This document shows, piece by piece, positions 1 to 64,000 of a stretch of 64,000 nucleotides of DNA. The notes beneath the pieces are model-generated. The model saw only the letters and a program-made list of their open reading frames with translations, was not told the origin of the DNA and made no database searches. The stretch's first letter is position 1. Each line of letters opens with the position of its first letter. Source of the stretch: Methanobrevibacter sp. (GTDB lineage Archaea > Methanobacteriota > Methanobacteria > Methanobacteriales > Methanobacteriaceae); contig NZ_JAFRSC010000022.1 of assembly GCF_017427765.1 (NCBI RefSeq), positions 1-64,000 of the forward strand, given 5' to 3'. The position numbers were made by a program, and so were the translations under genes.

Positions 1-40
1 TAATTTTTTTTAAATTATTTTCATCTACCAGAACCATTGT

Positions 41-56
41 TAACTATTTATAGTTA
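41..56. promoter_or_regulatory. Perfect inverted repeat upstream of sufC
   Basis: TAACTAT-TT-ATAGTTA is a perfect palindrome about 60 bases before the sufC start, in the promoter-proximal region. Its size suits a dimeric helix-turn-helix repressor. That a Fe-S or redox regulator binds here is inference; no regulator gene lies next to it. Confidence 0.4.
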
Positions 57-115
57 GTTAATTATAATTATATTATTATAAAACAAATTCATATTTTATT
101 TTTTAAGGTGATTAT

Positions 116-871
116 ATGTTGCTTGAAATAGAAAATTTGGCGGTTGAAGTGGCCGGTAAAAAAGTTTTAAAGGATATCAATCTCTCTATTGCTGAAGGAG
201 AAACTCATGTTCTTTTAGGACCTAATGGTGCAGGTAAAAGTACTTTATTTTTAACAATTTTGGGTTTTCCAAATTATAAAATTGTTAACGGCACTATCAA
301 ATTTAAAGGTCAGGATATTACTGGGTTATCCACTGCAGAAAGAGTTAAATTAGGTATTGGAGTAAGTTTTCAAACACCTCCTGCAATTAGGGGAGTTTCA
401 GTAGGAGATTTATTGAAAATCATTTCTAATCAGGATGTTAGTGATGAATTAAATCCTAGAATGCAAGAATTGGCTAGACAACTTAAATTCAGTGATGAGT
501 TCTTAAATCGTGATGTCAATTTAGGATTTTCCGGAGGGGAAGTTAAACGTTCCGAAATTTTGCAGTTGCTTGCTCAAATGCCGGATTTCACCATGTTTGA
601 TGAACCTGATTCCGGTGTGGATATTGAAAATGTAGAATTATTAGCTTCTGAAATTGGTACTTTATTGGATAAAGATAAACCACAACGCAGTAGAAAAAGA
701 AGTGGACTTTTAATTACTCATTTAGGTTATATTTTAAATTTTGTTAGTGCTGATAAAGCGCATGTTTTAATTGATGGGGTCATTTCCTGTTCTGGAAACC
801 CGTCTGAAATTTTAGAAGATATTAGAAAAAACGGTTTTAATGGATGTGTTGAGTGTGCGCAATGTTTATGA
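116..871 (+). CDS. sufC: SufC, Fe-S cluster assembly ABC ATPase
   Basis: Cytosolic ABC-type ATPase that powers the SufBC scaffold for iron-sulfur cluster assembly. The 251 residues carry Walker A GPNGAGKS (about 35-42), a signature-like GFSGGEVKRS (about 137-146), Walker B MFDEPDSGVD (about 160-169) and the H-loop ITH near 200-202. Length and the divergent signature are typical of SufC rather than transport ATPases. The ATG follows GGTGAT at good spacing. The gene overlaps sufB, so the two are surely co-transcribed. No sufD is adjacent, which fits the minimal archaeal SufBC system. Supplying clusters to the Fe-S-rich hydrogenase genes downstream is a sensible but inferred link. Confidence 0.95.
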   Translation: MLLEIENLAVEVAGKKVLKDINLSIAEGETHVLLGPNGAGKSTLFLTILGFPNYKIVNGTIKFKGQDITGLSTAERVKLGIGVSFQTPPAIRGVSVGDLLKIISNQDVSDELNPRMQELARQLKFSDEFLNRDVNLGFSGGEVKRSEILQLLAQMPDFTMFDEPDSGVDIENVELLASEIGTLLDKDKPQRSRKRSGLLITHLGYILNFVSADKAHVLIDGVISCSGNPSEILEDIRKNGFNGCVECAQCL

Positions 872-2090
872 AGATGCTGAAAGAGCAAAAGATAAAAAAG
901 CAGCAATCGGTGCTGATGTAACTATTGAAAACTTCACTGATGAAACTGTTAATGCTTTGGACATGATTGATGATTTGAATGATTTAAATAAACAGACCAA
1001 ATCAGATCTTTTAAAAGTAGGTGTTGATACTGACGAAAAAAACAGGTCAGGTTCCTTTTTACAAGTTGACCAAAGTAATATTTTTACAAATAACACTATG
1101 TCTGATTCCATTGAAGTGATGAATATTGGAATTGCATTGGAAAAATATAATTGGCTTGAAGATTACTTGTGGAATGTTGTTAAACCTGATGCTGATAAAT
1201 ACACTGCTAAAACTGCTTTAAGAGAGCAAAAAGATGGTGTTAAAAGCGGTTATTTTGTAAGATCTCTTCCTAATACCTGTGAAGTAATGCCTGTTCAGGC
1301 TTGTATGTTTATCAGTGATGAGGATATTATGCAAACTGCACACAATGTAATTATTGCTGAGGAAAACTCTGAACTTCACTTGATTACCGGTTGTGCAACT
1401 GGTGATGATGTGTCTTCTGCAATGCACGTTGGCGTATCTGAGATGTATTTAAAACCTGGTGCTAAAATAACATTCACTATGGTTCATAATTGGGCTGAAC
1501 AAGTTGAAGTGCGCCCAAGAACTGGAATCAAATTAGGTGATAACTCAACTTATATCAATAATTATATTTTAACCAGTCCTGTAAGTACTTTACAATCTTA
1601 TCCTACTGCTTATTGTGATGGTAAAAACTCAAGAGCTATTTTCCAATCTATTCAGGGCGGTAAAAAAGATTCTATCATTGATGTGGGTTCTAGAGCTTTA
1701 CTTAATGCTGAAGGGGCCCGTGCTGAAGTTATTTCAAGAGCTGTTGCTCAGGATGAATCTAAAATTTATGCCCGAGGTCATTTGTCCGGAGCTGTTCCTG
1801 GTGTTAGGGGACACTTGGAATGTAGTGGATTAGTTTTATCTGATGACAGTTTAATTTATGCAGTTCCTGAACTTGAAGCTAGTTCTGCAAACTTAGAATT
1901 ATCTCACGAGGCTGCTGTAGGTAAAATTGATGAAGATGAGATTAATTACCTAACTTCAAGGGGTATTTCCGAAGAAGATGCGGAATCCATGATTGTAAGA
2001 GGATTTTTAAACATGGATATTACTGGGCTTCCTGATGAATTAGCTCAACAAACTCAAAATATGATTGATATGAGTCTTGATGGAATGTAA
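840..2090 (+). CDS. sufB: SufB/SufD-family Fe-S cluster scaffold protein
   Basis: Scaffold partner of SufC on which Fe-S clusters are built. It is about 416 residues with the beta-helix core and the conserved C-terminal part of the SufBD family (for example GHLSGAVPGVRGHLECSG, then LEASSANLELSHEAAVGKI and a helical tail GISEEDAESMIVRGF). The start is uncertain: ATG at 840 overlaps sufC by 32 bases, and in-frame GTG 846, TTG 849 and GTG 855 are alternatives. None has a strong ribosome site, which fits translational coupling to sufC. The short N-terminus is usual for archaeal forms. The stop codon lies inside a terminator hairpin. Confidence 0.93.
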   Translation: MDVLSVRNVYEDAERAKDKKAAIGADVTIENFTDETVNALDMIDDLNDLNKQTKSDLLKVGVDTDEKNRSGSFLQVDQSNIFTNNTMSDSIEVMNIGIALEKYNWLEDYLWNVVKPDADKYTAKTALREQKDGVKSGYFVRSLPNTCEVMPVQACMFISDEDIMQTAHNVIIAEENSELHLITGCATGDDVSSAMHVGVSEMYLKPGAKITFTMVHNWAEQVEVRPRTGIKLGDNSTYINNYILTSPVSTLQSYPTAYCDGKNSRAIFQSIQGGKKDSIIDVGSRALLNAEGARAEVISRAVAQDESKIYARGHLSGAVPGVRGHLECSGLVLSDDSLIYAVPELEASSANLELSHEAAVGKIDEDEINYLTSRGISEEDAESMIVRGFLNMDITGLPDELAQQTQNMIDMSLDGM

Positions 2091-2126
2091 TTCCATCTAT
2101 TTTTTCCTTTTTTTCTTGTTTTTTTG
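2079..2126 (+). terminator. Terminator of sufCB
   Basis: GATGGAAT-GTA-ATTCCATC forms a perfect 8-bp stem across the sufB stop codon and is followed by several T-runs to about 2126. Confidence 0.75.
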
Positions 2127-2410
2127 ATTTAACTTCATTCTCAAGAATTCTTGTTTTATAGTATATAAACCTTTTGGCTTTAGTTTCTAAGTAACCTTTA
2201 TATTAATTATTAATGAAATATATTAATCAGTACATAATGTTCTGCTGAGCTAGCTCATTAAGTACATAAATTGTGATTTTAAGGCATACCTAAACAGTAT
2301 TCCTTAAAAGAAAAATTTTAAAATTTTTTAAAAAACTTTAAAATTGGATTTAGAAAGATTTAAATTTTTCTAAAGACGGAAAAAAATATTTATAGAGGAG
2401 GAGAAACTCT
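2127..2410 (+). promoter_or_regulatory. Upstream region of the mvh operon
   Basis: This 280-base non-coding stretch precedes mvhD. It holds a 12-base perfect palindrome TGAGCTAGCTCA (2246-2257) bracketed by two direct copies of AGTACATAA (2229-2237 and 2261-2269, 32 bases apart). AT-rich TATA-like stretches follow (around 2360-2392), with a strong ribosome site GGAGGAG just before the mvhD ATG. The palindrome and repeats are candidate operators for hydrogenase control; no experimental support is implied. I see no convincing ORF here. Confidence 0.45.
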
Positions 2411-2836
2411 ATGGCTGATGATGTAAAAATTGTAATGTTTTGTTGCAACTGGTGTTCCTATGGAGGAGCAGACACAGCTGGTACTGCAAGGATGCAATAC
2501 CCACCGAATATTAGAGTTATTCGTGTAATGTGTTCTGGAAGAATTGATCCACAATTTGTTTTAAAAGCATTTAAAGAAGGTGCTGACGGTGTATTTGTAG
2601 CTGGATGTCACATGGGTGACTGCCACTATGATGCAGGTAACTACAAATTAGATCGTAGAATGAGATTAATTTATAAATTAGTTGAAGATATGGGAATTGG
2701 AAAAGAAAGAGTTCACCACGACTGGATTTCCGCATCCGAAGGTGAAAAATTCTCTGAATCTGTTAAAATGATGGTTAACAGAATCAAAGATTTAGGTCCA
2801 GCTCCATTAAAACAACAATTAGATGCTGAAAGATAG
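2411..2836 (+). CDS. mvhD: MvhD, F420-non-reducing hydrogenase Fe-S subunit
   Basis: Small [2Fe-2S]-type subunit linking the MvhAG hydrogenase to heterodisulfide reductase (HdrABC), where electron bifurcation from H2 reduces ferredoxin and CoM-S-S-CoB in the cytoplasm. The 141 residues match MvhD length. Cysteines sit in [11 protein letters not shown] near the N-terminus, at VMCSGRID, and in [13 protein letters not shown]. It is the first gene of the mvhDGAB operon with a strong GGAGGAG ribosome site. No hdrA is present in the window, so the partner must be encoded elsewhere. The final helical region is the expected HdrA-contacting tail (family knowledge). Confidence 0.95.
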
Positions 2837-2851
2837 ATTGGAGGAATGAAT

Positions 2852-3778
<927 letters not shown>

Positions 3779-3779
3779 A

Positions 3780-5207
3780 ATGGTTAAACTTACTATGGAG
3801 CCTGTCACTCGTATTGAAGGACACGCTAAAATTACAGTACATCTTGACGATGCTGGAAATGTACAAGAAACAAGATTACACGTTATGGAATTCAGAGGTT
3901 TCGAAAAATTCTTAACAGGTCGTCCTGTAGAAGAATTACCAAGATTAGTACCTCGTATTTGTGGTATTTGTGATGTACAACACCACTTAGCAGCTGCTAA
4001 AGCAGTTGACCAAATTTTCGGTTACGATGATTATGAAATCTTGCCTGCAGCATACAGAATGAGAGAAATTATGAACTGGGGTTCCTACATGCACTCCCAC
4101 GCTCTTCATTTCTACTTCTTAGCAGCACCAGATTTAATCATTCCAAACGGAACTAGAAAAACTAGAAATGTTTTCCAAGTAATTAAAGACATGCCTGAAA
4201 TAGCACTTCAAGCTATTAACATCAGAAGAAACGGTTTAGAAATGGTTAGAAAAATCGGTGGTCGTCCAATTCACCCAACTTCATCCACTCCTGGTGGTAT
4301 TTCTACCGAATTAGATGATGAAACTCAAAAAGATTTACTTGAAAGAGCTAAACAAAATGTTGAATTAGCACAAGCTACTTTAGACTTAGCTATTCCAGTA
4401 TTTGAAGAAAACATTGACTTAATATCTTCATTAGGTAACTTCGGTGACACAAGACACTGTGGTACTGTAAAACCTGATGGAACTTGGGATGTATATAACG
4501 GTAATATCAGATTCAGAGATAAAGATGGAAGCGACATGTTCGAATACAGAAATGAAGAATATGTTGACATTGTTGCAGAACATGTAAAACCTTACTCCTG
4601 GTTAAAATTCCCTTACATTAAAGAATTAGGATACCCAGAAGGTATTTACAGAGTTGCACCATTATCCAGGATTAACGTATGTGACCAAATGCCTAAAGAA
4701 GCACCTCTTGCACAAGAAGCTCTTAAAGCTTTCCGTGATGCATTTGGATATGCTCAAGCACCATTATTATTCAACTATGCTAGACTCATTGAATTATTAG
4801 CATCTGCTGAATGTGCTGCTGCAGCATTAGAAGAAGACTTATCAGCTCAAAAATTCCCTGATGAATTAGAAAGAACTGAAGGTAAAGGTGTAGGTATTGT
4901 AGAAGCACCTCGTGGTACTTTAATCCACCATTACGAATCTGATGATAATGGATTATGTAATTACGCTAACATTGTTGTTGCTACAATCCAAAACAACCCA
5001 GCTATGGAAATGGGTATTCACCAAGTTGCTAAAGATTACATCAAACCAGGTATGGAAGTTGGCGATGAAATCTTCAACTTAATGGAAATGGTTATCAGAG
5101 CTTACGACCCATGTTTATCTTGTGCTACCCACTCAATGGATAGTCAAATGAGATTAGCTGAAGTAGATATTGTAGACAGTGAAGGAAACCTCATTAAAAA
5201 ATTCTAA
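3780..5207 (+). CDS. mvhA: MvhA, F420-non-reducing hydrogenase large subunit
   Basis: Catalytic subunit carrying the NiFe centre that oxidises H2. Both nickel-binding motifs are intact: RICGIC (residues 59-64) and DPCLSCATH (about 443-451). About 24 residues follow the final histidine and are presumably removed by a maturation protease, as in this family. All ligand positions are cysteine, with no in-frame UGA, so this is not a selenoprotein. The 475-residue length is typical. Codon usage is notably biased, as expected for a very highly expressed methanogenesis gene. Confidence 0.96.
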
Positions 5208-5228
5208 ATTTAAGGGGGTTTTTTACAA

Positions 5229-6464
5229 ATGATAGTATTTAACGAAGATGGCTGTATAAAATGTGGTGCTTGTGAAGGTACTTGTCCTACATCAGCTATT
5301 GAAGTAACACCTGAATCTATTATTCACTGTGACCTTTGTGGGGAAGAACCTAAATGTGCAGATGTTTGTCCTCAAGGTGCATTAAAAGCAGAAGAATACG
5401 AAATTGCTGATGGAATTACTCAAATCAGATTAGTATTCAACTCTGTTTTATGTGACTCCTGTGGTAAATGTGCTGAAGTTTGCCCACAAGAAACTATTAA
5501 TGTCACTGGTGCTAAATTAAAAGAAGTTGAAGGATTCTGTGTAATGTGTCAAAAATGTGTTGACATTTGCCCAGTAGATGTAATTGGTATTCCTGGTCTT
5601 AAAGAACCTGCTGAATATGAACTTGACCTCAAAGGAAAAGGTCCTGTTTACATCAAAGATTGTGTTGGATGTGGAACCTGTGTTGAACCATGTCCTGTAA
5701 GTGCAATTACTCTTGAAGAAGTTGGAAGTCCAGTTACTGTAAATGATGATTGTATTAGATGTGGATTATGTTCCCAAACTTGTCCTTGGAATGCAATATT
5801 TATTGCAGAAAAAGTACCTGTTAAACGTTCTAAAGAAATCACTTCATTTACTTTCGATTCAGCTAAATGTATTGGTTGTAACACTTGTGTAGAAGCATGT
5901 CCTGGAGACTTTATTTCTGCAAACAGTGCAAGTTTAACTGTTGCTATTCCTAGTGTCTGTGCTGCATGTGGCTTATGTGTAAAAATGTGTCCTGTTGATG
6001 CATTAGACATTGAAGTCGAATGGGGTGAAGGTGCTCCTGTAGACGCAGAAGGTATCGGAAGAGACGCAGAAAAATGTGACTTCATTGGTGCATGTGCTAA
6101 CAAATGTCCTACTGAAGCTATTCGTGTAGTTACCAAAACTGGTATGTCCTGCCCTGCTTTAGTAGAAACTGATGCTGAACCATCTTTCACTAGTTGTATT
6201 AGATGTGGAGCATGTGCTTCCGTATGTTCTAACGATGCATTAAAAGTTGAACAATACGAAATCACTATTGACGGCGAACCTGTCGCTAGAGACAGAATTG
6301 CATTCAACCCATCTAAATGTGATCAATGTGGTGACTGTATCGAAGCATGTCCTTATGACATGATTCACAAAACAGAAAATCCTAAATTACCAATTGCAGG
6401 ATTCTGTACTTTATGTGGTCAATGTCTTGAAGCATGTCCTGAAGACGCATTATGTTATAAATAG
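5229..6464 (+). CDS. mvhB: MvhB, polyferredoxin
   Basis: Polyferredoxin of the Mvh operon, an electron carrier of 411 residues. I count twelve 4Fe-4S motifs of the CxxCxxCxxxCP type, which makes six tandem bacterial-ferredoxin repeats. The ninth, CDFIGACANKCP (about residues 283-294), lacks the second cysteine of the consensus, and the second has a CDLCGEEPKCADVCP insertion. The ribosome site is an unusual AAGGGGG ten bases before the ATG. It is the last gene of the operon, and a terminator hairpin begins at its stop codon. Its exact electron partner is not settled by sequence. Confidence 0.95.
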   Translation: MIVFNEDGCIKCGACEGTCPTSAIEVTPESIIHCDLCGEEPKCADVCPQGALKAEEYEIADGITQIRLVFNSVLCDSCGKCAEVCPQETINVTGAKLKEVEGFCVMCQKCVDICPVDVIGIPGLKEPAEYELDLKGKGPVYIKDCVGCGTCVEPCPVSAITLEEVGSPVTVNDDCIRCGLCSQTCPWNAIFIAEKVPVKRSKEITSFTFDSAKCIGCNTCVEACPGDFISANSASLTVAIPSVCAACGLCVKMCPVDALDIEVEWGEGAPVDAEGIGRDAEKCDFIGACANKCPTEAIRVVTKTGMSCPALVETDAEPSFTSCIRCGACASVCSNDALKVEQYEITIDGEPVARDRIAFNPSKCDQCGDCIEACPYDMIHKTENPKLPIAGFCTLCGQCLEACPEDALCYK

Positions 6465-6498
6465 GTGTGTAAACACACCTTAATTTTTTCTTTTTTTA
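6463..6498 (+). terminator. Terminator of the mvh operon
   Basis: AGGTGTG-TAAA-CACACCT stem beginning at the mvhB stop codon, followed by TAATTTTTTCTTTTTTT. Confidence 0.8.
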
Positions 6499-6503
6499 AA
6501 AAA

Positions 6504-7763
6504 TCAGTTTAATTTATCCATTACTACTTTTCCATTAACGATTGTCATTATAGGCATTCCAATATATTTCCAACCGTCAAACGGAGAATATTCTGCTTTT
6601 GTTTTAAATTCATCAATGTCGAATTTGCCTTCTTGTTTTAAATCAATTAATGTTAAGTCCGCATCATATCCGACAGCTATTTTTCCTTTATTTTTAAGAT
6701 TAAATACTTTTGCAGCATTTTCAGATAATATTTTTGGGATTATTTTTAAATCAATGTTTCCTTTATTGACTTCTGTTAAAAGTAATGGAACTACTGTTTC
6801 CAAATTAGGGATTCCTGGAGATGATGACCATACACCTTTTGTTTTATCTTCCAGTGTATGAGGGGCATGATCTGTTCCGATTATGGAAGTTGAATTTAAA
6901 TCATTTAATGAAATGCTGTCACGTTTTTCTCTAAGTGGGGGGTTGGTTTTTATGAATGTGCCATATGTATTATATGCTGAATTATCCAGCAATAAGTGAT
7001 GCGGTGTAAATTCCCAGCTTACATGCATTGTTTTACTTGCATCTTTCGCAAGAGACAATGATTTTGCGGAACTTAAATGGCAAATGTGTAAACGTAAATT
7101 GTTTTCACCTGCAAGTTTTATGGCCTGTGCAACTGATTCGTCTTCTGATTTTGCAGGTCTTGCATAACTGTAGTCTATTGCTTTGTTTTCCTGTTTTTGT
7201 TTTAATTTGTTGGTTTCTTCCTGTACTATTGACTGTTTTTCACAGTGTACACAGACAAGTCCATTATATTCAGTTGTATCTTTCAGATGGCCTAAATTGG
7301 AAAATATTTCTTCTAGGCTTTCGTCAGTTTCCAAATCCATGAAAACTTTAAATGAGACAGGGTTAAGCTCAACCATTTTTTCCATTTCTTTTAGCTCATT
7401 ATGTCCTGCCTGAAGCTCAAAGTTAACCACAGATTTTTCATTTCCAATTTCAATTTTCTCCTTCAGTGCTTTGTAGGTATTGGTCTTTGGAATGGTGTTG
7501 GGCATATCAATCACGGTTGTAAATCCTCCGGCAGCCGCACTTAAACTGCCTGTTTTAAAATCTTCTTTCTGTGTTAGTCCGGGATCTCTAAAATGAACGT
7601 GGGGATCGATAAGGCCTGGTAGAATATAATTGTTTTTTGCATCGATATACTTATCTGCTTTTATAGGATTTTTTGAAATTTCAATTATTTTTCCGTTTTC
7701 TATTTTAATAAAATGTTCTCCAGCATCATCTACAAGTTTACAATTTTTTATAACTAAATTCAT
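6504..7763 (-). CDS. pyrC: Dihydroorotase
   Basis: Zinc amidohydrolase that cyclises carbamoyl-aspartate to dihydroorotate in pyrimidine synthesis. Visible metal-site motifs are DPHVHFRDPG (about residues 54-63), a histidine in VCVHCEK, HICHLSS, and the catalytic-loop GTDHAPHT. The 419-residue length fits class I dihydroorotase. The ATG at 7763 is preferred over an in-frame TTG two codons upstream because GGGGATTTG lies before it. Allantoinase is the main alternative in this superfamily, but the genome context and motif spacing favour PyrC. It converges on mvhB with a shared T/A-rich boundary. Confidence 0.9.
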   Translation of the reverse strand: MNLVIKNCKLVDDAGEHFIKIENGKIIEISKNPIKADKYIDAKNNYILPGLIDPHVHFRDPGLTQKEDFKTGSLSAAAGGFTTVIDMPNTIPKTNTYKALKEKIEIGNEKSVVNFELQAGHNELKEMEKMVELNPVSFKVFMDLETDESLEEIFSNLGHLKDTTEYNGLVCVHCEKQSIVQEETNKLKQKQENKAIDYSYARPAKSEDESVAQAIKLAGENNLRLHICHLSSAKSLSLAKDASKTMHVSWEFTPHHLLLDNSAYNTYGTFIKTNPPLREKRDSISLNDLNSTSIIGTDHAPHTLEDKTKGVWSSSPGIPNLETVVPLLLTEVNKGNIDLKIIPKILSENAAKVFNLKNKGKIAVGYDADLTLIDLKQEGKFDIDEFKTKAEYSPFDGWKYIGMPIMTIVNGKVVMDKLN

Positions 7764-7851
7764 TGTCAAATCCCCATTACTTTAGTTTAATATATGTAGT
7801 TTATATTTTAAAACATAATCTTTTTTTAATTTAATAAATATATTTATTTTT

Positions 7852-8934
7852 ATGTCTCAAGTTTCAAACATTCTGAAGAGGGATTATGAATTATTTTTGA
7901 ATGATTTGTCTCAGGATTATAAAATTTCCGATACCACTTCAGATGAGATTTTAGTGTCAGATTTTACTGAGTATAATCCTTTACATAATGGTCATTTTCA
8001 TTGTATGAAAACTGCAAAACATATGTTTAATGAGTCATTATTTGTAGCTGTTGTGCCGGGATTATTTGAAAGAAGTGGGAGAGGAATACCATATATATTA
8101 CCAAGGGAACTTAGGGCAGAAATTGCAATTTCTGTTGGTGCAGATATTGTAGTTGAAGGACCTCCTATGGGAATAATGGGTTCGGGCCAGTATTCATTAT
8201 GCCTTTGTAAAATGTTTAAAGCCTTAAACACTGATTATATTCCTAGGGGGTATAAACCTGTTGAAGGAATGGATGAAATATTAAAAAGAATTAACATGGG
8301 ACATCATGTAGCTTCAAAACCATATAAAATTGTAGATAAAACTACTAATGAGATTCTGTTAAAAGGTAAATTGGAGGAAGACAACTATGTAATAACCTCT
8401 TTTGCCAATTCATTAAGTAAAATTGGTTTTGATTATGCTGATAAGTTTATTTTTGTTGAGAGAATAGGTGGGGTCAGCGGCACCCTTATCCGTGAAAGCA
8501 TTTTGGAAGATAATTTTGATAATGTATTGGACATGATGCCTTCCAAAACCATTGAGGTTTTAAAACGTGAAATTAAAAATGATTCCATCATTTATGGTAT
8601 TCGAGATGTCGATAGAATTTTAGATACGGCAAATAATTACAGTTTTGAGGAATTGTCCAATTTAAATCTGTTTAATGAAAAATTAGCTCAAAATATTATT
8701 GACAATAGGTATTATGATGATTTAAATCAACTTGAGGATGCTATTCTTCAGGGATTTTCAACACATTTCCGCCAAAGGGTATTAAGTATTTTAGAAAATC
8801 CGATACCTAAAAAAGTAATTTCACAATATATTGATAAATATCCTTCAGTAATCAGAATTTTAGGATATAAAAATAAAAATAGTTTAGAAATATTTAAAAA
8901 AAAGATAAATAATGAAAATATTTCATTATTTTAA
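7852..8934 (+). CDS. TmcAL-like HIGH-family nucleotidyltransferase
   Basis: A 360-residue protein with an HxGH nucleotidyltransferase motif, EYNPLHNGHFHCM (about residues 43-55), and a later ISxTxxR-like GVSGTLIRES (about 205-214). The EYNP[LF]HNGH context is the hallmark of TmcAL (formerly YlbM/UPF0348), the bacterial tRNA(Met) cytidine acetate ligase that makes ac4C34 from ATP and acetate. That the archaeal protein does the same is inference. A different adenylyl- or cytidylyltransferase role is possible. Its last four bases overlap the convergent next gene. There is no clear ribosome site, so it may be leaderless. Confidence 0.7.
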   Translation: MSQVSNILKRDYELFLNDLSQDYKISDTTSDEILVSDFTEYNPLHNGHFHCMKTAKHMFNESLFVAVVPGLFERSGRGIPYILPRELRAEIAISVGADIVVEGPPMGIMGSGQYSLCLCKMFKALNTDYIPRGYKPVEGMDEILKRINMGHHVASKPYKIVDKTTNEILLKGKLEEDNYVITSFANSLSKIGFDYADKFIFVERIGGVSGTLIRESILEDNFDNVLDMMPSKTIEVLKREIKNDSIIYGIRDVDRILDTANNYSFEELSNLNLFNEKLAQNIIDNRYYDDLNQLEDAILQGFSTHFRQRVLSILENPIPKKVISQYIDKYPSVIRILGYKNKNSLEIFKKKINNENISLF

Positions 8935-9923
8935 CGTGTTAAAACTGTATTGATAACATTTTGCGGATTCTTAAGTGCGAATATAGCATCCATATATGTT
9001 GGATAAGCTGCATTTAAGAAGAACAAGTATATTATGTAGTACAATACAACTAAAATCACTATAATTAAGATTATAGTTAATAGTATATCCACAACACCCA
9101 TTGGTTCTTTTTCTTCCTGGTAATTTAAGTTATGGATGTTTTTATCAACGGATTTGTCACCACTCATTTCTCTAGCAATTTCAGCTCTAATTCTTGCTTC
9201 CATTTCTTCTGGAGTCTCATTTCTTGGAGCTACTTTTCTAGTTACCTGTTCTTTAGGTGGTTGTTCAACAGGTCTAGGTTTGTATTCCTTTTTTGTTAGA
9301 GAACCGTATTGTTCTTCATCTTTTGCTAACTGTTCACCTAAAGGAACTTCCTTTTCATCAAAATACAAGTCATCTAAATATTTTTCATATTTGTCCTCAA
9401 GATCTTGTCTTGCACTTGTTTTTTGAGGTTCATAAGAGTGATCTGGATAAATGTAGTCATCTTCTTGAGGTGCTGCTTGTTGTTGAATTTCCTCTTGAGG
9501 ATTATATTCATATTCGTCTTGTGCAACTTGTTGTGGGGCTTGCTGATAAATGCTTTCATCTTCAATTAAATAGGATGATTCCAATCCTCCACTATATTCA
9601 ATATTGTCTTTTATGTTGTATGGAGAATCATCACTAATTGCCTTATATTCTTGAACAGGTTCTTCCTGAGCATATGGTATTTCATAGTCTTCTTGCGGTT
9701 GGTAGACACTTTCTTCAACAGGTTGCTCTTCAACATGAACCGGTTCGGGTTCAACTGTTTCTTGTGGGCTAGAATTATCTAATCCAAGGCCTACAATTTT
9801 TTCCAAACAGTCTTTACAGTAAATTTTTCCAGCAATTTCTAAACCACATTCTTTACAAATGGATTTTCCACATATTGCACAAATATCTGTGCCCTCTCTT
9901 TCAGGATGATAATGACATTCCAT
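8931..9923 (-). CDS. Zinc-finger protein with disordered linker and membrane anchor
   Basis: Unrecognised 330-residue protein with three clear parts. Residues 1-45 form a B-box-like zinc finger (CHYHPE, CAICGKSICKECG, CKDC). Residues 50-255 are low-complexity and rich in Gln, Glu, Pro and Tyr, probably disordered and charged at the end. Residues about 272-300 form one strongly hydrophobic membrane segment, with a short tail after it. The zinc finger is predicted cytosolic with the protein tail-anchored. Function is unknown; an adaptor at the membrane is a guess. The stop overlaps the convergent TmcAL-like gene by four bases. Confidence 0.7.
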   Translation of the reverse strand: MECHYHPEREGTDICAICGKSICKECGLEIAGKIYCKDCLEKIVGLGLDNSSPQETVEPEPVHVEEQPVEESVYQPQEDYEIPYAQEEPVQEYKAISDDSPYNIKDNIEYSGGLESSYLIEDESIYQQAPQQVAQDEYEYNPQEEIQQQAAPQEDDYIYPDHSYEPQKTSARQDLEDKYEKYLDDLYFDEKEVPLGEQLAKDEEQYGSLTKKEYKPRPVEQPPKEQVTRKVAPRNETPEEMEARIRAEIAREMSGDKSVDKNIHNLNYQEEKEPMGVVDILLTIILIIVILVVLYYIIYLFFLNAAYPTYMDAIFALKNPQNVINTVLTR

Positions 9924-9992
9924 AAATTACACACTCTAACGAATAAATTTTATTAATGTATATATTTATTATTTTTATTCATATATATCTTT

Positions 9993-10226
9993 TCATGATT
10001 TGTTTGTTTTTTCAATTATTTTTTCCGCAACTATTTCTGAAGCAATCAAATCGTCAACTGTTGCAAGGAAACTGCCTAAACTTTCACTATTTATTTTATA
10101 ATCGATAGTATTTTTGTTTAGATTGCTTTCAAGATAATTTTCGTTATCAATTTCTAATGAATTATATATCAAGCAAGCAAATTCTTCAGTTTTATAATTT
10201 AGTCTTATTGATCCGTTTATTTTCAT
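9993..10226 (-). CDS. pcc1: KEOPS complex subunit Pcc1
   Basis: Small (77-residue) Pcc1-like protein, the dimerising subunit of KEOPS, which makes t6A37 on ANN-decoding tRNAs with Kae1, Bud32 and Cgi121. The fold pattern is visible: an N-terminal strand KINGSIRLNY, a helix EEFACLIYNSLEI, a strand segment with YKINSES, and a C-terminal helix FLATVDDLIASEIVAEKII. The ATG at 10226 has GTGA six bases upstream; GTG at 10235 is a weaker alternative. It is divergent from rpl10e. Assignment is by overall pattern, as the family has no catalytic motif. Confidence 0.7.
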   Translation of the reverse strand: MKINGSIRLNYKTEEFACLIYNSLEIDNENYLESNLNKNTIDYKINSESLGSFLATVDDLIASEIVAEKIIEKTNKS

Positions 10227-10462
10227 TTTTTTCACTTCATTCTCAATAATAATATTATATTATATTTGATGTATAAATTAATTTTTATCAATACATTTTT
10301 GAAAATATGGTAACATTTATTAATGACTTAATTAATATATTTAAGTATTCTATATATTACGATATATGATTTTTATATAGCTATCATTGGAATTTAATAA
10401 TTATATAGCTATTTTTTAATTAGACATGTTTATCATGTTATTTTCATTTCGGAGGAATAATT

Positions 10463-10945
10463 ATGGTTCGTGCTTATACAAGAAGAGATTATATTAGAAA
10501 AACCCCAAATTCAAGAATTGTACAATATGATATGGGTAATTTAAGAGATGAATTCCCTGTATCTTTAAGTTTAGCTGTTAAAAAACCAGCTCAAATTAGA
10601 CACAACTCCTTAGAAGCAGCAAGGATTGCTTCTAACAGATTAATGCAAAGAGCTGCTGGTAGAATGGGTTACCACTTAAAATTAAGAGTATATCCTCACC
10701 AAATCGTAAGAGAAAACCCGATGGCAACTGGTGCAGGTGCGGATAGGGTACAAAGTGGTATGAGAAACGCATTCGGTAAACCAATCAGTGTTGAAGCTAT
10801 TGTTAAAAAAGATCAAAGAGTCATCACTATTGACTGCCAAGAAAAAAACTTTGAACAGGCTAAAGTTGCATTAAAAAGAGCAGGTATGAAATTACCAGTT
10901 CCATGCAAAATAGTTGTTGACAAAGGCGCAGAATTAATTAAATAA
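10463..10945 (+). CDS. rpl10e: Ribosomal protein L10e (uL16)
   Basis: Large-subunit ribosomal protein uL16 (archaeal L10e), binding near the tRNA A/P sites. The 160 residues begin [19 protein letters not shown], characteristic of archaeal L10e, and hold the conserved [20 protein letters not shown] segment that forms the PTC-facing loop. It has an excellent ribosome site (CGGAGGAATAATT) and is a single-gene unit ending at a strong terminator. The about 227-base upstream region holds TATA-like sequences and no ORF. Confidence 0.96.
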
Positions 10946-10978
10946 TTTTTTTAATTAATTTCTTTTCACTCTTTTTTT
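10932..10978 (+). terminator. Terminator of rpl10e
   Basis: AATTAATTAAA paired with TTTAATTAATT (10932-10942 and 10950-10960) over the stop codon, followed by a T-rich tract. Confidence 0.65.
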
Positions 10979-11063
10979 ATAATTTTTATAAACTTTTTTT
11001 TACTGATTTTTCGATTTTTATAATTAAATATTTAAACTTTAAAATTAATATTTAATATATAGT

Positions 11064-11099
11064 ATTGACGTTGTTTTTTCTATCTAAACTATTGTCAAT
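11064..11099. promoter_or_regulatory. Inverted repeat in the ppsA leader
   Basis: ATTGAC (11064-11069) and GTCAAT (11094-11099) are inverted across 24 bases in the ppsA upstream region, just after a TTTAATATATAG TATA-like element. A bipartite operator is possible. The arms are short, so chance is not excluded. Confidence 0.25.
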
Positions 11100-11132
11100 T
11101 TATTTAAATTTTAATCCAAGAGGTTATATTTC

Positions 11133-13409
11133 ATGTATGTTGTAAAATTTGAGGATTTAAATAAATCCGACATTGGAATTGCCGGTGGAAAAGGTGCTAA
11201 TTTGGGTGAATTAACTCAAGCAGGTATTCCAGTACCACCTGGTTTTGTAGTAACTGCACAAGCTTATGAAAAGTTCATGGACGAAGCGGGAATTAATGAT
11301 AAAGTCATGAGCATTCTTGATGAAATTGATATTAATGATACCAAAGCTCTTCAGGCAGCTGCTGAAGAAATAAAAAGTATCATCATTGAAGCTCCTATTC
11401 CAGAAGATTTAGTCATCTTTATTCGTGAATATTATAATGAACTTTGTCAAAGAGTTGGTGAAGATGATACTGATGTTGCAATTAGGTCATCAGCTACTGC
11501 AGAAGATTTACCTGAAGCTTCTTTTGCAGGTCAACAAGATACTTTCTTACATGTTTCTGGTGATGATGAAGTAATTGAATACATTAGGAAATGTTGGGCT
11601 TCACTATTTGAAGCTAGAGCTATTTTCTACAGAGAAGAAAATGACTTTGAACATTCTAAAGTTTATATTGCAGTTGTTGTTCAAAAAATGGCAATTGCAG
11701 ACAAAGCTGGTGTGATGTTTACTGTAAATCCATCTACCGGTGAAGAAATTGCTTTAATTGAAGGATCTTGGGGACTTGGTGAATCAGTAGTGTCCGGTGA
11801 TGTAACTCCTGATAATTATCAAGTTGACAAAAAGAACAATGAAATTATCAATGTAACCATTAGTGATAAAAAAGTCATGTACACTAATGATGAAAGCGGT
11901 ACTAGTGTCAAAGTTGAAGTTCCTGAAGAAAAAAGAAAAGAAAGAGTTTTATCTGATGATGAACTCATTGAATTAACTGAAATGGGTAAAAGGGTTCAAG
12001 CTCATTATGGTGAACCAATGGATACTGAATGGGCATTTGAAAGAGACAATTTATTCTTATTACAAGCAAGACCAATTACCACTTTAGGCGATGCAGTAGA
12101 AGACACTGGTGATGAATCTTCAGATTTAGGTGAAGTTCTTGTAAGAGGTCTTGGTGCAAGTCCTGGAATGGCATCTGGTAAAGTTAAAATTGTTCTGGAT
12201 ATTGATGAGTTAGATAAAATCAAAGATGGCGACATCATGGTTACTACCATGACCACTCCTGATATGGTTCCTGCTATGAGAAGAGCAAGCGGTATTGTAA
12301 CTGATGAGGGCGGAGTAACCTGCCATGCATCAATTATTTCCCGTGAACTCGGAATTCCTTGTGTTGTAGGAACTGGTGATGCTACAACTACATTAAAAGA
12401 GGAATCCGGTGTTACATTGGATGGTAAAAAAGGTTTAGTATTTGATGGAATTTCCGAAACCAAACCTGAAGCTCCAGTTCAAGGAGGTGCTGTTGAAGCA
12501 GCCCCAATAATAACTGTTACTGAAGTAAAAGCTAATGTAAGTATGCCTGAAGCAGCAGAAAAAGCAGCAGCTACTGGTGCTGATGGTGTTGGACTTTTAA
12601 GAACCGAACATTTAATGTTAACTTCAGGTATTCACCCTGGCAAATTCATTGCTGATGGAAGAGAAGATGAATTAATCGACACCATTGCAGACAATGTTAT
12701 GATTGTAGCAGATGCATTCTATCCAAAACCGGTATGGTACAGAACTTTAGATGCACCTACAGATGAATTCATAACTTTAGAAGGTGGGGAAAACGAACCT
12801 AGAGAACACAATCCAATGCTCGGTTGGAGAGGTATCAGAAGAGAATTGGACCAACCTGAAATCCTTAAATGTGAATTTAAAGCTATTAAAAAGTTACATG
12901 AAAAAGGATACACTAACATTGGTATTATGATTCCATTATCACAAAGTCCTGAAGAACTTAAACAAGCTAAAGCACTTTGTTCTGAAGTCGGCTTTGAACC
13001 TCACAAGGATGTTGAGTTTGGAATGATGGTAGAAATTCCTGCAGCTGCAATAATGATTGATGAATATATTAAAGTTGGAATCGACTTTGTAAGTTTAGGA
13101 ACAAACGATTTAACTCAATATACTCTTGCAGTCGACAGAAACAATGAGTTTGTAGCAAAACACTACACTGAAGAACACCCTGCAGTAATGAAATTAATTG
13201 AAAGAACAATTAGAAAATGTGCTGAAGCGGGTGTTAAATGTAGTATTTGCGGTCAAGCAGGTAGTGTTCCACACATTGTTGAAAAACTTGTTGCATTTGG
13301 AATTACTAGTGTATCTTCAAATACTGATGCTATTGCTGAAGTTAGAAAGACTGTTGCTAGAGCTGAACAAAAAATTATTCTTGACGCTGCACGTAAACGT
13401 TTAGAATAA
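11133..13409 (+). CDS. ppsA: Phosphoenolpyruvate synthase
   Basis: Converts pyruvate, ATP and water to PEP, AMP and phosphate, the anabolic exit from acetyl-CoA/pyruvate in autotrophic methanogens. The 758 residues show the three expected domains: an N-terminal ATP-grasp domain (GGKGANLGEL at about 20-29, then SSATAEDLPEASFAGQQDT), a swivelling phosphohistidine domain with GGVTCHASII (catalytic His near 398), and a C-terminal PEP-binding TIM barrel with EIPAAAIMIDEY, SLGTNDLTQY and the catalytic CGQAGS. The ribosome site AGAGGTT precedes the ATG. Confidence 0.96.
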   Translation: MYVVKFEDLNKSDIGIAGGKGANLGELTQAGIPVPPGFVVTAQAYEKFMDEAGINDKVMSILDEIDINDTKALQAAAEEIKSIIIEAPIPEDLVIFIREYYNELCQRVGEDDTDVAIRSSATAEDLPEASFAGQQDTFLHVSGDDEVIEYIRKCWASLFEARAIFYREENDFEHSKVYIAVVVQKMAIADKAGVMFTVNPSTGEEIALIEGSWGLGESVVSGDVTPDNYQVDKKNNEIINVTISDKKVMYTNDESGTSVKVEVPEEKRKERVLSDDELIELTEMGKRVQAHYGEPMDTEWAFERDNLFLLQARPITTLGDAVEDTGDESSDLGEVLVRGLGASPGMASGKVKIVLDIDELDKIKDGDIMVTTMTTPDMVPAMRRASGIVTDEGGVTCHASIISRELGIPCVVGTGDATTTLKEESGVTLDGKKGLVFDGISETKPEAPVQGGAVEAAPIITVTEVKANVSMPEAAEKAAATGADGVGLLRTEHLMLTSGIHPGKFIADGREDELIDTIADNVMIVADAFYPKPVWYRTLDAPTDEFITLEGGENEPREHNPMLGWRGIRRELDQPEILKCEFKAIKKLHEKGYTNIGIMIPLSQSPEELKQAKALCSEVGFEPHKDVEFGMMVEIPAAAIMIDEYIKVGIDFVSLGTNDLTQYTLAVDRNNEFVAKHYTEEHPAVMKLIERTIRKCAEAGVKCSICGQAGSVPHIVEKLVAFGITSVSSNTDAIAEVRKTVARAEQKIILDAARKRLE

Positions 13410-13470
13410 TCTTTTTATTTCTCTTTTTTATTTTTATTTTTATTATAATAATGTTTAGTTAGGTTGTTTT

Positions 13471-14628
13471 ATGCAAGATAAACCAGTAGATAAAGATGAT
13501 ATTTTAAAAGAATTATCCGAACTCCATGAATTGGATTATAATTATTCTGATGGAAGGATTTTAGGATCAATGTGTACTGAGGCACATCCATTTGCAAAAG
13601 AAGTTTATTGCAAATTTCTTGATACAAATTTAGGTGATCCTGGCCTTTTTAAAGGAACAAAACGTATTGAAGATGAGGTTATTCAATCTATTGGTGAAAT
13701 ATTGTCTCTTGATGTTGCATATGGTAATATTGTGACTGGAGGTACTGAAGCTAATCTCATGGCTATCCGTGCTGCTAGAAACCATGCAAGAAAATATAAA
13801 GGAATTGTTGACGGTGAAATAATCATCCCTGAATCTGCACATTTTTCTTTTAAAAAAGCAGCTGATATGTTAAATTTGAAAATTGTGGAAGCGGAATTGG
13901 ATGAAAATTATAAAATCGATGTTGATTCATTAAAAAAAGTAATCTCTGATAAGACTGTTGCAATTGTAGCTATTGCAGGTACTACTGAATTGGGATTAAT
14001 TGACCCTATTGAAGAAATTTCAAAAATAGCTTTTGATAATAATATTTATTTCCATGTTGATGCTGCATTCGGTGGTTTTTCTATTCCATTTTTAAAACAA
14101 AGGGGATATGATTTACCTACTTTTGATTTTTCCCTACCTGGTGTTTGTTCCGTTACTGTTGATCCTCATAAAATGGGATTGGCACCAATTCCTGCTGGGG
14201 GAATAATTTTTAGAAAAGAAGAGTATCTGGAAGTTATGGCCGTTGATTCTCCATATCTGACTGTAAAAACTCAATCCACTATTGTGGGTACTCGATTAGG
14301 TGCATCTTCAGCTGCAACTTATGCAATAATGAACTATTTTGGAAAAGAAGGATATGCCGATTTGGCACAAGATTTAATGAAAAATACTCAATATCTATAT
14401 GATGGATTGCTTGAAATTGGATATGATGTTATATGCAAACCTGAATTAAATATTCTAGCTTTCAATCATCCGGATATCGAAACTAATGAATTTGCTGAAA
14501 AATTAGAAAAATTAGGTTGGAAAGTTTCTGTTGCTAAATGCCCAGTATCCATCCGAGTAGTTTTAATGAATCATATTAAAAAAACCCATATAAAAGAATT
14601 ATTAGAAGATTTAAAAGATTTGTTTTAA
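13471..14628 (+). CDS. mfnA: L-tyrosine/L-aspartate decarboxylase MfnA
   Basis: PLP-dependent group II decarboxylase making tyramine for methanofuran; many archaeal homologues also make beta-alanine for CoA. The 385 residues include GGTEANLMA (about 90-98) for phosphate binding, FHVDAAFGG (about 194-202) with the cofactor-contacting Asp, and [11 protein letters not shown], whose Lys near 234 forms the Schiff base. The length and short N-terminus match archaeal MfnA rather than eukaryotic GAD. The gene is 61 bases after ppsA and converges on mptD with a three-base gap. Confidence 0.92.
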
Positions 14629-14631
14629 CCT

Positions 14632-15006
14632 TCAATCTTCTGTAATTTTTTCAACATACATTAGAGGATAATTTAACTCCTCAATAAACTCTATTCTTAT
14701 TATAGCTTCAACATTATCTACTTTTGTATAGATTTTAACATCCAGCATATCTCCTGTAAGTGAAGTATAGTCAAATTCGGTCATTGATTCTTCAAGTTTG
14801 TCGAAGCGAATATTCACTTTCACATCTTCAATTGCAGGTTGCAACTTTAATGATTCTTCCATACTTGTCTCTAAGCTATTTTTAGTACTTTTATTCACTG
14901 GGGTTCCTACGAACTGGTGAAATAGTGCACCCATACTTATAGCGCCTTCAAATATGGCTCTTTCACGGGTTGTTATATTTGAGAAGTATTCTTTATCAAC
15001 ATCCAT
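14632..15006 (-). CDS. mptD: Archaeal dihydroneopterin aldolase MptD
   Basis: A 124-residue protein recognised as the archaeal MptD family (formerly DUF372), which cleaves 7,8-dihydroneopterin to 6-hydroxymethyl-dihydropterin and glycolaldehyde in methanopterin synthesis. The key conserved block is RAIFEGAISMGALFHQFVGT (about residues 15-34). This family is unrelated to bacterial FolB. Its ATG shares one base with the sortase stop codon (TAATG) and a GGAGG site lies inside the sortase end, so the two are translationally coupled even though no metabolic link is obvious. Confidence 0.8.
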   Translation of the reverse strand: MDVDKEYFSNITTRERAIFEGAISMGALFHQFVGTPVNKSTKNSLETSMEESLKLQPAIEDVKVNIRFDKLEESMTEFDYTSLTGDMLDVKIYTKVDNVEAIIRIEFIEELNYPLMYVEKITED

Positions 15007-15728
15007 TATAATCCTCCGTTTAAAAAGTTAATCTTATCGTAAATAATTTCAGACGGTATTGGGAACATGCAACAGTAGAATAATATTGCTGATATAATCA
15101 ATACTGCTGCTAAGATGAATATTCTTTGATTTTTAGGATATATGAAACTAAAGATTATTCCTACAATTAAGAATATTGCGCTTATAATCCATGCGTTTGA
15201 TTCTTGAGGATTGTCTTTAATTATTTCTGTATTGAGCGGATTGGTTTCACTCACCTCTCCTTGTATTATCAATCTGTTTTCAGTAGATCCTATCGGGTCA
15301 CATGTAATTAGATACAGCTTGTTTCCTCCTTCCTGAGCAACAAGCTCGTAGGTTGCAGGCACGATTGTTGAATTAGTTACAGTATAAGTTATTTCTCCAA
15401 TTCCGGGCCATTCTAGAACCAATTTATCTCCCGAATTCAGTTCATTCAACCTTAAAAATGGTGAACCCTGCAGGGTCCTATGTCCAAATAGTAATACGTC
15501 CCCATCAAGCGGATTATATGATGTAGGTTCATGCAATACTCCCTGAGATAATGATACATTATTTAATTTCTCATTTACTCCTATGGAAGGTATTAAAATT
15601 GCTGGAGATTCAATATTTCTTTCTATTGAAACTTTAGTTGAGAAATAGTTGACTTCTCCTAAGGCATATAATCCAATTATAAGTATGCATATTATAATGA
15701 CTATTGTTGAAATAGTTGGTTTATTCAT
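15006..15728 (-). CDS. Sortase (membrane cysteine transpeptidase)
   Basis: Membrane-anchored sortase of about 240 residues that would attach surface proteins to the cell envelope. There is an N-terminal membrane segment (about 6-25), then the sortase beta-barrel with FGHRTLQGSPFLRL (catalytic His) and KLYLITCDP (catalytic Cys in the TLxTC motif), then a C-terminal tail with two or three further membrane segments. ATG 15728 is chosen because GTGATATT sits just upstream; an upstream ATG at 15749 lacks such a site. The extra C-terminal membrane helices resemble archaeal and actinobacterial classes. Substrates are not in this window. Confidence 0.85.
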   Translation of the reverse strand: MNKPTISTIVIIICILIIGLYALGEVNYFSTKVSIERNIESPAILIPSIGVNEKLNNVSLSQGVLHEPTSYNPLDGDVLLFGHRTLQGSPFLRLNELNSGDKLVLEWPGIGEITYTVTNSTIVPATYELVAQEGGNKLYLITCDPIGSTENRLIIQGEVSETNPLNTEIIKDNPQESNAWIISAIFLIVGIIFSFIYPKNQRIFILAAVLIISAILFYCCMFPIPSEIIYDKINFLNGGL

Positions 15729-15764
15729 AATATCACTTTTGTATTGCATAATATAATAATTTTT

Positions 15765-16934
15765 TTAATTGGTGTATGCGGTATTTATTTCATTAATCAT
15801 CCAATTTGGTGCATTGGATGTTGGAATTGTTAACACTATATTTTCCATATTATTTAGCATGAAATTAACTTTATCTCTTGGTGTTTCAATCAAAAGCATA
15901 TATTGCGCATCCAAATCCCCTAGATTTATTTGACGTTCGTAATTGGATAATTTGACTCCATAATTTTTCAGCATGTCGATTGTTTCTTTTTCATCATATC
16001 CCTTAATAATGGATCCTTTAAGAAGTTCCAACACATTTGAAGAAAATGCTTTAGTATTTTCTTTCGGATATGTTGTATTTCCTTTAACATTCATATTTGA
16101 TTTTGAATACTCAGAATCAATTTCCCCATTTTCCTCATATCTCATTATCGATAAAACAGTACATCCGCTTATTTCAGGGCTTGTTGTGTTGGTGATATTT
16201 GTATCATATTCACTGTAGTTAGAACTCAAATAGATATCTACTACGCTACCTACATTAATTAAACCCGCTCCGGCCTGAAGTCGGGAAACGAGTATTGGTA
16301 CGGATACGGTATTCGGTTTTTCGAATTTGATTTGGGATAATATTGTTGCATCATTATCGTTAACGATTTTTATTGCTTCTGCACTATTCATTAAAACGTC
16401 TTTGCTTTCATTTTCATAAACGACCATTGTTCTGTTGTATTTATCTTGGTTAGCCGTAATTGATTTTTTATGGTATGATTTCCAATCCTTCGTTGCAGGT
16501 GTTAGAATATTGATGTTTTCTAATTCTTCTGCATTTCTTGCATCGTTAATTTTATTTTCCAAGGTTAATGCATTTGGTGAAGTTATTAACGGTCCGGAAT
16601 ATAAGTCGTGAAGTTCATTTAATTTTGTTGTTCTCATGAGTGATAGTTCTTCTTGCTGGGGCTGGTAGATTAGGAAATAATAGGATGATATGATTAATGT
16701 AATTATTATTAATGTTGTTATTATAATCCCAATCTTTCTTTTTTGTTCATCTTCAGTTATCTTTGTTGATTTTGGATTCAAATAGATTCCGATTTTATGA
16801 TTCAGTTTCCTTAAAGGACTTATTTCATCTTTTTTATTCGGTTTTGGCAAATTTTCTTCATAATATTGTTGTTTAATTTCTTTTGTTTTTCCAAAACCTT
16901 TTGGGAACAATGGATCTTTAGGTTTTTTGTTCAT
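15765..16934 (-). CDS. DUF515-like membrane protein with SAF-like region
   Basis: A 389-residue Methanobacteriales-type protein that I assign to DUF515 from memory of the family. A charged cytosolic N-terminus (1-68) is followed by one membrane helix (about 69-90) and a large external part with NxT/S sites. The segment VSVPILVSRLQAGAGLINVG (about residues 213-232) resembles the SAF domain of CpaB/RcpC pilus-assembly or flagellar FlgA proteins, so a role in surface-structure assembly is a fair guess. It lies 36 bases upstream of the sortase on the same strand, which supports a cell-envelope role. Confidence 0.6.
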   Translation of the reverse strand: MNKKPKDPLFPKGFGKTKEIKQQYYEENLPKPNKKDEISPLRKLNHKIGIYLNPKSTKITEDEQKRKIGIIITTLIIITLIISSYYFLIYQPQQEELSLMRTTKLNELHDLYSGPLITSPNALTLENKINDARNAEELENINILTPATKDWKSYHKKSITANQDKYNRTMVVYENESKDVLMNSAEAIKIVNDNDATILSQIKFEKPNTVSVPILVSRLQAGAGLINVGSVVDIYLSSNYSEYDTNITNTTSPEISGCTVLSIMRYEENGEIDSEYSKSNMNVKGNTTYPKENTKAFSSNVLELLKGSIIKGYDEKETIDMLKNYGVKLSNYERQINLGDLDAQYMLLIETPRDKVNFMLNNMENIVLTIPTSNAPNWMINEINTAYTN

Positions 16935-16979
16935 TTTTCTACTCCTAATAATTTTATTAAAAGTAGATGGTTAATTTAA

Positions 16980-17687
16980 TTAGTATTGGATGTAATTTTT
17001 AATTAAATTAATTATAAGGTAGTATAAGCAGAATACTAACAATAATAGTGCTGGTATATTAATATTAAACATAACAAGTTTGAATGGAAGAATTAACAAG
17101 AATATTAGGATGCATGATATTGCAAGTATTGGAATATTGTCGAATTTGGGATAAATAATGGTACTTATCATAATTAAAGAGATGATTATGCTTAATGCTA
17201 AAGCAAGATATGGGTTATATATTCCACTTAAATATAATGTGGCAATTACAAATGCGATTCCAGGTATTGGGAATCCTATGAAATCTTTGGTATCGATTTC
17301 ATCGGCAATTACATTATATCTTGTTAATCTTAAGACTCCACAAATAACAATTAATAAGCTAACTATTAGGCCAATTAGTTGAATATTGGGGGATGTGGTG
17401 TTAATAGTTGAATATACGAATACTGCTGGTGCAACACCAAAAGATACGACATCTGATAGGGAATCGATATTTTTTCCGAATCTTAATGTGTCTTGTCTGT
17501 TGGTTTTCCTTGCTACCCAACCATCTACTGAGTCAAACATTATTGCAAATATCATTAATAGGGCAGATAACTCAAAATTATTGTTGAGGGCATTTATTAT
17601 TGATAAAAAGCCACAACTCATATTTAATAGAGATATTATGTCAGATATTGCTATAAATTTTTTAATATTTGTATCTTCAATTTTCAT
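16980..17687 (-). CDS. pssA: Archaetidylserine synthase (CDP-alcohol transferase)
   Basis: Integral membrane enzyme of the CDP-alcohol phosphatidyltransferase family that attaches serine to CDP-archaeol. The full family motif is present as DSVDGWVARKT, then FGKNIDSLSDVVSFG (about residues 47-76), with the four Asp residues that bind metal. About seven hydrophobic segments fill the 235 residues. Serine rather than inositol or glycerol as acceptor is inferred from similarity to archaeal PssA. The ATG follows GGAGTTAAAC. It heads a minus-strand run with the DUF515-like protein, the sortase and mptD. Confidence 0.85.
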   Translation of the reverse strand: MKIEDTNIKKFIAISDIISLLNMSCGFLSIINALNNNFELSALLMIFAIMFDSVDGWVARKTNRQDTLRFGKNIDSLSDVVSFGVAPAVFVYSTINTTSPNIQLIGLIVSLLIVICGVLRLTRYNVIADEIDTKDFIGFPIPGIAFVIATLYLSGIYNPYLALALSIIISLIMISTIIYPKFDNIPILAISCILIFLLILPFKLVMFNINIPALLLLVFCLYYLIINLIKNYIQY

Positions 17688-18074
17688 GTTTAACTCCAGT
17701 AATACTTTTTACTTCATATGTTATTAATTTTGTCTTTGTTTCTGCCTTATTTTTATTTATATTTGTTTTTAATTATTTATAAGTGTTGTTTCTTTATTGA
17801 TTTGTTATTTTTTTTACTTTTTTAAAATTTACTTGGCATATAGGTATCTTTTTTTAATTAGTCAAAGTAACTATTTAGTTCTCTTTAAAATTTGAGATTT
17901 TTTGACTATTTTTGATAAATTACCAATTGAAAGATAAAATATATATAATAATATTTTTAATAAATATTAATTGTTAGACTATAAATTGATGACTGAAAAT
18001 TCATTTATTCTTTTGAATTTTATGTTATCTGTTTTTAGTAACTGAATTAATATTAATGAATTGTGAGTAGTTAA
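17688..18074. promoter_or_regulatory. Divergent promoter region, pssA / MreB operon
   Basis: A 387-base AT-rich stretch without a convincing ORF, holding promoters for both sides. An inverted repeat TAGTCAAA (17859-17866) and TTTGACTA (17901-17908) lies in the middle. TATA-like AAAATATATATAATAATA (about 17936-17953) precedes the rightward gene. Confidence 0.4.
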
Positions 18075-18713
18075 ATGATTGAAGATAATATTCGTGTTCT
18101 TAGACAAGCTGCAAGAGCCACATCAGATAAAGATTATAAAATCGAAAAAAATTGGTGTGTTATTGCAGGCAATGTCGAATTGATTGATGAAATGGCATAT
18201 AAAGCTATTTTATCCAATGCTACTATAAAGATCTTATTCAGGGAACATGTAATATTAAAAGAAGGCAAATTGGATAAAAAATTTGATTTCATCATGCTTT
18301 ATGGTAACTCTATTGTAATTAATGATTTCAAAGACATTACTAGAAGTGGTGGTGGTGCATATGTTCAGATATCTCGCAAATATTTGGCTGATGAGCCTAA
18401 TATCATGGTTCTTGTTGGGCCGAATGATGTTGTTAAATATGTAGCATCTGCACTTGAGAAATCAAGAATTCAATTTAAAACTCTTCAGGAATCTCATACT
18501 ACTAGTTTCATTGATGTTGATATAAATAATGAAGTTAGATTACCCAATTTCATAAAATCTGCTTTAAAACCTTTCTACAATGCAAATGAAGTTGTTTTAA
18601 CAACTCTTGTAGTTTCAATTAAAAATGATGCAGACGTTGGGAAAGTTCAAAGCATAGCTACATCTAATAAAATATTCGTTATCGACTTTAAAGATATTGT
18701 AACGGAGGATTAA
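18075..18713 (+). CDS. Unrecognised protein, MreB operon partner
   Basis: A soluble 212-residue protein with no motif I can name. It shows alternating strands and helices, a Gly-rich turn RSGGGAYVQISRKYLAD (about 96-112), a predicted nucleotide- or ligand-fold-like segment NIMVLVGPNDVVKYV, and a second half that looks like another alpha/beta domain. No signal peptide or membrane segment is visible. The gene ends two bases before the MreB-like gene, so the pair is certainly co-transcribed. A function linked to that filament is inference from gene order. Confidence 0.75.
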   Translation: MIEDNIRVLRQAARATSDKDYKIEKNWCVIAGNVELIDEMAYKAILSNATIKILFREHVILKEGKLDKKFDFIMLYGNSIVINDFKDITRSGGGAYVQISRKYLADEPNIMVLVGPNDVVKYVASALEKSRIQFKTLQESHTTSFIDVDINNEVRLPNFIKSALKPFYNANEVVLTTLVVSIKNDADVGKVQSIATSNKIFVIDFKDIVTED

Positions 18714-18715
18714 CC

Positions 18716-19789
18716 ATGAATATTTTCGGAAAAGACGAGGAAGAACCACAAGTTGATGATACTAGAGTCATTAGCAATAGTTTAGGAATTGATTTAGGAA
18801 CTTTAAACACTGTAATTGCAAAACCTTCAGGAGATAAATTTGATTTATATCAAATTCCATCTGTTGTTGCAGTTAAAAAAGATGATCCATCAGAAGTTTT
18901 GGCTGTTGGTGAAGAAGCTAAAAGAATGCTTGGAAGAACTCCGGAAGACATTCTTGCAGTTAGACCTTTGAAAAAGGGAGTAATTGAGAATGTTGTACAA
19001 GCGCAAGCATTACTTATTAAAGCAATGCAAATCGGTATTAATGAAGGAGAAAGTGTTGGAAGGATAGTTATTGGTATTCCTGGTGATGCATCTGAAGTAG
19101 AAAAAAATGCTGCTGAAGAGATTGGTAGAAAAGCTGGTGCTCAAAATATATTGGTCATTAGTGAAGGATTAGCTGCAGCTATCGGTGCAGGTTTACCTAT
19201 CGCAGAGCCAAATGGTACTATGGTTGTCGATATTGGTGCAGGTTCAACTGATGTCGTTGTAATTTCTCTTGGTGGTATAAATGATATTGAAACCGTTAGA
19301 TGTGGTGGTGACGATATAGATAATAGAATTGTAGAACTTGTTGCAGAAAAATATGATGTAGCTATTGGTATTCATGATGCTGAATCTGCAAAAATTGAAG
19401 TGGGTATGGTTCATTGTTCAGAACAACTTGAAAACTTGAGTGTTGAGGTAATTGGTAAATCTTTAGAAACAAATAGGCCTAAAAAAGTTGTTATTGATTC
19501 AATGCTAGTTGCTGAAGCAGTAGAACCATATATGCAACAAATTGTAGGTGGCTTAAATATGATTTTGGAAAGATTATCTCCAGAATTGATGATGGGTGTT
19601 TACAATAATTCTGTTGCAGTTGGTGGAAGTTCCAGACTTCGTGGTTTAAAAGAAAGAATTTTCGATGAAATAGGAATTCCTATTGAAATTTCCGATGACC
19701 CGATGACTGTTGTAGCAAAAGGTACTGCAATTGTAGCTGCCGAACCTCTTGCATTAGAACCTGAAGTCCGTCTTAGGGCTATGAAATAA
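18716..19789 (+). CDS. MreB/Hsp70-like actin-family ATPase
   Basis: Actin-fold ATPase of 357 residues. The phosphate 1 motif GIDLGTLNT (about 24-32), phosphate 2 motif MVVDIGAGSTDVVV (about 168-181) and adenosine motif AVGGSSRLRGL (about 300-310) are in place. Length and the GxDLGTxNT form point to MreB rather than DnaK, since there is no substrate-binding domain. MreB organises wall synthesis in rod-shaped bacteria, and pseudomurein-walled Methanobacteriales carry relatives. A wall or shape role is therefore inferred. It has a strong GGAGG site and ends at its own terminator. Confidence 0.85.
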   Translation: MNIFGKDEEEPQVDDTRVISNSLGIDLGTLNTVIAKPSGDKFDLYQIPSVVAVKKDDPSEVLAVGEEAKRMLGRTPEDILAVRPLKKGVIENVVQAQALLIKAMQIGINEGESVGRIVIGIPGDASEVEKNAAEEIGRKAGAQNILVISEGLAAAIGAGLPIAEPNGTMVVDIGAGSTDVVVISLGGINDIETVRCGGDDIDNRIVELVAEKYDVAIGIHDAESAKIEVGMVHCSEQLENLSVEVIGKSLETNRPKKVVIDSMLVAEAVEPYMQQIVGGLNMILERLSPELMMGVYNNSVAVGGSSRLRGLKERIFDEIGIPIEISDDPMTVVAKGTAIVAAEPLALEPEVRLRAMK

Positions 19790-19818
19790 ATAAATTTTTA
19801 TTTATTTCTCTTTTTTTT
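19788..19818 (+). terminator. Terminator after the MreB-like gene
   Basis: AAATAAA (19788-19794) pairs with TTTATTT (19801-19807), followed by CTCTTTTTTTT. Weak stem, strong T-run. Confidence 0.5.
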
Positions 19819-19828
19819 ATTGATTTTT

Positions 19829-20443
19829 ATGGATATTTTAGGTATTGATGAAGCAGGCAGAGGTTCTGTTTTGGGACCTTTGGTTATTGCGGGCGTTGTT
19901 GTACCTGAAAAAATGGAAAAAGTTTTAGAGCGTATGGGAGTAAAGGATTCTAAAAGATTGGCTCCTCATAGGCGAACTATTTTATCTCGCAAACTTAAAA
20001 AGATGTTTGATTATGAGATTGTTGTTATTACTGCCCGTGAAATTGATGAGATGCGGGCTGAAGGAATCAATCTTAATGAAATAGAAAAAAATGCAATGGA
20101 ATCTATTTTATTAAAAATGAAACCTGAAAAAGCAATAGTCGATGCTGTTGATGTTAAAGCAGAACGTTTTCAGGAAAATCTTTGCAAAGACACTGGTGTT
20201 AATGTTATAGCTGAACATAAGGCTGATGATAAATATATTGAAGTGAGTGCGGCTTCAATCATTGCTAAAGCTGAAAGGGATAATCAAATTTCGCAAATCA
20301 ACAAGGAATTCATTAAATCCGGAGGAATTGGTTCGGGTTATCCTTCTGACCCAAAAACAAAGGAATTCTTAACTCATTATTCGTATGATGAAATGCCTGA
20401 TTTTGTAAGAAGGTCATGGGCGACTGTAGCTAAATTGAGATAA
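19829..20443 (+). CDS. rnhB: Ribonuclease HII
   Basis: Removes RNA from RNA/DNA hybrids and single ribonucleotides from DNA. The 204-residue protein starts MDILGIDEAGRG, with catalytic Asp7 and Glu8. The other acidic residues are in KAIVDAVDVK and EHKADDKYIEVSAASIIAK. The ATG at 19829 is chosen because an in-frame TTG nine bases upstream would add residues before the conserved start. There is no clear ribosome site and an upstream TTTTTATTGA tract, so it may be leaderless or weakly translated. Confidence 0.93.
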   Translation: MDILGIDEAGRGSVLGPLVIAGVVVPEKMEKVLERMGVKDSKRLAPHRRTILSRKLKKMFDYEIVVITAREIDEMRAEGINLNEIEKNAMESILLKMKPEKAIVDAVDVKAERFQENLCKDTGVNVIAEHKADDKYIEVSAASIIAKAERDNQISQINKEFIKSGGIGSGYPSDPKTKEFLTHYSYDEMPDFVRRSWATVAKLR

Positions 20444-20534
20444 TTCATCTTTTTTTTAAATAATATTTAAGTATATGAATTAATAAATTTATTTTTATAA
20501 ACTTTTCGATAATAATAGTATATAGAGGATGAAA

Positions 20535-21374
20535 ATGATTATTGAATATATTGCTCCACTTCTTGATGGGATTGTGGATATCTTCACTCAAGGTGGAATT
20601 ATTACTTACATAATTCTTTTTGTTGGAATTTATGGTATTGTTATTTCAATAAGAAAAATTGCTTATCTTAGAAGAATCAGCAAAGTTGATACAACTGAGA
20701 TATTTGGCGTTGTTACTGCATCCATGGAAAGAGGTGGTGCAGTTGAAGCTCTTAAACAAATTAACGGTTTTAAAAACCCTATTTCTAAAATTATTTCTGA
20801 AACTTTAAAGATTGGATATAAAAATAAAACAGAAGTTGAAGAAAGTATGGAGCAAATTTTCATTGTTGAAGTGGCAAAAATGACTAAAGGATTGAGTACT
20901 ATTAAAACCATTACGGAGCTTGCTCCTTTTTTAGGTTTGATTGGTACTGTTATAGGTATTTGGATGACATTTAAATCATTGGGGGTTCATCCGGACTCCG
21001 CAGCCATGGCTGAAGGTATTTACGTTGCTTTAACAACAACAATTATGGGACTTTTAGTGGCTATTATATTGTTGCCTATTTATACTTATATCCAGGGGCT
21101 TATTGAATCTGAAATGGATAAAATTGAGCTTGCTACAAAAATGACTAATTGGGGATTTGCAGTTGTTAAAGTTAGGGTGGATTCCAATGTCGAATGTGCA
21201 CTTGAAGCCCTTCAGGAAGCTGAAGGTGTTGTAAATACAAGATTAATTTCAGATCCTTATGCTAATATTAAGGTTTCATTTAAACCTAGTATGTTAGATA
21301 AAAGTATTTCAAATATTATTTTAGAAAAATGTAATGTTAATGCTGAAATTACTGAAAGTAAACTTAAACAATAG
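20535..21374 (+). CDS. exbB: MotA/TolQ/ExbB proton channel family protein
   Basis: Ion-conducting subunit of an ExbB/TolQ-type motor, about 279 residues. There are three membrane segments: one near the start (about 19-36) and two in the second half. The ELAPFLGLIGTVIGIWMTF segment carries the conserved Thr/Gly pore residues. A cytoplasmic C-terminal extension of about 70 residues follows the last helix. ATG 20535 is preferred because GAGG lies six bases upstream; 20529 is too close. It is followed eight bases later by the ExbD partner. What the complex energises in an archaeon without an outer membrane is unclear. Confidence 0.88.
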   Translation: MIIEYIAPLLDGIVDIFTQGGIITYIILFVGIYGIVISIRKIAYLRRISKVDTTEIFGVVTASMERGGAVEALKQINGFKNPISKIISETLKIGYKNKTEVEESMEQIFIVEVAKMTKGLSTIKTITELAPFLGLIGTVIGIWMTFKSLGVHPDSAAMAEGIYVALTTTIMGLLVAIILLPIYTYIQGLIESEMDKIELATKMTNWGFAVVKVRVDSNVECALEALQEAEGVVNTRLISDPYANIKVSFKPSMLDKSISNIILEKCNVNAEITESKLKQ

Positions 21375-21382
21375 GTGATTTG

Positions 21383-21796
21383 ATGGCTATTGATGTTAGA
21401 GGCTATAAAAAGAAAGTTTTAGACCAAAAACCAAGTATTAATCTGGTTCCTTTCATTGATATTCTATTTACAATCATGATTTTTCTAGTGGTTACAAGTA
21501 ATTTTTCAGCTACTGATGTTCAAACTGATGATTCTAGTGTTGCAGATGGTGCAACTGGAAAACCAAATGTTACTGATGTTTCTGGTGATGCACAATACTA
21601 TGTTATGCCTGTAGCTAATTTACATAAAGTTACAGTTAATGGTGTTGATAAGTCAGACACGATATCGGGCAGTTCAGTTGGTGTTCTAGGAAAAGTAATC
21701 GACCAAGGACAGATTTCTATTAAACCTGGTGAAATAGATATTAAAACTCCTGCGGGAGTCTCTCCAGATGAAGCTGTTCAACGTCCTGAAGTATAA
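21383..21796 (+). CDS. exbD: ExbD/TolR family protein
   Basis: Partner of the ExbB-like channel, 137 residues. A short cytosolic N-terminus is followed by one membrane helix with [20 protein letters not shown] (about 19-38), in which the Asp of PFIDI is the proton-carrying residue. A short external domain follows. The external part has Gly/Asp/Ser-rich linkers and is smaller than in bacterial ExbD. The start is ATG 21383, six bases after GGTGAT. It sits between exbB and purO with short gaps, probably one operon. Confidence 0.85.
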
Positions 21797-21810
21797 TTGG
21801 GGGAACAAAA

Positions 21811-22437
21811 TTGTATACAGGTAGAATTTTATCAACAGGAATGAATAATGACGGAAAACCTTTTGTGGCATATCGTGTTTCAAGCAGATCATTTCCAAAC
21901 AGACAATGTTTGAAATTTGAAAATCGTGCAGCGATTGTTCCGAAAGAAGGTTTTGAAAAGGATATTTATGAGAACACATATATCACATACAATTGTATTC
22001 GTATTGTAAGGGATATGGCAATTGTGTCTAATGGTTCTCATACTGATGTTATAGCAGATAAAATTGCTTTAGGAATGAATATCAAGGATGCTATTGCATA
22101 TTCATTGCTTACTATGGATTATGAAAAAGATGATTATCATACTCCAAGAATTGCTGCTGTTGTCACATCAACCAATAAAAAAGATGAATATGGCTGTTAT
22201 GTTGGAATTGCTAATGATAAAAAATTGTTAGTGGAGCAAATTCCTTATGGGGATGCGGTATTTATTTCAACTTATGGAAGTCAGGTGCATGATTTAGTTG
22301 AGTTTGAAGCAAAAACAGCTACTGAATCTGCTAAATTTATTTTTGATGAAGGTACTTTTGCAAATTATAAAAAGCCAGTAACTTCATGTGCGGCTGTTTT
22401 TGATGGAGAATGGACTATTGATGTCTATAATCCATAA
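21811..22437 (+). CDS. purO: Archaeal IMP cyclohydrolase PurO
   Basis: Closes FAICAR to IMP in the last step of purine synthesis; this archaeal family is unrelated to bacterial PurH. The 208 residues include the recognisable N-terminal block YVTGR-like YTGRILSTG and [14 protein letters not shown] (about residues 19-32). The start codon is TTG at 21811, preceded by GGGGGAA: it is the only in-frame start that retains the conserved N-terminus, and the next ATG would remove it. It follows exbD by 14 bases. Confidence 0.9.
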
Positions 22438-22473
22438 TTTTTTATTTTTTTTTAAAATTTTTTAGAGGATATT

Positions 22474-23238
22474 ATGACTATTGAATTAATTGGCTTAGAG
22501 AATATTCCTATTGTTGATGACAATGATGATATTTCAAAAATTGTTAAAGAGGCAATAGATAAGCAGGGTTGTTTAATTAATCACGGGGATATTATTTTAA
22601 TCGCAGAAACTTTAATTTCAAAAGCTGAAGGTAATTTTATTGAATTAGATGGTTTGACCCCATCCGATGAAGCTTTTGAGTTGGCTGAAAAAGCTAATAA
22701 AGATCCAAAACTCGTTGAAGCTATTATCCAACAATCAAATGAGATTGTTGAAGTTGGTCCCAGTTTTATTATTACTGAAACAAAACAGGGATTTGTTTGT
22801 GCAAATGCTGGAATTGACGAATCAAATGTCGGTGAAGGTTTAGCTACTCCTATGCCTGTTAATGCAGACAAATCTGCTTTTGAAATTCGAGAATATTTGG
22901 AAAATGAGTTTGGCGAAGAAATTGCTGTAATTATAACTGATACTCAAGGAAGGGCATTTAGATTTGGAGCTATTGGGACTGCTATTGGATGTTCTGGAAT
23001 TTCTCCTCTCTGGAAAAGAGTCGGTGAAAAAGATTTATACGGTCGTGAACTTGAAACTACTGAAATTGCAACTGCCGATGAATTGGCTGCTGCAGCATCT
23101 CTTATTATGGGACAAGCAGATGAGGGGCTGCCTGTTGTAATTGTAAGGGGATTCAGTAATTTTGATGATTTGAGAAATGTTGATTCAGATATTTCTCCGT
23201 TAATCATGCCAAAGGAATTTGATGTATTTAGAAAATAA
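22474..23238 (+). CDS. cofE: Coenzyme F420:L-glutamate ligase CofE
   Basis: GTP-dependent enzyme adding glutamates to F420-0. The 254 residues include [17 protein letters not shown] with metal ligands, [15 protein letters not shown] (about 108-122) and the C-terminal [20 protein letters not shown] (about 152-171), typical of CofE/FbiB-N. The ATG has an AGAGGATATT site. It is immediately followed by cofD, so both late F420-assembly steps are encoded together. Confidence 0.94.
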
Positions 23239-23246
23239 GTGGTTTT

Positions 23247-24152
23247 ATGATTACAGTTTTATCGGGGGGCACAGGAACCCCAAAATTATTGCAGGGTTTA
23301 AAAGAAATAATTGATCCTGCTGAATTAACTATTATTGTTAATACATTGGAAAATGATTATTTTGCAGGAGTTTATGTTTCTGCAGATATTGACACTGTTT
23401 TATATACGATGGCTGATTTAATCAATGAGGAATTGTGGTATGGTATTAAAGATGATACTTTTATCACTCATGAAAGGCTTGAAGAGATAGGATGTTCTGA
23501 ACTGTTGAGAATAGGTGATAAGGACAGAGCAACCAAAATACAAAAAACATTATTGATGGAAAAATATGATTTGGCGAAAGCCTGTGAGATTCAAGCGAAA
23601 AATATGGGTTTGACATCAAAAATTATTCCCATGAGTAATGAACACTCTGACATTAAAATAGTCACTGACATTGGTGAATTGGAATTTCATGATTTTTTAA
23701 TTAAACATCGCTCCGAACCTAAAGTGTTGGATGTTAAGTTTTCCAGTGTGGCTCCAGCTTCAGGAATAATTGATGCGATAAATAATTCTGATGCGGTTAT
23801 AATAGGTCCATCAAATCCAATTACTTCAATTTCACCGATTTTGTCTCTTGAAGGAGTAAGGGAAGCTTTAAAAAATGCTTATGTAGTTGCTGTTTCTCCA
23901 ATTATTGGTTCGGGTGCAGTTTCGGGTCCTGCAAGCAAATTTATGGAAGCACTTAATGTAGATGTTTCTGCAATAGGTGTTGCATCACTATATCAGGATT
24001 TTTTAGATGCTCTTGTAATTGATACAAAAGATGACGATAAGAAAGTTGAGGTAAATCAAATAATTAATAAGGTAATAGTTACAAATACTATAATGAATAA
24101 TTTAGATGCTAAAAAAAATTTGGCTAAAATTATTATTGAAAATATTCCTTAA
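23247..24152 (+). CDS. cofD: 2-phospho-L-lactate transferase CofD
   Basis: Transfers the phospholactyl moiety from LPPG to FO, giving F420-0 (in bacteria, EPPG gives dehydro-F420-0). The 301 residues begin [18 protein letters not shown], a glycine-rich nucleotide loop diagnostic of Cof[16 protein letters not shown] (about 192-206) and [17 protein letters not shown] supply the GDP/FO pocket. The gene starts eight bases after cofE and is followed after about 20 bases by GTP cyclohydrolase III, whose product feeds the deazaflavin route. Confidence 0.94.
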
Positions 24153-24173
24153 TATTTAATAGGCGGTTATTCA

Positions 24174-24935
24174 ATGATACAAATGACTTTAATACAAATT
24201 GACAATTATGGTCCTTGGACTGTTACTCCAAGGCCGAGAACTGAATCTGATTTACAAATGCTTCAGGCAAATTTATTTGCTGATTTAAATAATCATTTTG
24301 GGAATAAAAAAGGTTTAGTTTTCTTTACAAGATTCGATAATTTACTTGCAATTTCAAATGGTCTTGATGAAGAAGATCATTTAAGAATTCAAAGATCTAT
24401 TAGAAACAGATACCCTATCACTATAAGTATGGGTGTAGGTGCTGCTGAAACTCCACATGAAGCTCAAAAATTAGCTACTATTGCTCTTCAAAAAGCAGGA
24501 AGCGCTCAATCAGGTGAAAGAAAGGAGATTTTAGCTATCGATAGTTTAGTAAGTGAAGAAGATAGTTTCGTTCAAGCAGCACATATAGACATTAACAGTG
24601 TCACTGAAACTTTGACTGATATAGAATCAGCATTTGATACAAGTTTTATGGTTAATAAGGCTCAGCATTATTTAATGACAAAATTGATTAAAAAAGGAGC
24701 ATTATTGTTCTTCATCGGTGGAGACAACTTCATGTCCCCATGTAATGGTTTATCCGAAAAGGAAATCGAAGATATCATGGTTGAAATTGATGAAGAAATT
24801 GGCATTAAACTTAAAGCAGGTATTGGAAGAGGCAAAAACGCTGAAGATGCTGCTTATATGGCTGATATAGGTCTTGAAGAAATTCGTGCCCACAATAATG
24901 AAATGTGGACTTGGGTAATCGAAAAAGAATATTGA
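24174..24935 (+). CDS. gch3: GTP cyclohydrolase III
   Basis: Archaeal enzyme turning GTP into 2-amino-5-formylamino-6-ribosylamino-pyrimidinone phosphate, the first step toward riboflavin and the FO deazaflavin of F420. The 253 residues start [20 protein letters not shown], the well-conserved family N-terminus, which fixes ATG 24174 as start. [19 protein letters not shown] and a second similar half ([19 protein letters not shown]) show the duplicated GGDEF-like fold. The location right after cofE-cofD fits a deazaflavin supply operon. Confidence 0.94.
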
Positions 24936-24943
24936 GGATTTTC

Positions 24944-25675
24944 ATGCTTAAAGTAGTTGCACCGATGGCCGGAATAACTGATGCTAATTTTTTAAATAAA
25001 GTTATTCCATTTGGTTTTAACGTAGCTACTTTGGGTGGATATAGTTTAGATGCTCCAACTATTGAAGCAAGTAAAAGAATCATTGAAAGGGGAAGAAAAG
25101 AATTTGATTTTCCTTTAGATGAAATTTATTCTCATATTGAAAACGAGGTTGCTTCAATAAAAAGTGTTCATAGTGATGTAAAAGTGTCTGCTAATGTAAG
25201 ATCAACTACTCCTCAACCAATAATTGATGTCGGCAATATTCCTGATTTGGATATTGTTGAAATTAATTGTCATTGCCGCCAAGATGAAATTTTAAGTATT
25301 GGTTGTGGGCAGGAAATGCTAAAAAGGCAGGACTTACAAGATTTTGTTTCTCAAGTTGTGGATAATGTTAGCTGTGAAGTTTCAGTTAAGATTCGTGCTA
25401 ATGTTGAAGGTGTTAATACTTTAGACATTGCTTGTTTAATTGAAGATGCTGGCGCTGATTATTTACATATTGATGCTATGAAAAAAGGAGTTTTCGATGC
25501 AGATTATAATCTTTTAAAAGATATATGTAATAATGTTCACATTCAAGTTATTGGAAATAATTCTGTTAATAGTGATGTTAATGTTAAAAAAATGATTGAA
25601 ACTGGTGTAAACGGTTTTTCAATAGCTCGTGGAGTTATTTCTGGTAATTTAGATTTTAATATTTCTGATTTTTAA
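24944..25675 (+). CDS. Dus-like FMN TIM-barrel protein
   Basis: A 243-residue TIM-barrel protein resembling tRNA-dihydrouridine synthases. It opens MLKVVAPMAGITDANFL, like the Dus APMAGVTD motif, and has EINCHCRQDEILSIGCGQEM (about residues 91-110) in the place of the Dus catalytic-cysteine segment. VSVKIRANV and GFSIARGVI match later FMN-binding strands. It is shorter than true Dus proteins and lacks their RNA-binding helical domain, so another flavin-dependent role is quite possible. ATG 24944 has GAGGATTTTC before it and starts eight bases after gch3. Confidence 0.65.
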   Translation: MLKVVAPMAGITDANFLNKVIPFGFNVATLGGYSLDAPTIEASKRIIERGRKEFDFPLDEIYSHIENEVASIKSVHSDVKVSANVRSTTPQPIIDVGNIPDLDIVEINCHCRQDEILSIGCGQEMLKRQDLQDFVSQVVDNVSCEVSVKIRANVEGVNTLDIACLIEDAGADYLHIDAMKKGVFDADYNLLKDICNNVHIQVIGNNSVNSDVNVKKMIETGVNGFSIARGVISGNLDFNISDF

Positions 25676-25748
25676 TATTTTTAAAACAATTGTTATTAGA
25701 AAACATTATTAATAGTTTAAAATAAAAATAGTTTCAATAGGTGATTAC

Positions 25749-27347
25749 ATGGATTTTATAACTCTTAAGAATATTACAAAAACTTTTGATGGTGTCGATG
25801 TTCTTAAAGATATTAATTTGAAGATCAATGAAGGAGAGACTTTAGGTATATTAGGGAGAAGTGGAAGTGGAAAATCTGTTTTAATCAACATGCTCAGAGG
25901 TACAAAGGATTACATGCCTGACGGAGGTCAAATATTGATTAATGTTGCAATCTGTCCGGAATGTGGTCTTGTTGATTCACCTTCTCATGACGGTAAAAAA
26001 TGCAGTTGCGGAGCAACATTTAAAACTCAGGAAGTAGATTTCTTCAATTGTGAACGAAAATTATTCGCAAGTATTAAAAGAAGAATTTCCATTATGTTAC
26101 AACGTAACTTCGCGTTATATGATGAGGAAACTGTTATTGAGAATGTCATGAGAGCAATGGGTGATGACAAAGAATATGAAGAGAAAATTTACTTTGCTTT
26201 GGAATTATTAGAAATGGTTCAGATGAACCACAGGATTACTCATATTGCACGTGACTTGAGTGGGGGAGAAAAACAAAGAGTTGTACTTGCAAGGCAATTA
26301 GCTAAAAATCCAATGATGTTTTTAGCAGACGAGCCAACTGGTACTTTAGATCCACAAACTGCAGTAAAACTTCACAACACTTTAAAAGAAGGTGTAAAAG
26401 ATGAAGGAATTACCATGTTAATCACATCTCACTGGCCTGAAGTAATGGTTGAACTTGCTGATAGTGTAATTTGGTTGGAAGATGGTCAAATTAAACAAGA
26501 GGGCAATCCTCAAGAAGTTGTAGACAGCTTCATGGAAACAGTTCCTATTCCTGAAAAACCTGAAATCCCTGAATTTGGTGAACCGGAAGTTGTTCTTGAA
26601 GATGTTAAAAAACATTATTATTCTATCGAACGTGGTGTTGTAAAAGCTGTTGACGGAATAAGTCTAACTATCAATAAAGAAGAAATCTTCGGTATTGTTG
26701 GATTAAGTGGTTCTGGTAAAACAACTACTACCCGTATGTTAATGGGATTAACTGAGCCAAGTAGTGGTGATATTCAAATTAAACTTGGTGATGAATGGAT
26801 TGACATGACTAAAGTCGGTCCACTTAATCGTGGTCGTATCATGCCTTATATAGGCTTATTGCATCAGGAATATTCATTATATCCTCACAGAACAATTTTA
26901 GGTAACTTGACTGATGCTATTAGTTTAAACTTACCTGCTGAGTTCGGTAAAATGAAAGCGGTTCATGCATTAACTACCGTGGGGTTCACTGATGTTAATG
27001 CTCAATCTATTTTGGATAAATATCCTGACCAGTTAAGTGTAGGAGAAAAGCACAGGGTTGCACTTGCTCAAGTTTTAATTAAAGAACCTAATTTAATCGT
27101 GTTGGATGAACCAACCGGTACAATGGACCCTGTTACTCGTGTTGTTGTAACTGATTCTATTCTTAAAGCTCGTGCTGAATTAGAACAAACATTCATTATT
27201 ATTTCTCACGATATGGATTTCGTGTTAGATGTTTGTGACAGGGCAGCTTTAATGAGGGGAGGTAAACTCCTGGATATAGGCACTCCTGAAGAAATAGTCG
27301 ATAAATTAACTGTAGATGAAAAAGAAGACATGCTTAAAGAACATTAA
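25749..27347 (+). CDS. atwA: Methyl-coenzyme M reductase activation component A2
   Basis: Two-nucleotide-binding-domain ABC protein of 532 residues that takes part in ATP-dependent reductive activation of methyl-CoM reductase. The first domain has GRSGSGKS (about 36-43) and LSGGEKQR. It carries an inserted Cys cluster [10 protein letters not shown] and CSCG (about 73-95), probably a metal site and a feature of A2. The second has GLSGSGKT and LSVGEKHR. There are no membrane segments. An ordinary ABC transporter is excluded by the fusion and the Cys insert. Confidence 0.92.
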
Positions 27348-27353
27348 TTCTTC

Positions 27354-28046
27354 TTATTCATTTAATATTTTTTTTATTTTTTTCCAATTCGGACAAAAAT
27401 CGTCCATTAATTCTTTAAATTTTTTGCCATGATTGAATTCTATCAGATGGCACAGTTCATGAATCATCACATACTCCAAACATATTGGATCTTTTTTTGC
27501 TAGATTTAGATTAAGTGTAATTCTTTTATCCTGATATCTGCAGTTTCCCCAATTTTTCATATTTCTTATTTTGACTTCTGAAGGTTTTTTTCCAACGATT
27601 TTTACGCATTTTTCTAAAACCGGAGGGATTGCTTTTTTCAGTTCTAATCTGTAAAATTCAGCCAGTATTTTTCTTCTCTTTTCAATGGTGCTTCTTTTAG
27701 GGACCGGCAAATATAATATTGATTTTTCTTTATCTACTAAAACCTGTTTAATGTTTTCATTTGAAATCAATTGCAAAGTATATTCATTTCCCCACAAAAA
27801 ATGTTTTTCGCTATTAACATATTTCAAAGGTGCTTTAATGCCATTTTTCAAAATCAGGTCCTGTTTTTTTAAAATCCATTCTTTTTTGGACTTTACAAAA
27901 TTGGTTATTTCCTCATCGGATAAATATAATGGGGCAGATATTTTAACTTCGCCGTCTGGCGGTAAAATGCGCAGATACATATTTTTAATATTCTTGCGGT
28001 ATAATGTGAGGGTTATACCTTCAATTAGCACTGTTTCTTTTGACAT
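27354..28046 (-). CDS. YgjP-like zinc metallopeptidase (DUF45)
   Basis: A 230-residue protein with HELCH (in VMIHELCHLIEFNHGKKF, about residues 191-208), the HExxH metal site with a third His downstream, typical of YgjP/DUF45 metallopeptidases of the WLM/SprT kind. The N-terminal half is a beta-rich domain. RNMKNWGNCRYQDKRITLNL (about 161-180) is the conserved family block before the active site. Substrate unknown. The stop is six bases from that of atwA on the opposite strand. Confidence 0.82.
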   Translation of the reverse strand: MSKETVLIEGITLTLYRKNIKNMYLRILPPDGEVKISAPLYLSDEEITNFVKSKKEWILKKQDLILKNGIKAPLKYVNSEKHFLWGNEYTLQLISNENIKQVLVDKEKSILYLPVPKRSTIEKRRKILAEFYRLELKKAIPPVLEKCVKIVGKKPSEVKIRNMKNWGNCRYQDKRITLNLNLAKKDPICLEYVMIHELCHLIEFNHGKKFKELMDDFCPNWKKIKKILNE

Positions 28047-28253
28047 TTTAAAACCTAATCTGGTTTAATCTTAATATTTTTTTATTTTTGAACCATTGCT
28101 TTGGAAAAGCCGGTGAATTCTTGCACAAATATGTTAATATTTTGAAGGTTATATATTTTCCTCACAAAAAGATTATATATTCTTAGTTAAAATAAATTAT
28201 ATTATTATTTTATAAATATTACGTATTATATTAAATTATTTTGGAGGTTTATT

Positions 28254-28736
28254 ATGACTTGGGAAGATGCACCATCTCATATTTGCAGGGGTGGGGATGT
28301 TAGAGGATTGGCTTTTTGCTGCCCTCCAGTTAAACCATGTCCGGTATTAAATGCATTACAGGAAGTAAACTTAACTCCTCAAGAGTATATTGATATTAAG
28401 ATTCAATTCGGTAAAGAAACTAGATTAGGTGAAGGCGCAGGGACCTGTTTCGGTTCTCTTATTTGGTGCTGTAAGCCATCAAAACCTTGTCCGTTAAGGG
28501 ATATGACTTTAAGAAATATGGGAATGAGTCATGATGAATACTTGGACTTAAAAAAAGAGTTATCCGAAAGGTTGGTCGGTGTTAAAAAACCGGATCCTGA
28601 TGAAAAAGCAGAAGCATTGGCTGAAACATTTCATGTAAGTAAATTGGAAGCTATGAATGTTTTAACTGAATGCAATAATGATTTGAGGGCAGCTGTAAAA
28701 GTTTTACATGCAAGGTCTCTTGAAAATTCTGATTAA
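28254..28736 (+). CDS. Methanogenesis marker 9-type cysteine-rich protein
   Basis: A 160-residue protein with two similar Cys-rich segments, [13 protein letters not shown] (about 21-33) and [13 protein letters not shown] (about 70-82), each with a CC-Px-KPCP pattern, which suggests two Fe-S or metal sites. The C-terminal about 40 residues form a UBA/TS-N-like three-helix segment ([19 protein letters not shown]). I assign it to the putative methanogenesis marker domain 9 family from memory. Function is unproven. It has a strong GGAGG site and the next gene begins one base after its stop. Confidence 0.7.
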
Positions 28737-28737
28737 A

Positions 28738-29358
28738 ATGGATTGGACTTCTCTTTATTTAAAAACATCTAATTTAAATGTTTTTATTTTAGGTACAGGT
28801 GAGGTTGCAACCAGGCGCGCTAATAAATTTTTAGACCATGGGGCTAATGTCAGGTTGGCTGGAAATCACTTGTCAGAAGATTTAGAACATAAAGGGGCTG
28901 TTTTATGTTCAACTGATGATGCTGATGATTTGGTCAAGTGGGCTGATTTGGTAGTTGTTGCCAGTGGTGATGAAGAGTTGTCCGAATATGTTTGCGGAAT
29001 AGCTCAAAATAAATTGGTTAATAGAGCAGATTTTCCGCATAAAGGGGATGTAATTGTTCCAACAAGTTTCAATATAGGAGAAATTGAAATATCTATTTTT
29101 ACAAACGGCAAAAGCCCATTGATGGCTCGTCAATTAAGAAAGAAAATTCAATCAATAATCACTGAAGAAGATATCTTAAAAATCGAACTTCAGGATTATG
29201 CACGTTCCATTTTAAAAGAAAATATTGAAAATCAGAAAGATAGGCGAAAATATCTTTATGAAATTTTTGAAGATGAAACTATCAACGATTTGATTGATGA
29301 TGGAAAAATTGATGATGCTAAAATTTATATTGATAATTTAATAAGGGGATTAGAGTGA
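28738..29358 (+). CDS. Precorrin-2 dehydrogenase / siroheme synthase-like
   Basis: About 206 residues with an N-terminal Rossmann nucleotide site, VFILGTGEVATRRANKFLDHG (residues about 13-33), like the CysG/Met8 NAD-dependent precorrin-2 dehydrogenase, and NGKSPLMARQLRKKI (about 123-137), a family signature. It would produce sirohydrochlorin, the precursor of F430 and siroheme. ATG 28738 is preferred as it falls one base after the previous stop; there is no clear ribosome site, so coupling is likely. It overlaps hemA by four bases, a sensible tetrapyrrole pair. Confidence 0.85.
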   Translation: MDWTSLYLKTSNLNVFILGTGEVATRRANKFLDHGANVRLAGNHLSEDLEHKGAVLCSTDDADDLVKWADLVVVASGDEELSEYVCGIAQNKLVNRADFPHKGDVIVPTSFNIGEIEISIFTNGKSPLMARQLRKKIQSIITEEDILKIELQDYARSILKENIENQKDRRKYLYEIFEDETINDLIDDGKIDDAKIYIDNLIRGLE

Positions 29359-30554
29359 TACTTAATTTAAGAGTTGACCATAAAATGGCAAATATTCAGT
29401 CAATGGAAAGCATTTCCAAAGATATGGATGAACTGTTCTGGAAATTGCAGGAGAAATATTCCATAAATGAATTTGTTGAAATTTCAACATGCAATAGGAA
29501 AGAATATTATATCAGTAACGATTATATTTCAGAGGATGATGAATTATTGTCTCATGAAAATCAGAGTATTGTAATTGAATATGGTCCCTCAGCTGTTATG
29601 CATCTGTTGCGAATGACTTCAGGTTTAGAGTCAATGATTGTTGGTGAAGATCAAATCTTGGGTCAGGTTAAGGATGCAAAGCATAAAGCTTCAAAAGAAC
29701 ATCACTGCGGTAAGGCTCTTGACACTATTTTTACAAAAGCAATTCATGTTGGCCAGGTTGTAAGAAACAAAACTAAAATCAATAAGGGATCAGTTTCCAT
29801 TGGCTCTGCAGCAATTGACCTTGCTGAAAAGCACATGGGCAGTTTGGATGACAAGTCTGTTTTGGTCATTGGTGCTGGAAAGATGGGCAGGTTAGTTGCT
29901 AAGGCACTTGCTGAAAAAGATTTGAATGCTATTTTTGTTGCAAATAGGACTTATTATGTTGCTGTTGATTTGGCAAAAGATTTGGGTGGGGAAGCTATTC
30001 TTTTTAATGAACTGGAAGATTATTTGGCTACTGCCGATTTGGTAATCAGTGCAACCAGCGCTCCTCATGCCATTATTGACAAGGAACGTCTTTTAGGTAT
30101 TGAAAGAGATTATAATAACTTAATGATGGTTGATATTGCAAATCCTCGTGATATTTCTGAAGATGTTTGTGAATTGGGTGTTAAATCATTTAATATTGAT
30201 GACTTAAGGGAAATCGCTGATGAGAATACTAGTCTTAGAATTAAGGAATTTGGTGAAGCAGAAAATATCATCGATGAAGAGTTCATTTTGCTTAAAGAAA
30301 CCTTTAAAATAATGGAAGTTGATGAACTTCTTGGTAATTTAAGAGCATCTATGGAAGAGATAAGACAACGTGAAACTCAAAAAGCTAGTCTTAAGCTGGC
30401 TGATGTAGATGGTAGCGCAAAAATTCTGAATAATTTAACCAACTCAATTGTCAATAAGATATTTTTTGATATTTCAAAAAAAGTTAAAGTTGCTGCAAAA
30501 GATGAAAATAAACAAATCATTGAAGCAGCAGAGTATATTTTTAATTCAGATTAA
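29355..30554 (+). CDS. hemA: Glutamyl-tRNA reductase
   Basis: First committed enzyme of C5 tetrapyrrole synthesis, reducing glutamyl-tRNA with NADPH. The 399 residues include EISTCNRKEYY, with the catalytic Cys near 48, GLESMIVGEDQILGQVK, and a Rossmann domain VLVIGAGKMGRLVAKAL (about 169-185), then a C-terminal dimerisation helix. It starts with GTG in a GTGA overlap with the preceding gene, after an AAGGGGATTAGA site. Feeding F430, siroheme and cobamides is the expected role in a methanogen. Confidence 0.95.
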   Translation: MILNLRVDHKMANIQSMESISKDMDELFWKLQEKYSINEFVEISTCNRKEYYISNDYISEDDELLSHENQSIVIEYGPSAVMHLLRMTSGLESMIVGEDQILGQVKDAKHKASKEHHCGKALDTIFTKAIHVGQVVRNKTKINKGSVSIGSAAIDLAEKHMGSLDDKSVLVIGAGKMGRLVAKALAEKDLNAIFVANRTYYVAVDLAKDLGGEAILFNELEDYLATADLVISATSAPHAIIDKERLLGIERDYNNLMMVDIANPRDISEDVCELGVKSFNIDDLREIADENTSLRIKEFGEAENIIDEEFILLKETFKIMEVDELLGNLRASMEEIRQRETQKASLKLADVDGSAKILNNLTNSIVNKIFFDISKKVKVAAKDENKQIIEAAEYIFNSD

Positions 30555-30582
30555 AGGAATATCTATTCAAACATTCCTTTAA
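30551..30582. terminator. Bidirectional terminator, hemA / AAA ATPase
   Basis: TTAAAGGAAT (30551-30560) pairs with ATTCCTTTAA (30573-30582) across a 12-base loop. It spans both convergent stop codons. Confidence 0.65.
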
Positions 30583-31687
30583 CATCACTGTTTTTAATTT
30601 TTGTTGAATCTAGGGCATAATCAATATTTTGCATTCTGATTATGCTGTCGTCATTAGCTATTGCATTGTGAAGAGCAGTTTTAAGAACTTTTTCTTTTAT
30701 GTCTCTTCCGGACAATCCTTTTGTAACTTTTATAAGTTTGTTTAAATCAAGTTCATATTTTAAAGGCATGGTTTTCAAATTATTTTCTATAATAGCTAAT
30801 CTTTCCTCATCATTTGGCAATTTGAATTCAATTTCTTCTTCGAATCTGCTTCTTACAGCATAATCCAATGAAGTAGGATTGTTGGTTGCTCCAATTGTTA
30901 TTACAGATTCATTTTCACTTATTCCATCCATTTCGGTTAAAAGTGAATTTACTATTTCTGAAACGTCTCCTCTCAATGATTGAAAAGATCTGTGAAGTGC
31001 AATTGCATCGATTTCATCAATAAATATTATGGATGGTGAATTTTCACTGGCTTTTTTAAACAAATCATGAATTTTAGATGCACCATCGCCGACATGGTCT
31101 CCTATTAATGATGTTGCCTTAATTAAATACAATGGGACTTCAAGCTCATTGGCAAGTGCCTTTACAAGCATGGTTTTACCTGTACCTGGAAGTCCGTAAA
31201 ACAATATATTTTTTGGAGCCCATGGTCCGAATGTTTCTGGACTTTCCAAATATTTTGTAATGACCTTAACTTTATTTTTGGCATTTTCCTGGCCAATGAT
31301 ATCTGAAAGGTGTAAATTTGATTTGATTTTTGTATTGTCCTTTAGTTTATTCAATTCATCGGTAATTATTTTAATTCTTGTTTTTTCAGAAATTATGGAA
31401 TTATTTGGTTTTGCAGTTACAATTTCAAAACCATAATCTGGGATGATTTTTTGATCAAACAAATGTGAATTTTCACATACGACCAGTCCCAACCACTGTT
31501 CACGTGCATATTCTTCAAATAAATCTTTGTTGGTAATTTCTATATCCTCATCCATCAAATTAAATTCAAATGGATAACCGACTGGTTTAAGTACAACAAG
31601 CTCTGCATAATCCTTATTTTCATTTTCTTTAATGACTGGCTTTGTGTTAACTGATTTTAGTTCTTGTTTTTTGCTATCGTTTTTCAA
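30563..31687 (-). CDS. AAA-family ATPase, single domain
   Basis: A 374-residue AAA ATPase. About 120 residues of unassigned N-terminal domain precede one AAA module: Walker A GLPGTGKT (about 165-172), Walker B SIIFIDEIDA, sensor GATNNP, arginine fingers near DYAVRSRFEEE, and a small C-terminal lid. It resembles archaeal Cdc48/PAN relatives but is too short for either. The substrate is unknown. The start is TTG at 31687, set by a perfect GGAGGTGAT ribosome site; the overlapping ATG reads into a stop after two codons. Confidence 0.85.
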   Translation of the reverse strand: MKNDSKKQELKSVNTKPVIKENENKDYAELVVLKPVGYPFEFNLMDEDIEITNKDLFEEYAREQWLGLVVCENSHLFDQKIIPDYGFEIVTAKPNNSIISEKTRIKIITDELNKLKDNTKIKSNLHLSDIIGQENAKNKVKVITKYLESPETFGPWAPKNILFYGLPGTGKTMLVKALANELEVPLYLIKATSLIGDHVGDGASKIHDLFKKASENSPSIIFIDEIDAIALHRSFQSLRGDVSEIVNSLLTEMDGISENESVITIGATNNPTSLDYAVRSRFEEEIEFKLPNDEERLAIIENNLKTMPLKYELDLNKLIKVTKGLSGRDIKEKVLKTALHNAIANDDSIIRMQNIDYALDSTKIKNSDVKGMFE

Positions 31688-31788
31688 ATCATCACCTCCT
31701 AAACCTCATTTTTTAACATTTTTCTTATTTGTTTTAATTATTTAAATACTTGTTGAAAGTAATATATGTTTAATTGGGAGTAGAGTTT

Positions 31789-32865
31789 ATGAGTTTTAGA
31801 ACAAGAAGAGTAATGTTTATGACGCCGTTTTACATGTTATTTGAGTTTTTCCTGCTTAAATATACATTTGCCGTTTTGGGCAATGTAAATGATGTTTACA
31901 TTATTTTATTGACTGTGGTGATAGGTTTATTGCATGTTGTGCCGATGTTTCTGGAGGCAGAAAAATCAACCAAACTGGGAAGGTTATGCCAGACAGTTGA
32001 TGGAGTCTGGATGTGGGCTTCAGTGATGTTTTTAATAGATATTTTAATTATTTATCTCATTGGTGCTTTTGTACAACTTCCTTTTTGGATTAGAGTTATT
32101 TTACTTGCAATTGTACCAATCCTTGGTATTTATAATTATTATAAAGCTCATAAATTGGTTGTCAATGAAAAAACTATATTGCTCGAGAATTTGCCTTGTG
32201 AAATCAGCATTGCTCATTTATCAGATGTTCATTTTGGCTCTGTAAGACACAAAGAGATTATCCGTAAAGTCGTCGACAAATTAAAAGAACTTGAAGGCAT
32301 CTGTGAGATTGCTATCATTTCAGGGGATTTGGCAGACGGTTCATCAGTAGTTGAAGAGGATGATTTTCTTGAATTTAAAAAAGTTAACATGCCTATACTA
32401 TTTACTCCTGGAAACCATGATTTCTATCCTGGAATTGAGAATGTCTTTAAAGCATGTAAAAAAGCAGGTATTATTGTTTTGGATAATGAAAGTTTTGAAT
32501 TTGAATGTTTGAATATTTTCGGTTTGACATTCAGTTTTGAAGATAGGGATGTTCCAAAAATAGATGATAGTCTTATTCGTGAAGGTTTTGTTAATATTAT
32601 TAATTATCATGTACCATATTACTTCGATGAGTTCTCTAAAATCGGATTTGATATTCAATTATCCGGCCATACTCATGGGGGACAGTTCTATCCTGCCATA
32701 AATTTTGCAAATAGGATGTTTGAATATAATATGGGTCTTTTTAAGAATGATTTGGGCAAATATATTCATGTTACAACAGGTGTCGGGTCAATGGACACTC
32801 CGATGAGGTGGGGAACTGATTCTGAAATTGTTGTTTTGAAATTAAAAGATAACAATAAACTATAA
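31789..32865 (+). CDS. Membrane-anchored metallophosphoesterase
   Basis: A 358-residue protein with about four N-terminal membrane segments (residues 8-120) followed by a calcineurin-like phosphoesterase domain. LSDVHFGSVRH, ISGDLADGS, TPGNHDFYPG and LSGHTHGGQFYP give the complete dimetal ligand set. This layout matches YkuE/LpxH-like phosphoesterases of the inner membrane. The substrate could be a lipid or nucleotide phosphate; the sequence does not decide. ATG 31789 is chosen with GGGAG upstream rather than the TTG at 31774. Confidence 0.85.
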   Translation: MSFRTRRVMFMTPFYMLFEFFLLKYTFAVLGNVNDVYIILLTVVIGLLHVVPMFLEAEKSTKLGRLCQTVDGVWMWASVMFLIDILIIYLIGAFVQLPFWIRVILLAIVPILGIYNYYKAHKLVVNEKTILLENLPCEISIAHLSDVHFGSVRHKEIIRKVVDKLKELEGICEIAIISGDLADGSSVVEEDDFLEFKKVNMPILFTPGNHDFYPGIENVFKACKKAGIIVLDNESFEFECLNIFGLTFSFEDRDVPKIDDSLIREGFVNIINYHVPYYFDEFSKIGFDIQLSGHTHGGQFYPAINFANRMFEYNMGLFKNDLGKYIHVTTGVGSMDTPMRWGTDSEIVVLKLKDNNKL

Positions 32866-32908
32866 GTTTTTTAATAAATATTATCAAATATTAAATTAGG
32901 TTTTTATC

Positions 32909-33421
32909 ATGGCAATTGAAGATAATCATAATCATTTTTGTATTTACTGTGGAGCAAAAATCGATCCAAACCAGAACTTTTGTGCGGATTGCGGAAAACC
33001 TGTTTACAAGGATGAATCTGTAATTCAAAAGAGCCCATCAAAGTATGATGCAAAAATCAATGAATTGGCTCAAGAATATAACAGTAAACAGGCCAGAGCT
33101 AAGGAATTAGTTGAAAAACTTTTTGATTCAAGCCATATGGCATACGAACGGTTCGATTCTTCAATCAATAAATCAAATAATCTATTTGATATTCAATTGG
33201 GAATTGCAAGAAAGATGGCTGAGATGGATGTTGATGAAAATCCTTTCATTGAAAAAGAGATTGAGTCTAAACTTGTTACTCTGCAAACATTCATTGATAA
33301 AATGGATGATTTAACTAATGAATTAATTATTCATTTAAGCTCAAATAAAAAAGATGATGAGGATATAAATAATTTATTTAAAGATATGGATGATTTAATA
33401 GATTCCGTTAAAGATTATTAA
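32909..33421 (+). CDS. Zinc-ribbon and coiled-coil protein
   Basis: Unrecognised 170-residue protein. The N-terminus is a zinc ribbon, FCIYCGAKIDPNQNFCADCG (residues about 9-28), with two CxxC pairs. The rest is predicted mostly helical and acidic, with probable coiled-coil stretches from about 45 to 170. No catalytic motif is seen. Such proteins are common in Methanobacteriales and uncharacterised. Its stop overlaps by four bases that of the convergent endonuclease IV gene. Confidence 0.75.
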   Translation: MAIEDNHNHFCIYCGAKIDPNQNFCADCGKPVYKDESVIQKSPSKYDAKINELAQEYNSKQARAKELVEKLFDSSHMAYERFDSSINKSNNLFDIQLGIARKMAEMDVDENPFIEKEIESKLVTLQTFIDKMDDLTNELIIHLSSNKKDDEDINNLFKDMDDLIDSVKDY

Positions 33422-34254
33422 ATCATGTTTTTATATATCTCTTTCATTTTTAATGCGTCAACATCTCTTAGAGGTGTTTCACATATGATATTCGCTTTCC
33501 ATCCATTGTCAATAAGATTTGCAAGTAAATCTTCGATATTCGGACCATATTCATCACTTTCATCTAATGTATGATGTTTTACTTCGCCGTGACTGGCATA
33601 TTCGATGGTTGTAAAGTGACAATGCAGGCGGTCAATATCGAGCTGATTTTCAATTGTTGAGAATATGCAATTATAATCGTCTTTTTTTGTTAGAAATCCT
33701 CTTCCACGAGCATGAATGTGTGCAAAATCAATTGTCGGTTCAAAATGATCAAAAGTAGCGCATAATTCAACGATTTCTTCAATATTTCCCTGTTGAGTTC
33801 TTTTTCCAGTAGTTTCGGGAGCGAATGTAAAATCTTCAATGCCTTTCGCTTCAAGTTCTTCAAATAATCTGTTGACGGTATTTTTTGAAATTTCCATTGC
33901 TTTTTCAGGTTTTCTATTTAAATAAGCACCAGGATGAAAAACTAATCTGTAAGCACCCATCCATTCTCCGGCACGGGCCATTGAAATTAAATGGTTGAGG
34001 CTCTTTTCAAGTTTATCTTCTTCTTTTGCACATAAATTGATATAATATGGACCATGCATGGAAATTAGGATATTATGTTTTTCAGATTCTTTTTTTAATG
34101 TAGTTGCTGAGGATTCCCCAATTCTTACTCCGTATGGGGATTGATATTCGTAGGAATCGAGTCCTTCTTCGCAAATATATTTTGGAGCTTTATAAGCGGC
34201 TCCTTTATAATCAATGGGGCTTCCAGCAGGGCCAAAAAATACATTATGTTTCAT
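33418..34254 (-). CDS. nfo: Endonuclease IV-like AP endonuclease (TIM barrel)
   Basis: A 278-residue xylose-isomerase-fold protein of the AP endonuclease family 2. Zn ligands are in ISMHGPYYINL, LVFHPGAYL, FAPETTGK, TIDFAHIHARG, HCHFTTIEY and ICETPL, close to the Nfo set. It would cut DNA at abasic sites in base-excision repair. It lies next to GAPDH and, further on, topoisomerase VI; as I recall that order is kept in related methanogens, which supports it as a core gene. A sugar-isomerase relative is the alternative. Confidence 0.82.
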   Translation of the reverse strand: MKHNVFFGPAGSPIDYKGAAYKAPKYICEEGLDSYEYQSPYGVRIGESSATTLKKESEKHNILISMHGPYYINLCAKEEDKLEKSLNHLISMARAGEWMGAYRLVFHPGAYLNRKPEKAMEISKNTVNRLFEELEAKGIEDFTFAPETTGKRTQQGNIEEIVELCATFDHFEPTIDFAHIHARGRGFLTKKDDYNCIFSTIENQLDIDRLHCHFTTIEYASHGEVKHHTLDESDEYGPNIEDLLANLIDNGWKANIICETPLRDVDALKMKEIYKNMI

Positions 34255-34261
34255 TTAAATC

Positions 34262-34300
34262 AGTTAAAAAAATAGTAAAAAGGGAATTTAGAATATTCCC
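34262..34300 (-). terminator. Terminator of gapdh
   Basis: GGGAAT (34282-34287) and ATTCCC (34295-34300) form a stem at the 3' end of the gene; on the minus strand it is followed by CCTTTTTACTATTTTTTT. Confidence 0.65.
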
Positions 34301-35304
34301 ATAGCTTCGTTGGTTTTTGCAATTGATTTTTCGTTGTCACTTTCCATTTCTAGGAGTGCACGAATTGCATCAATATTTTCCGGAATTACGTCAGATTCCT
34401 GGTGAACTGCTTGCATGTAGAACAATTCATTTCCCACGACATTAATGGATTCTTTCCAAACTGGAATTTCATATAAATCGTTTCTGTTTCTTCCAAGCTC
34501 TTTAGCATATTCCATTAATTCGGCAGTTGAGCCTAAACCTTCTTCAGCTGATACGACGATTACTCTTGAACGTTTTTCTAATGCTTCAATAATTTCTTCA
34601 GTTTCAACATCGTTGTTGATTTCAACCATAATGTTGTGTTGGTGCATTAATGTAGTAGGTACGAGTAATGCCATAGTAGTCACATCAATACCATTCATTA
34701 CAGTTTTTACGTCAGGACCGTGGTGGGATGGTACTTTTGGAGGGTTTGGAACAATTGCATTAATTGGTCCTTTCTTAATTTCAGAAGGATCTGAACCTCT
34801 TCTCACCATCACTGCTCTGACTTTTTTGATATCTGCAATAGGATCAATAGTGGATAATGTACGGGTGAGCCCAGTAGTGTTACATGAAACAACTCTGGTG
34901 TAGTCTGCACCGTATGAATCATCATAATTTGAAATAGCGTTAAATGAAAGGCCTGTTAGGTCGTGGTCTTCTCCACCCTGATAAATTGCTTTAACACCTG
35001 CTTTTTTATACATTTCAAGGTTTTGTGGTCCGATACTTCCAGGAGTACAATCAACAACAACATCTGCTTCCTGAATCATGTCTTCAACAGTACCGGCTAT
35101 TTCAATTCCAGCGTCTTTAAATAATTGTTCTCTTTCTGGAATTCCAATGTATAAAGGATAGCCCTTTTCTTCAACTGCAGTTCTTGCTTCGTAGTTTGGT
35201 CTAGTTTTACTTACACCAATTACTTTCATATCATCTTGAGCAGCTACTGCATCAGCCACTCTTTTACCGATGGTTCCATAACCATTAATTGCAACAGTTT
35301 TCAT
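34288..35304 (-). CDS. gap: Archaeal glyceraldehyde-3-phosphate dehydrogenase (type II)
   Basis: A 338-residue phosphorylating GAPDH of the archaeal class. The N-terminal Rossmann loop [14 protein letters not shown] (about 7-20) binds NAD(P). The catalytic cysteine is Cys141 in [11 protein letters not shown], and [15 protein letters not shown] provides the phosphate-site residues. In methanogens it works mainly in gluconeogenesis. The gene has its own terminator, and its upstream side (35305-35397) is AT-rich promoter sequence. Confidence 0.95.
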
Positions 35305-35397
35305 TTTAATCCCTTTTTTATTTATAATAATTTTAAAAATATTATTATATGGATTAAAATTTATTGTTTAAGTTATTTATAATTTGATATTTGAAAA

Positions 35398-35443
35398 TAA
35401 GAAAAATAGAAAAAAAGAAAAAAGAAGTAGAATTATTCTACTT
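35398..35443 (-). terminator. Terminator of the copper operon
   Basis: AAGTAGAA-TTA-TTCTACTT (35425-35443) is a perfect stem over the stop codon of the HMA gene, followed on the minus strand by CTTTTTTCTTTTTTTC. Confidence 0.75.
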
Positions 35444-35636
35444 TAAAGCCTGCTTCTTCGACAGCTTCGTTAATGTCGGCATCACTAACATCGCCAGACA
35501 TTGTGATTGTTGTAATTCCGGAGTCTAAATCAGCTTTAGCATCGTCAATTCCGTCAACGTCTTTTAAGCATAGTTCAACAGCGTTTACGCATGATGGGCA
35601 GTGCATGCCCACTACTTTAATTTCTTTTTCAGCCAT
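35433..35636 (-). CDS. copZ: HMA-domain metallochaperone (CopZ-like)
   Basis: A 67-residue stand-alone heavy-metal-associated domain with the metal motif GMHCPSC (residues about 9-15) and the ferredoxin-like strand-helix pattern. It would carry Cu(I) to the ATPase encoded directly upstream, eight bases away. The ATPase itself has no N-terminal HMA domain, so the chaperone appears to replace it. The N-terminal MAEKEIKVV fixes the ATG, preceded by GGTGA. Confidence 0.88.
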   Translation of the reverse strand: MAEKEIKVVGMHCPSCVNAVELCLKDVDGIDDAKADLDSGITTITMSGDVSDADINEAVEEAGFKVE

Positions 35637-35644
35637 AATTTCAC

Positions 35645-37543
35645 CTATATTATAGTTAATGTTATTGATTTATTTAAACTTTTAGTTAAACCTAACTTTT
35701 TATATTTTTTATAATCCTTTCTCGATATCTTGAAGTTAACCAGAGTTGATGAATAAATGATAACAATTACTGATCCGATATTGTGGACTAATGCTCCTGT
35801 AATTGGGTCTAAAAGACCTAAAAGAGCCAACACCATTGCTATAAAGTTTAATCCGAGGGAAAATGCAATATTGAAATTAATTATTTTTATGGTTTTTCTT
35901 GCAAGTGCTATTAAGTGAGGCAGATTTCCGATATCGTCATTGATTAGTGCAATATTGGCTGCATCAATTGACACGTCACTTCCTATGCTTCCCATAGCTA
36001 TTCCAACATTGGCTTTTCTTAGGGACGGTGCATCATTTATTCCATCTCCAATCATCGCAACTTTTCTGCCTTTAAGCTGTTGCAGTTTGATGTATTCGCA
36101 TTTATCTTCAGGCAGGCAATTGAATTTTGCATCTGTCACTTTTACTTCGCCTGCAATAAATGAACCGGTCTTTTCATTGTCTCCGGTAAGCAATGTGGTT
36201 TTAATTCCTAAACGTTTTAATTTTTCAATAGTTTGTTTTGAGTTATCTCTTAAGACGTCTGCTAATATCACTTTTCCTAAAATTTCACGGTTTTTACAGA
36301 CATAAATTGATGTCTCTCCATTTCTTAAATTGTTTTCATCGGCTAATTGGATATTTTCACTTTCAATGAATTTTTGATTTCCGGCTATTATCAAATTCCC
36401 GTTTATTTTTCCTTTGACTCCTTTTCCAATAGTCATTTTAAAATCAGACACTTCAGCTAAATCATTACTGTTGTAATATTTTACAATTGATTTGGCTAAA
36501 GGATGTTCTGATTTTGACTCAAGAGATGCAAGCAGATACATCATTTCTTTTTCATTATCTGAGATTACTTTTGTTACTTTTGGTGTTCCATATGTCAATG
36601 TTCCGGTTTTATCGAATATCAATTCAGAAATGTGAGCTAGCTCTTCTATTGATGCTCCGTCTTTTACCAGAATTCCATATTTTGTCAGATTTCCAATACC
36701 GGCCATTATGGCGGTAGGTGTGGCAAGGACTAATGCACAAGGGCAGAATACTACCAAAACGGTTACTGATCTTGTTATTTCAAATGTGAATAAGTAAACC
36801 AGTACTGCAGCACTAAAAGCTATTGCAACAATCATTGCTGCCCATTTATCAGCGGTTTTCACGATTTCTGCATTTTCAGGGTTTGATGATTCAACCAATT
36901 TTATTAATTTTTGAAGGGAACTGTCCTGGCTGACCTTTGTTGTTTTCATTGTAAATGATCCGTAAAGGTTTATTGTTCCGCTATAAACTTTGTCATTTTT
37001 AACTTTATCAACAGGCATTGATTCGCCGGTTAATGTTGATTGGTCAATGGATGTTTCTCCTTCAATGATTATTCCATCAGTTGGAATGCTTTTGCCTGGA
37101 AGAACTTTTAAGATATCTCCGACTTGTACTTGTTCGACAGAAATTTTTTCTTCAATTTTGTTTCTAATTCTTGTTGCAACTTGAGGTGTGAGTTTAACAA
37201 GTTTTTCAATTCTTCCTTGAGTTCTGGATACAGTATATTCTTCTAAAAATCCACCGATTGCCATAATTGTTGCAATTTCACCTGCTGCAAAAACTTCTCC
37301 AATTATTATTGAAGAGATTATTGCAATGGACACAAGCAAATCCGCTTTTATATCAAATTCTCTAATCAATCCTTCTGCACTTTCTTTCAATATCGGTAAT
37401 CCGCAAAGTATTACTGCAATCCAAGAGAGATAATCGAGTGATTGAGTATAACTTGCAATAATACTTATTACGGATACTATTATTAGTAGCAAGTCAATTT
37501 TTTGACTTTTGTCTAATTTTAGTTTCATATTAAACAGCCCCAT
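35645..37543 (-). CDS. copA: Heavy-metal P1B-type ATPase, probably copper
   Basis: Membrane efflux pump of 632 residues. The phosphorylation motif DKTGTLT is at about 311-317, the metal-path motif FCPCALVLATP has Cys 267 and 269, TGES (about 172-175) gives the phosphatase motif, and GDGINDAPSLRKANVGIAMG is the hinge. There are about six to eight membrane segments and no N-terminal metal-binding domain. Copper is favoured because a CsoR gene and operators sit just upstream, but CPC pumps may also move Ag or Zn. Starts at 37543 or 37528 are possible; neither has a clear ribosome site. Confidence 0.9.
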   Translation of the reverse strand: MGLFNMKLKLDKSQKIDLLLIIVSVISIIASYTQSLDYLSWIAVILCGLPILKESAEGLIREFDIKADLLVSIAIISSIIIGEVFAAGEIATIMAIGGFLEEYTVSRTQGRIEKLVKLTPQVATRIRNKIEEKISVEQVQVGDILKVLPGKSIPTDGIIIEGETSIDQSTLTGESMPVDKVKNDKVYSGTINLYGSFTMKTTKVSQDSSLQKLIKLVESSNPENAEIVKTADKWAAMIVAIAFSAAVLVYLFTFEITRSVTVLVVFCPCALVLATPTAIMAGIGNLTKYGILVKDGASIEELAHISELIFDKTGTLTYGTPKVTKVISDNEKEMMYLLASLESKSEHPLAKSIVKYYNSNDLAEVSDFKMTIGKGVKGKINGNLIIAGNQKFIESENIQLADENNLRNGETSIYVCKNREILGKVILADVLRDNSKQTIEKLKRLGIKTTLLTGDNEKTGSFIAGEVKVTDAKFNCLPEDKCEYIKLQQLKGRKVAMIGDGINDAPSLRKANVGIAMGSIGSDVSIDAANIALINDDIGNLPHLIALARKTIKIINFNIAFSLGLNFIAMVLALLGLLDPITGALVHNIGSVIVIIYSSTLVNFKISRKDYKKYKKLGLTKSLNKSITLTII

Positions 37544-37552
37544 TAGTATAGA

Positions 37553-37570
37553 TATACCCCATAGGGTATA
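37553..37570. promoter_or_regulatory. CsoR-type operator upstream of copA
   Basis: TATACCC-CATA-GGGTATA is a perfect inverted repeat with a four-base centre, 10 bases before the copA start and 17 bases after csoR. It closely matches published bacterial CsoR sites of the TACCC...GGGGTA kind (family knowledge). Confidence 0.8.
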
Positions 37571-37587
37571 GTGTTAATTTAAAAAAA

Positions 37588-37848
37588 TTAAAGTCTGGAG
37601 TAATATTCGATGATTGATGTAATGTCACCTAAAGCATTATCTGAATCTCCTTCGTCAATTGCTTGTTTTACACAGTGTTCAAGATGTCCTTCAACAATAA
37701 TGTATCCAACTTTGTGTAATGCTGATTTTACGGCATTAATTTGCATCAATATCTGTTCACAGGGAATATCCTCATCAATCATACGGTCAATTGCATTGAC
37801 TTGACCTGAGATTTTTTTGAGTCTCCTGTGTAAATTTTCACTATCCAT
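37588..37848 (-). CDS. csoR: CsoR-family copper-sensing repressor
   Basis: An 86-residue all-helical DUF156/CsoR regulator. The Cu(I) ligand set is present with exact family spacing: Cys30, His55 and Cys59, matching the C-x24-H-x3-C pattern of M. tuberculosis CsoR, so it should sense copper rather than formaldehyde or nickel. ATG 37848 is preferred; an in-frame TTG at 37860 would add four residues. The adjacent operators suggest it represses both itself and copA-copZ. Confidence 0.9.
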   Translation of the reverse strand: MDSENLHRRLKKISGQVNAIDRMIDEDIPCEQILMQINAVKSALHKVGYIIVEGHLEHCVKQAIDEGDSDNALGDITSIIEYYSRL

Positions 37849-37872
37849 ACATTCTTTCAAATTAACACAACC

Positions 37873-37890
37873 TATACGTGCTAGGGTATA
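37873..37890. promoter_or_regulatory. CsoR-type operator upstream of csoR
   Basis: TATACGT-GCTA-GGGTATA has the same size and spacing as the copA operator; five of seven bases in the left arm match. It lies 24 bases before the csoR start, which supports autoregulation. Confidence 0.65.
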
Positions 37891-37930
37891 TGAATTTTTT
37901 AGTATATAAATATTTTGGTTAAAAATTTAA

Positions 37931-37976
37931 AAAAATAAAAAAAGGAGGAAAATATCAAGTCTATGCTTGATTTTCC
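37931..37976 (-). terminator. Terminator of top6A
   Basis: On the minus strand, GGAAAATCAAG pairs with CTTGAT(AT)TTTCC across the top6A stop codon and is followed by CTCCTTTTTTTATTTTTTT. Confidence 0.65.
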
Positions 37977-39058
37977 ATTTCTTCAAATTTAGCTGGGAAA
38001 TATGTATCTACTACATATTCAAGCCCATATTTTGAGAAAGATTGCTGTTCTGCTTTTTTACCAATTTTAAGCATCTTTTTAATTTCAGTTTGCCAGAAAT
38101 CAGTTTTATACCTTGGGTCTTTTGAAAGCTCTTTTAATCTCATTACATCAACGTCTTTGAGCTTATCGGTAGGTAAGTCATAGTTGATGATATCAGATGC
38201 AGTTACTCCAATGAATTTAGCATCAGGAGTTGCTAATTGTTCATTAACGTGAGCTAATTTTGCACTTCCGGAAATAATTACCTGTGCAATGTGGAATCCC
38301 CAAGGGTCTCCGTCGTTACAAATGTAGACTGGTAAATCAAGTTCTTGGTTGACTCTTTTAAGGAATCTTCTTGTAGCACGAGCAGCTTGTCCTTTGAGTC
38401 CCACAATCAAACAATTGAATCTTTTGTGAGCATTTTCCTGAACTAACCTGTGAAACATTCCCATAGTTTCCACAGCCAATACTTTATCAACCTTACACTT
38501 GTCGAATACAACTTGATCAATTGTAGGGGATATTGTATAACCTGATTTTCCAACCTTTGAAGCATTAATTTCCACTTCATCAAATAAAGTAAGGTCTCCA
38601 TAAACTGATGCTCCGTCTTCTTCAGGCATTAAACCTAAATCTTCACGTGTAACTCCGAGTTTAACTTCCAGGTCTTCTCCGATAATGTTGGATTCTTGTT
38701 GTGTTTTAAAACTGATTCCCCAACCTTCAGAAACATAATACATTTCCCTGATTGTAGCTGTTTTTTCTCTTGCAACAAGGTCCTTACAGAAATTTCCCAC
38801 ATAAACCATTTGGCCTAATTTTCTGATTTGTTTCACATTACCTAAAGATCTTCTACCGAATCTGTCGCCCAATACATAGTATCTTTTAGCTTCATCATAA
38901 ACGATGTTTCCGGTACCTCTGGATGGAATTTTAATACTAGGAACTTTATTTTTTTCAATGTCTTCAATAATTTCTTGGCCTAATCCTTTTAATTGGTTGA
39001 GGGTTATTTCTTTAGTTTTCTCTTTATGGTCTTGATTTTTTTGTTGTAGTTCATCCAT
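37961..39058 (-). CDS. top6A: DNA topoisomerase VI subunit A
   Basis: Catalytic Spo11-like subunit that relaxes and decatenates DNA. In the 365 residues the N-terminal winged-helix 5Y-CAP domain carries the active tyrosine in [10 protein letters not shown] (Tyr 107 or 108). The Toprim domain follows with its metal acidic residues, for example [18 protein letters not shown] (about 256-273). It lies eight bases downstream of top6B, same strand, and ends with its own terminator. Confidence 0.95.
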
Positions 39059-39066
39059 TTAACCAC

Positions 39067-40773
39067 CTACTCCTCAAATTCCTCTTCTTCATCATCGTCT
39101 GTGAAATTATCTAATGTGGAGTTACCTGCTTCGACGGTATGTCCAAATTCATCAACTTCTTCCATGATGATTGCATCAAGTTCTTCTTCTTCCTCTTCTT
39201 CAACTTTTTCACCAAGCAGCTCTGCAAGAGCCCTTTTGGTTACTTTTACTAAAATATCTTGATATTCAGGAACTCCGGTCTCACCGAGTTTTGCTGCTTC
39301 TTCGATAATTACTGGAACGTATTCCTCGAATACTTTAGAACGTTTTTCTTTTTCTTTAGCAGCTTTTTTAGCCCTTATATGTTTTTGAAGTTTACGGGCT
39401 AATTTCATTGTAGCCTGTCTGATTTCGTGGACAATTTCAGGCTCTGGTGATACACTTTGTTTTCCTGTTGAAAGGTAAGGTACCTGTGTTGAAATGATAT
39501 TGACAAATAATGTTAATGGGGTGTTGTCTAAATCTTTAAGACCGTAACGTTTCCAATCAATACTTTTAAGCGCTTCTGTAATAGCACAGCTTCCGGCATC
39601 GAATGTTAATGGAACTCTGTTTGCAAATCTCATAATTTCAGATTTTCTTTTCTCATTAACAACTCTTCCTGCATCTCCACCATAAGCAAGACCTGCTTCA
39701 ATAATGAATGAAACTCCTCCCGCATAGGTAACCGGTTTTCTTGTAATTGTAGCTACAAATTCAGGTTTAAGGATTTGTTTCATACCTTTTTCGATTTGTT
39801 CAGATCCGATTGGTATAAGTCCGTCGGTTGGAGGTGCCATGAATTTCATTTTCTTAAAGCAGTGCACAATAGCTTCAGCTTCAGGGAATGTCATAGCTTT
39901 CGGACGTTTGTTCATGTCAATTCCGGTTGCTTCCGCAATTTCGTCAACTCTTTTATTTGACATTCTTGACATTGAAGATGTTAACATACTTTTATATCTT
40001 CTTTTGTCAGTATTTTTAGCCATTGTCATTAAATCGTCAGCGCTAACACCTTTTGGGTGAGGTAGGACTTCTTTTGGCTGTACTGGAACAACATCTGCAG
40101 CTCTTTTGAAGATGTATTTGTGTCCTGATGGGTCTCTAAATGTGATTTTTGCATGAGGATTTCCAATCATGGTTCTTCTGATATATTCAAAAGCACCCTG
40201 TTCTGCAAGTGAGTATGATACGTCTTTAAACTGTAATTCAATACATACTCCGGTACTTTCTGCTGGATAATCTTCTCTTTCCATCAAGATTCCACGGTTG
40301 TTTTCAACATCCATCTGGAACTTCATTTTCACTCCTTTAATTTCATCTCCTTCTTTGTAGCATGAAATTACACGGGCAGGTTTACCTGTGGTCATTTGTG
40401 ATAAAAGCACACAACCACTACAACCTAAACCTTGCTGTCCTCTGGATTGGATGTTTCTGAATTTGGATCCTGCAAACATCATACAGTATACCTGCATCAC
40501 GTAATCTTCAGGAATTCCAGGTCCGTTATCCTTATGTCTTAAAATATAATGTTCTTTATCAATACGTTTTAATTCAATATCAATGTCAGGCAATATTCCA
40601 GCTTCTTCAGCTGCATCGAAACTGTTTGTAATCAGTTCGTGGAAAACAATAGTTAAAGAACGAATTTTACCTGTAAATCCAAGCATTTGCTTGTTTTTTC
40701 TAAAGAACTGTGATGGGGTTAATCTCTGAAAGTCTTCTTCCCAATCAAGTCCCATTTGTTGTTCTGGGGCCAA
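39067..40773 (-). CDS. top6B: DNA topoisomerase VI subunit B
   Basis: GHKL ATPase subunit, 568 residues. The Bergerat fold shows [15 protein letters not shown] (about 46-60), [11 protein letters not shown] and [11 protein letters not shown]. The transducer follows with the conserved QxxxxxKQS lysine ([15 protein letters not shown]), then helices, then a very acidic C-terminal tail. The start is TTG at 40773: a GGAGG site lies seven bases upstream, and the ATG at 40755 would be poorly placed. Upstream is one copy of the four-copy 19-base element. Confidence 0.95.
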
Positions 40774-41068
40774 AATTTTTCCTCCTTAAAATTATATATT
40801 TAAATGTATTATATGATACTATATTTAAATCAAGTCAGAGAGCATTTGAAAAGTAATATGTATGCGGTGCCCTAGCTAGTCCGATTAAATATATGGTAAA
40901 ATAATAATTTAAAAACATGTAAAAAATATAGTATTTACATTACACTACCTATATATGTTGGTTACAGTATATAAGGTTTTACTATTATTTACATAATTTT
41001 TACAGTAAGCTTTCATTAAATTGGTAGGTGTATAAAATATTGTTTTCGGCATGGTTTATGGGTGTATT
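40774..41068 (-). promoter_or_regulatory. Upstream region of top6B
   Basis: Almost 300 non-coding bases before top6B. On the minus strand it holds, in order, several ACAGTA/TTTACATTA-like motifs around 40930-41010, the TACTTTTCAAATGCTCTCT element (within 40837-40859), a TATA-like ATTTAAATATAG (about 40819-40830), and the ribosome site. The motif-rich upstream part holds no ORF. Confidence 0.45.
40837..40859 (-). repeat. Copy A of the 19-base promoter element, upstream of top6B
   Basis: On the minus strand ATATTACTTTTCAAATGCTC followed by TCT; the core is TACTTTTCAAATGCTCTCT. It ends 63 bases before the top6B start, just upstream of its TATA-like sequence. Confidence 0.7.
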
Positions 41069-41099
41069 AAAAAATAAGTTATAGGAGGCAGTGCTCCTA
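41069..41099 (-). terminator. Terminator of the KH-domain gene
   Basis: TAGGAG-N6-CTCCTA (41082-41087 and 41094-41099) overlaps the stop codon and is followed on the minus strand by TATAACTTATTTTTTAA. Confidence 0.65.
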
Positions 41100-41714
41100 A
41101 TAATCTTTTTCATCAAAGTCGATGCCATCCTTGAATTCGATTTTATCGTCTTCAATTCCAACCAGGTCTTTAAACTCTTTCATTTTTAAAGTTTCTTTTT
41201 TATGTTCTAGAAATCCGTAAACAGATTTGTGTCTGGACCCGTTCAATATCATTTCGATAGCTTCTTTTGCAATCATGATATTGTCCATTTCTCCGATAAG
41301 GGAAACTGTTTTACCATAAATTGCCATGTCCACTTCTGCCATTTCCATAATTATTTCCCGTGTTTTCCCGTCTTTTCCAATTATTCTGCCTTTGTATCTA
41401 GCAAGTGCTTTTTTGGATTTTCCTATGTATAATGGCAAGCTTAATACTTCCAGATAAATGTCATCGCTAACTAATTTAAGTGCAACTTCCGGGTTAAATC
41501 CACGGGCAACTGCTTTAACGATATGATTTGCATTCCAAACTCCTAAAGGATCTTCCATATCATCTCTAGGTGTTATATAAACTGTTCCATCATCACTATC
41601 AATGTCCAAATGTGTACCAGTTGCCTGTTCAATGGATTTTTTTACTCCTCCATTGCTTCCGATTAATGCCCCTACTCTGTTTTGAGGTATTTTTAAATAA
41701 TCTGTTTCTGGCAT
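41097..41714 (-). CDS. KH-domain rRNA-processing protein (archaeal Dim2/Pno1-like)
   Basis: Two-KH-domain RNA-binding protein of 205 residues. KH1 occupies about 1-70 with the loop GSNGGVKK (in VGALIGSNGGV); KH2 about 85-165 with RIIGKDGKTR. It matches archaeal Dim2/Krr1, a small-subunit assembly factor that contacts the 3' end of 16S rRNA. ATG 41714 is used, since GGTGAAAATT precedes it. Its usual neighbour rio1 acts in the same maturation step and is now 18 kb away, across the island. Confidence 0.85.
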   Translation of the reverse strand: MPETDYLKIPQNRVGALIGSNGGVKKSIEQATGTHLDIDSDDGTVYITPRDDMEDPLGVWNANHIVKAVARGFNPEVALKLVSDDIYLEVLSLPLYIGKSKKALARYKGRIIGKDGKTREIIMEMAEVDMAIYGKTVSLIGEMDNIMIAKEAIEMILNGSRHKSVYGFLEHKKETLKMKEFKDLVGIEDDKIEFKDGIDFDEKDY

Positions 41715-41870
41715 AATTTTCACCTTTTAATCTAATTAATATTAATTATTTAATCTTAAATTTTTAAATGTTTTTATTAAAGCGAGTATTTAAAAGTTAG
41801 GATTTAATGTTTTTTGAGAAGAATTTTTTCACTGGGCTTTCAGGAAATTAATATATAAAAATAAGTTAAT

Positions 41871-41887
41871 GAAGTGCAATGCACTTC
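41871..41887 (-). terminator. Hairpin downstream of the small paralogue
   Basis: GAAGTGCA-A-TGCACTTC is a perfect inverted repeat 19 bases after the stop of the minus-strand 117-residue gene. On the minus strand AACTTATTTTTAT follows, so it can end that transcript. Confidence 0.55.
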
Positions 41888-41906
41888 AATAAAATAGGAT
41901 TAAGTA

Positions 41907-42260
41907 TTAAAGTTGGGATACAAACATTTTGGCAGTGTCCACATACCATTTATATAATGCTTCATCATGATATTTTGAAGTTAATCCTTTTTGATATAGA
42001 GTTTTTAATTTGGACACGGACATGGAGGTGTCTCCTGCATGAACTCTAGCTCCTGCATAGATGATTGTAGAAGCTAAAAACATATAAGCATCATCATCAC
42101 TATTATCATAGCTTACCCATTGATTTAGAATATTCATTACTCCAGTGTCCTGTTTTTCAAATGCTTTTTTGAAATCTAAAGCATATTGATAATTTGTGGT
42201 ATCGTAAGAAGTCTCATTACTTGTGTTGTTTTTCTTAAATATTTTATCCAAAAATCCCAT
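41907..42260 (-). CDS. Small hypothetical protein, paralogue of its divergent neighbour
   Basis: Unrecognised 117-residue cytosolic protein starting MGFLDKIFKK. It is mostly helical, with YALDFKKAFEKQD (about 26-38) and a C-terminal LYKWYVDTAKMFVSQ (about 101-115). The neighbour encoded divergently 99 bases away has the same layout: MG-x-x-DK start, YAxxFKxAxE, LxxW, LKTL and a W-x3-TA ending. The two are clearly paralogues. Function unknown; no catalytic motif. Confidence 0.7.
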   Translation of the reverse strand: MGFLDKIFKKNNTSNETSYDTTNYQYALDFKKAFEKQDTGVMNILNQWVSYDNSDDDAYMFLASTIIYAGARVHAGDTSMSVSKLKTLYQKGLTSKYHDEALYKWYVDTAKMFVSQL

Positions 42261-42359
42261 GTTTTCACCTTTGAGGCATCAGATACAAATAGTATTTAAT
42301 TTAAAATATTTATATGTTCACTGTTGATATGATTTCAATTAAACTAAATGGTGATTTTA

Positions 42360-42683
42360 ATGGGTTTGTTTGATAAATTAAAAAAAGATAGTGCTAATGA
42401 AAAATGGGATTACGCAAAAAAGTTTAAAGATGCATATGAAAACGGTACTTTGAGAAATGTTTTTGATGCTCTTGATGAATGGCAAAAAAATGGTGGCGGA
42501 GGCGATGCAAACTGTAGTTTTGCAGTTGTTATTACAACTCAGTTCAATAGTTTAATCAGTTTGGGTGATATTAAAACTTTGTTTTTAGCTGCAAAAGATC
42601 AGGATGCTGCAAATAAAGAATTGCGAAGTTGGTTTGAAGCAACCGCTCATGCTGTAGTAAAGCAGAAGGGAATTGATATTTAA
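42360..42683 (+). CDS. Small hypothetical protein, paralogue of its divergent neighbour
   Basis: Unrecognised 107-residue protein starting MGLFDKLKK at ATG 42360, which follows GGTGATTTTA; an in-frame GTG upstream lies within that site. It is helical with DYAKKFKDAYENG (about 17-29), ALDEWQKNGGGGD and LRSWFEATAHAVVKQ near the end. It shares the pattern of the divergent 117-residue protein. No function can be assigned. Confidence 0.7.
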   Translation: MGLFDKLKKDSANEKWDYAKKFKDAYENGTLRNVFDALDEWQKNGGGGDANCSFAVVITTQFNSLISLGDIKTLFLAAKDQDAANKELRSWFEATAHAVVKQKGIDI

Positions 42684-42777
42684 ATTATTATAATCAGCTA
42701 AATGGTGTTTAGATGATTAGTCAATATTTTAACATTTATATTTAACTAATCGAAATTGGAATTTATTTGGGTGAATA

Positions 42778-42959
42778 ATGCCAATTTGTCCTAATTATGG
42801 GAGTTATAATCCTTTAGGTGACCATCATGAATTTGTGGAACTACATTCTGGTGTGATTTTGAATGGGGATTTGGTGAGGGCGTGGAGTCTCGTTTAAATG
42901 ATGAAAATCCATACGGTTATGATTTTTTAAAATATAATTATTTCTTTGTTAATACTTAA
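42778..42959 (+). pseudogene. Decayed zinc-ribbon gene
   Basis: ATG 42778 opens a 39-residue frame MPICPNYGSYNPLGDHHEFV ending at 42897. It resembles Methanobacteriales small zinc-ribbon proteins (CPNCGxxNPxGxxFCxxCG), but the second, third and fourth cysteines are lost. A shift into the next frame gives DENPYGYDFLKYNYFFVNT to a stop at 42959, which suggests a frameshifted continuation. A start context GGGTGAATA is present. Confidence 0.4.
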
Positions 42960-42970
42960 AAAATTAAAAA

Positions 42971-42996
42971 AAAGTTAAAAATCATTTTTTAACTTT
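42971..42996 (-). terminator. Terminator of the flavin reductase gene
   Basis: AAAGTTAAAAA (42971-42981) pairs with TTTTTAACTTT (42986-42996), spanning the stop codon. Confidence 0.6.
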
Positions 42997-43554
42997 CAGT
43001 CCATCATTGAATGCCTGTCCGACAACTTCTCCAATAATTCTGTAGGTGTTTCCAATGGAATCGAACATTATAGGTTGCAGTTTGTCAACTGAAATGTTTC
43101 CGCCTTCATCCAAAATAGATTCGTCTGCAGACATGTTAACGATTTCCCCGATGACTTTCATTTCACCAAGTTCTTCTTTGATGCTTAAAGCCTTACATTC
43201 AACAGTCAATGGATATTCTGCTATAATCGGTGCGTCCACATTTTCTGCTTTTTCGACGCTGACTCCAGATTCTTCAATTTTATCTACAACATTTCCTGAA
43301 AACAGTCCGAAGTAATCTGATATTTTCATTGTGTCCTTTGTCGCATAGCTTACTGTAAACTCCTTTTTAAGTTCAATGTTTTTAAGTGTCTTTTTTCCGC
43401 CAGGTGTGATTCCGATGTTAAGTGCAACATGTTTTGGTCCGCATTGGCCTCCCCAAGCAATATTCATCACATTTGTTTTTCCTTCTTCATCGTATGTTCC
43501 CACCATTAAAACAGGTAATGGTGTTATTTTTGCTTCTTCAATATTAATTCTCAT
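42982..43554 (-). CDS. Flavin reductase-like FMN-binding protein
   Basis: A 190-residue split-barrel protein of the flavin reductase/FlaRed family. Family features are PVLMVGTYDEEGKTNVMNIAWGG-type N-terminal strand and loop (about residues 11-33), then NIGITPGGKKTLKNI and DYFGLFSGN. It binds FMN and probably reduces flavin or a small substrate with NAD(P)H or F420; which is not visible. ATG 43554 follows GGTGAAAATA. It is the first of a same-strand set of oxidoreductases. Confidence 0.82.
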   Translation of the reverse strand: MRINIEEAKITPLPVLMVGTYDEEGKTNVMNIAWGGQCGPKHVALNIGITPGGKKTLKNIELKKEFTVSYATKDTMKISDYFGLFSGNVVDKIEESGVSVEKAENVDAPIIAEYPLTVECKALSIKEELGEMKVIGEIVNMSADESILDEGGNISVDKLQPIMFDSIGNTYRIIGEVVGQAFNDGLKVKK

Positions 43555-43621
43555 TATTTTCACCTTTATTAGATTTATTTGTTATCAAATAGAAATTTCT
43601 CAGAGTTATTGTTTCAATGTG

Positions 43622-44611
43622 TTATTGTCCGGTTACTTGATGACCTCCAAAAACTGGAACATCAATATTGTCCAATAGCTCATCAATCTCCTTTACAATA
43701 TTCTCTGACAGTTTGACTTCACTTGCCTTGAAATTGGATTTCATGTTTTTAATGGAAGTTGTTCCTGGAATCGGGATAATATAATCTTTTTTTGATAACA
43801 TCCAAGCTAGTGAAATCTGTGCTGGTGTCGTATTTTTTTCATCAGCAATATCTGCCAGCAATTCAATTAGGCTTGCAGCAGATTCAAATCCCTTTTGGCT
43901 GTATTGTGGGAGGTTTGTTCTGTAGTCTGTTTCTTCAAAAGTGGAATTCTGGTTATATGCTCCGGTTAAAAAACCGTTTGCCATTGGTGAGAATGCAACA
44001 AAGCTCACATTCAACTCTTCACAAACCTGAAATAGGTTTTCATGCCATCTTGCAAGCATCGAATATCTGTTTTGAATTGCACTAACCGGACACACATCAT
44101 TTGCTCTTCGAAGATATTCTTCATTTGCCTCGGATATGCCCCATGCTTTGATTAGGCCTTCATCAATCAGATTCTGCATTTCCTCCGCAACGGTTTCAGG
44201 TTCTGTTTTCGGATCTATTCTGTGCTGGTAGTACAAATCAAGACAATCTATATTCAATCTCTCAAGACTGCCTTCAAGTGACTTTCGGATGGCTTGGGGT
44301 GATGAATCGGGAATAAGTGCTGTTCCGTCAATTGTTATTCCGAATTTGCTGGCTAGTACCACATCATTTCTAAAGGACTTGATAGCCTCACCAATCATTT
44401 CTTCATTGTTACTTGCAGTTCCATTTTTGGTTTTTCCCACATAAACTTCTGCGGTGTCAAAAAAATTATAACCCTCTTTAAAGGACTGTTTTAGAAATTC
44501 AATCCCTTCTTCCATTGGAACTGCACTGCCATAAGCATGGGAAAGTCCCATGCAACCGAGTCCGACAGAATTTACATATAATCCTGTGTTTCCTATTTGT
44601 CTTTTCATCAT
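43622..44611 (-). CDS. Aldo/keto reductase
   Basis: A 329-residue NAD(P)H-dependent TIM-barrel reductase. The catalytic tetrad shows in FDTAEVYVGK (Asp and Tyr), ASKFG (Lys) and LYYQHRIDPK (His). The size and N-terminal RQIGNTGLYVNSVGLGCMG (about 4-22) put it in the AKR11/13 group of bacterial-type reductases. It acts on unknown aldehydes. GGTGAAATC lies before ATG 44611 (or 44608). It belongs to the MarR-associated set and appears bacterial-like in origin, an inference from family distribution. Confidence 0.88.
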   Translation of the reverse strand: MMKRQIGNTGLYVNSVGLGCMGLSHAYGSAVPMEEGIEFLKQSFKEGYNFFDTAEVYVGKTKNGTASNNEEMIGEAIKSFRNDVVLASKFGITIDGTALIPDSSPQAIRKSLEGSLERLNIDCLDLYYQHRIDPKTEPETVAEEMQNLIDEGLIKAWGISEANEEYLRRANDVCPVSAIQNRYSMLARWHENLFQVCEELNVSFVAFSPMANGFLTGAYNQNSTFEETDYRTNLPQYSQKGFESAASLIELLADIADEKNTTPAQISLAWMLSKKDYIIPIPGTTSIKNMKSNFKASEVKLSENIVKEIDELLDNIDVPVFGGHQVTGQ

Positions 44612-44651
44612 GATTTCACCTAGGATGTCATTTAATCTGAAAGAAAGGGAT

Positions 44652-45389
44652 TTAACTTTCCTTAGACGGCCTTACTACAATGTCTGAAACATCAATATTG
44701 TCCGGTTGGGAAATTGCATAAACTACTGCATTGGCAATGGCATCAGGTTCAAGACCGACATTTTCGTAAAACTCTTCAACCATACTTTTGGTTTCAGATG
44801 GGGCTATTGTATTTAAAAGCTCAGTTTTAATTGCTCCAGGATAAATAATTGTTGTGCGAATATTGGTTTCTTCCATAACTGATTCGGACCGGAAGGAATC
44901 AATTAATGCACGGACGAAATGCTTGGTACCGCTGTAAACAGCATTTCCAGGGACTGATTTTGTACCTGCAATGGAGGAGGTTACTAGGATGTGGCCTGAT
45001 TTTTGTTCTATGAAATCCGGAAGAACAGCAGCCATTGTGTTTAATACTCCTTTGATGTTGATGTCAATCATTCCCATCCAGTCATCAATTTTGAGTTCTG
45101 ACATATTTCCGCCAGGCATAATCCCTGCATTTGCAAATACAACATCAACCTTTCCAAATTCCTCTTTTGCCAATCTGACCAAAGATTTTATGTCCTCCAA
45201 ACTGCTTACATCTGATTTTATATAGGCTGCATTTTCACCTATTTCGGATGCGAGCTTTTCAAGTTTCTCTTCACGTCTTGCGCTTAATACTACTTTAGCG
45301 CCTTTTTCTGCAAGAACTTTTGCGGTTTCTTCTCCAATGCCTGAAGAAGCACCTGTAATGATAATTACTTTCTCTTTCAAGTTTTCCAT
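44652..45389 (-). CDS. Short-chain dehydrogenase/reductase
   Basis: A 245-residue classical SDR. The cofactor motif is TGASSGIGEE (about 12-21), NAG at FANAGIMPGG, and the catalytic VTSSIAG Ser with YSGTKHF (Tyr and Lys). NADP is suggested by a basic SARREEK after the second strand. ATG 45389 is preferred over a GTG 9 bases upstream. An inverted repeat lies 19 bases upstream (45408-45425). Substrate unknown. Confidence 0.9.
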   Translation of the reverse strand: MENLKEKVIIITGASSGIGEETAKVLAEKGAKVVLSARREEKLEKLASEIGENAAYIKSDVSSLEDIKSLVRLAKEEFGKVDVVFANAGIMPGGNMSELKIDDWMGMIDINIKGVLNTMAAVLPDFIEQKSGHILVTSSIAGTKSVPGNAVYSGTKHFVRALIDSFRSESVMEETNIRTTIIYPGAIKTELLNTIAPSETKSMVEEFYENVGLEPDAIANAVVYAISQPDNIDVSDIVVRPSKES

Positions 45390-45407
45390 AACTAACACTA
45401 ATTTTAA

Positions 45408-45425
45408 ACATGTTCAACAACATGT
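45408..45425. promoter_or_regulatory. Perfect inverted repeat upstream of the SDR gene
   Basis: ACATGTT-CAAC-AACATGT lies in the 43-base gap between the hydrolase and SDR genes. It could be an operator for a dimeric regulator or a weak processing or termination stem for the upstream gene; no T-run follows on the minus strand, which favours an operator. Confidence 0.45.
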
Positions 45426-45432
45426 GCACGTA

Positions 45433-46416
45433 CTACAGATTTGATTTAAAGAATTCTTCAAGCTTATCGGTCACTTGTATGATGTATTCATCTACCCAAT
45501 ATGTTTGGATATGACTTGCACCGTCAATCAGGAATAGCTCCTTGTTTTCAGCATTTATTGCTTTTTCAAATGCTGAATCTGTCATGTATTTTGTATCGGC
45601 AGAACTTCCGGCCATCATCAATAATGGCTGAGTAATTAAATCCATTCTGTCATCAACATCAAAGGCCATTACCTTCGGTAGAGATTCTGTGGTGAATCTT
45701 GAATTGGAATTTGGATGTTTGTGTGTTATTCCATAGTATTCAACACCGTCACGGTAAAGTCCTTCAGGAAGAGATTCCATCATCTTACGAGTTTCCTCTT
45801 CTGTCATTTCAGGATTGTCTCCTTCATATATCACTTCACCTTTGAGAAGTTTGTTTCGAGCTTCGGCTCCTTTTTGAAGTCTTTCGCCAATGCCACTGAT
45901 ATCAGAATCCAAAAATCCGTTTCTTCTAACTCGTCCTGTGTTGAACATTGACAATACGGCCACTGCCTTGATTCTTTTGTCTTGTTGGGCTGAAGCTAGA
46001 GTGTAACCTGCTCCGCCGCAAATGCCTAAAGATCCGATTTTGTTAGTGTCTACAAAATCAAGGGAGGTCAAATAATCTACCATGCCGGAAACATCTTCTA
46101 TTCTGTTTTCCGGATAATCACGGTTTCTCGGCTCCCCTTCACTTGCTCCCTGATATCTTGCATCACTGGCTAATGTTACATATCCCAGTTCGGCTAATTT
46201 TTGAGCGTATAGGCCTGCAACCTGTTCCTTGCATCCTCCATTGGGGTGGGCGACACTGATTGCCGAATATTTTTTAGATTCATCAAATTCAGAAGGTAAA
46301 TATAAATTTCCGCTGACTTTAACATTTGACACTTCATAATTTACGGGTTTTATATTTACTTTACCTTCAATGTTTTCTTCTATTGCTCCATTGTAGACAA
46401 GTCCAAATTTATTCAT
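45433..46416 (-). CDS. Alpha/beta hydrolase (dienelactone hydrolase-like)
   Basis: A 327-residue alpha/beta hydrolase. The nucleophile elbow reads GSLGICGGAGYTL (about 129-141) with Cys in place of Ser, as in dienelactone hydrolases. SVAHPNGGCKEQVAG (about 53-67) forms the oxyanion region, and DGASHIQTYWVDEY gives the catalytic His. It could hydrolyse small esters or act as a bacterial-type detoxification enzyme. The gene is within the same-strand set of reductases, 43 bases upstream of the SDR. Confidence 0.82.
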   Translation of the reverse strand: MNKFGLVYNGAIEENIEGKVNIKPVNYEVSNVKVSGNLYLPSEFDESKKYSAISVAHPNGGCKEQVAGLYAQKLAELGYVTLASDARYQGASEGEPRNRDYPENRIEDVSGMVDYLTSLDFVDTNKIGSLGICGGAGYTLASAQQDKRIKAVAVLSMFNTGRVRRNGFLDSDISGIGERLQKGAEARNKLLKGEVIYEGDNPEMTEEETRKMMESLPEGLYRDGVEYYGITHKHPNSNSRFTTESLPKVMAFDVDDRMDLITQPLLMMAGSSADTKYMTDSAFEKAINAENKELFLIDGASHIQTYWVDEYIIQVTDKLEEFFKSNL

Positions 46417-46436
46417 TTTATCTCCAAAAAAATAAG

Positions 46437-46460
46437 AAAATGGAATTTAATTTCCATTTT
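46437..46460 (-). terminator. Terminator of the second aldo/keto reductase
   Basis: AAAATGGAA-TTTAAT-TTCCATTTT stem reaching the stop codon; on the minus strand CTTATTTTTTT follows, so this gene is probably its own transcript. Confidence 0.7.
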
Positions 46461-47299
46461 TAAGCTATGCTACTTATAACGAACTTGATGAATTCAGGAT
46501 TGTCGACTTCAACGATTGGGATGCCGGTTTCCAGTTCCTTGATTTTTTCCATATCTTCATCAGTGAGTTCAAAGTCAAATACGTCTGAGTTTTCAATCAT
46601 TCTGGATTCTTTTGTGGATTTTGGGAAAACGACAATTCCTCTTTGAATCAGCCATCTTAAGATTACTTGTGCAACTGATTTTCCATATTTTTCACCTATT
46701 TCTGATAGGATCGGATTTGTAAATATTCCGTCTTTTCCTTCAGCTAATGGTCCCCATGCTTCTACAACAGCATCAAATTCCTTATGGAAGTCTTCTGTTC
46801 CTTCCTGTTGGAAAAATGGATTTACTTCAATTTGATTAACCATCGGTTTGATTTCAGCATTTAAGCAAAGGTCTGTGAAACGTCCTTGGGTAAAGTTACA
46901 TACTCCGATTGCTTTGATTTTACCTTCTTTATATAAATCCTCTACTGCTCTCCATGTTGAGTATACGTCACCCATACATTGGTGGAGCAAGTATAAATCT
47001 ACATAATCGGTTTGCAGTTTATCTAAGGATTCCTGAAATGCCTGTTTGGTTTCTTCATAACCGTATGATGAGACCCATACTTTTGTGGTTAAAAACAATT
47101 CTTCTCTTGCAATTCCACTTTCTTTGATTGCTTGACCAATTTCAGCTTCATTGAAGTATGCTTGTGCTGTATCAAAGTGTCTGTATCCTAATTCAATAGC
47201 TTTTTTAACTACATCTTTTGTTTCTTCTGGAGGTATTTGGAACACTCCAAATCCTAATTGAGGTATTTCAATACCGTTTGATAAAGTTAGATATTCCAT
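46460..47299 (-). CDS. Aldo/keto reductase (diketogluconate reductase-like)
   Basis: A 279-residue AKR5-type reductase. RHFDTAQAYFNEAEIG (about 39-54) carries Asp and Tyr, TKVW the Lys, and DLYLLHQC the His. The NADP-binding end shows KSTKESRMIENSDVFDF. ATG 47299 follows GGTGAAAATT. It is divergent from the marR gene, with a palindrome in the shared 105-base promoter region, so repression by that MarR is likely. Confidence 0.9.
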   Translation of the reverse strand: MEYLTLSNGIEIPQLGFGVFQIPPEETKDVVKKAIELGYRHFDTAQAYFNEAEIGQAIKESGIAREELFLTTKVWVSSYGYEETKQAFQESLDKLQTDYVDLYLLHQCMGDVYSTWRAVEDLYKEGKIKAIGVCNFTQGRFTDLCLNAEIKPMVNQIEVNPFFQQEGTEDFHKEFDAVVEAWGPLAEGKDGIFTNPILSEIGEKYGKSVAQVILRWLIQRGIVVFPKSTKESRMIENSDVFDFELTDEDMEKIKELETGIPIVEVDNPEFIKFVISSIA

Positions 47300-47343
47300 A
47301 ATTTTCACCTGTGGTAAAATATATTTGTTTCAATATATAAATG

Positions 47344-47356
47344 TTTCCAAAGGAAA
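47344..47356. promoter_or_regulatory. Candidate MarR operator
   Basis: TTTCC-AAA-GGAAA is a palindrome in the divergent promoter between the aldo/keto reductase and marR genes. Position is right for a MarR dimer, but arms are only five bases. Confidence 0.4.
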
Positions 47357-47404
47357 TATTTTCATAAGATAAATATTTATATGATGAAAGAGTAATATGT
47401 CATT

Positions 47405-47848
47405 ATGAGCTTACCGAGTTATTTCAAAAAAGAAAATTATGAAGACATATTAATTTACCATTATGTTGAGGAACTAATCAGTTCCTTTGTAGAATTTGCT
47501 GATGAAGGGTTAAAAGATGATATTGTAACAACTAATAACTTAAGATTTTTACTTAGAATCAGATTCAGTGACATGACAACACAAAAGGACTTGGTAAATT
47601 TATTTAAGGTAAGTGATGGATATACTGCTAAAATACTTAGGCATTTTGAAGAAAACGGACTTATAAATAGGAAAGAGGATCCATCAAATAGGCGGAGAAA
47701 AATTGTTGAACTGACAGATAAAGGGATTGAAAAAACTGATTTGATTATAAAAACAATCGATGAACACGAAAAACAACAATCAAAAAATATGGATCCTGAT
47801 GAGTTTAAACAACTGAAAAAACTCTTATATAAATTTTTAACTGGATAA
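47405..47848 (+). CDS. MarR-family transcriptional regulator
   Basis: A 147-residue winged-helix regulator. DMTTQKDLVNLFKVSDGYTA (about 57-76) is the helix-turn-helix and NGLINRKEDPSNRRRKIVEL (about 85-104) is the DNA-contacting wing, with helices at both ends for dimerisation. MarR proteins respond to phenolic or oxidising ligands. Its divergent neighbour and the downstream minus-strand reductases are likely targets. No cysteine switch is obvious. Confidence 0.85.
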   Translation: MSLPSYFKKENYEDILIYHYVEELISSFVEFADEGLKDDIVTTNNLRFLLRIRFSDMTTQKDLVNLFKVSDGYTAKILRHFEENGLINRKEDPSNRRRKIVELTDKGIEKTDLIIKTIDEHEKQQSKNMDPDEFKQLKKLLYKFLTG

Positions 47849-47944
47849 TGCATCATATTAAGTGATATTGTAGGATAATTCGAAAACATTATCTGCAGAA
47901 TATTGGATTATGAAACAAATATTGTATCCATTTAAAACTAAACA

Positions 47945-48278
47945 TCTAAAACTTAGGATCTACATATTCCCGTAAAAAAGATGTTTTACTTACAGCTCTT
48001 CTGACAACATTTCTGTAATAAAATTTGGAGTCTATGCTTAATATAAATTTGTATGATGCTTATGAAATTTTGAAATAAAATAATTACACTTTTCAAAAAA
48101 TCTCATGTTCAGGTACCATTAATTTTATCTTAAAACTAGTTGTTTTCATTATTAACTTTTGAATGCAGCATATATCAAAGGAATATCCTTTTATGATATT
48201 ATTTTTTAATTTAATTATATTAATAAAATCTTTTTCTTTAAATTTATAATATAATTGGTTTAATATTGATTTTAACAT
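47945..48278 (-). pseudogene. Probable remnant of an unidentified gene
   Basis: This part of the 548-base gap before the DUF4062 gene contains protein-like pieces on the minus strand: a 61-residue frame (48278-48093) with FKEKDFINIIKLKNNIIKGY, and after a frame change FYYRNVVRRAVSKTSFLREY ending at a stop (47945). They lack a common frame. I cannot name the family, and chance is possible in such AT-rich DNA. The remainder of the gap holds only a promoter for the next gene. Confidence 0.25.
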
Positions 48279-48396
48279 TATTTCGGGGTTATTTTTTTAT
48301 TTTGGAAATATTTATAAGGAATGACAATGTAAAATTATCATAATGAAAAATTAGATTTGATGGTTTTATTAATTGGCTCAAGTAGGTTGGATAATA

Positions 48397-49854
48397 ATGA
48401 AATATGAAGTTTTTATCAGCAGCAATCAGAGGGAATTTGAAAAAGAACGTCAAATTATTAAAAAACATTTTGAAGAAGATTATTTTTTAAAATCATTTTT
48501 CAATCCATTCCTTTTTGAGTTTTCTCCAGCTTCTGGTTTATCTCCTGAAACAACATTCTTTGAAAAGGTTAGAAAATCAGATGTTTACATTTGTTTAATA
48601 GGTTCAGACTATGGAACCGTAAAAGAAAACGGATTGTCTGCAACAGAAGAAGAATATGATGCTTTTCATATTTCAAATAAAAATTCATTTTTCTATCTTA
48701 AAAACACACCAACTCGAGATGAAAAAAGCGAAAAATTTATTTTAAAAATCCAACCTGACAATAAATATGTCTTTTTTGATGATACTGAAGAGTTAATTGA
48801 AGCTATTAAAAATAGTCTTGTAGAATTTTTAAATAGTCAAAGAAAAGACAATGATGATTTTGATAAAAAATTAGTACTCGAATCATCAATTGATGATGTG
48901 GATGATGAAGCTTACAATTTATTCTTTTCGCTATTAAAAGAGGATGATTCCTTTAATAAATTAAGGGGCAATGACGATAAGACTCATGTGTTAAAACTTA
49001 TTGGTGCTGGTGAGGATGTCAATGGTGAATTTCACCTAAACAATGCAGGAGTATTATTTTTTGCAAAGAATATCACAAAATTCATCTCTCATGAAATTAA
49101 AATGGTTAGATTTAATGGAGTGACTAAATTTGATGCTATTGATAGAGTGGATTCAAGCAGTTCCTTTTTGATATTCCTAGATGAATTTGAAAACTTCTTT
49201 AAAAAGAATACTCGATCAGGATTTTATATTGAAGGAACCAAAAGGGTAAATATTGATGAATATCCGCTTAAAGCTATTCGTGAAGCTATTATCAATGCTT
49301 TGGCTCATAGAAATTATGATATCTCCTCAAGTTTTATAGAGTTCTTTATATTCGATGATAGAATCGAAGTTATGAGTCCTGGAAAGCTCAAATATCCATT
49401 AACTATTGAAGATATTAAAAAGGATGATAGTATTGCTCATAGAAATGCATTAATCTGTGATATTTTCTATAAAACCAATTATATGGAACACATTGGCAGG
49501 GGTATATCTCAAATGACAGATGAAATGCTAAAACTAGGATTGGAAGAACCAATTTTTTCTGAAGGAAATGATTCTTTTAAAGTGGTCTTTAAAGGAAACG
49601 GTGGTGAAATTATTCCAAGAGAAAACAGTAAAAATGTTCTGAATCTATCTGATTTGGGTTTAAATCAACGCCAATTTGACATTTTAACTGAAATAGTAAA
49701 TAACAATGTTTCCATGACTTATGACGATCATATTAAAATGTTCAATACCTCAAAACCTACTGCTGAGAGAGATTTTAGAAAATTAGTCGAACTTAATTTG
49801 GTTAAAAAAACTATTGTTAACAGAAAGGCACAATTCTCATCACCAGATTATTAA
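48397..49854 (+). CDS. DUF4062 plus RecG-like ATP-binding protein
   Basis: A 485-residue three-part protein. Residues 1-145 form a DUF4062 domain (VFISSNQREFEKERQIIKKH, then CLIGSDYGTV), a sensor-like fold often found on NTPases. Residues about 160-405 resemble the RecG-like HATPase_c_4 module that usually follows an AlbA_2/Schlafen domain (IREAIINALAHRNYD, and HIGRGISQMTDEM). The end (about 420-480) is a winged helix. The AlbA_2 domain is absent and DUF4062 stands in its place. ATG 48397 is used, with AGGTTGGATA upstream; a TTG at 48373 is less likely. The role is probably regulatory or defensive; it is not a helicase. Confidence 0.72.
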   Translation: MKYEVFISSNQREFEKERQIIKKHFEEDYFLKSFFNPFLFEFSPASGLSPETTFFEKVRKSDVYICLIGSDYGTVKENGLSATEEEYDAFHISNKNSFFYLKNTPTRDEKSEKFILKIQPDNKYVFFDDTEELIEAIKNSLVEFLNSQRKDNDDFDKKLVLESSIDDVDDEAYNLFFSLLKEDDSFNKLRGNDDKTHVLKLIGAGEDVNGEFHLNNAGVLFFAKNITKFISHEIKMVRFNGVTKFDAIDRVDSSSSFLIFLDEFENFFKKNTRSGFYIEGTKRVNIDEYPLKAIREAIINALAHRNYDISSSFIEFFIFDDRIEVMSPGKLKYPLTIEDIKKDDSIAHRNALICDIFYKTNYMEHIGRGISQMTDEMLKLGLEEPIFSEGNDSFKVVFKGNGGEIIPRENSKNVLNLSDLGLNQRQFDILTEIVNNNVSMTYDDHIKMFNTSKPTAERDFRKLVELNLVKKTIVNRKAQFSSPDY

Positions 49855-49874
49855 ACAATGATGGATTTCATCGA

Positions 49875-49898
49875 TTTTTGATGGACTTTTTGATGGAC
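49875..49898 (+). repeat. 12-base tandem duplication
   Basis: TTTTTGATGGAC occurs twice in tandem just after the DUF4062 gene, with a partial third copy TTGATGGACTT near 49995. The rest of the 244-base gap is unremarkable. Confidence 0.5.
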
Positions 49899-50098
49899 TT
49901 TTTAATTAAAGAATTGATTAATAATTTGTCATGTTAATTATTAATAGGTTATTTTAATTATTCCTGTATTGAATATAATCAATACCAAAATCATGTTGAT
50001 GGACTTGACATAATAGAGTAGTCATGTTATAATTTATGGATGGATGTTTTAGAATATCATATTTTCTAATATGCTCAGGGGATTTAATCGATATTTTT

Positions 50099-51205
50099 TT
50101 AAGGTTCTGAATCTTTTAATAAATTTTTTAATTTAACTTCATTAATAACATGTTTTGAAACTCCATTATAACCTGGAAATAAATATTCTTCTGAATATCC
50201 ATCTAAATACAATTCATTTAAAATTTCTACTTTAAGTTCTTTAGATATGATTAATTTATATAAAATAGTATCATTTGGAGTTAAATTCGGAGGAACTGTA
50301 ATAATATTCCGATTATATGATTTTCCTTTGCTTCTGTCAGTTAGGTCATGTTTTAACTCCTCTGATATGATTTCATCTAATGGACTCTCATAATTTCCAA
50401 CATAATGATTTAAAAATGTAAATAATCCTTTTTGAGCAGTTAAGTTGGGATTAGTATTATATTCTGGCCTGTAAATAGTTAAGTTAATTGTATATTCGTT
50501 ATTTATTAGTCTATTTTCAAATAATTTATAATTTAAAGCCCATAAAACACAATCTTGTGTATTTGAATTAGATAATACATCTTTTACAGCAAAATATAAT
50601 GAAACCTTATAATCATAAGACCAATCCAATGCTTTTGTTGGTAAACCATAATGTTGAGCTAAGGATATGATTTCGGGATAATCGTAAAATATTTCATCTA
50701 ACTTTGGCGGGTGTAATTGTGAAGTGGGATGTATTAATGCTCTAGTGAACTTATTTGTGTTAACTTTTAAACCACATCTGTCAGCATAGTTAAAAAATTT
50801 TTGAAGGATATATAATTCTTTTTCATTTTGCAATTCATTTTTTGCAACAGTGTAATCCTTGTTTTTGCCTGAAGTAGGATTCCCATATTTGTCAACTTGT
50901 ATATAAAATCTTTTTTTATAATCAACTTCATCTTCATAGCATTCTAAATTTTTCTCTTTAACTTCATTCTCACTAACTTCAATCCAAAATTTTTTGTTGT
51001 TTTCAATAAGTTCATCAATTTTTAATTGGTTTAAATTATCTTTTCTAAGTGATGATGGAATTAATTCATATTTAATATCTGATACCCCTCTGAATATAAA
51101 ATCTTCACGAAGATCAATTTTATTTTCCTCATGTTTTCCATAGATTATTTTTACAAGTTCATCATAACTTTCAATTTCTATTTTATTTATCCCATTTTTT
51201 AGCAT
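50099..51205 (-). CDS. FRG domain-containing protein
   Basis: A 368-residue protein with the FRG signature: FIFRGVSDIKYELIPSSLRK near 38-57 with Phe-Arg-Gly, and ISLAQHYGLPTKALDWSYDY near 187-206, followed by YFAVKD. FRG proteins occur in phage defence and toxin loci; the domain is thought to act on nucleic acid or nucleotides but is not well characterised. It is divergent from the HEPN/Abi_C operon, with a 144-base shared promoter. The start is ATG 51205, with GGTGAGAGG upstream. No membrane segment. Confidence 0.82.
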   Translation of the reverse strand: MLKNGINKIEIESYDELVKIIYGKHEENKIDLREDFIFRGVSDIKYELIPSSLRKDNLNQLKIDELIENNKKFWIEVSENEVKEKNLECYEDEVDYKKRFYIQVDKYGNPTSGKNKDYTVAKNELQNEKELYILQKFFNYADRCGLKVNTNKFTRALIHPTSQLHPPKLDEIFYDYPEIISLAQHYGLPTKALDWSYDYKVSLYFAVKDVLSNSNTQDCVLWALNYKLFENRLINNEYTINLTIYRPEYNTNPNLTAQKGLFTFLNHYVGNYESPLDEIISEELKHDLTDRSKGKSYNRNIITVPPNLTPNDTILYKLIISKELKVEILNELYLDGYSEEYLFPGYNGVSKHVINEVKLKNLLKDSEP

Positions 51206-51277
51206 AACCTCTCACCTGTTGTTCTATTTAAATGAATCAGGTATATACTCATTAATCAAACCTTAATTTATTCATGA

Positions 51278-51300
51278 ATATTACTTTTCAATTGCTCTCT
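51278..51300 (+). repeat. Copy B of the 19-base promoter element
   Basis: Core TACTTTTCAATTGCTCTCT, ending 49 bases before the HEPN/Abi_C start and followed by TATA-like ATTATTTATAATATT. Lies in the divergent promoter with the FRG gene. Confidence 0.7.
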
Positions 51301-51349
51301 ATAATTATTTATAATATTATTTATTTATTAAAATTATAGGGAGTTATTT

Positions 51350-52120
51350 ATGTTTTCACCGAGAGAATTAAGTTTTTTTGAGAATTTATTTAATATGGAA
51401 TCAGGATATGTTTTGGATTTTTCAAGAGACGGATTGAAAAATTTCATTCGGGACTCAGTAAATTTGGATGTTTTCACAGTTGAATATTCAAATCAGGTTA
51501 AAAAGAGATATAGAACAGACTCTATGGTCAATACATTAAAATATTTTTGGGAAACTGAAGATTTTAGCAAAACATTAAAATTAATTAGTGATTTAGTTGA
51601 TTATTATGAATTTGAATATTATGGTGATGAAAATGAAGTTAGCGAAGCTAAAATAATTTTAAATAGATATTATAATCCTGTTAAAATTAAGAATGATTTT
51701 TCAGATGAAAAAAGAATAACTGATTTAATTAATGAGATTAATTATATAATTGATGAACGACAACCAATTTTTGCGTTAGTGGAATTGCATACATTAACAC
51801 ATAATATATTTAGACGACTTTGTGATTCTCATAATATTTCCTACACTAAAACTGATGGAATAGATTCTTTATTTAAAAAATATGCTAAATTTTTAAATCA
51901 GAATAATTATGTGGAATCACAAATGTCAAAAACCATTTTTAGAAATACAGGTACATTGTTGTCACAATTCAATGATATTAGAAATAATAAGACCTATGCA
52001 CATGACAATCCTATTTTAGACCAATTTGAAAGTGAATTCATTTATAAACAGGTTGTGAATATTTTATATTTCATTGACCTTGTTGATGATAATTTTAATA
52101 TTAAAGAAAGGGTGAAATAG
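51350..52120 (+). CDS. Abi_C/HEPN-like abortive infection protein
   Basis: A 256-residue protein whose C-terminal half (about 130-250) matches the abortive infection C-terminus (Abi_C) pattern: paired helices with LVELHTLTHNIFRRL, then FNDIRNNKTYAHDNP, in which Arg211 and His218 form an R-x6-H HEPN-type ribonuclease motif. The N-terminal part is unassigned. The gene ends one base before the next, so it is a two-gene unit. A growth-arresting ribonuclease, held in check by its partner, is a reasonable but unproven model. Confidence 0.65.
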   Translation: MFSPRELSFFENLFNMESGYVLDFSRDGLKNFIRDSVNLDVFTVEYSNQVKKRYRTDSMVNTLKYFWETEDFSKTLKLISDLVDYYEFEYYGDENEVSEAKIILNRYYNPVKIKNDFSDEKRITDLINEINYIIDERQPIFALVELHTLTHNIFRRLCDSHNISYTKTDGIDSLFKKYAKFLNQNNYVESQMSKTIFRNTGTLLSQFNDIRNNKTYAHDNPILDQFESEFIYKQVVNILYFIDLVDDNFNIKERVK

Positions 52121-52121
52121 T

Positions 52122-53300
52122 ATGGTTCATACTTATGAAAAAAATTTACTAGAAAGATATTTAAGACCCGTAAAAATCGAGAATAAAGAATACTATTACA
52201 GTTTAATATATGAAATTTCAGAATCATTAACCAGTGGAATAATCGTTGATTTTTTTCATTCAAATAAGATTAACATGATTATTACAGAAGCAGGTCAATC
52301 ATTAGCTAATTCAATAAAGTTATATGAATTAGGTTATTTTGATGATGCTTATTATTCGATGAGATCCTCAATTGAACTAGCAACAATAATGCTGGATGTC
52401 GGCGATAACGAATATGAACAGATGATACATAATATGAATCTCTTTTCAACCAAGGAATATCGAAACTTTAGAGCAAGCACCTTAAGATATTTAAAAGATA
52501 ATGGAATTGAATTTAGAGATGTTTCTAATAAAATGCCAAACTTTGTTAATGAGATTAATGATACCTGTAAAAAATTAAATAAATTTGTTCATAAGACAGG
52601 TTTTGATAATTTTTACGGTATTAGAAATAACTATGATGATGATTTTCACAAAAGACAATTGAAAGATTTTGAAGATAATCTAATTTCTTCAATTAGAATT
52701 GTAGCCATAATGAGATTGGTTATTGATCCATTCCCTTTGCTTTTGGCAGATGAAGAAATATATTGCAGGAGTCCAAACATTTTAACTTATCCATTTAATG
52801 AAAAGTTATTGGAAGTAATAGGGGATAAATCAATTGCAGAATTTAAAAGTACTGATATTTATAAATCCTATGAGGAAGAGTTAATGAAACTTGAAAAAAG
52901 AAATAGGGGAGTAAATGCAGTTGTAATGGCAAATTACATTGATTTGGATAATATTGATAATATCTATTTGCAAAAACATTTGCTTGATAGTCATGAACTG
53001 AAATATGTGAATATTGCAAGTTGCAGTGATAAGATAATTTTGATTATATCTGATAATGGATTATCAAGATATAATACAAGCTCTAACAATCATAAAATTT
53101 TGTGCAACCATACAGATATTAATTTTAGAAATTCCTCTGAAAAATTTAATATTAAATATGATTCCATTTTTGTTTCGATTTTAAAGCATAGCAAAGATGA
53201 AATATCTGAATTTAATGGCATGATTAATTATATTTATATTTTTCATTTAAAGATATTCGATGAACTAGAAATTAATAAGTTGAATTCATTAAAACTATAA
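52122..53300 (+). CDS. Unrecognised partner of the HEPN/Abi_C protein
   Basis: A 392-residue protein without a family I can name. The first about 200 residues look helical and HEPN-like in layout (ELGYFDDAYYSMRSSIELAT, then KLNKFVHKTGFDNFYG with Lys-x-His rather than R-x-H). Residues about 250-390 alternate strands and helices with RYNTSSNNHKI. Its first base is two bases after the upstream stop, so translation is coupled. Either an antitoxin/sensor or a second effector is possible. Lys, Asn and Ile are very abundant, like other genes of the island. Confidence 0.75.
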   Translation: MVHTYEKNLLERYLRPVKIENKEYYYSLIYEISESLTSGIIVDFFHSNKINMIITEAGQSLANSIKLYELGYFDDAYYSMRSSIELATIMLDVGDNEYEQMIHNMNLFSTKEYRNFRASTLRYLKDNGIEFRDVSNKMPNFVNEINDTCKKLNKFVHKTGFDNFYGIRNNYDDDFHKRQLKDFEDNLISSIRIVAIMRLVIDPFPLLLADEEIYCRSPNILTYPFNEKLLEVIGDKSIAEFKSTDIYKSYEEELMKLEKRNRGVNAVVMANYIDLDNIDNIYLQKHLLDSHELKYVNIASCSDKIILIISDNGLSRYNTSSNNHKILCNHTDINFRNSSEKFNIKYDSIFVSILKHSKDEISEFNGMINYIYIFHLKIFDELEINKLNSLKL

Positions 53301-53500
53301 TGAAATTATTTATATTATTACTATTTATTATAATATCTTCTTCAAAGATTTGTAATGCAGTAATTAATGCAAAATCATGAATCCATACTCTTTATCAACA
53401 GAATATAAATAAAAATCTAATGCATTACAATATCTATTAATATCACGAATATTTTTAAAAAAAGTACCCTCCAGATCAAAAATTTTGAAAAATAAAACCC
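53300..53500 (-). pseudogene. Remnant of a KAP-family P-loop NTPase gene
   Basis: On the minus strand, frame-disrupted pieces read KIFDLEGTFFKNIRDINRYC, then NALDFYLYSVDKEYG, and after a frame change HDFALITALQIFEEDI. This order matches the C-terminal part of KAP NTPases, where an arginine-finger-like NxRDIxRxxNxL segment is followed by a DFxxITALxxFE segment. The Walker region is gone. KAP NTPases are frequent in defence islands. Assignment is from pattern only. Confidence 0.4.
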
Positions 53501-54232
53501 AACATCAATATTCATATGATTTGCTAATACATGATAAAATTTTAATTTATTTAAATAGTTATACAATTCAACAATAGTGATTGATACAAAAGAGTTTTAT
53601 TTTTACATTTATACTTCTGAATAGTACAGATTTTTTTATTAATTTTTAAAAAATTAATTTTATTTCAATATTTCAATTTTTAACATTTTATTTTGAGTTA
53701 TAAGATGAATAATTAGATTTTCATGTTAAAAATGAATTTTGCCTACTTTTTAAAGTTTAATCAAATTCTTATTAATAGATTCACATCCAAAACGTGAAAG
53801 ATTATCAACTTGGTGAAATTCAGAAAACTCAGGTACAAAATTGAAAAATTTAAATTGTTTTGACCTAATATATCCATATGGAGCTTTTGTTTTAATATTA
53901 GACTATTAATATATTATTTCCACTTAATATGTTAATTTCACTACTTTTAAATTAAAAATAAATAAAAAATTGAGCGAAAAAATTCGTGACTCAAAAACTT
54001 GTGAAAATTCAAATTCCACAAATTTTTGAAAGAGACTTTTATATTCTAAAACTCCAAAAGATGAAAAAATAAAGTTGCAATTGATAAATAATGGAAATAT
54101 AAAAAATTGGTTAAGCGTCATGATTAACTTTTGAATAGAGTAGTATTAATAGACAGATTCAAACTCAAAGAGGTATGATTTAACATTTACAAGGTAATTA
54201 ACGTGTTAAGAAAGGTTTGTAATTTTTTTTAA
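53501..54232. other. Long AT-rich gap with an orphan ORF fragment
   Basis: More than 700 bases between the remnant and the methyltransferase promoter. A minus-strand fragment at 53750-53904 reads TKAPYGYIRSKQFKFFNFVP then EFSEFHQVDNLSRFGCESIN before a stop, about 50 residues with no start. It looks protein-like but I cannot place it. The rest shows only low-complexity AT sequence and a 65-codon minus-strand frame (53924-54121) rich in Phe that I do not regard as a gene. Confidence 0.3.
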
Positions 54233-54255
54233 ATATTACTTCTCAATTGCTCTTT
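54233..54255 (+). repeat. Copy C of the 19-base promoter element
   Basis: Core TACTTCTCAATTGCTCTTT, ending 60 bases before the methyltransferase start. TATA-like AATTTTTATATAATTATTT follows at about 54282-54300. Confidence 0.7.
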
Positions 54256-54315
54256 CAATTAATTTAAATAATAGTGTTAACTTAAATTTTTATATAATTA
54301 TTTCGAGAAGATATT

Positions 54316-56211
54316 ATGGTAAAAAATATGAATTTATCAAGTGGGATAATTGATAATTTGTTAAATGAATTTTCGATTCATGAAATTGAAAGTGCAGTTA
54401 TCCAATTATTTTTAGATGATAATAATGTTTCTTTTTCAAAAAATTTACTTATTAAAGAATTTATGGAGAATAATAAAAATATTGATGATATTAAAGTTGT
54501 AATTAAGAATTATTGTTCAAATTTTGATTTAAAAGCTGTTGAGAGAATTTTTGAATTATTGATACCTAAAGAGGATAGGGAAACCAATGGTGCATTTTAT
54601 ACTCCAAATATTATTATTAAATATATTGTGGATAATTGTATTACTGGTGATGAAACAGTTTGTGATCCTTCATGTGGTAGTGGGGGATTTTTATTAGAAG
54701 CTACAAAAAGAATTCAACATTTAACGAATAAATCTGTTATACAAATTTTAGAAAATAATATTTTTGGTTGTGATATTTTAGATTATGCGGTTAAACGGAC
54801 TAAGATTTTGTTAACATTGTATGCTTTATATAATTCTGAAGATACTAATCAAATAGAATTTAATATTATTAATGAAAATAGTTTATTATGTGACTGGAAC
54901 AGTATATTTCCGAATATTTTAGGTCAAAAAGGTATTTTTGCTACAAAAAAAGATTTAATTAAAGGTTTTGATGTAATTATAGGTAATCCTCCCTATTTAA
55001 GAATTCAAGATTTAGATTTAGAAACAAAACATAATCTAATTAAAAAATGGAGTAATATTAATAAAGGAAATTTTAATATATATTTTACCTTTTTTTATTT
55101 AGGGTATCAGTTACTGAAACCTAAGGGTAAATTAGGTTATATCACTCCAAATAATTTTTTTACTTCATTATCTGGAAGGAAACTAAGGGAATGGATGGTT
55201 AATAAACTTGAAATTATTATGGATTTTAAACATTTAAAAATATTTCAGGATGTTTCTACATATACTTGTATAGTAATCCTATCAAAAATAGAAAAATCTT
55301 ATTTTAAATATAAACCAATTGAAAAAAGTATTGATTTAAATTTGAATAATGAAAATCTTTCAATTATTTATGTTAAGGATTTAAACAATAAAAAATGGAG
55401 GCTATTGGAGTCTCAGGATCAGGAAAATATTAAAAAAATTGAAAATTGTGGTGAAAAATTAGGTGATTTAACTAATATTAAGGCAGGCATTGCAACATTA
55501 AAAGATAAACTATATTTTATAGATGGAGATTGTGAAGATGGTGAATTTTATTATAAAATGTTTAATAATATTTCATATCCTATTGAAAAGGAAATAACTC
55601 GCAGTATTATTAAGATTTCCACTGTAAAAAATGAAAATGATATAAAAAATAATACATTAAGAATAATTTTTCCATATTACTCTCATCCTAAAGTTCAAAT
55701 TATTCCTGAAGAGATTTTGATTAAGAAATATCCAAAATGCTATGAATATTTATATGCTATAAAAAATGAACTTTCTAAAAGGGATAAAGGAAAGAAAAAA
55801 TATGAATCCTGGTATGCATATGGTAGAAAACAAGGTGTTGATACATATGGTTTGAAATTATTAACTCCTACTTTTAGTAAGAAACCTCGTTTTTTATTGG
55901 ATTCAGATGAGTCTTCTTTGTTTTGCAATGGTTATGCTATTTTTGAAAAAAATGGTGTTGATTTAAGAATTATCCAAAAAATTTTAAATTCAATTGTTAT
56001 GGATTATTATATTAATAAAACAAGTGTGAATATTGAAGGAGGTTTTCCTTGTTTCCAAAAAAATTTCATAGAATTATTTTCAATTCCAAATTTAGATGAT
56101 AATGATAGAAATTTTTTATTAAAAGAAAAAAGTAATGAAAAAATTGATGAATTTCTAATTAAGTTATATGATTTAGATATTAAACCTCTTATTAATTTTC
56201 AGAGGCGATAA
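54316..56211 (+). CDS. Type II (Eco57I/TaqI-class) N6-adenine DNA methyltransferase
   Basis: A 631-residue gamma-class N6-adenine methyltransferase. NGAFYTPNIIIKYIVDNCIT (about 91-110), SAM motif DPSCGSGGF (about 117-125), and catalytic NPPY (224-227) are intact. From about 390 onward there is a TaqI-C-like target-recognition region (LGDLTNIKAGIATLKDKLYF, then the SWYAYGRKQGVDTYGLKLLT block). No nuclease motif is fused at the N-terminus, so cutting must be by a separate protein, possibly the convergent gene whose end it overlaps by 39 bases. Confidence 0.88.
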   Translation: MVKNMNLSSGIIDNLLNEFSIHEIESAVIQLFLDDNNVSFSKNLLIKEFMENNKNIDDIKVVIKNYCSNFDLKAVERIFELLIPKEDRETNGAFYTPNIIIKYIVDNCITGDETVCDPSCGSGGFLLEATKRIQHLTNKSVIQILENNIFGCDILDYAVKRTKILLTLYALYNSEDTNQIEFNIINENSLLCDWNSIFPNILGQKGIFATKKDLIKGFDVIIGNPPYLRIQDLDLETKHNLIKKWSNINKGNFNIYFTFFYLGYQLLKPKGKLGYITPNNFFTSLSGRKLREWMVNKLEIIMDFKHLKIFQDVSTYTCIVILSKIEKSYFKYKPIEKSIDLNLNNENLSIIYVKDLNNKKWRLLESQDQENIKKIENCGEKLGDLTNIKAGIATLKDKLYFIDGDCEDGEFYYKMFNNISYPIEKEITRSIIKISTVKNENDIKNNTLRIIFPYYSHPKVQIIPEEILIKKYPKCYEYLYAIKNELSKRDKGKKKYESWYAYGRKQGVDTYGLKLLTPTFSKKPRFLLDSDESSLFCNGYAIFEKNGVDLRIIQKILNSIVMDYYINKTSVNIEGGFPCFQKNFIELFSIPNLDDNDRNFLLKEKSNEKIDEFLIKLYDLDIKPLINFQRR

Positions 56212-57021
56212 ACTACCATGTCGTTTTTCATAACAAGTTAATAAATCTGAAACTAAATTGCTAGTATTTAATTCTTTTAAATTAATATTTTCTAGTTTTT
56301 CTTCGTCAATTAAACCAGTGTTTAATAAATCTTTATTATTTTTTATTTCTTTTGGTTTTTCATCTCTAAAATCAACAATCAATAATGCAACACGTTCATA
56401 TTTCCAATAATCTTCGTTTTTATCTTTTCGATTATTTATTTCAGAAAATGAAGGTAAATATTTTTCTAGGGGTAATTGTTCTTTCCATCCAATTTCTTTA
56501 TTTTTTATTTTTATAGGATCATATGCAAATAAAGGAACCATATATAATTCGCCCATAACTAACTCAGGACATCTTAAATGAAGATTTAATGCTTCAGCAA
56601 ATGTTCTTTCAAATAATGTATCAAAATTTTTTGCTAAACTACTTAATTGACTTCTAATATTTATAGATAAACTGACACTCATTGTGTGTTTTCCAATCTT
56701 GTCAGATTTACCTTTTAAAACCCCTCGCTCAATAATTTCAGAATAAGGATGTGAACCTAATACTGTTACATCTTGATCTTTTGTTTTTAAAAAACCAGAC
56801 ATTTTCACTTCTGGTTTTGATGAATTTAATGGAGGGTAAATATTTTCTTTGGGTATTCCTTCTAAAATCAGTTTATTCTTAACATATTCATGAATATAAT
56901 TGATTAATTGTTGGGATCTAATTAAAGAGTGTACAGATTCTTCACCACCTTTTAAAATAGCGTTTTCATAATCATTTTTTATATTTAATAATACTTCTTC
57001 TAATAATTTATCCGTAGTCAT
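56173..57021 (-). CDS. Possible type II restriction endonuclease
   Basis: A 282-residue soluble protein with no family I recognise. It lies tail-to-tail with the DNA methyltransferase and overlaps it by 39 bases, the layout expected of a cognate restriction enzyme. The segment KPEVKMSGFLKTKDQDVTVL (about 69-88), with acidic and lysine residues in a strand-like setting, is a possible PD-(D/E)xK-like site; a clear catalytic core is not visible. The C-terminus YEKRHGSLSPLKIN sits in the overlap. Moderate confidence in function, high that it is a gene. Confidence 0.55.
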   Translation of the reverse strand: MTTDKLLEEVLLNIKNDYENAILKGGEESVHSLIRSQQLINYIHEYVKNKLILEGIPKENIYPPLNSSKPEVKMSGFLKTKDQDVTVLGSHPYSEIIERGVLKGKSDKIGKHTMSVSLSINIRSQLSSLAKNFDTLFERTFAEALNLHLRCPELVMGELYMVPLFAYDPIKIKNKEIGWKEQLPLEKYLPSFSEINNRKDKNEDYWKYERVALLIVDFRDEKPKEIKNNKDLLNTGLIDEEKLENINLKELNTSNLVSDLLTCYEKRHGSLSPLKINKRFNI

Positions 57022-57239
57022 TATTTTACCCTACTTATTACATTTATTATATATATTTCTGTTGATTATTTAAAATTATGGGTTAATTGTGTAATAAAAT
57101 AGTTAGTATATTGTTTGAAAAAACCAAGAGTTGTATTAACACTATTGTTTAAGATTCCAGTTTTTTCTGAGAAATGTTTTAAATATCAAATGATGCTTTT
57201 TTTAGTAGTTTATATAAATTAAATTAATTTTTTCATTAT

Positions 57240-57707
57240 TCATATAAATTCACCTTTCGGTCTTGCTTTTATTCCAAATTTTTTATACATTGCTCTTGTT
57301 GTTTTATTAGACTCGATTGCTAGGTATTTTTCCGGATTATCTCCGTGAGTTGGCAGCACTGCCTTTTCAAGCCAGTATTTTTTCAATTCATGAGGTCTTT
57401 TATTGAAGTTCCAGAAGGATTCGGCTATTTTTAAATCAGTGTTTTCTTCAATGTGTTTTAGTGAATCATATGATGTGCAATATGGGCTTGCTGTGATTAG
57501 GATAATGTAGTTGTCCTTGATTAGTTCAATCAGTTGGTGCTCATATTGTCTTTTGTTGATCTTTTCAGGCAGTTTCTCATATCTGATAGGCCAGGAATTG
57601 GAGATTAATGTGTAATTTAAATCCATAAGGATTATTTTATCTTTTGGGATTGGCAGTTTTTCTGTTAATATCTTGTCTTTGGAATCGTTTTCAATCAGTT
57701 TGACCAC
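57240..57707 (-). CDS. HAD-like phosphatase-fold protein
   Basis: A 155-residue protein with HAD motif order: motif I MDLNYTLISN (residues about 28-37), motif II ILITAS (about 68-73), a lysine in KKYWLEK, and motif IV-like THGDNPEKYLAIESN. The second Asp of the usual DxDxT is Asn31, which should impair phosphatase activity. It may be a polynucleotide-kinase/phosphatase relative. It begins with GTG (57707) inside a small zinc-ribbon ORF, and no in-frame ATG precedes motif I. Confidence 0.6.
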   Translation of the reverse strand: MVKLIENDSKDKILTEKLPIPKDKIILMDLNYTLISNSWPIRYEKLPEKINKRQYEHQLIELIKDNYIILITASPYCTSYDSLKHIEENTDLKIAESFWNFNKRPHELKKYWLEKAVLPTHGDNPEKYLAIESNKTTRAMYKKFGIKARPKGEFI

Positions 57708-57774
57708 AATTTAAGCAATACTCTTCTTTGTCTTCGTTTTTTGTTTCACAAGTGGGACATATTTGAAAACTCAT
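57691..57774 (-). CDS. 27-residue zinc-ribbon micro-ORF
   Basis: ATG 57774 opens 27 codons: two CxxC pairs, CPTC at 6-9 and CLNCG at 20-24, around an acidic turn, the shape of a rubredoxin-like zinc ribbon. An AAGAAGGAATAAAA ribosome site precedes it. The last 17 bases overlap the start of the HAD-like gene in another frame, so translation of the two may be coupled. Alternatively it is the N-terminal domain of the HAD protein after a frameshift. Confidence 0.5.
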   Translation of the reverse strand: MSFQICPTCETKNEDKEEYCLNCGQTD

Positions 57775-58096
57775 TTTTATTCCTTCTTTTGATTGTACAT
57801 CTGTTTTAATATCTTCATGAAAAATCTCTCATGTTATTTGTATTCAGTAGATGAATTAGACAAATTTTAATTTGATTTCTAATAGCTACTTTTTAAAAAT
57901 TCCATTATTTACATCTTTGAAAATAATCTTAAGTGTAATAATCAAGCTTTTTTAGGTAGTTGTTGAATGGATTTAGATATGGAATAAATATGGCCGGGTT
58001 CTCGAAAATATGGGCATTTAAAATAGTAAATGCAATGTTCAAATGAATAGGTTCATATTATTAGATATCATAAAAAATACTATGTTTAAATTAAAT
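57775..58096. other. Non-coding stretch upstream of the HAD unit
   Basis: About 320 AT-rich bases with no convincing ORF. It must contain the promoter for the minus-strand micro-ORF/HAD unit; a TATA-like sequence near 57860-57890 is possible but not clear. Confidence 0.3.
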
Positions 58097-58113
58097 AAGG
58101 GATGTAATCCCTT
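58097..58113. terminator. Hairpin AAGGGAT-GTA-ATCCCTT
   Basis: A perfect 7-bp stem with a 3-base loop, followed by TTAAATTAA on the plus strand. It lies 430 bases beyond the integrase end and could end integrase or upstream transcription; its true direction is not clear. Confidence 0.4.
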
Positions 58114-58184
58114 TTAAATTAATCATTCTTTATGTTGATTATTTGTAGTCTTATGATTTCATAATATTGTGATGTTAATTTTAT

Positions 58185-58500
58185 AAAAACCATAAAAACT
58201 ATTGAGAAATTTTGGGATGGTTTTTTTAAATAGCTTTTAGAATCCTTTAAATCAAAAAAAGAATGGTTATTATCACTTTTCAAGATTACGATTTTTTAAA
58301 AAACCATATTTTTTCAGAGTATGTGGGAGGACTTGTCAAAGTTACCTCCCCCTTACCCCTGAAACTTCAGTTTTTTTACAAAAACCACATCACCAAAACT
58401 TATGTAAAATCCTTCAATTAATCTAAAAATAATTATAAACGATTTTTTAAAAAAACTTTACAAAAGTTTTTTAAAGTTTACATAGTTTTTATGGTTTTTT
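58185..58500. repeat. Repeat-rich non-coding region flanked by an 18-base inverted repeat
   Basis: AAAAACCATAAAAACTAT (58185-58202) recurs perfectly inverted at 58482-58499, 279 bases apart. Between them are further AAAAACCAT-like sites in both orientations: ATGGTTTTTTT at 58217, AAAAAACCAT at 58298-58307, AAAAACCA at 58380-58387. A hairpin AAAAAACTTT-ACA-AAAGTTTTTT (58450-58472) lies near the right end. The layout, directly downstream of the recombinase gene, resembles an attachment region with arm-type sites or a replication origin; neither is proven. Confidence 0.55.
58325..58350. repeat. GC-rich hairpin
   Basis: GGGAGG-ACTT-GTCA-AAGT-TA-CCTCCC folds as a 10-bp stem with a two-base bulge and is followed by CCCTTACCCC. 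It is strikingly GC-rich against its surroundings. Confidence 0.55.
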
Positions 58501-58539
58501 TACCAAAGTCAAATCTATCAAAATTAAACCTTGGCATCA

Positions 58540-59679
58540 TCACATTTCTTCAATCATCTCCATGATGCCCCGGACTGTTTTCTTCAAATCATATATCTCC
58601 TCAATTTCATTCCTCATTTTATTCATTTCTGTTTTTAAGGATTGATTTTCTTTTTCCATTTGCATAAACTCCGGGGATTTGATAGATATCTTTTCAATCT
58701 CTTTGCCTATTGTAACCGCAGGCAGATGTTGAATATAATCATACTTCAAATCTTCAGGATTGATTAGAAAATATGCCTGATCTGTTTTGTTTTTGGCCTT
58801 GCCCTGCAGGTCATTAACCTTGTCCAAACTCATGCCGTCATTGTATAAGGCTGATGCATGGAATTTCCTAAGCATGTGGCTTCTGAAGCGATTGTATTTT
58901 TCTACTTTTCCAAGACCCAAATAATCATTGATTTTTTGAAAATTATTTATTAAATATTGTGGATGTGTCTTAAATAATGTACTTTCATTGGTTAATGGGT
59001 CTGTGCGTGTTAAAAGGTAAGTGTTAATCGCTTTTACAGCTTCGGGACTGCAATATGTTGTATAATATTTGTTTGTTTTAATTCTTTTAATGTTGAAAGT
59101 AGGAACGACATTGTCGTTTTTATTGGTAATGCCAATTATTTCATAGATGTTCCTGCATTTTTGAGGCACATATTCAGATAGTGCATTGATATATTCTAGA
59201 ATTGTCAAATTTAAAGTTTCAGCTCTTCCGCAACCGCTGGAGCAAATAAACAATATTATTGCTTTCATAAATGGTGATGCGATGCTTACAGCTTCCCTTA
59301 TGATTTCCTTATCTGGCAAATCCTTAAAATAAATCGGTTGTGCTTTTTGCATTGACTTTTCATTTATCATAGGCAATTTCTGTATTTCAATATCATAGAA
59401 TCTGTAAAATTTATTTATGGCAATCATGTGTTTTTTGACTGTGTTTAAAGCATATTTTTGTAGAAGGTGGTGTCTGTATTCTGTTAGTTTTGCTTTTACA
59501 CGGCGACGTTTCCATTTGATATTGTTGTTTTCATCTTCTTCTGCTTCAGCTAATAGTTCATGCAGATTCTGATTAAAATAGGAAGCATAGTTGGTCAATG
59601 CTAGTCTATATATTCGTTGTGTTTCCTCCGAGTGGTTACAACTTATGGCTAGGTTTTTCAACAGTTCGTTATTATTCAT
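58540..59679 (-). CDS. Tyrosine recombinase/integrase
   Basis: A 379-residue phage-type integrase. A SAM-like core-binding domain (about 10-115) precedes the catalytic domain: Arg152 in SSGCGRAETLNL, Lys201/204 in IKRIKTNKYY, His268 and Arg271 in SHMLRKFHAS, and nucleophile Tyr303 in DQAYFLINPEDLK. The usual second His of LGH is Gly in DLQGK. A coiled-coil tail (about 340-379) follows the Tyr. ATG 59679 is used, with AAAGGTGTTAACT upstream; an upstream frame to 59760 lacks a good start. It stands next to rio1 at the island's right edge. Confidence 0.88.
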   Translation of the reverse strand: MNNNELLKNLAISCNHSEETQRIYRLALTNYASYFNQNLHELLAEAEEDENNNIKWKRRRVKAKLTEYRHHLLQKYALNTVKKHMIAINKFYRFYDIEIQKLPMINEKSMQKAQPIYFKDLPDKEIIREAVSIASPFMKAIILFICSSGCGRAETLNLTILEYINALSEYVPQKCRNIYEIIGITNKNDNVVPTFNIKRIKTNKYYTTYCSPEAVKAINTYLLTRTDPLTNESTLFKTHPQYLINNFQKINDYLGLGKVEKYNRFRSHMLRKFHASALYNDGMSLDKVNDLQGKAKNKTDQAYFLINPEDLKYDYIQHLPAVTIGKEIEKISIKSPEFMQMEKENQSLKTEMNKMRNEIEEIYDLKKTVRGIMEMIEEM

Positions 59680-59680
59680 A

Positions 59681-59718
59681 GTTAACACCTTTATAGTTTT
59701 TCTATAAAAAATGTTAAC
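59681..59718. promoter_or_regulatory. Nested palindrome over the integrase promoter
   Basis: GTTAACA (59681-59687) and TGTTAAC (59712-59718) form outer arms, with TTTATAG-TTTTT-CTATAAA (59690-59708) nested inside. It covers the TATA-like box and the ribosome site and ends one base before the integrase ATG. Binding by the integrase or a dedicated repressor could switch the gene off. Confidence 0.55.
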
Positions 59719-59720
59719 AG

Positions 59721-59743
59721 AGAGAGCATTTGAGAAGTATTTT
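59721..59743 (-). repeat. Copy D of the 19-base promoter element
   Basis: On the minus strand the core is TACTTCTCAAATGCTCTCT, preceded by AAAA. It ends 41 bases before the integrase start and directly abuts the nested palindrome, 20 bases from the rio1 stop. Confidence 0.7.
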
Positions 59744-59763
59744 TCATCTAAGTAAAACATCTT

Positions 59764-60534
59764 TTACCAAGGATTAACATATTCCCAAATTTCTTTAAAA
59801 TTAGTTTCAACGCCCAGTTTTGTATATTCTCTAACCAGGGTGTTCATGTCTCGTTCAAGAAGTTCTTTTGAAATTGGGTTATCCAACACGACAGATTGTG
59901 AAACATCAATGATTACCGGTTCTTCGTTTAAATTTAAGATATTGTAGTTGGACAAGTCTCCATGAACTAATTTTGCTTCACGAACGAATAATTTGAGCTG
60001 TACCAATAATTTGTTAAAGAATTCATCCGGATTTTTTGGTGGCTGGTTTTTGACCGGCTGTGCGGGGTTGCCGTTTTCATCTCCAATAAATTCAATAATC
60101 AAAACATTGTTGGCACTTGTAAACGGTTTTGGCACATTTACTCCTGCATCATACAATCTTGTTAAGTTTTTAAATTCTTTTGTAACCCAGGAATAAATTA
60201 TTTTCCTTTTATTTTTGGTTTTGATGTTAAATCTCGGATCTCCTTTAAGGTAATAGTCCATTTTTTTAAAATCAGAAGTGGCTATTCTGTAAATTTTAAC
60301 GGCCACAAAACTTTCATCGTCTCTAATGCCTGTAAGTACATTTGCTTCTTTACCTGTACTTATGGCTCCGTTTAAAACGTCAATGAATCCCTGATTTGCT
60401 AATTTGTATAATGTTTCTAATGTTATTTTGTCAAAAATTTCATTTCCTACTTTTCTCTCGGAACTGTCTTTTTTCCTTTTTCGGGAATGCAATTTTTCAT
60501 GAGCTGCATCTGCTTTAGCAATCTTGGAATCCAT
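59764..60534 (-). CDS. rio1: RIO1-type serine/threonine kinase/ATPase
   Basis: Atypical kinase that acts in late small-subunit maturation. In the 256 residues are the flexible nucleotide loop STGKEANVL (about 59-67), VAVKIYRI with the catalytic Lys, catalytic loop LVHGDLSNYNIL (about 193-204), and metal-binding IIDVSQSV. Lys/Arg-rich N-terminus. Its usual partner KH gene is separated by the island. 28 bases downstream of eIF1A. Confidence 0.94.
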   Translation of the reverse strand: MDSKIAKADAAHEKLHSRKRKKDSSERKVGNEIFDKITLETLYKLANQGFIDVLNGAISTGKEANVLTGIRDDESFVAVKIYRIATSDFKKMDYYLKGDPRFNIKTKNKRKIIYSWVTKEFKNLTRLYDAGVNVPKPFTSANNVLIIEFIGDENGNPAQPVKNQPPKNPDEFFNKLLVQLKLFVREAKLVHGDLSNYNILNLNEEPVIIDVSQSVVLDNPISKELLERDMNTLVREYTKLGVETNFKEIWEYVNPW

Positions 60535-60562
60535 CTATATCAATAAAAATAAGTAAATAAAG

Positions 60563-60868
60563 CTACATTTTTAAGTAGCCTTTTCTTTCAAGCCAGTTTG
60601 ATTCGGTTTTGGTGTATCTCCAAATTACATCGGCTTTTTCATCGGATTGGAAATCCCATGGTTTTACAAGAATCACGTCTCCTTCGCGAATCCAAATACG
60701 TTTTTTCATTTTTCCAGGGATTCTGGTCATTCTTATATTTCCATCAGCACAACGGACTTTTAATTTACCGTGGCCCATGATTTGTTCAACTACTCCAGGT
60801 ATTTCACCTTTTTTAGGGGTTCTTACTCTCCTATACTCTTGTTGTTGATTTTGATTAGGTTTTGACAA
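60563..60868 (-). CDS. eif1A: Translation initiation factor aIF1A
   Basis: A 101-residue OB-fold initiation factor that binds the ribosomal A site. VRTPKKGEIPGVVEQIMGHG and the following LKVRCADGNIRMTRIPGKMK are conserved. The start is TTG at 60868, seven bases after GGAGG with no ATG nearby; this makes it one of several genes here with a non-AUG start and strong ribosome site. It heads the cluster that continues with rio1. Confidence 0.95.
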   Translation of the reverse strand: MSKPNQNQQQEYRRVRTPKKGEIPGVVEQIMGHGKLKVRCADGNIRMTRIPGKMKKRIWIREGDVILVKPWDFQSDEKADVIWRYTKTESNWLERKGYLKM

Positions 60869-60974
60869 ATACTCTCCTCCAAAATATAATAGCTTTCACA
60901 TAAGATTAAATTATTTATATATTTATGAATATATTATTATATTAAGTTATTGGATTCTATATAAAGGGATATCT

Positions 60975-62198
60975 ATGGGAACAGAATTTTTAAAAATTAA
61001 AGAATGTGATGAAGCTATTGATATTATTCAAGAGTTATTTGATAAAAATTTGTCTGCTGAAAGTGAAGAGATTGCAGTAACCGAATCCTATGGAAGGATT
61101 CTTTTTGAGGACGTTTATTCCAGAATGGATTTCCCGCCTTTTGATAAAGCATTAAAAGACGGCTTTGCTATTCTTGCTGAAGACAGTTTTGGAGCTTCAG
61201 AAGAGTCTCCCAATACCTTGGAGGTAATAGACTTTTTGGAGGCAGGATCTACAACCGACAAAAAAGTTGAGAAAGGCAAGTGCATTGAAATCAGTACTGG
61301 TGCAGCAATGCCTGAAGGTGGCGAAGCTGTTGTAATGGTTGAATATGCTGAAAAATTTGATGATAAAGTTAATTTGCTTACAACTGCCACTCCTTCACAG
61401 GATGTTGCAAAAAAAGGTTCAGATATTGAAGAAGGCAAACTTATTCTTAAAAAAGGTGACTTTTTAAATCCGGGTAAAATTGGTGTTTTGCTCTCACAGG
61501 GTTTTGAAACAATAGAAGTTTACAAAAAACCAACTGTTGGTATAGTCTCATCAGGAAATGAAATCACTCTTCAGGGCGAAGATTTGGAATATGGAAAAAT
61601 CTATGATGTAAATGGGGGAATGATTAAAAACGATGCAATTTCCTGTGGTGCAGATGCGAAATTCTTGGGTGTAATGAGAGATGACTACGGCGAAGTTAAG
61701 CAAAAAATTACAGAATCCCTAAAAGAGGTTGATGTGCTTTTCTGCTCAGGAGGTACTTCAGCAGGTCTTGGAGATGTTTTAAAGCATGTTCTCGATGAAT
61801 TGGGTGAAGTTTATATTCATGGAATATCTGTTCAGCCAGGTAAACCAACAATTGTTGGCGTCATAGACGGTAAGATTGTTATAGGTCTTCCGGGCAATCC
61901 TGTATCTGCTTTAATGATATTCAATGCATTTGTTGCAGAGCCTTTAACAAGACTTGCTGGAATTGACAGGGACTTTGAGTTAAAAACCACTAAGGGTGTA
62001 ATGACTCGCAGAATCCACTCTCAAGTCGGAAGGATGCAATATCAGTTAGTTAAAGTCGATGGAGAGGAAGTTCATCCGATTTTTAAAGATTCAGGTGCAA
62101 TATTCTCCCTTTCAACTGCTGACGGTTATGTAAAGATTCCGAAGTTAGTTGAAATATTGGATGAAGGCGAGCAAGTAGAAGTCTTTTTATTCAATTAA
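60975..62198 (+). CDS. moeA: Molybdopterin molybdenumtransferase MoeA
   Basis: Inserts molybdenum or tungsten into molybdopterin, needed for formylmethanofuran dehydrogenase. The 407 residues show the four-domain MoeA layout: DFPPFDKALKDGFAI (about 51-65), GAAMPEGGEAVVMVEY (about 111-126), and the MPT-binding CSGGTSAGLGDVLK (about 257-270), then GLPGNPVSALMIFN. KGGTSA/SGGTSxG is canonical. The ATG follows AAAGGGATATCT. Confidence 0.93.
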   Translation: MGTEFLKIKECDEAIDIIQELFDKNLSAESEEIAVTESYGRILFEDVYSRMDFPPFDKALKDGFAILAEDSFGASEESPNTLEVIDFLEAGSTTDKKVEKGKCIEISTGAAMPEGGEAVVMVEYAEKFDDKVNLLTTATPSQDVAKKGSDIEEGKLILKKGDFLNPGKIGVLLSQGFETIEVYKKPTVGIVSSGNEITLQGEDLEYGKIYDVNGGMIKNDAISCGADAKFLGVMRDDYGEVKQKITESLKEVDVLFCSGGTSAGLGDVLKHVLDELGEVYIHGISVQPGKPTIVGVIDGKIVIGLPGNPVSALMIFNAFVAEPLTRLAGIDRDFELKTTKGVMTRRIHSQVGRMQYQLVKVDGEEVHPIFKDSGAIFSLSTADGYVKIPKLVEILDEGEQVEVFLFN

Positions 62199-62224
62199 GA
62201 TTATAAATTATTTAAGGTGTAACT

Positions 62225-62686
62225 ATGGATTATGAGGTTAAAGTAATTCCCGAACAAAAATTGGGAGTAATTAATTGTAAGACCCCAATCGAAGATTTAG
62301 GAGTATTTCTTTCTATATTGATGGGATGGGTTGATGCTGAAGAAATCGAAACTGAAGGCGAACCTTTCATTGTTTATTTCTCACCAAGACATGAAGTTGA
62401 TGATGGTGATGTGGTCTATGATGTAAGCATTGCCATTAAAGGAGATGCAGATGAAACTGACAGGATTCGTGTCGTTGACATGATAGAAAATAAAGTTTTG
62501 GCAGCCAAACACTTTGGGCCAACTGACAATATTTTAGATACCTATGCAGAGTTAGTTGAAATAGCACAAAAAAATAATTATCACATCATAGGATCTCCTA
62601 AAGAGGTTTTAATAAAAAGTTTCCACAACTGTGATAATGAAAAGGACTATATAACTGAAATTCAATTGCCTATTATTGAAATGTAG
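62225..62686 (+). CDS. GyrI-like small-molecule-binding domain protein
   Basis: A 153-residue stand-alone GyrI-like (SOUL/AraC effector-binding) domain with its repeated beta-alpha-beta units: YEVKVIPEQKLGVINCKTPI at the N-terminus and NYHIIGSPKEVLIKSFHN near the end. In bacteria such domains bind multidrug ligands or inhibit gyrase. No DNA-binding part is present, so it is probably a ligand or drug scavenger; this is inference. It starts 26 bases after moeA. Confidence 0.78.
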   Translation: MDYEVKVIPEQKLGVINCKTPIEDLGVFLSILMGWVDAEEIETEGEPFIVYFSPRHEVDDGDVVYDVSIAIKGDADETDRIRVVDMIENKVLAAKHFGPTDNILDTYAELVEIAQKNNYHIIGSPKEVLIKSFHNCDNEKDYITEIQLPIIEM

Positions 62687-62694
62687 GTGTAAAA

Positions 62695-62946
62695 ATGTCT
62701 AAAAAAGATGAAATTGACTTCGATAAAGAAATCGAAAAAATTGCACGTAAATCTAATATTAACATTAGACAAACAGAATTTTCTTTTGAAAAGCAATTAA
62801 AAAAATTGGATAAAGAAATTGATAATGCAATGAATGAAAAATTAAAGGAATTTGATAAAAATAAAGAGTTAACAGAGGATTATTTATTAATTGATTATTC
62901 TCATGATTCAATAGACAGATATAGAGAAAAATTAAAAAAGATTTAA
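62695..62946 (+). CDS. Small helical hypothetical protein
   Basis: Unrecognised 83-residue, highly charged protein rich in Lys and Glu, predicted almost all helical (EKIARKSNINI, EKQLKKLDKEIDNAMNEKLK about 28-50). It follows the GyrI-like gene by eight bases with AGGTGTAAAA as ribosome site. It may be a coiled coil. No function assigned. Confidence 0.6.
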   Translation: MSKKDEIDFDKEIEKIARKSNINIRQTEFSFEKQLKKLDKEIDNAMNEKLKEFDKNKELTEDYLLIDYSHDSIDRYREKLKKI

Positions 62947-62956
62947 TTTTTCTTTC

Positions 62957-64000
62957 TTAATTTTGTCCTACGACTCTTAAATCATGCACTAATAATTTTG
63001 GTATGATAAAGGAACCGTACTGTTTTATTTCGGTGTTCAAACCTTCTACTTTTTTCATAATTTCAAAGATATTTCCTGAAATCATTGCTTTGTTTATAGG
63101 GTCGGTTAATTCCCCATTTTCTATTTTAAATGCGTTGCTTGCTTCTACTGAAAAGTCTCCGGAAATCGGATTTGCAGTATGAGCTCCTAAAACGCTTGTT
63201 GTTAAAACACCTTTTTTAATTTCTTCCAAATCTTTCATTTCACTGAATTTGAATTCCAGATTTGTTGGTGAAATCATCGGTGTTGATAAATATGAACCTC
63301 TGTATCCATTTGAGGTTGTTTTGACATTTTCTTTATTTGCAGTATAAATGTCATAGATAAATGAGTTTAAAACACCATCTTTAATCAAATCAGTTTTTTG
63401 GCTAACGCTTCCCTCTCCATCGCATTTTGAGCTGACCATTCCTTTTTCTAAAAGGGGATTGTCAATAATTGAAAGAGTTGGATTTGCAATTTCGGTTCCT
63501 ATTTTACCTTTAAGTATGGATCTTCCTCTCATCACGTTTTCACCGTTGAATGCAGACATGAATGTTTGAAGAAGACCTGTTGCAGCATAATAATCTAAAA
63601 CTACACTATAATCATTTGTTTCAATTGGTTTTGTGTCAAGTGAGCTTTTAGCTAAATTACAGACGTCATTAGCTAGTTTTTCACCGTCCAAATCAAAAAA
63701 TCTTGAGGATTGTGAATTGTATGCTGTTGCGATTTTCCCGTCTTTCTGGATAGTTACGGATAGTCCAATTCCAAAGCCGGTTCCTTCATCTTCTATGGAA
63801 ACTCCGTTTGAATTAATGATTAATGATCTGCCTTCGCTTGCAGAAAAACCAGAACCGGTTATTTCACATCCGCTGTCACTGGCTATTGATATTACATTTT
63901 TCAAAAAGTCTACTGATTCATCAAGATCCAGGTCATTGAATTTTTTATCATACACTTTTTTAACGTCAACTACTTTTTCAACTTCTGAAAAAGCATAGTT
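62957..64000 (-). CDS. pmbA: TldE/PmbA-family protein, cut by window edge
   Basis: Minus-strand gene, N-terminus beyond the window. The 347 visible residues include GRSLIINSNGVSIEDEGTG, TNPTLSIIDNPLL-like IANPTLSIIDNPLLEKGMVS, DGEGSVSQKTDLIKDGVLNS and GDFSVEASNAFKIENGELTD, marks of PmbA/TldE, the non-catalytic half of the TldD/TldE metalloprotease. The HExxxH motif of TldD is absent, which agrees. The frame is open to base 64000; the GTG at 63955 is not the real start. Confidence 0.9.
   Translation of the reverse strand, partial: NYAFSEVEKVVDVKKVYDKKFNDLDLDESVDFLKNVISIASDSGCEITGSGFSASEGRSLIINSNGVSIEDEGTGFGIGLSVTIQKDGKIATAYNSQSSRFFDLDGEKLANDVCNLAKSSLDTKPIETNDYSVVLDYYAATGLLQTFMSAFNGENVMRGRSILKGKIGTEIANPTLSIIDNPLLEKGMVSSKCDGEGSVSQKTDLIKDGVLNSFIYDIYTANKENVKTTSNGYRGSYLSTPMISPTNLEFKFSEMKDLEEIKKGVLTTSVLGAHTANPISGDFSVEASNAFKIENGELTDPINKAMISGNIFEIMKKVEGLNTEIKQYGSFIIPKLLVHDLRVVGQN

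Follow-up and report, generated by a model that had tools for sequence, protein, structure and literature searches.

The Integrated Element and Its Genes

The window, the whole 64,000-nucleotide stretch of Methanobrevibacter sp. DNA that was analyzed, contains an integrated element flanked on one side by the host genes for RIO1 kinase (59764-60534, minus strand), eIF1A, and a moeA-like protein (the moeA name was assigned by eye). RIO1 is the host target. The attL site (59745-59790, minus strand) combines the RIO1 3' end, GGGAATATGTTAATCC, with the element flank TTGGTAAAAGATGTTTTACTTAG, and attR (47947-47989, minus strand) combines the element flank GTAAAACATCTTTTTTAC with a duplicated RIO1 3' end. 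This second copy of the gene end, at 47947-47972, is accompanied by the same flanking repeat in inverted orientation (GTAAAACATCTTT / AAAGATGTTTTAC). The duplication and the inverted repeat indicate an element of about 11.8 kb, which is defined by its att sites and by empty sites in relatives. RIO1 ends mostly in NPKF* in the empty relatives, and in NPW* instead in the window genome (G000) and in genome G066. Fourteen of the 67 genomes yielded matches to similar att-like sites. Most of these lie downstream of RIO1, which makes that location an integration hot spot. In G019, an attR-like scar (L197; G019:C13:15204-15231) immediately follows an intact RIO1 gene and is evidence of past occupancy.

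The element encodes a tyrosine recombinase of 406 amino acids with an intact reading frame (58540-59760, minus strand; Pfam PF00589, E 1e-9), whose relatives in the collection come almost entirely from rumen and gut Methanobrevibacter MAGs. Its cargo comprises a type II restriction enzyme (56173-57021, minus strand; PADLOC, E 2e-73), an Eco57I-like type II DNA methyltransferase (54316-56211, plus strand), an Abi_C domain protein (51350-52120, plus strand), an FRG-domain protein (PDC-S15; 50099-51205, minus strand), and a DUF4062/HATPase_c_4 protein (48373-49854, plus strand); a DUF4062-like protein is also found in the RIO1 island of G053. The open reading frame for a NIF-like phosphatase (57240-57707, minus strand) appears by eye to be a frame-broken copy of a zinc-ribbon/NIF-like gene (57240-57780), apparently split by a frameshift; an intact 183-amino-acid relative is present on the provirus contig G049:C49. 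No regulator was recognized among the genes of the element.

Structure of the Noncoding Region

Downstream of the integrase gene lies a structured noncoding region (58182-58502, minus strand) bounded by inverted outer repeats. A preliminary description had reported a perfect inverted repeat of 18 nucleotides (58185-58202 and 58482-58499, with 279 nucleotides between the arms), and a repeat search extended these arms to 21 nucleotides at 95% identity (58182-58202, plus strand; 58482-58502, minus strand). In 300 dinucleotide shuffles of the region, the longest perfect repeat at the 279-nucleotide spacing was mostly 9-10 and never more than 14. The short sites noted earlier in both orientations were likewise recovered: AAAAACCAT occurs four times, twice on each strand, starting at 58185 (plus), 58217 (minus), 58299 (plus), and 58491 (minus). 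Two of these are inner copies (58217-58225, minus strand; 58299-58307, plus strand), and a variant site, AAAAACCAC, is found at 58380-58388 (plus strand). The expected number of AAAAACCAT copies per shuffle is 0.057, and four copies were reached in none of 2,000 shuffles. An over-represented 9-mer is present in the window copy (p 0.005) and in most of the homologous copies tested; in a handful, the top repeat does not reach significance on its own (p 0.055-0.965).

Both hairpins of the preliminary description were found, an A/T-rich palindrome at 58446-58475 (strand not assigned) and a central G+C-rich hairpin at about 58308-58367 (minus strand). The whole region, read on the minus strand, folds far better than its shuffles (z = -5.6). 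Rfam families gave no match to the region, and a known RNA family was dropped as a candidate. The central hairpin recurs in 18 further copies of the region with differing stem letters, part of those sequences having been used to build the model. Covariation in this hairpin is of modest extent, and part of it reflects register: its score was reached by three of 500 shuffles and drops only slightly when the partner is slid by a single column. The inverted repeat, the AAAAACCAT sites, and the hairpins are beyond chance.

Homologues of the Region in Proviruses

DNA searches for the region, conducted first in 41 genomes and then in 67 Methanobrevibacter congeners, identified full-length homologues in the congeners, mostly at 71%-94% identity. 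Where the adjoining gene (rep) is present, the region lies directly 3' of this gene, which encodes a protein (Rep) of about 564 amino acids, and 5' of an open reading frame of about 107 amino acids (ORF107). This arrangement is found in many proviruses and related elements, and in the proviruses the region and ORF107 share the same orientation. Tailed proviruses are among these loci: Pfam identifies a gene for the large terminase subunit (TerL) on contigs G067:C44 and G049:C49, which also carry the region. In G000:C56, G003, and G015, rep, the region, and ORF107 were present, and the stretches that were read showed no intact terminase. The window retains the decayed start of the ORF107 that in proviruses follows the region (58128-58165, minus strand, by alignment). 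Two further loci were noted in passing. In one provirus, a 2,273-amino-acid DUF4011/MTES_1575 helicase-nuclease (PADLOC PDC-S37; L115, G044:C1:435309-442130) is encoded between ORF107 and a portal-like gene, a position that is a defense cargo site inside the provirus. The genome of the window itself carries a second integrative element (L121, G000:C56:82450-97728) with a GTCTTTTCA-type copy of the region, a frameshifted rep, an integrase, an N6-methylase, toxin-antitoxin-like genes, and a helicase.

These contexts bear on two readings of the region. The preliminary description had proposed an integrase attachment region with AAAAACCAT as its arm-type sites, and the region does adjoin an integrase gene in the window and in G066. 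The actual att sites are 1.2 kb (attL) and 10 kb (attR) away, at the 3' end of RIO1, and have flanking repeats unlike AAAAACCAT. The duplication that would mark an attachment core is at 47947 and about 59770 and not at 58185-58500. G066 is the only genome besides that of the window in which the full region adjoins the integrase; elsewhere it adjoins rep, kilobases from the integrase, and AAAAACCAT repeats are absent downstream of all the next-closest integrases, which are about 66% identical or less. We regard this reading as very improbable. The size of about 320 bp and the terminal inverted repeats would also suit a nonautonomous transposon (MITE). There is, however, a single full-length copy in G000, the gene context elsewhere is constant, and the flanks are conserved past the repeats; because of the single copy and the fixed context, we give a MITE almost no credence.

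The Rep protein has a P-loop (GEASSGKS) and weak database similarity to AAA_16 (E 0.009) and to a winged helix (E 0.014). Its gene adjoins one for a protein of about 201 amino acids, taken as a single-strand-annealing protein (SSAP). The label of replication protein is inferred from the P-loop, these weak scores, the SSAP-like neighbor, and the repeats. A relationship to MCM is not claimed (hhalign probability, 0.2%). Methanobacteriales tailed viruses such as vir249 (BK063678) and MSTV1 are among the closest known systems; a protein of vir249 is related to Rep at 29% identity. No relative of Rep or of the integrase was found in IMG/VR, and the phage and IMG/VR collections searched contain no near relative of either. 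The sole pattern match in the viral collections (L243) matched none of rep, ORF107, integrase, SSAP, or TerL and was taken as chance.

The dominant repeat associated with 20 Reps falls into five classes (AAAAACCAT, AAATACCAT, GTCTTTTCA-like, GGCAATGAA, and TAGCGACAA), the class of those copies with a nonsignificant top repeat being assigned from position and variants. On the Rep tree, the five classes require four changes, the minimum possible, and even Reps that are 42% identical have unrelated repeats at the same place. This congruence is what would be expected if the repeat sequence is specific to the initiator. As in iteron origins, several copies of a short repeat are found near an initiator gene in a noncoding, A/T-rich stretch; the window itself is without the initiator gene. 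Taken together, these comparisons give good support to a virus-type iteron replication origin. The preliminary description had also suggested an origin of an excised form. This part of the description fits, in that the region is, by comparison, an origin-like iteron region from a provirus replication module.

The same sites could instead be an operator or promoter, where Rep or another regulator would bind and control ORF107 or the rep operon and not the start of replication. Iterons of plasmids often double as autoregulation sites, and the position and orientation of the region upstream of ORF107 would suit such a role. Against this, the region has been retained in the window and in G066 though ORF107 and rep are gone, and the sites flank a hairpin core on both sides, over 320 bp. 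We consider control of this kind unlikely.

Terminase DNA beside the Putative Origin

The left flank of the origin-like region holds two scraps of DNA from the large terminase gene, corresponding to about amino acids 276-296 (57864-57915, plus strand) and 403-437 (57919-58030, plus strand) of TerL. Their counterpart in six other elements is a TerL piece of roughly 516 nucleotides with 9-12 in-frame stops, nearly without length changes in four of the six. This stop-filled, length-conserved fragment (L077:3790-4330 and homologues) is a feature of at least six integrative elements. The two blocks retained in the window are those retained in G008 and, partly, in G065. Between G015 and G000:C56, the TerL piece differs by 19% and the third codon positions of rep by 28%. 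In 13 intact TerL genes, synonymous conservation of the two retained blocks is 0.70-0.74 versus 0.66, and it is equally raised elsewhere in the gene. One reading of the piece is that it may serve as a packaging site; another is that it is old pseudogene DNA.

Related Elements at RIO1

The integrase and the origin-like region form part of a unit (about 57807-59763, minus strand) common to the window and G066:C4, with 92%-97% identity versus 78%-90% in host genes. In G066, this unit is likewise at RIO1, with 17.8 kb between the att sites and a wholly different cargo that includes another type II system, a kinase-TPR protein, and a PDC-S31 protein. At third codon positions, the integrase genes differ by 15%, as against 35%-46% for RIO1, moeA, and two other host genes and 27% for eIF1A. 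The lower divergence of the integrase implies that the unit spread after the hosts had split and was not simply inherited. Differences between the two copies number 18 of 319 in the origin-like region and 11 of 375 in its left flank, compared with 61 of 406 at integrase third positions (Fisher test against the latter, p 6e-5 and p 2e-9). Divergence of the origin and flank is thus 3-5 times slower than that of third codon positions in the integrase, a pattern that recombination of differently aged pieces could also produce. Elements with such an origin and no Rep were seen in only two of the 67 genomes. In a third element at RIO1 (L192, G061:C120), whose integrase is 88% identical, the position of the origin is taken by a gene for an MCM helicase; replication modules appear to swap.

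Searches of the window with nine provirus proteins (tblastn), among them rep, ORF107, TerS, TerL, portal, and protease, found no match, and in the RIO1 islands that were read (about a dozen), no virion-gene match of this provirus type was found except for a stop-containing TerL fragment in G061. G066 has no matching Rep. The window genome has two Reps, one frameshifted and of another iteron type and one distant, neither of which is a match.

A defective provirus remnant at RIO1 is the main alternative to be weighed: replication and structural genes would have been deleted, the origin would be a functionless leftover, and the defense genes would have gathered later. The window is collinear with the proviruses, the decayed ORF107 start and the TerL scraps adjoin the origin, and the cognate Rep is absent from both G000 and G066. 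In G066, two outer iterons carry a substitution, which fits slow decay. Such a remnant is harder to reconcile with the same deleted unit in two species, at 92%-97% identity and with different cargo, with the intact integrase frame, and with an origin whose divergence is slower than that of integrase third positions. On balance, we judge a remnant to be possible, though not the explanation that we favor.

A Candidate Satellite

The reading that we consider likely is that the region is the iteron origin of a family of Methanobrevibacter tailed proviruses, now residing in a rep-less element that probably moves as a satellite. Under this model, a clade-specific initiator, the AAA+-like protein of about 564 amino acids with a possible C-terminal winged helix, would bind to the inverted copies of AAAAAC[C/T]AT at either side; unwinding and loading would take place between these sites, at the A/T-rich palindrome and the central hairpin. 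In the window, the rep gene would have been lost and the origin fused to the 3' end of the integrase gene, within an 11.8-kb element that inserted into the RIO1 3' end with its restriction and other defense-type genes and no virion genes. Judging from the intact att sites and reading frame, the integrase could excise the element, with GTAAAACATCTTTTTTAC-GGGAATATGT-NNATCC-TTGGTAAAAGATGTTTTAC as the expected junction; its replication from this origin would then fall to a helper virus that has a matching Rep.

The window element is a candidate archaeal virus satellite, and it is plausible that this satellite works; the inserted block might be described as a "virus of a virus" using the machinery of its helper. 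A broader proposal, that gut Methanobrevibacter harbor a family of tailed-virus satellites, each with an integrase, a helper-specific rep-less origin, a piece of helper TerL, full of stops but conserved in length, that is retained as DNA and perhaps acts as a packaging site, and exchangeable antiviral cargo at RIO1, is speculative, and we offer it with some doubt.

Comparison with Known Elements

The element resembles the phage-inducible chromosomal islands (PICIs; PMC6092414), which have an integrase, their own att site, a size of about 15 kb, and no structural genes. Both the window element (11.8 kb) and that of G066 (17.8 kb) have an integrase, a specific att site, and a comparable size, and no terminase, portal, or protease match of this provirus type, only the TerL scraps. 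PICIs also carry pri-rep next to the origin and a master regulator, use att sites that proviruses do not, and are induced and packaged by a helper; the window element has the origin only, with no rep and no regulator recognized, its host is an archaeon, and the part played by a helper would be a matter of prediction here. Helper-dependent replication is also described for two integrated islands, SGI1, which depends on IncC plasmids (PMC7433901), and PLE, which depends on ICP1 (PMC7145576). Both are bacterial, experimentally shown, and unrelated in sequence to the window element. In archaea, the Sulfolobus satellite plasmids pSSVi and pSSVx use a virus helper. Their helpers are spindle viruses and their genes differ from those described here. 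A review (PMC11389934) states that archaeal viruses have satellites.

Tailed-virus satellites with defense cargo are well known in bacteria. In the papers searched, none was found for methanogens, and the novelty of the element is provisional to that extent. If the element is a true satellite, it would provide a direct handle on the movement of antiviral genes among the methane-making archaea of the rumen and gut. The five classes of iteron-Rep pairs also offer a means of testing how specific the origins of archaeal tailed viruses are.
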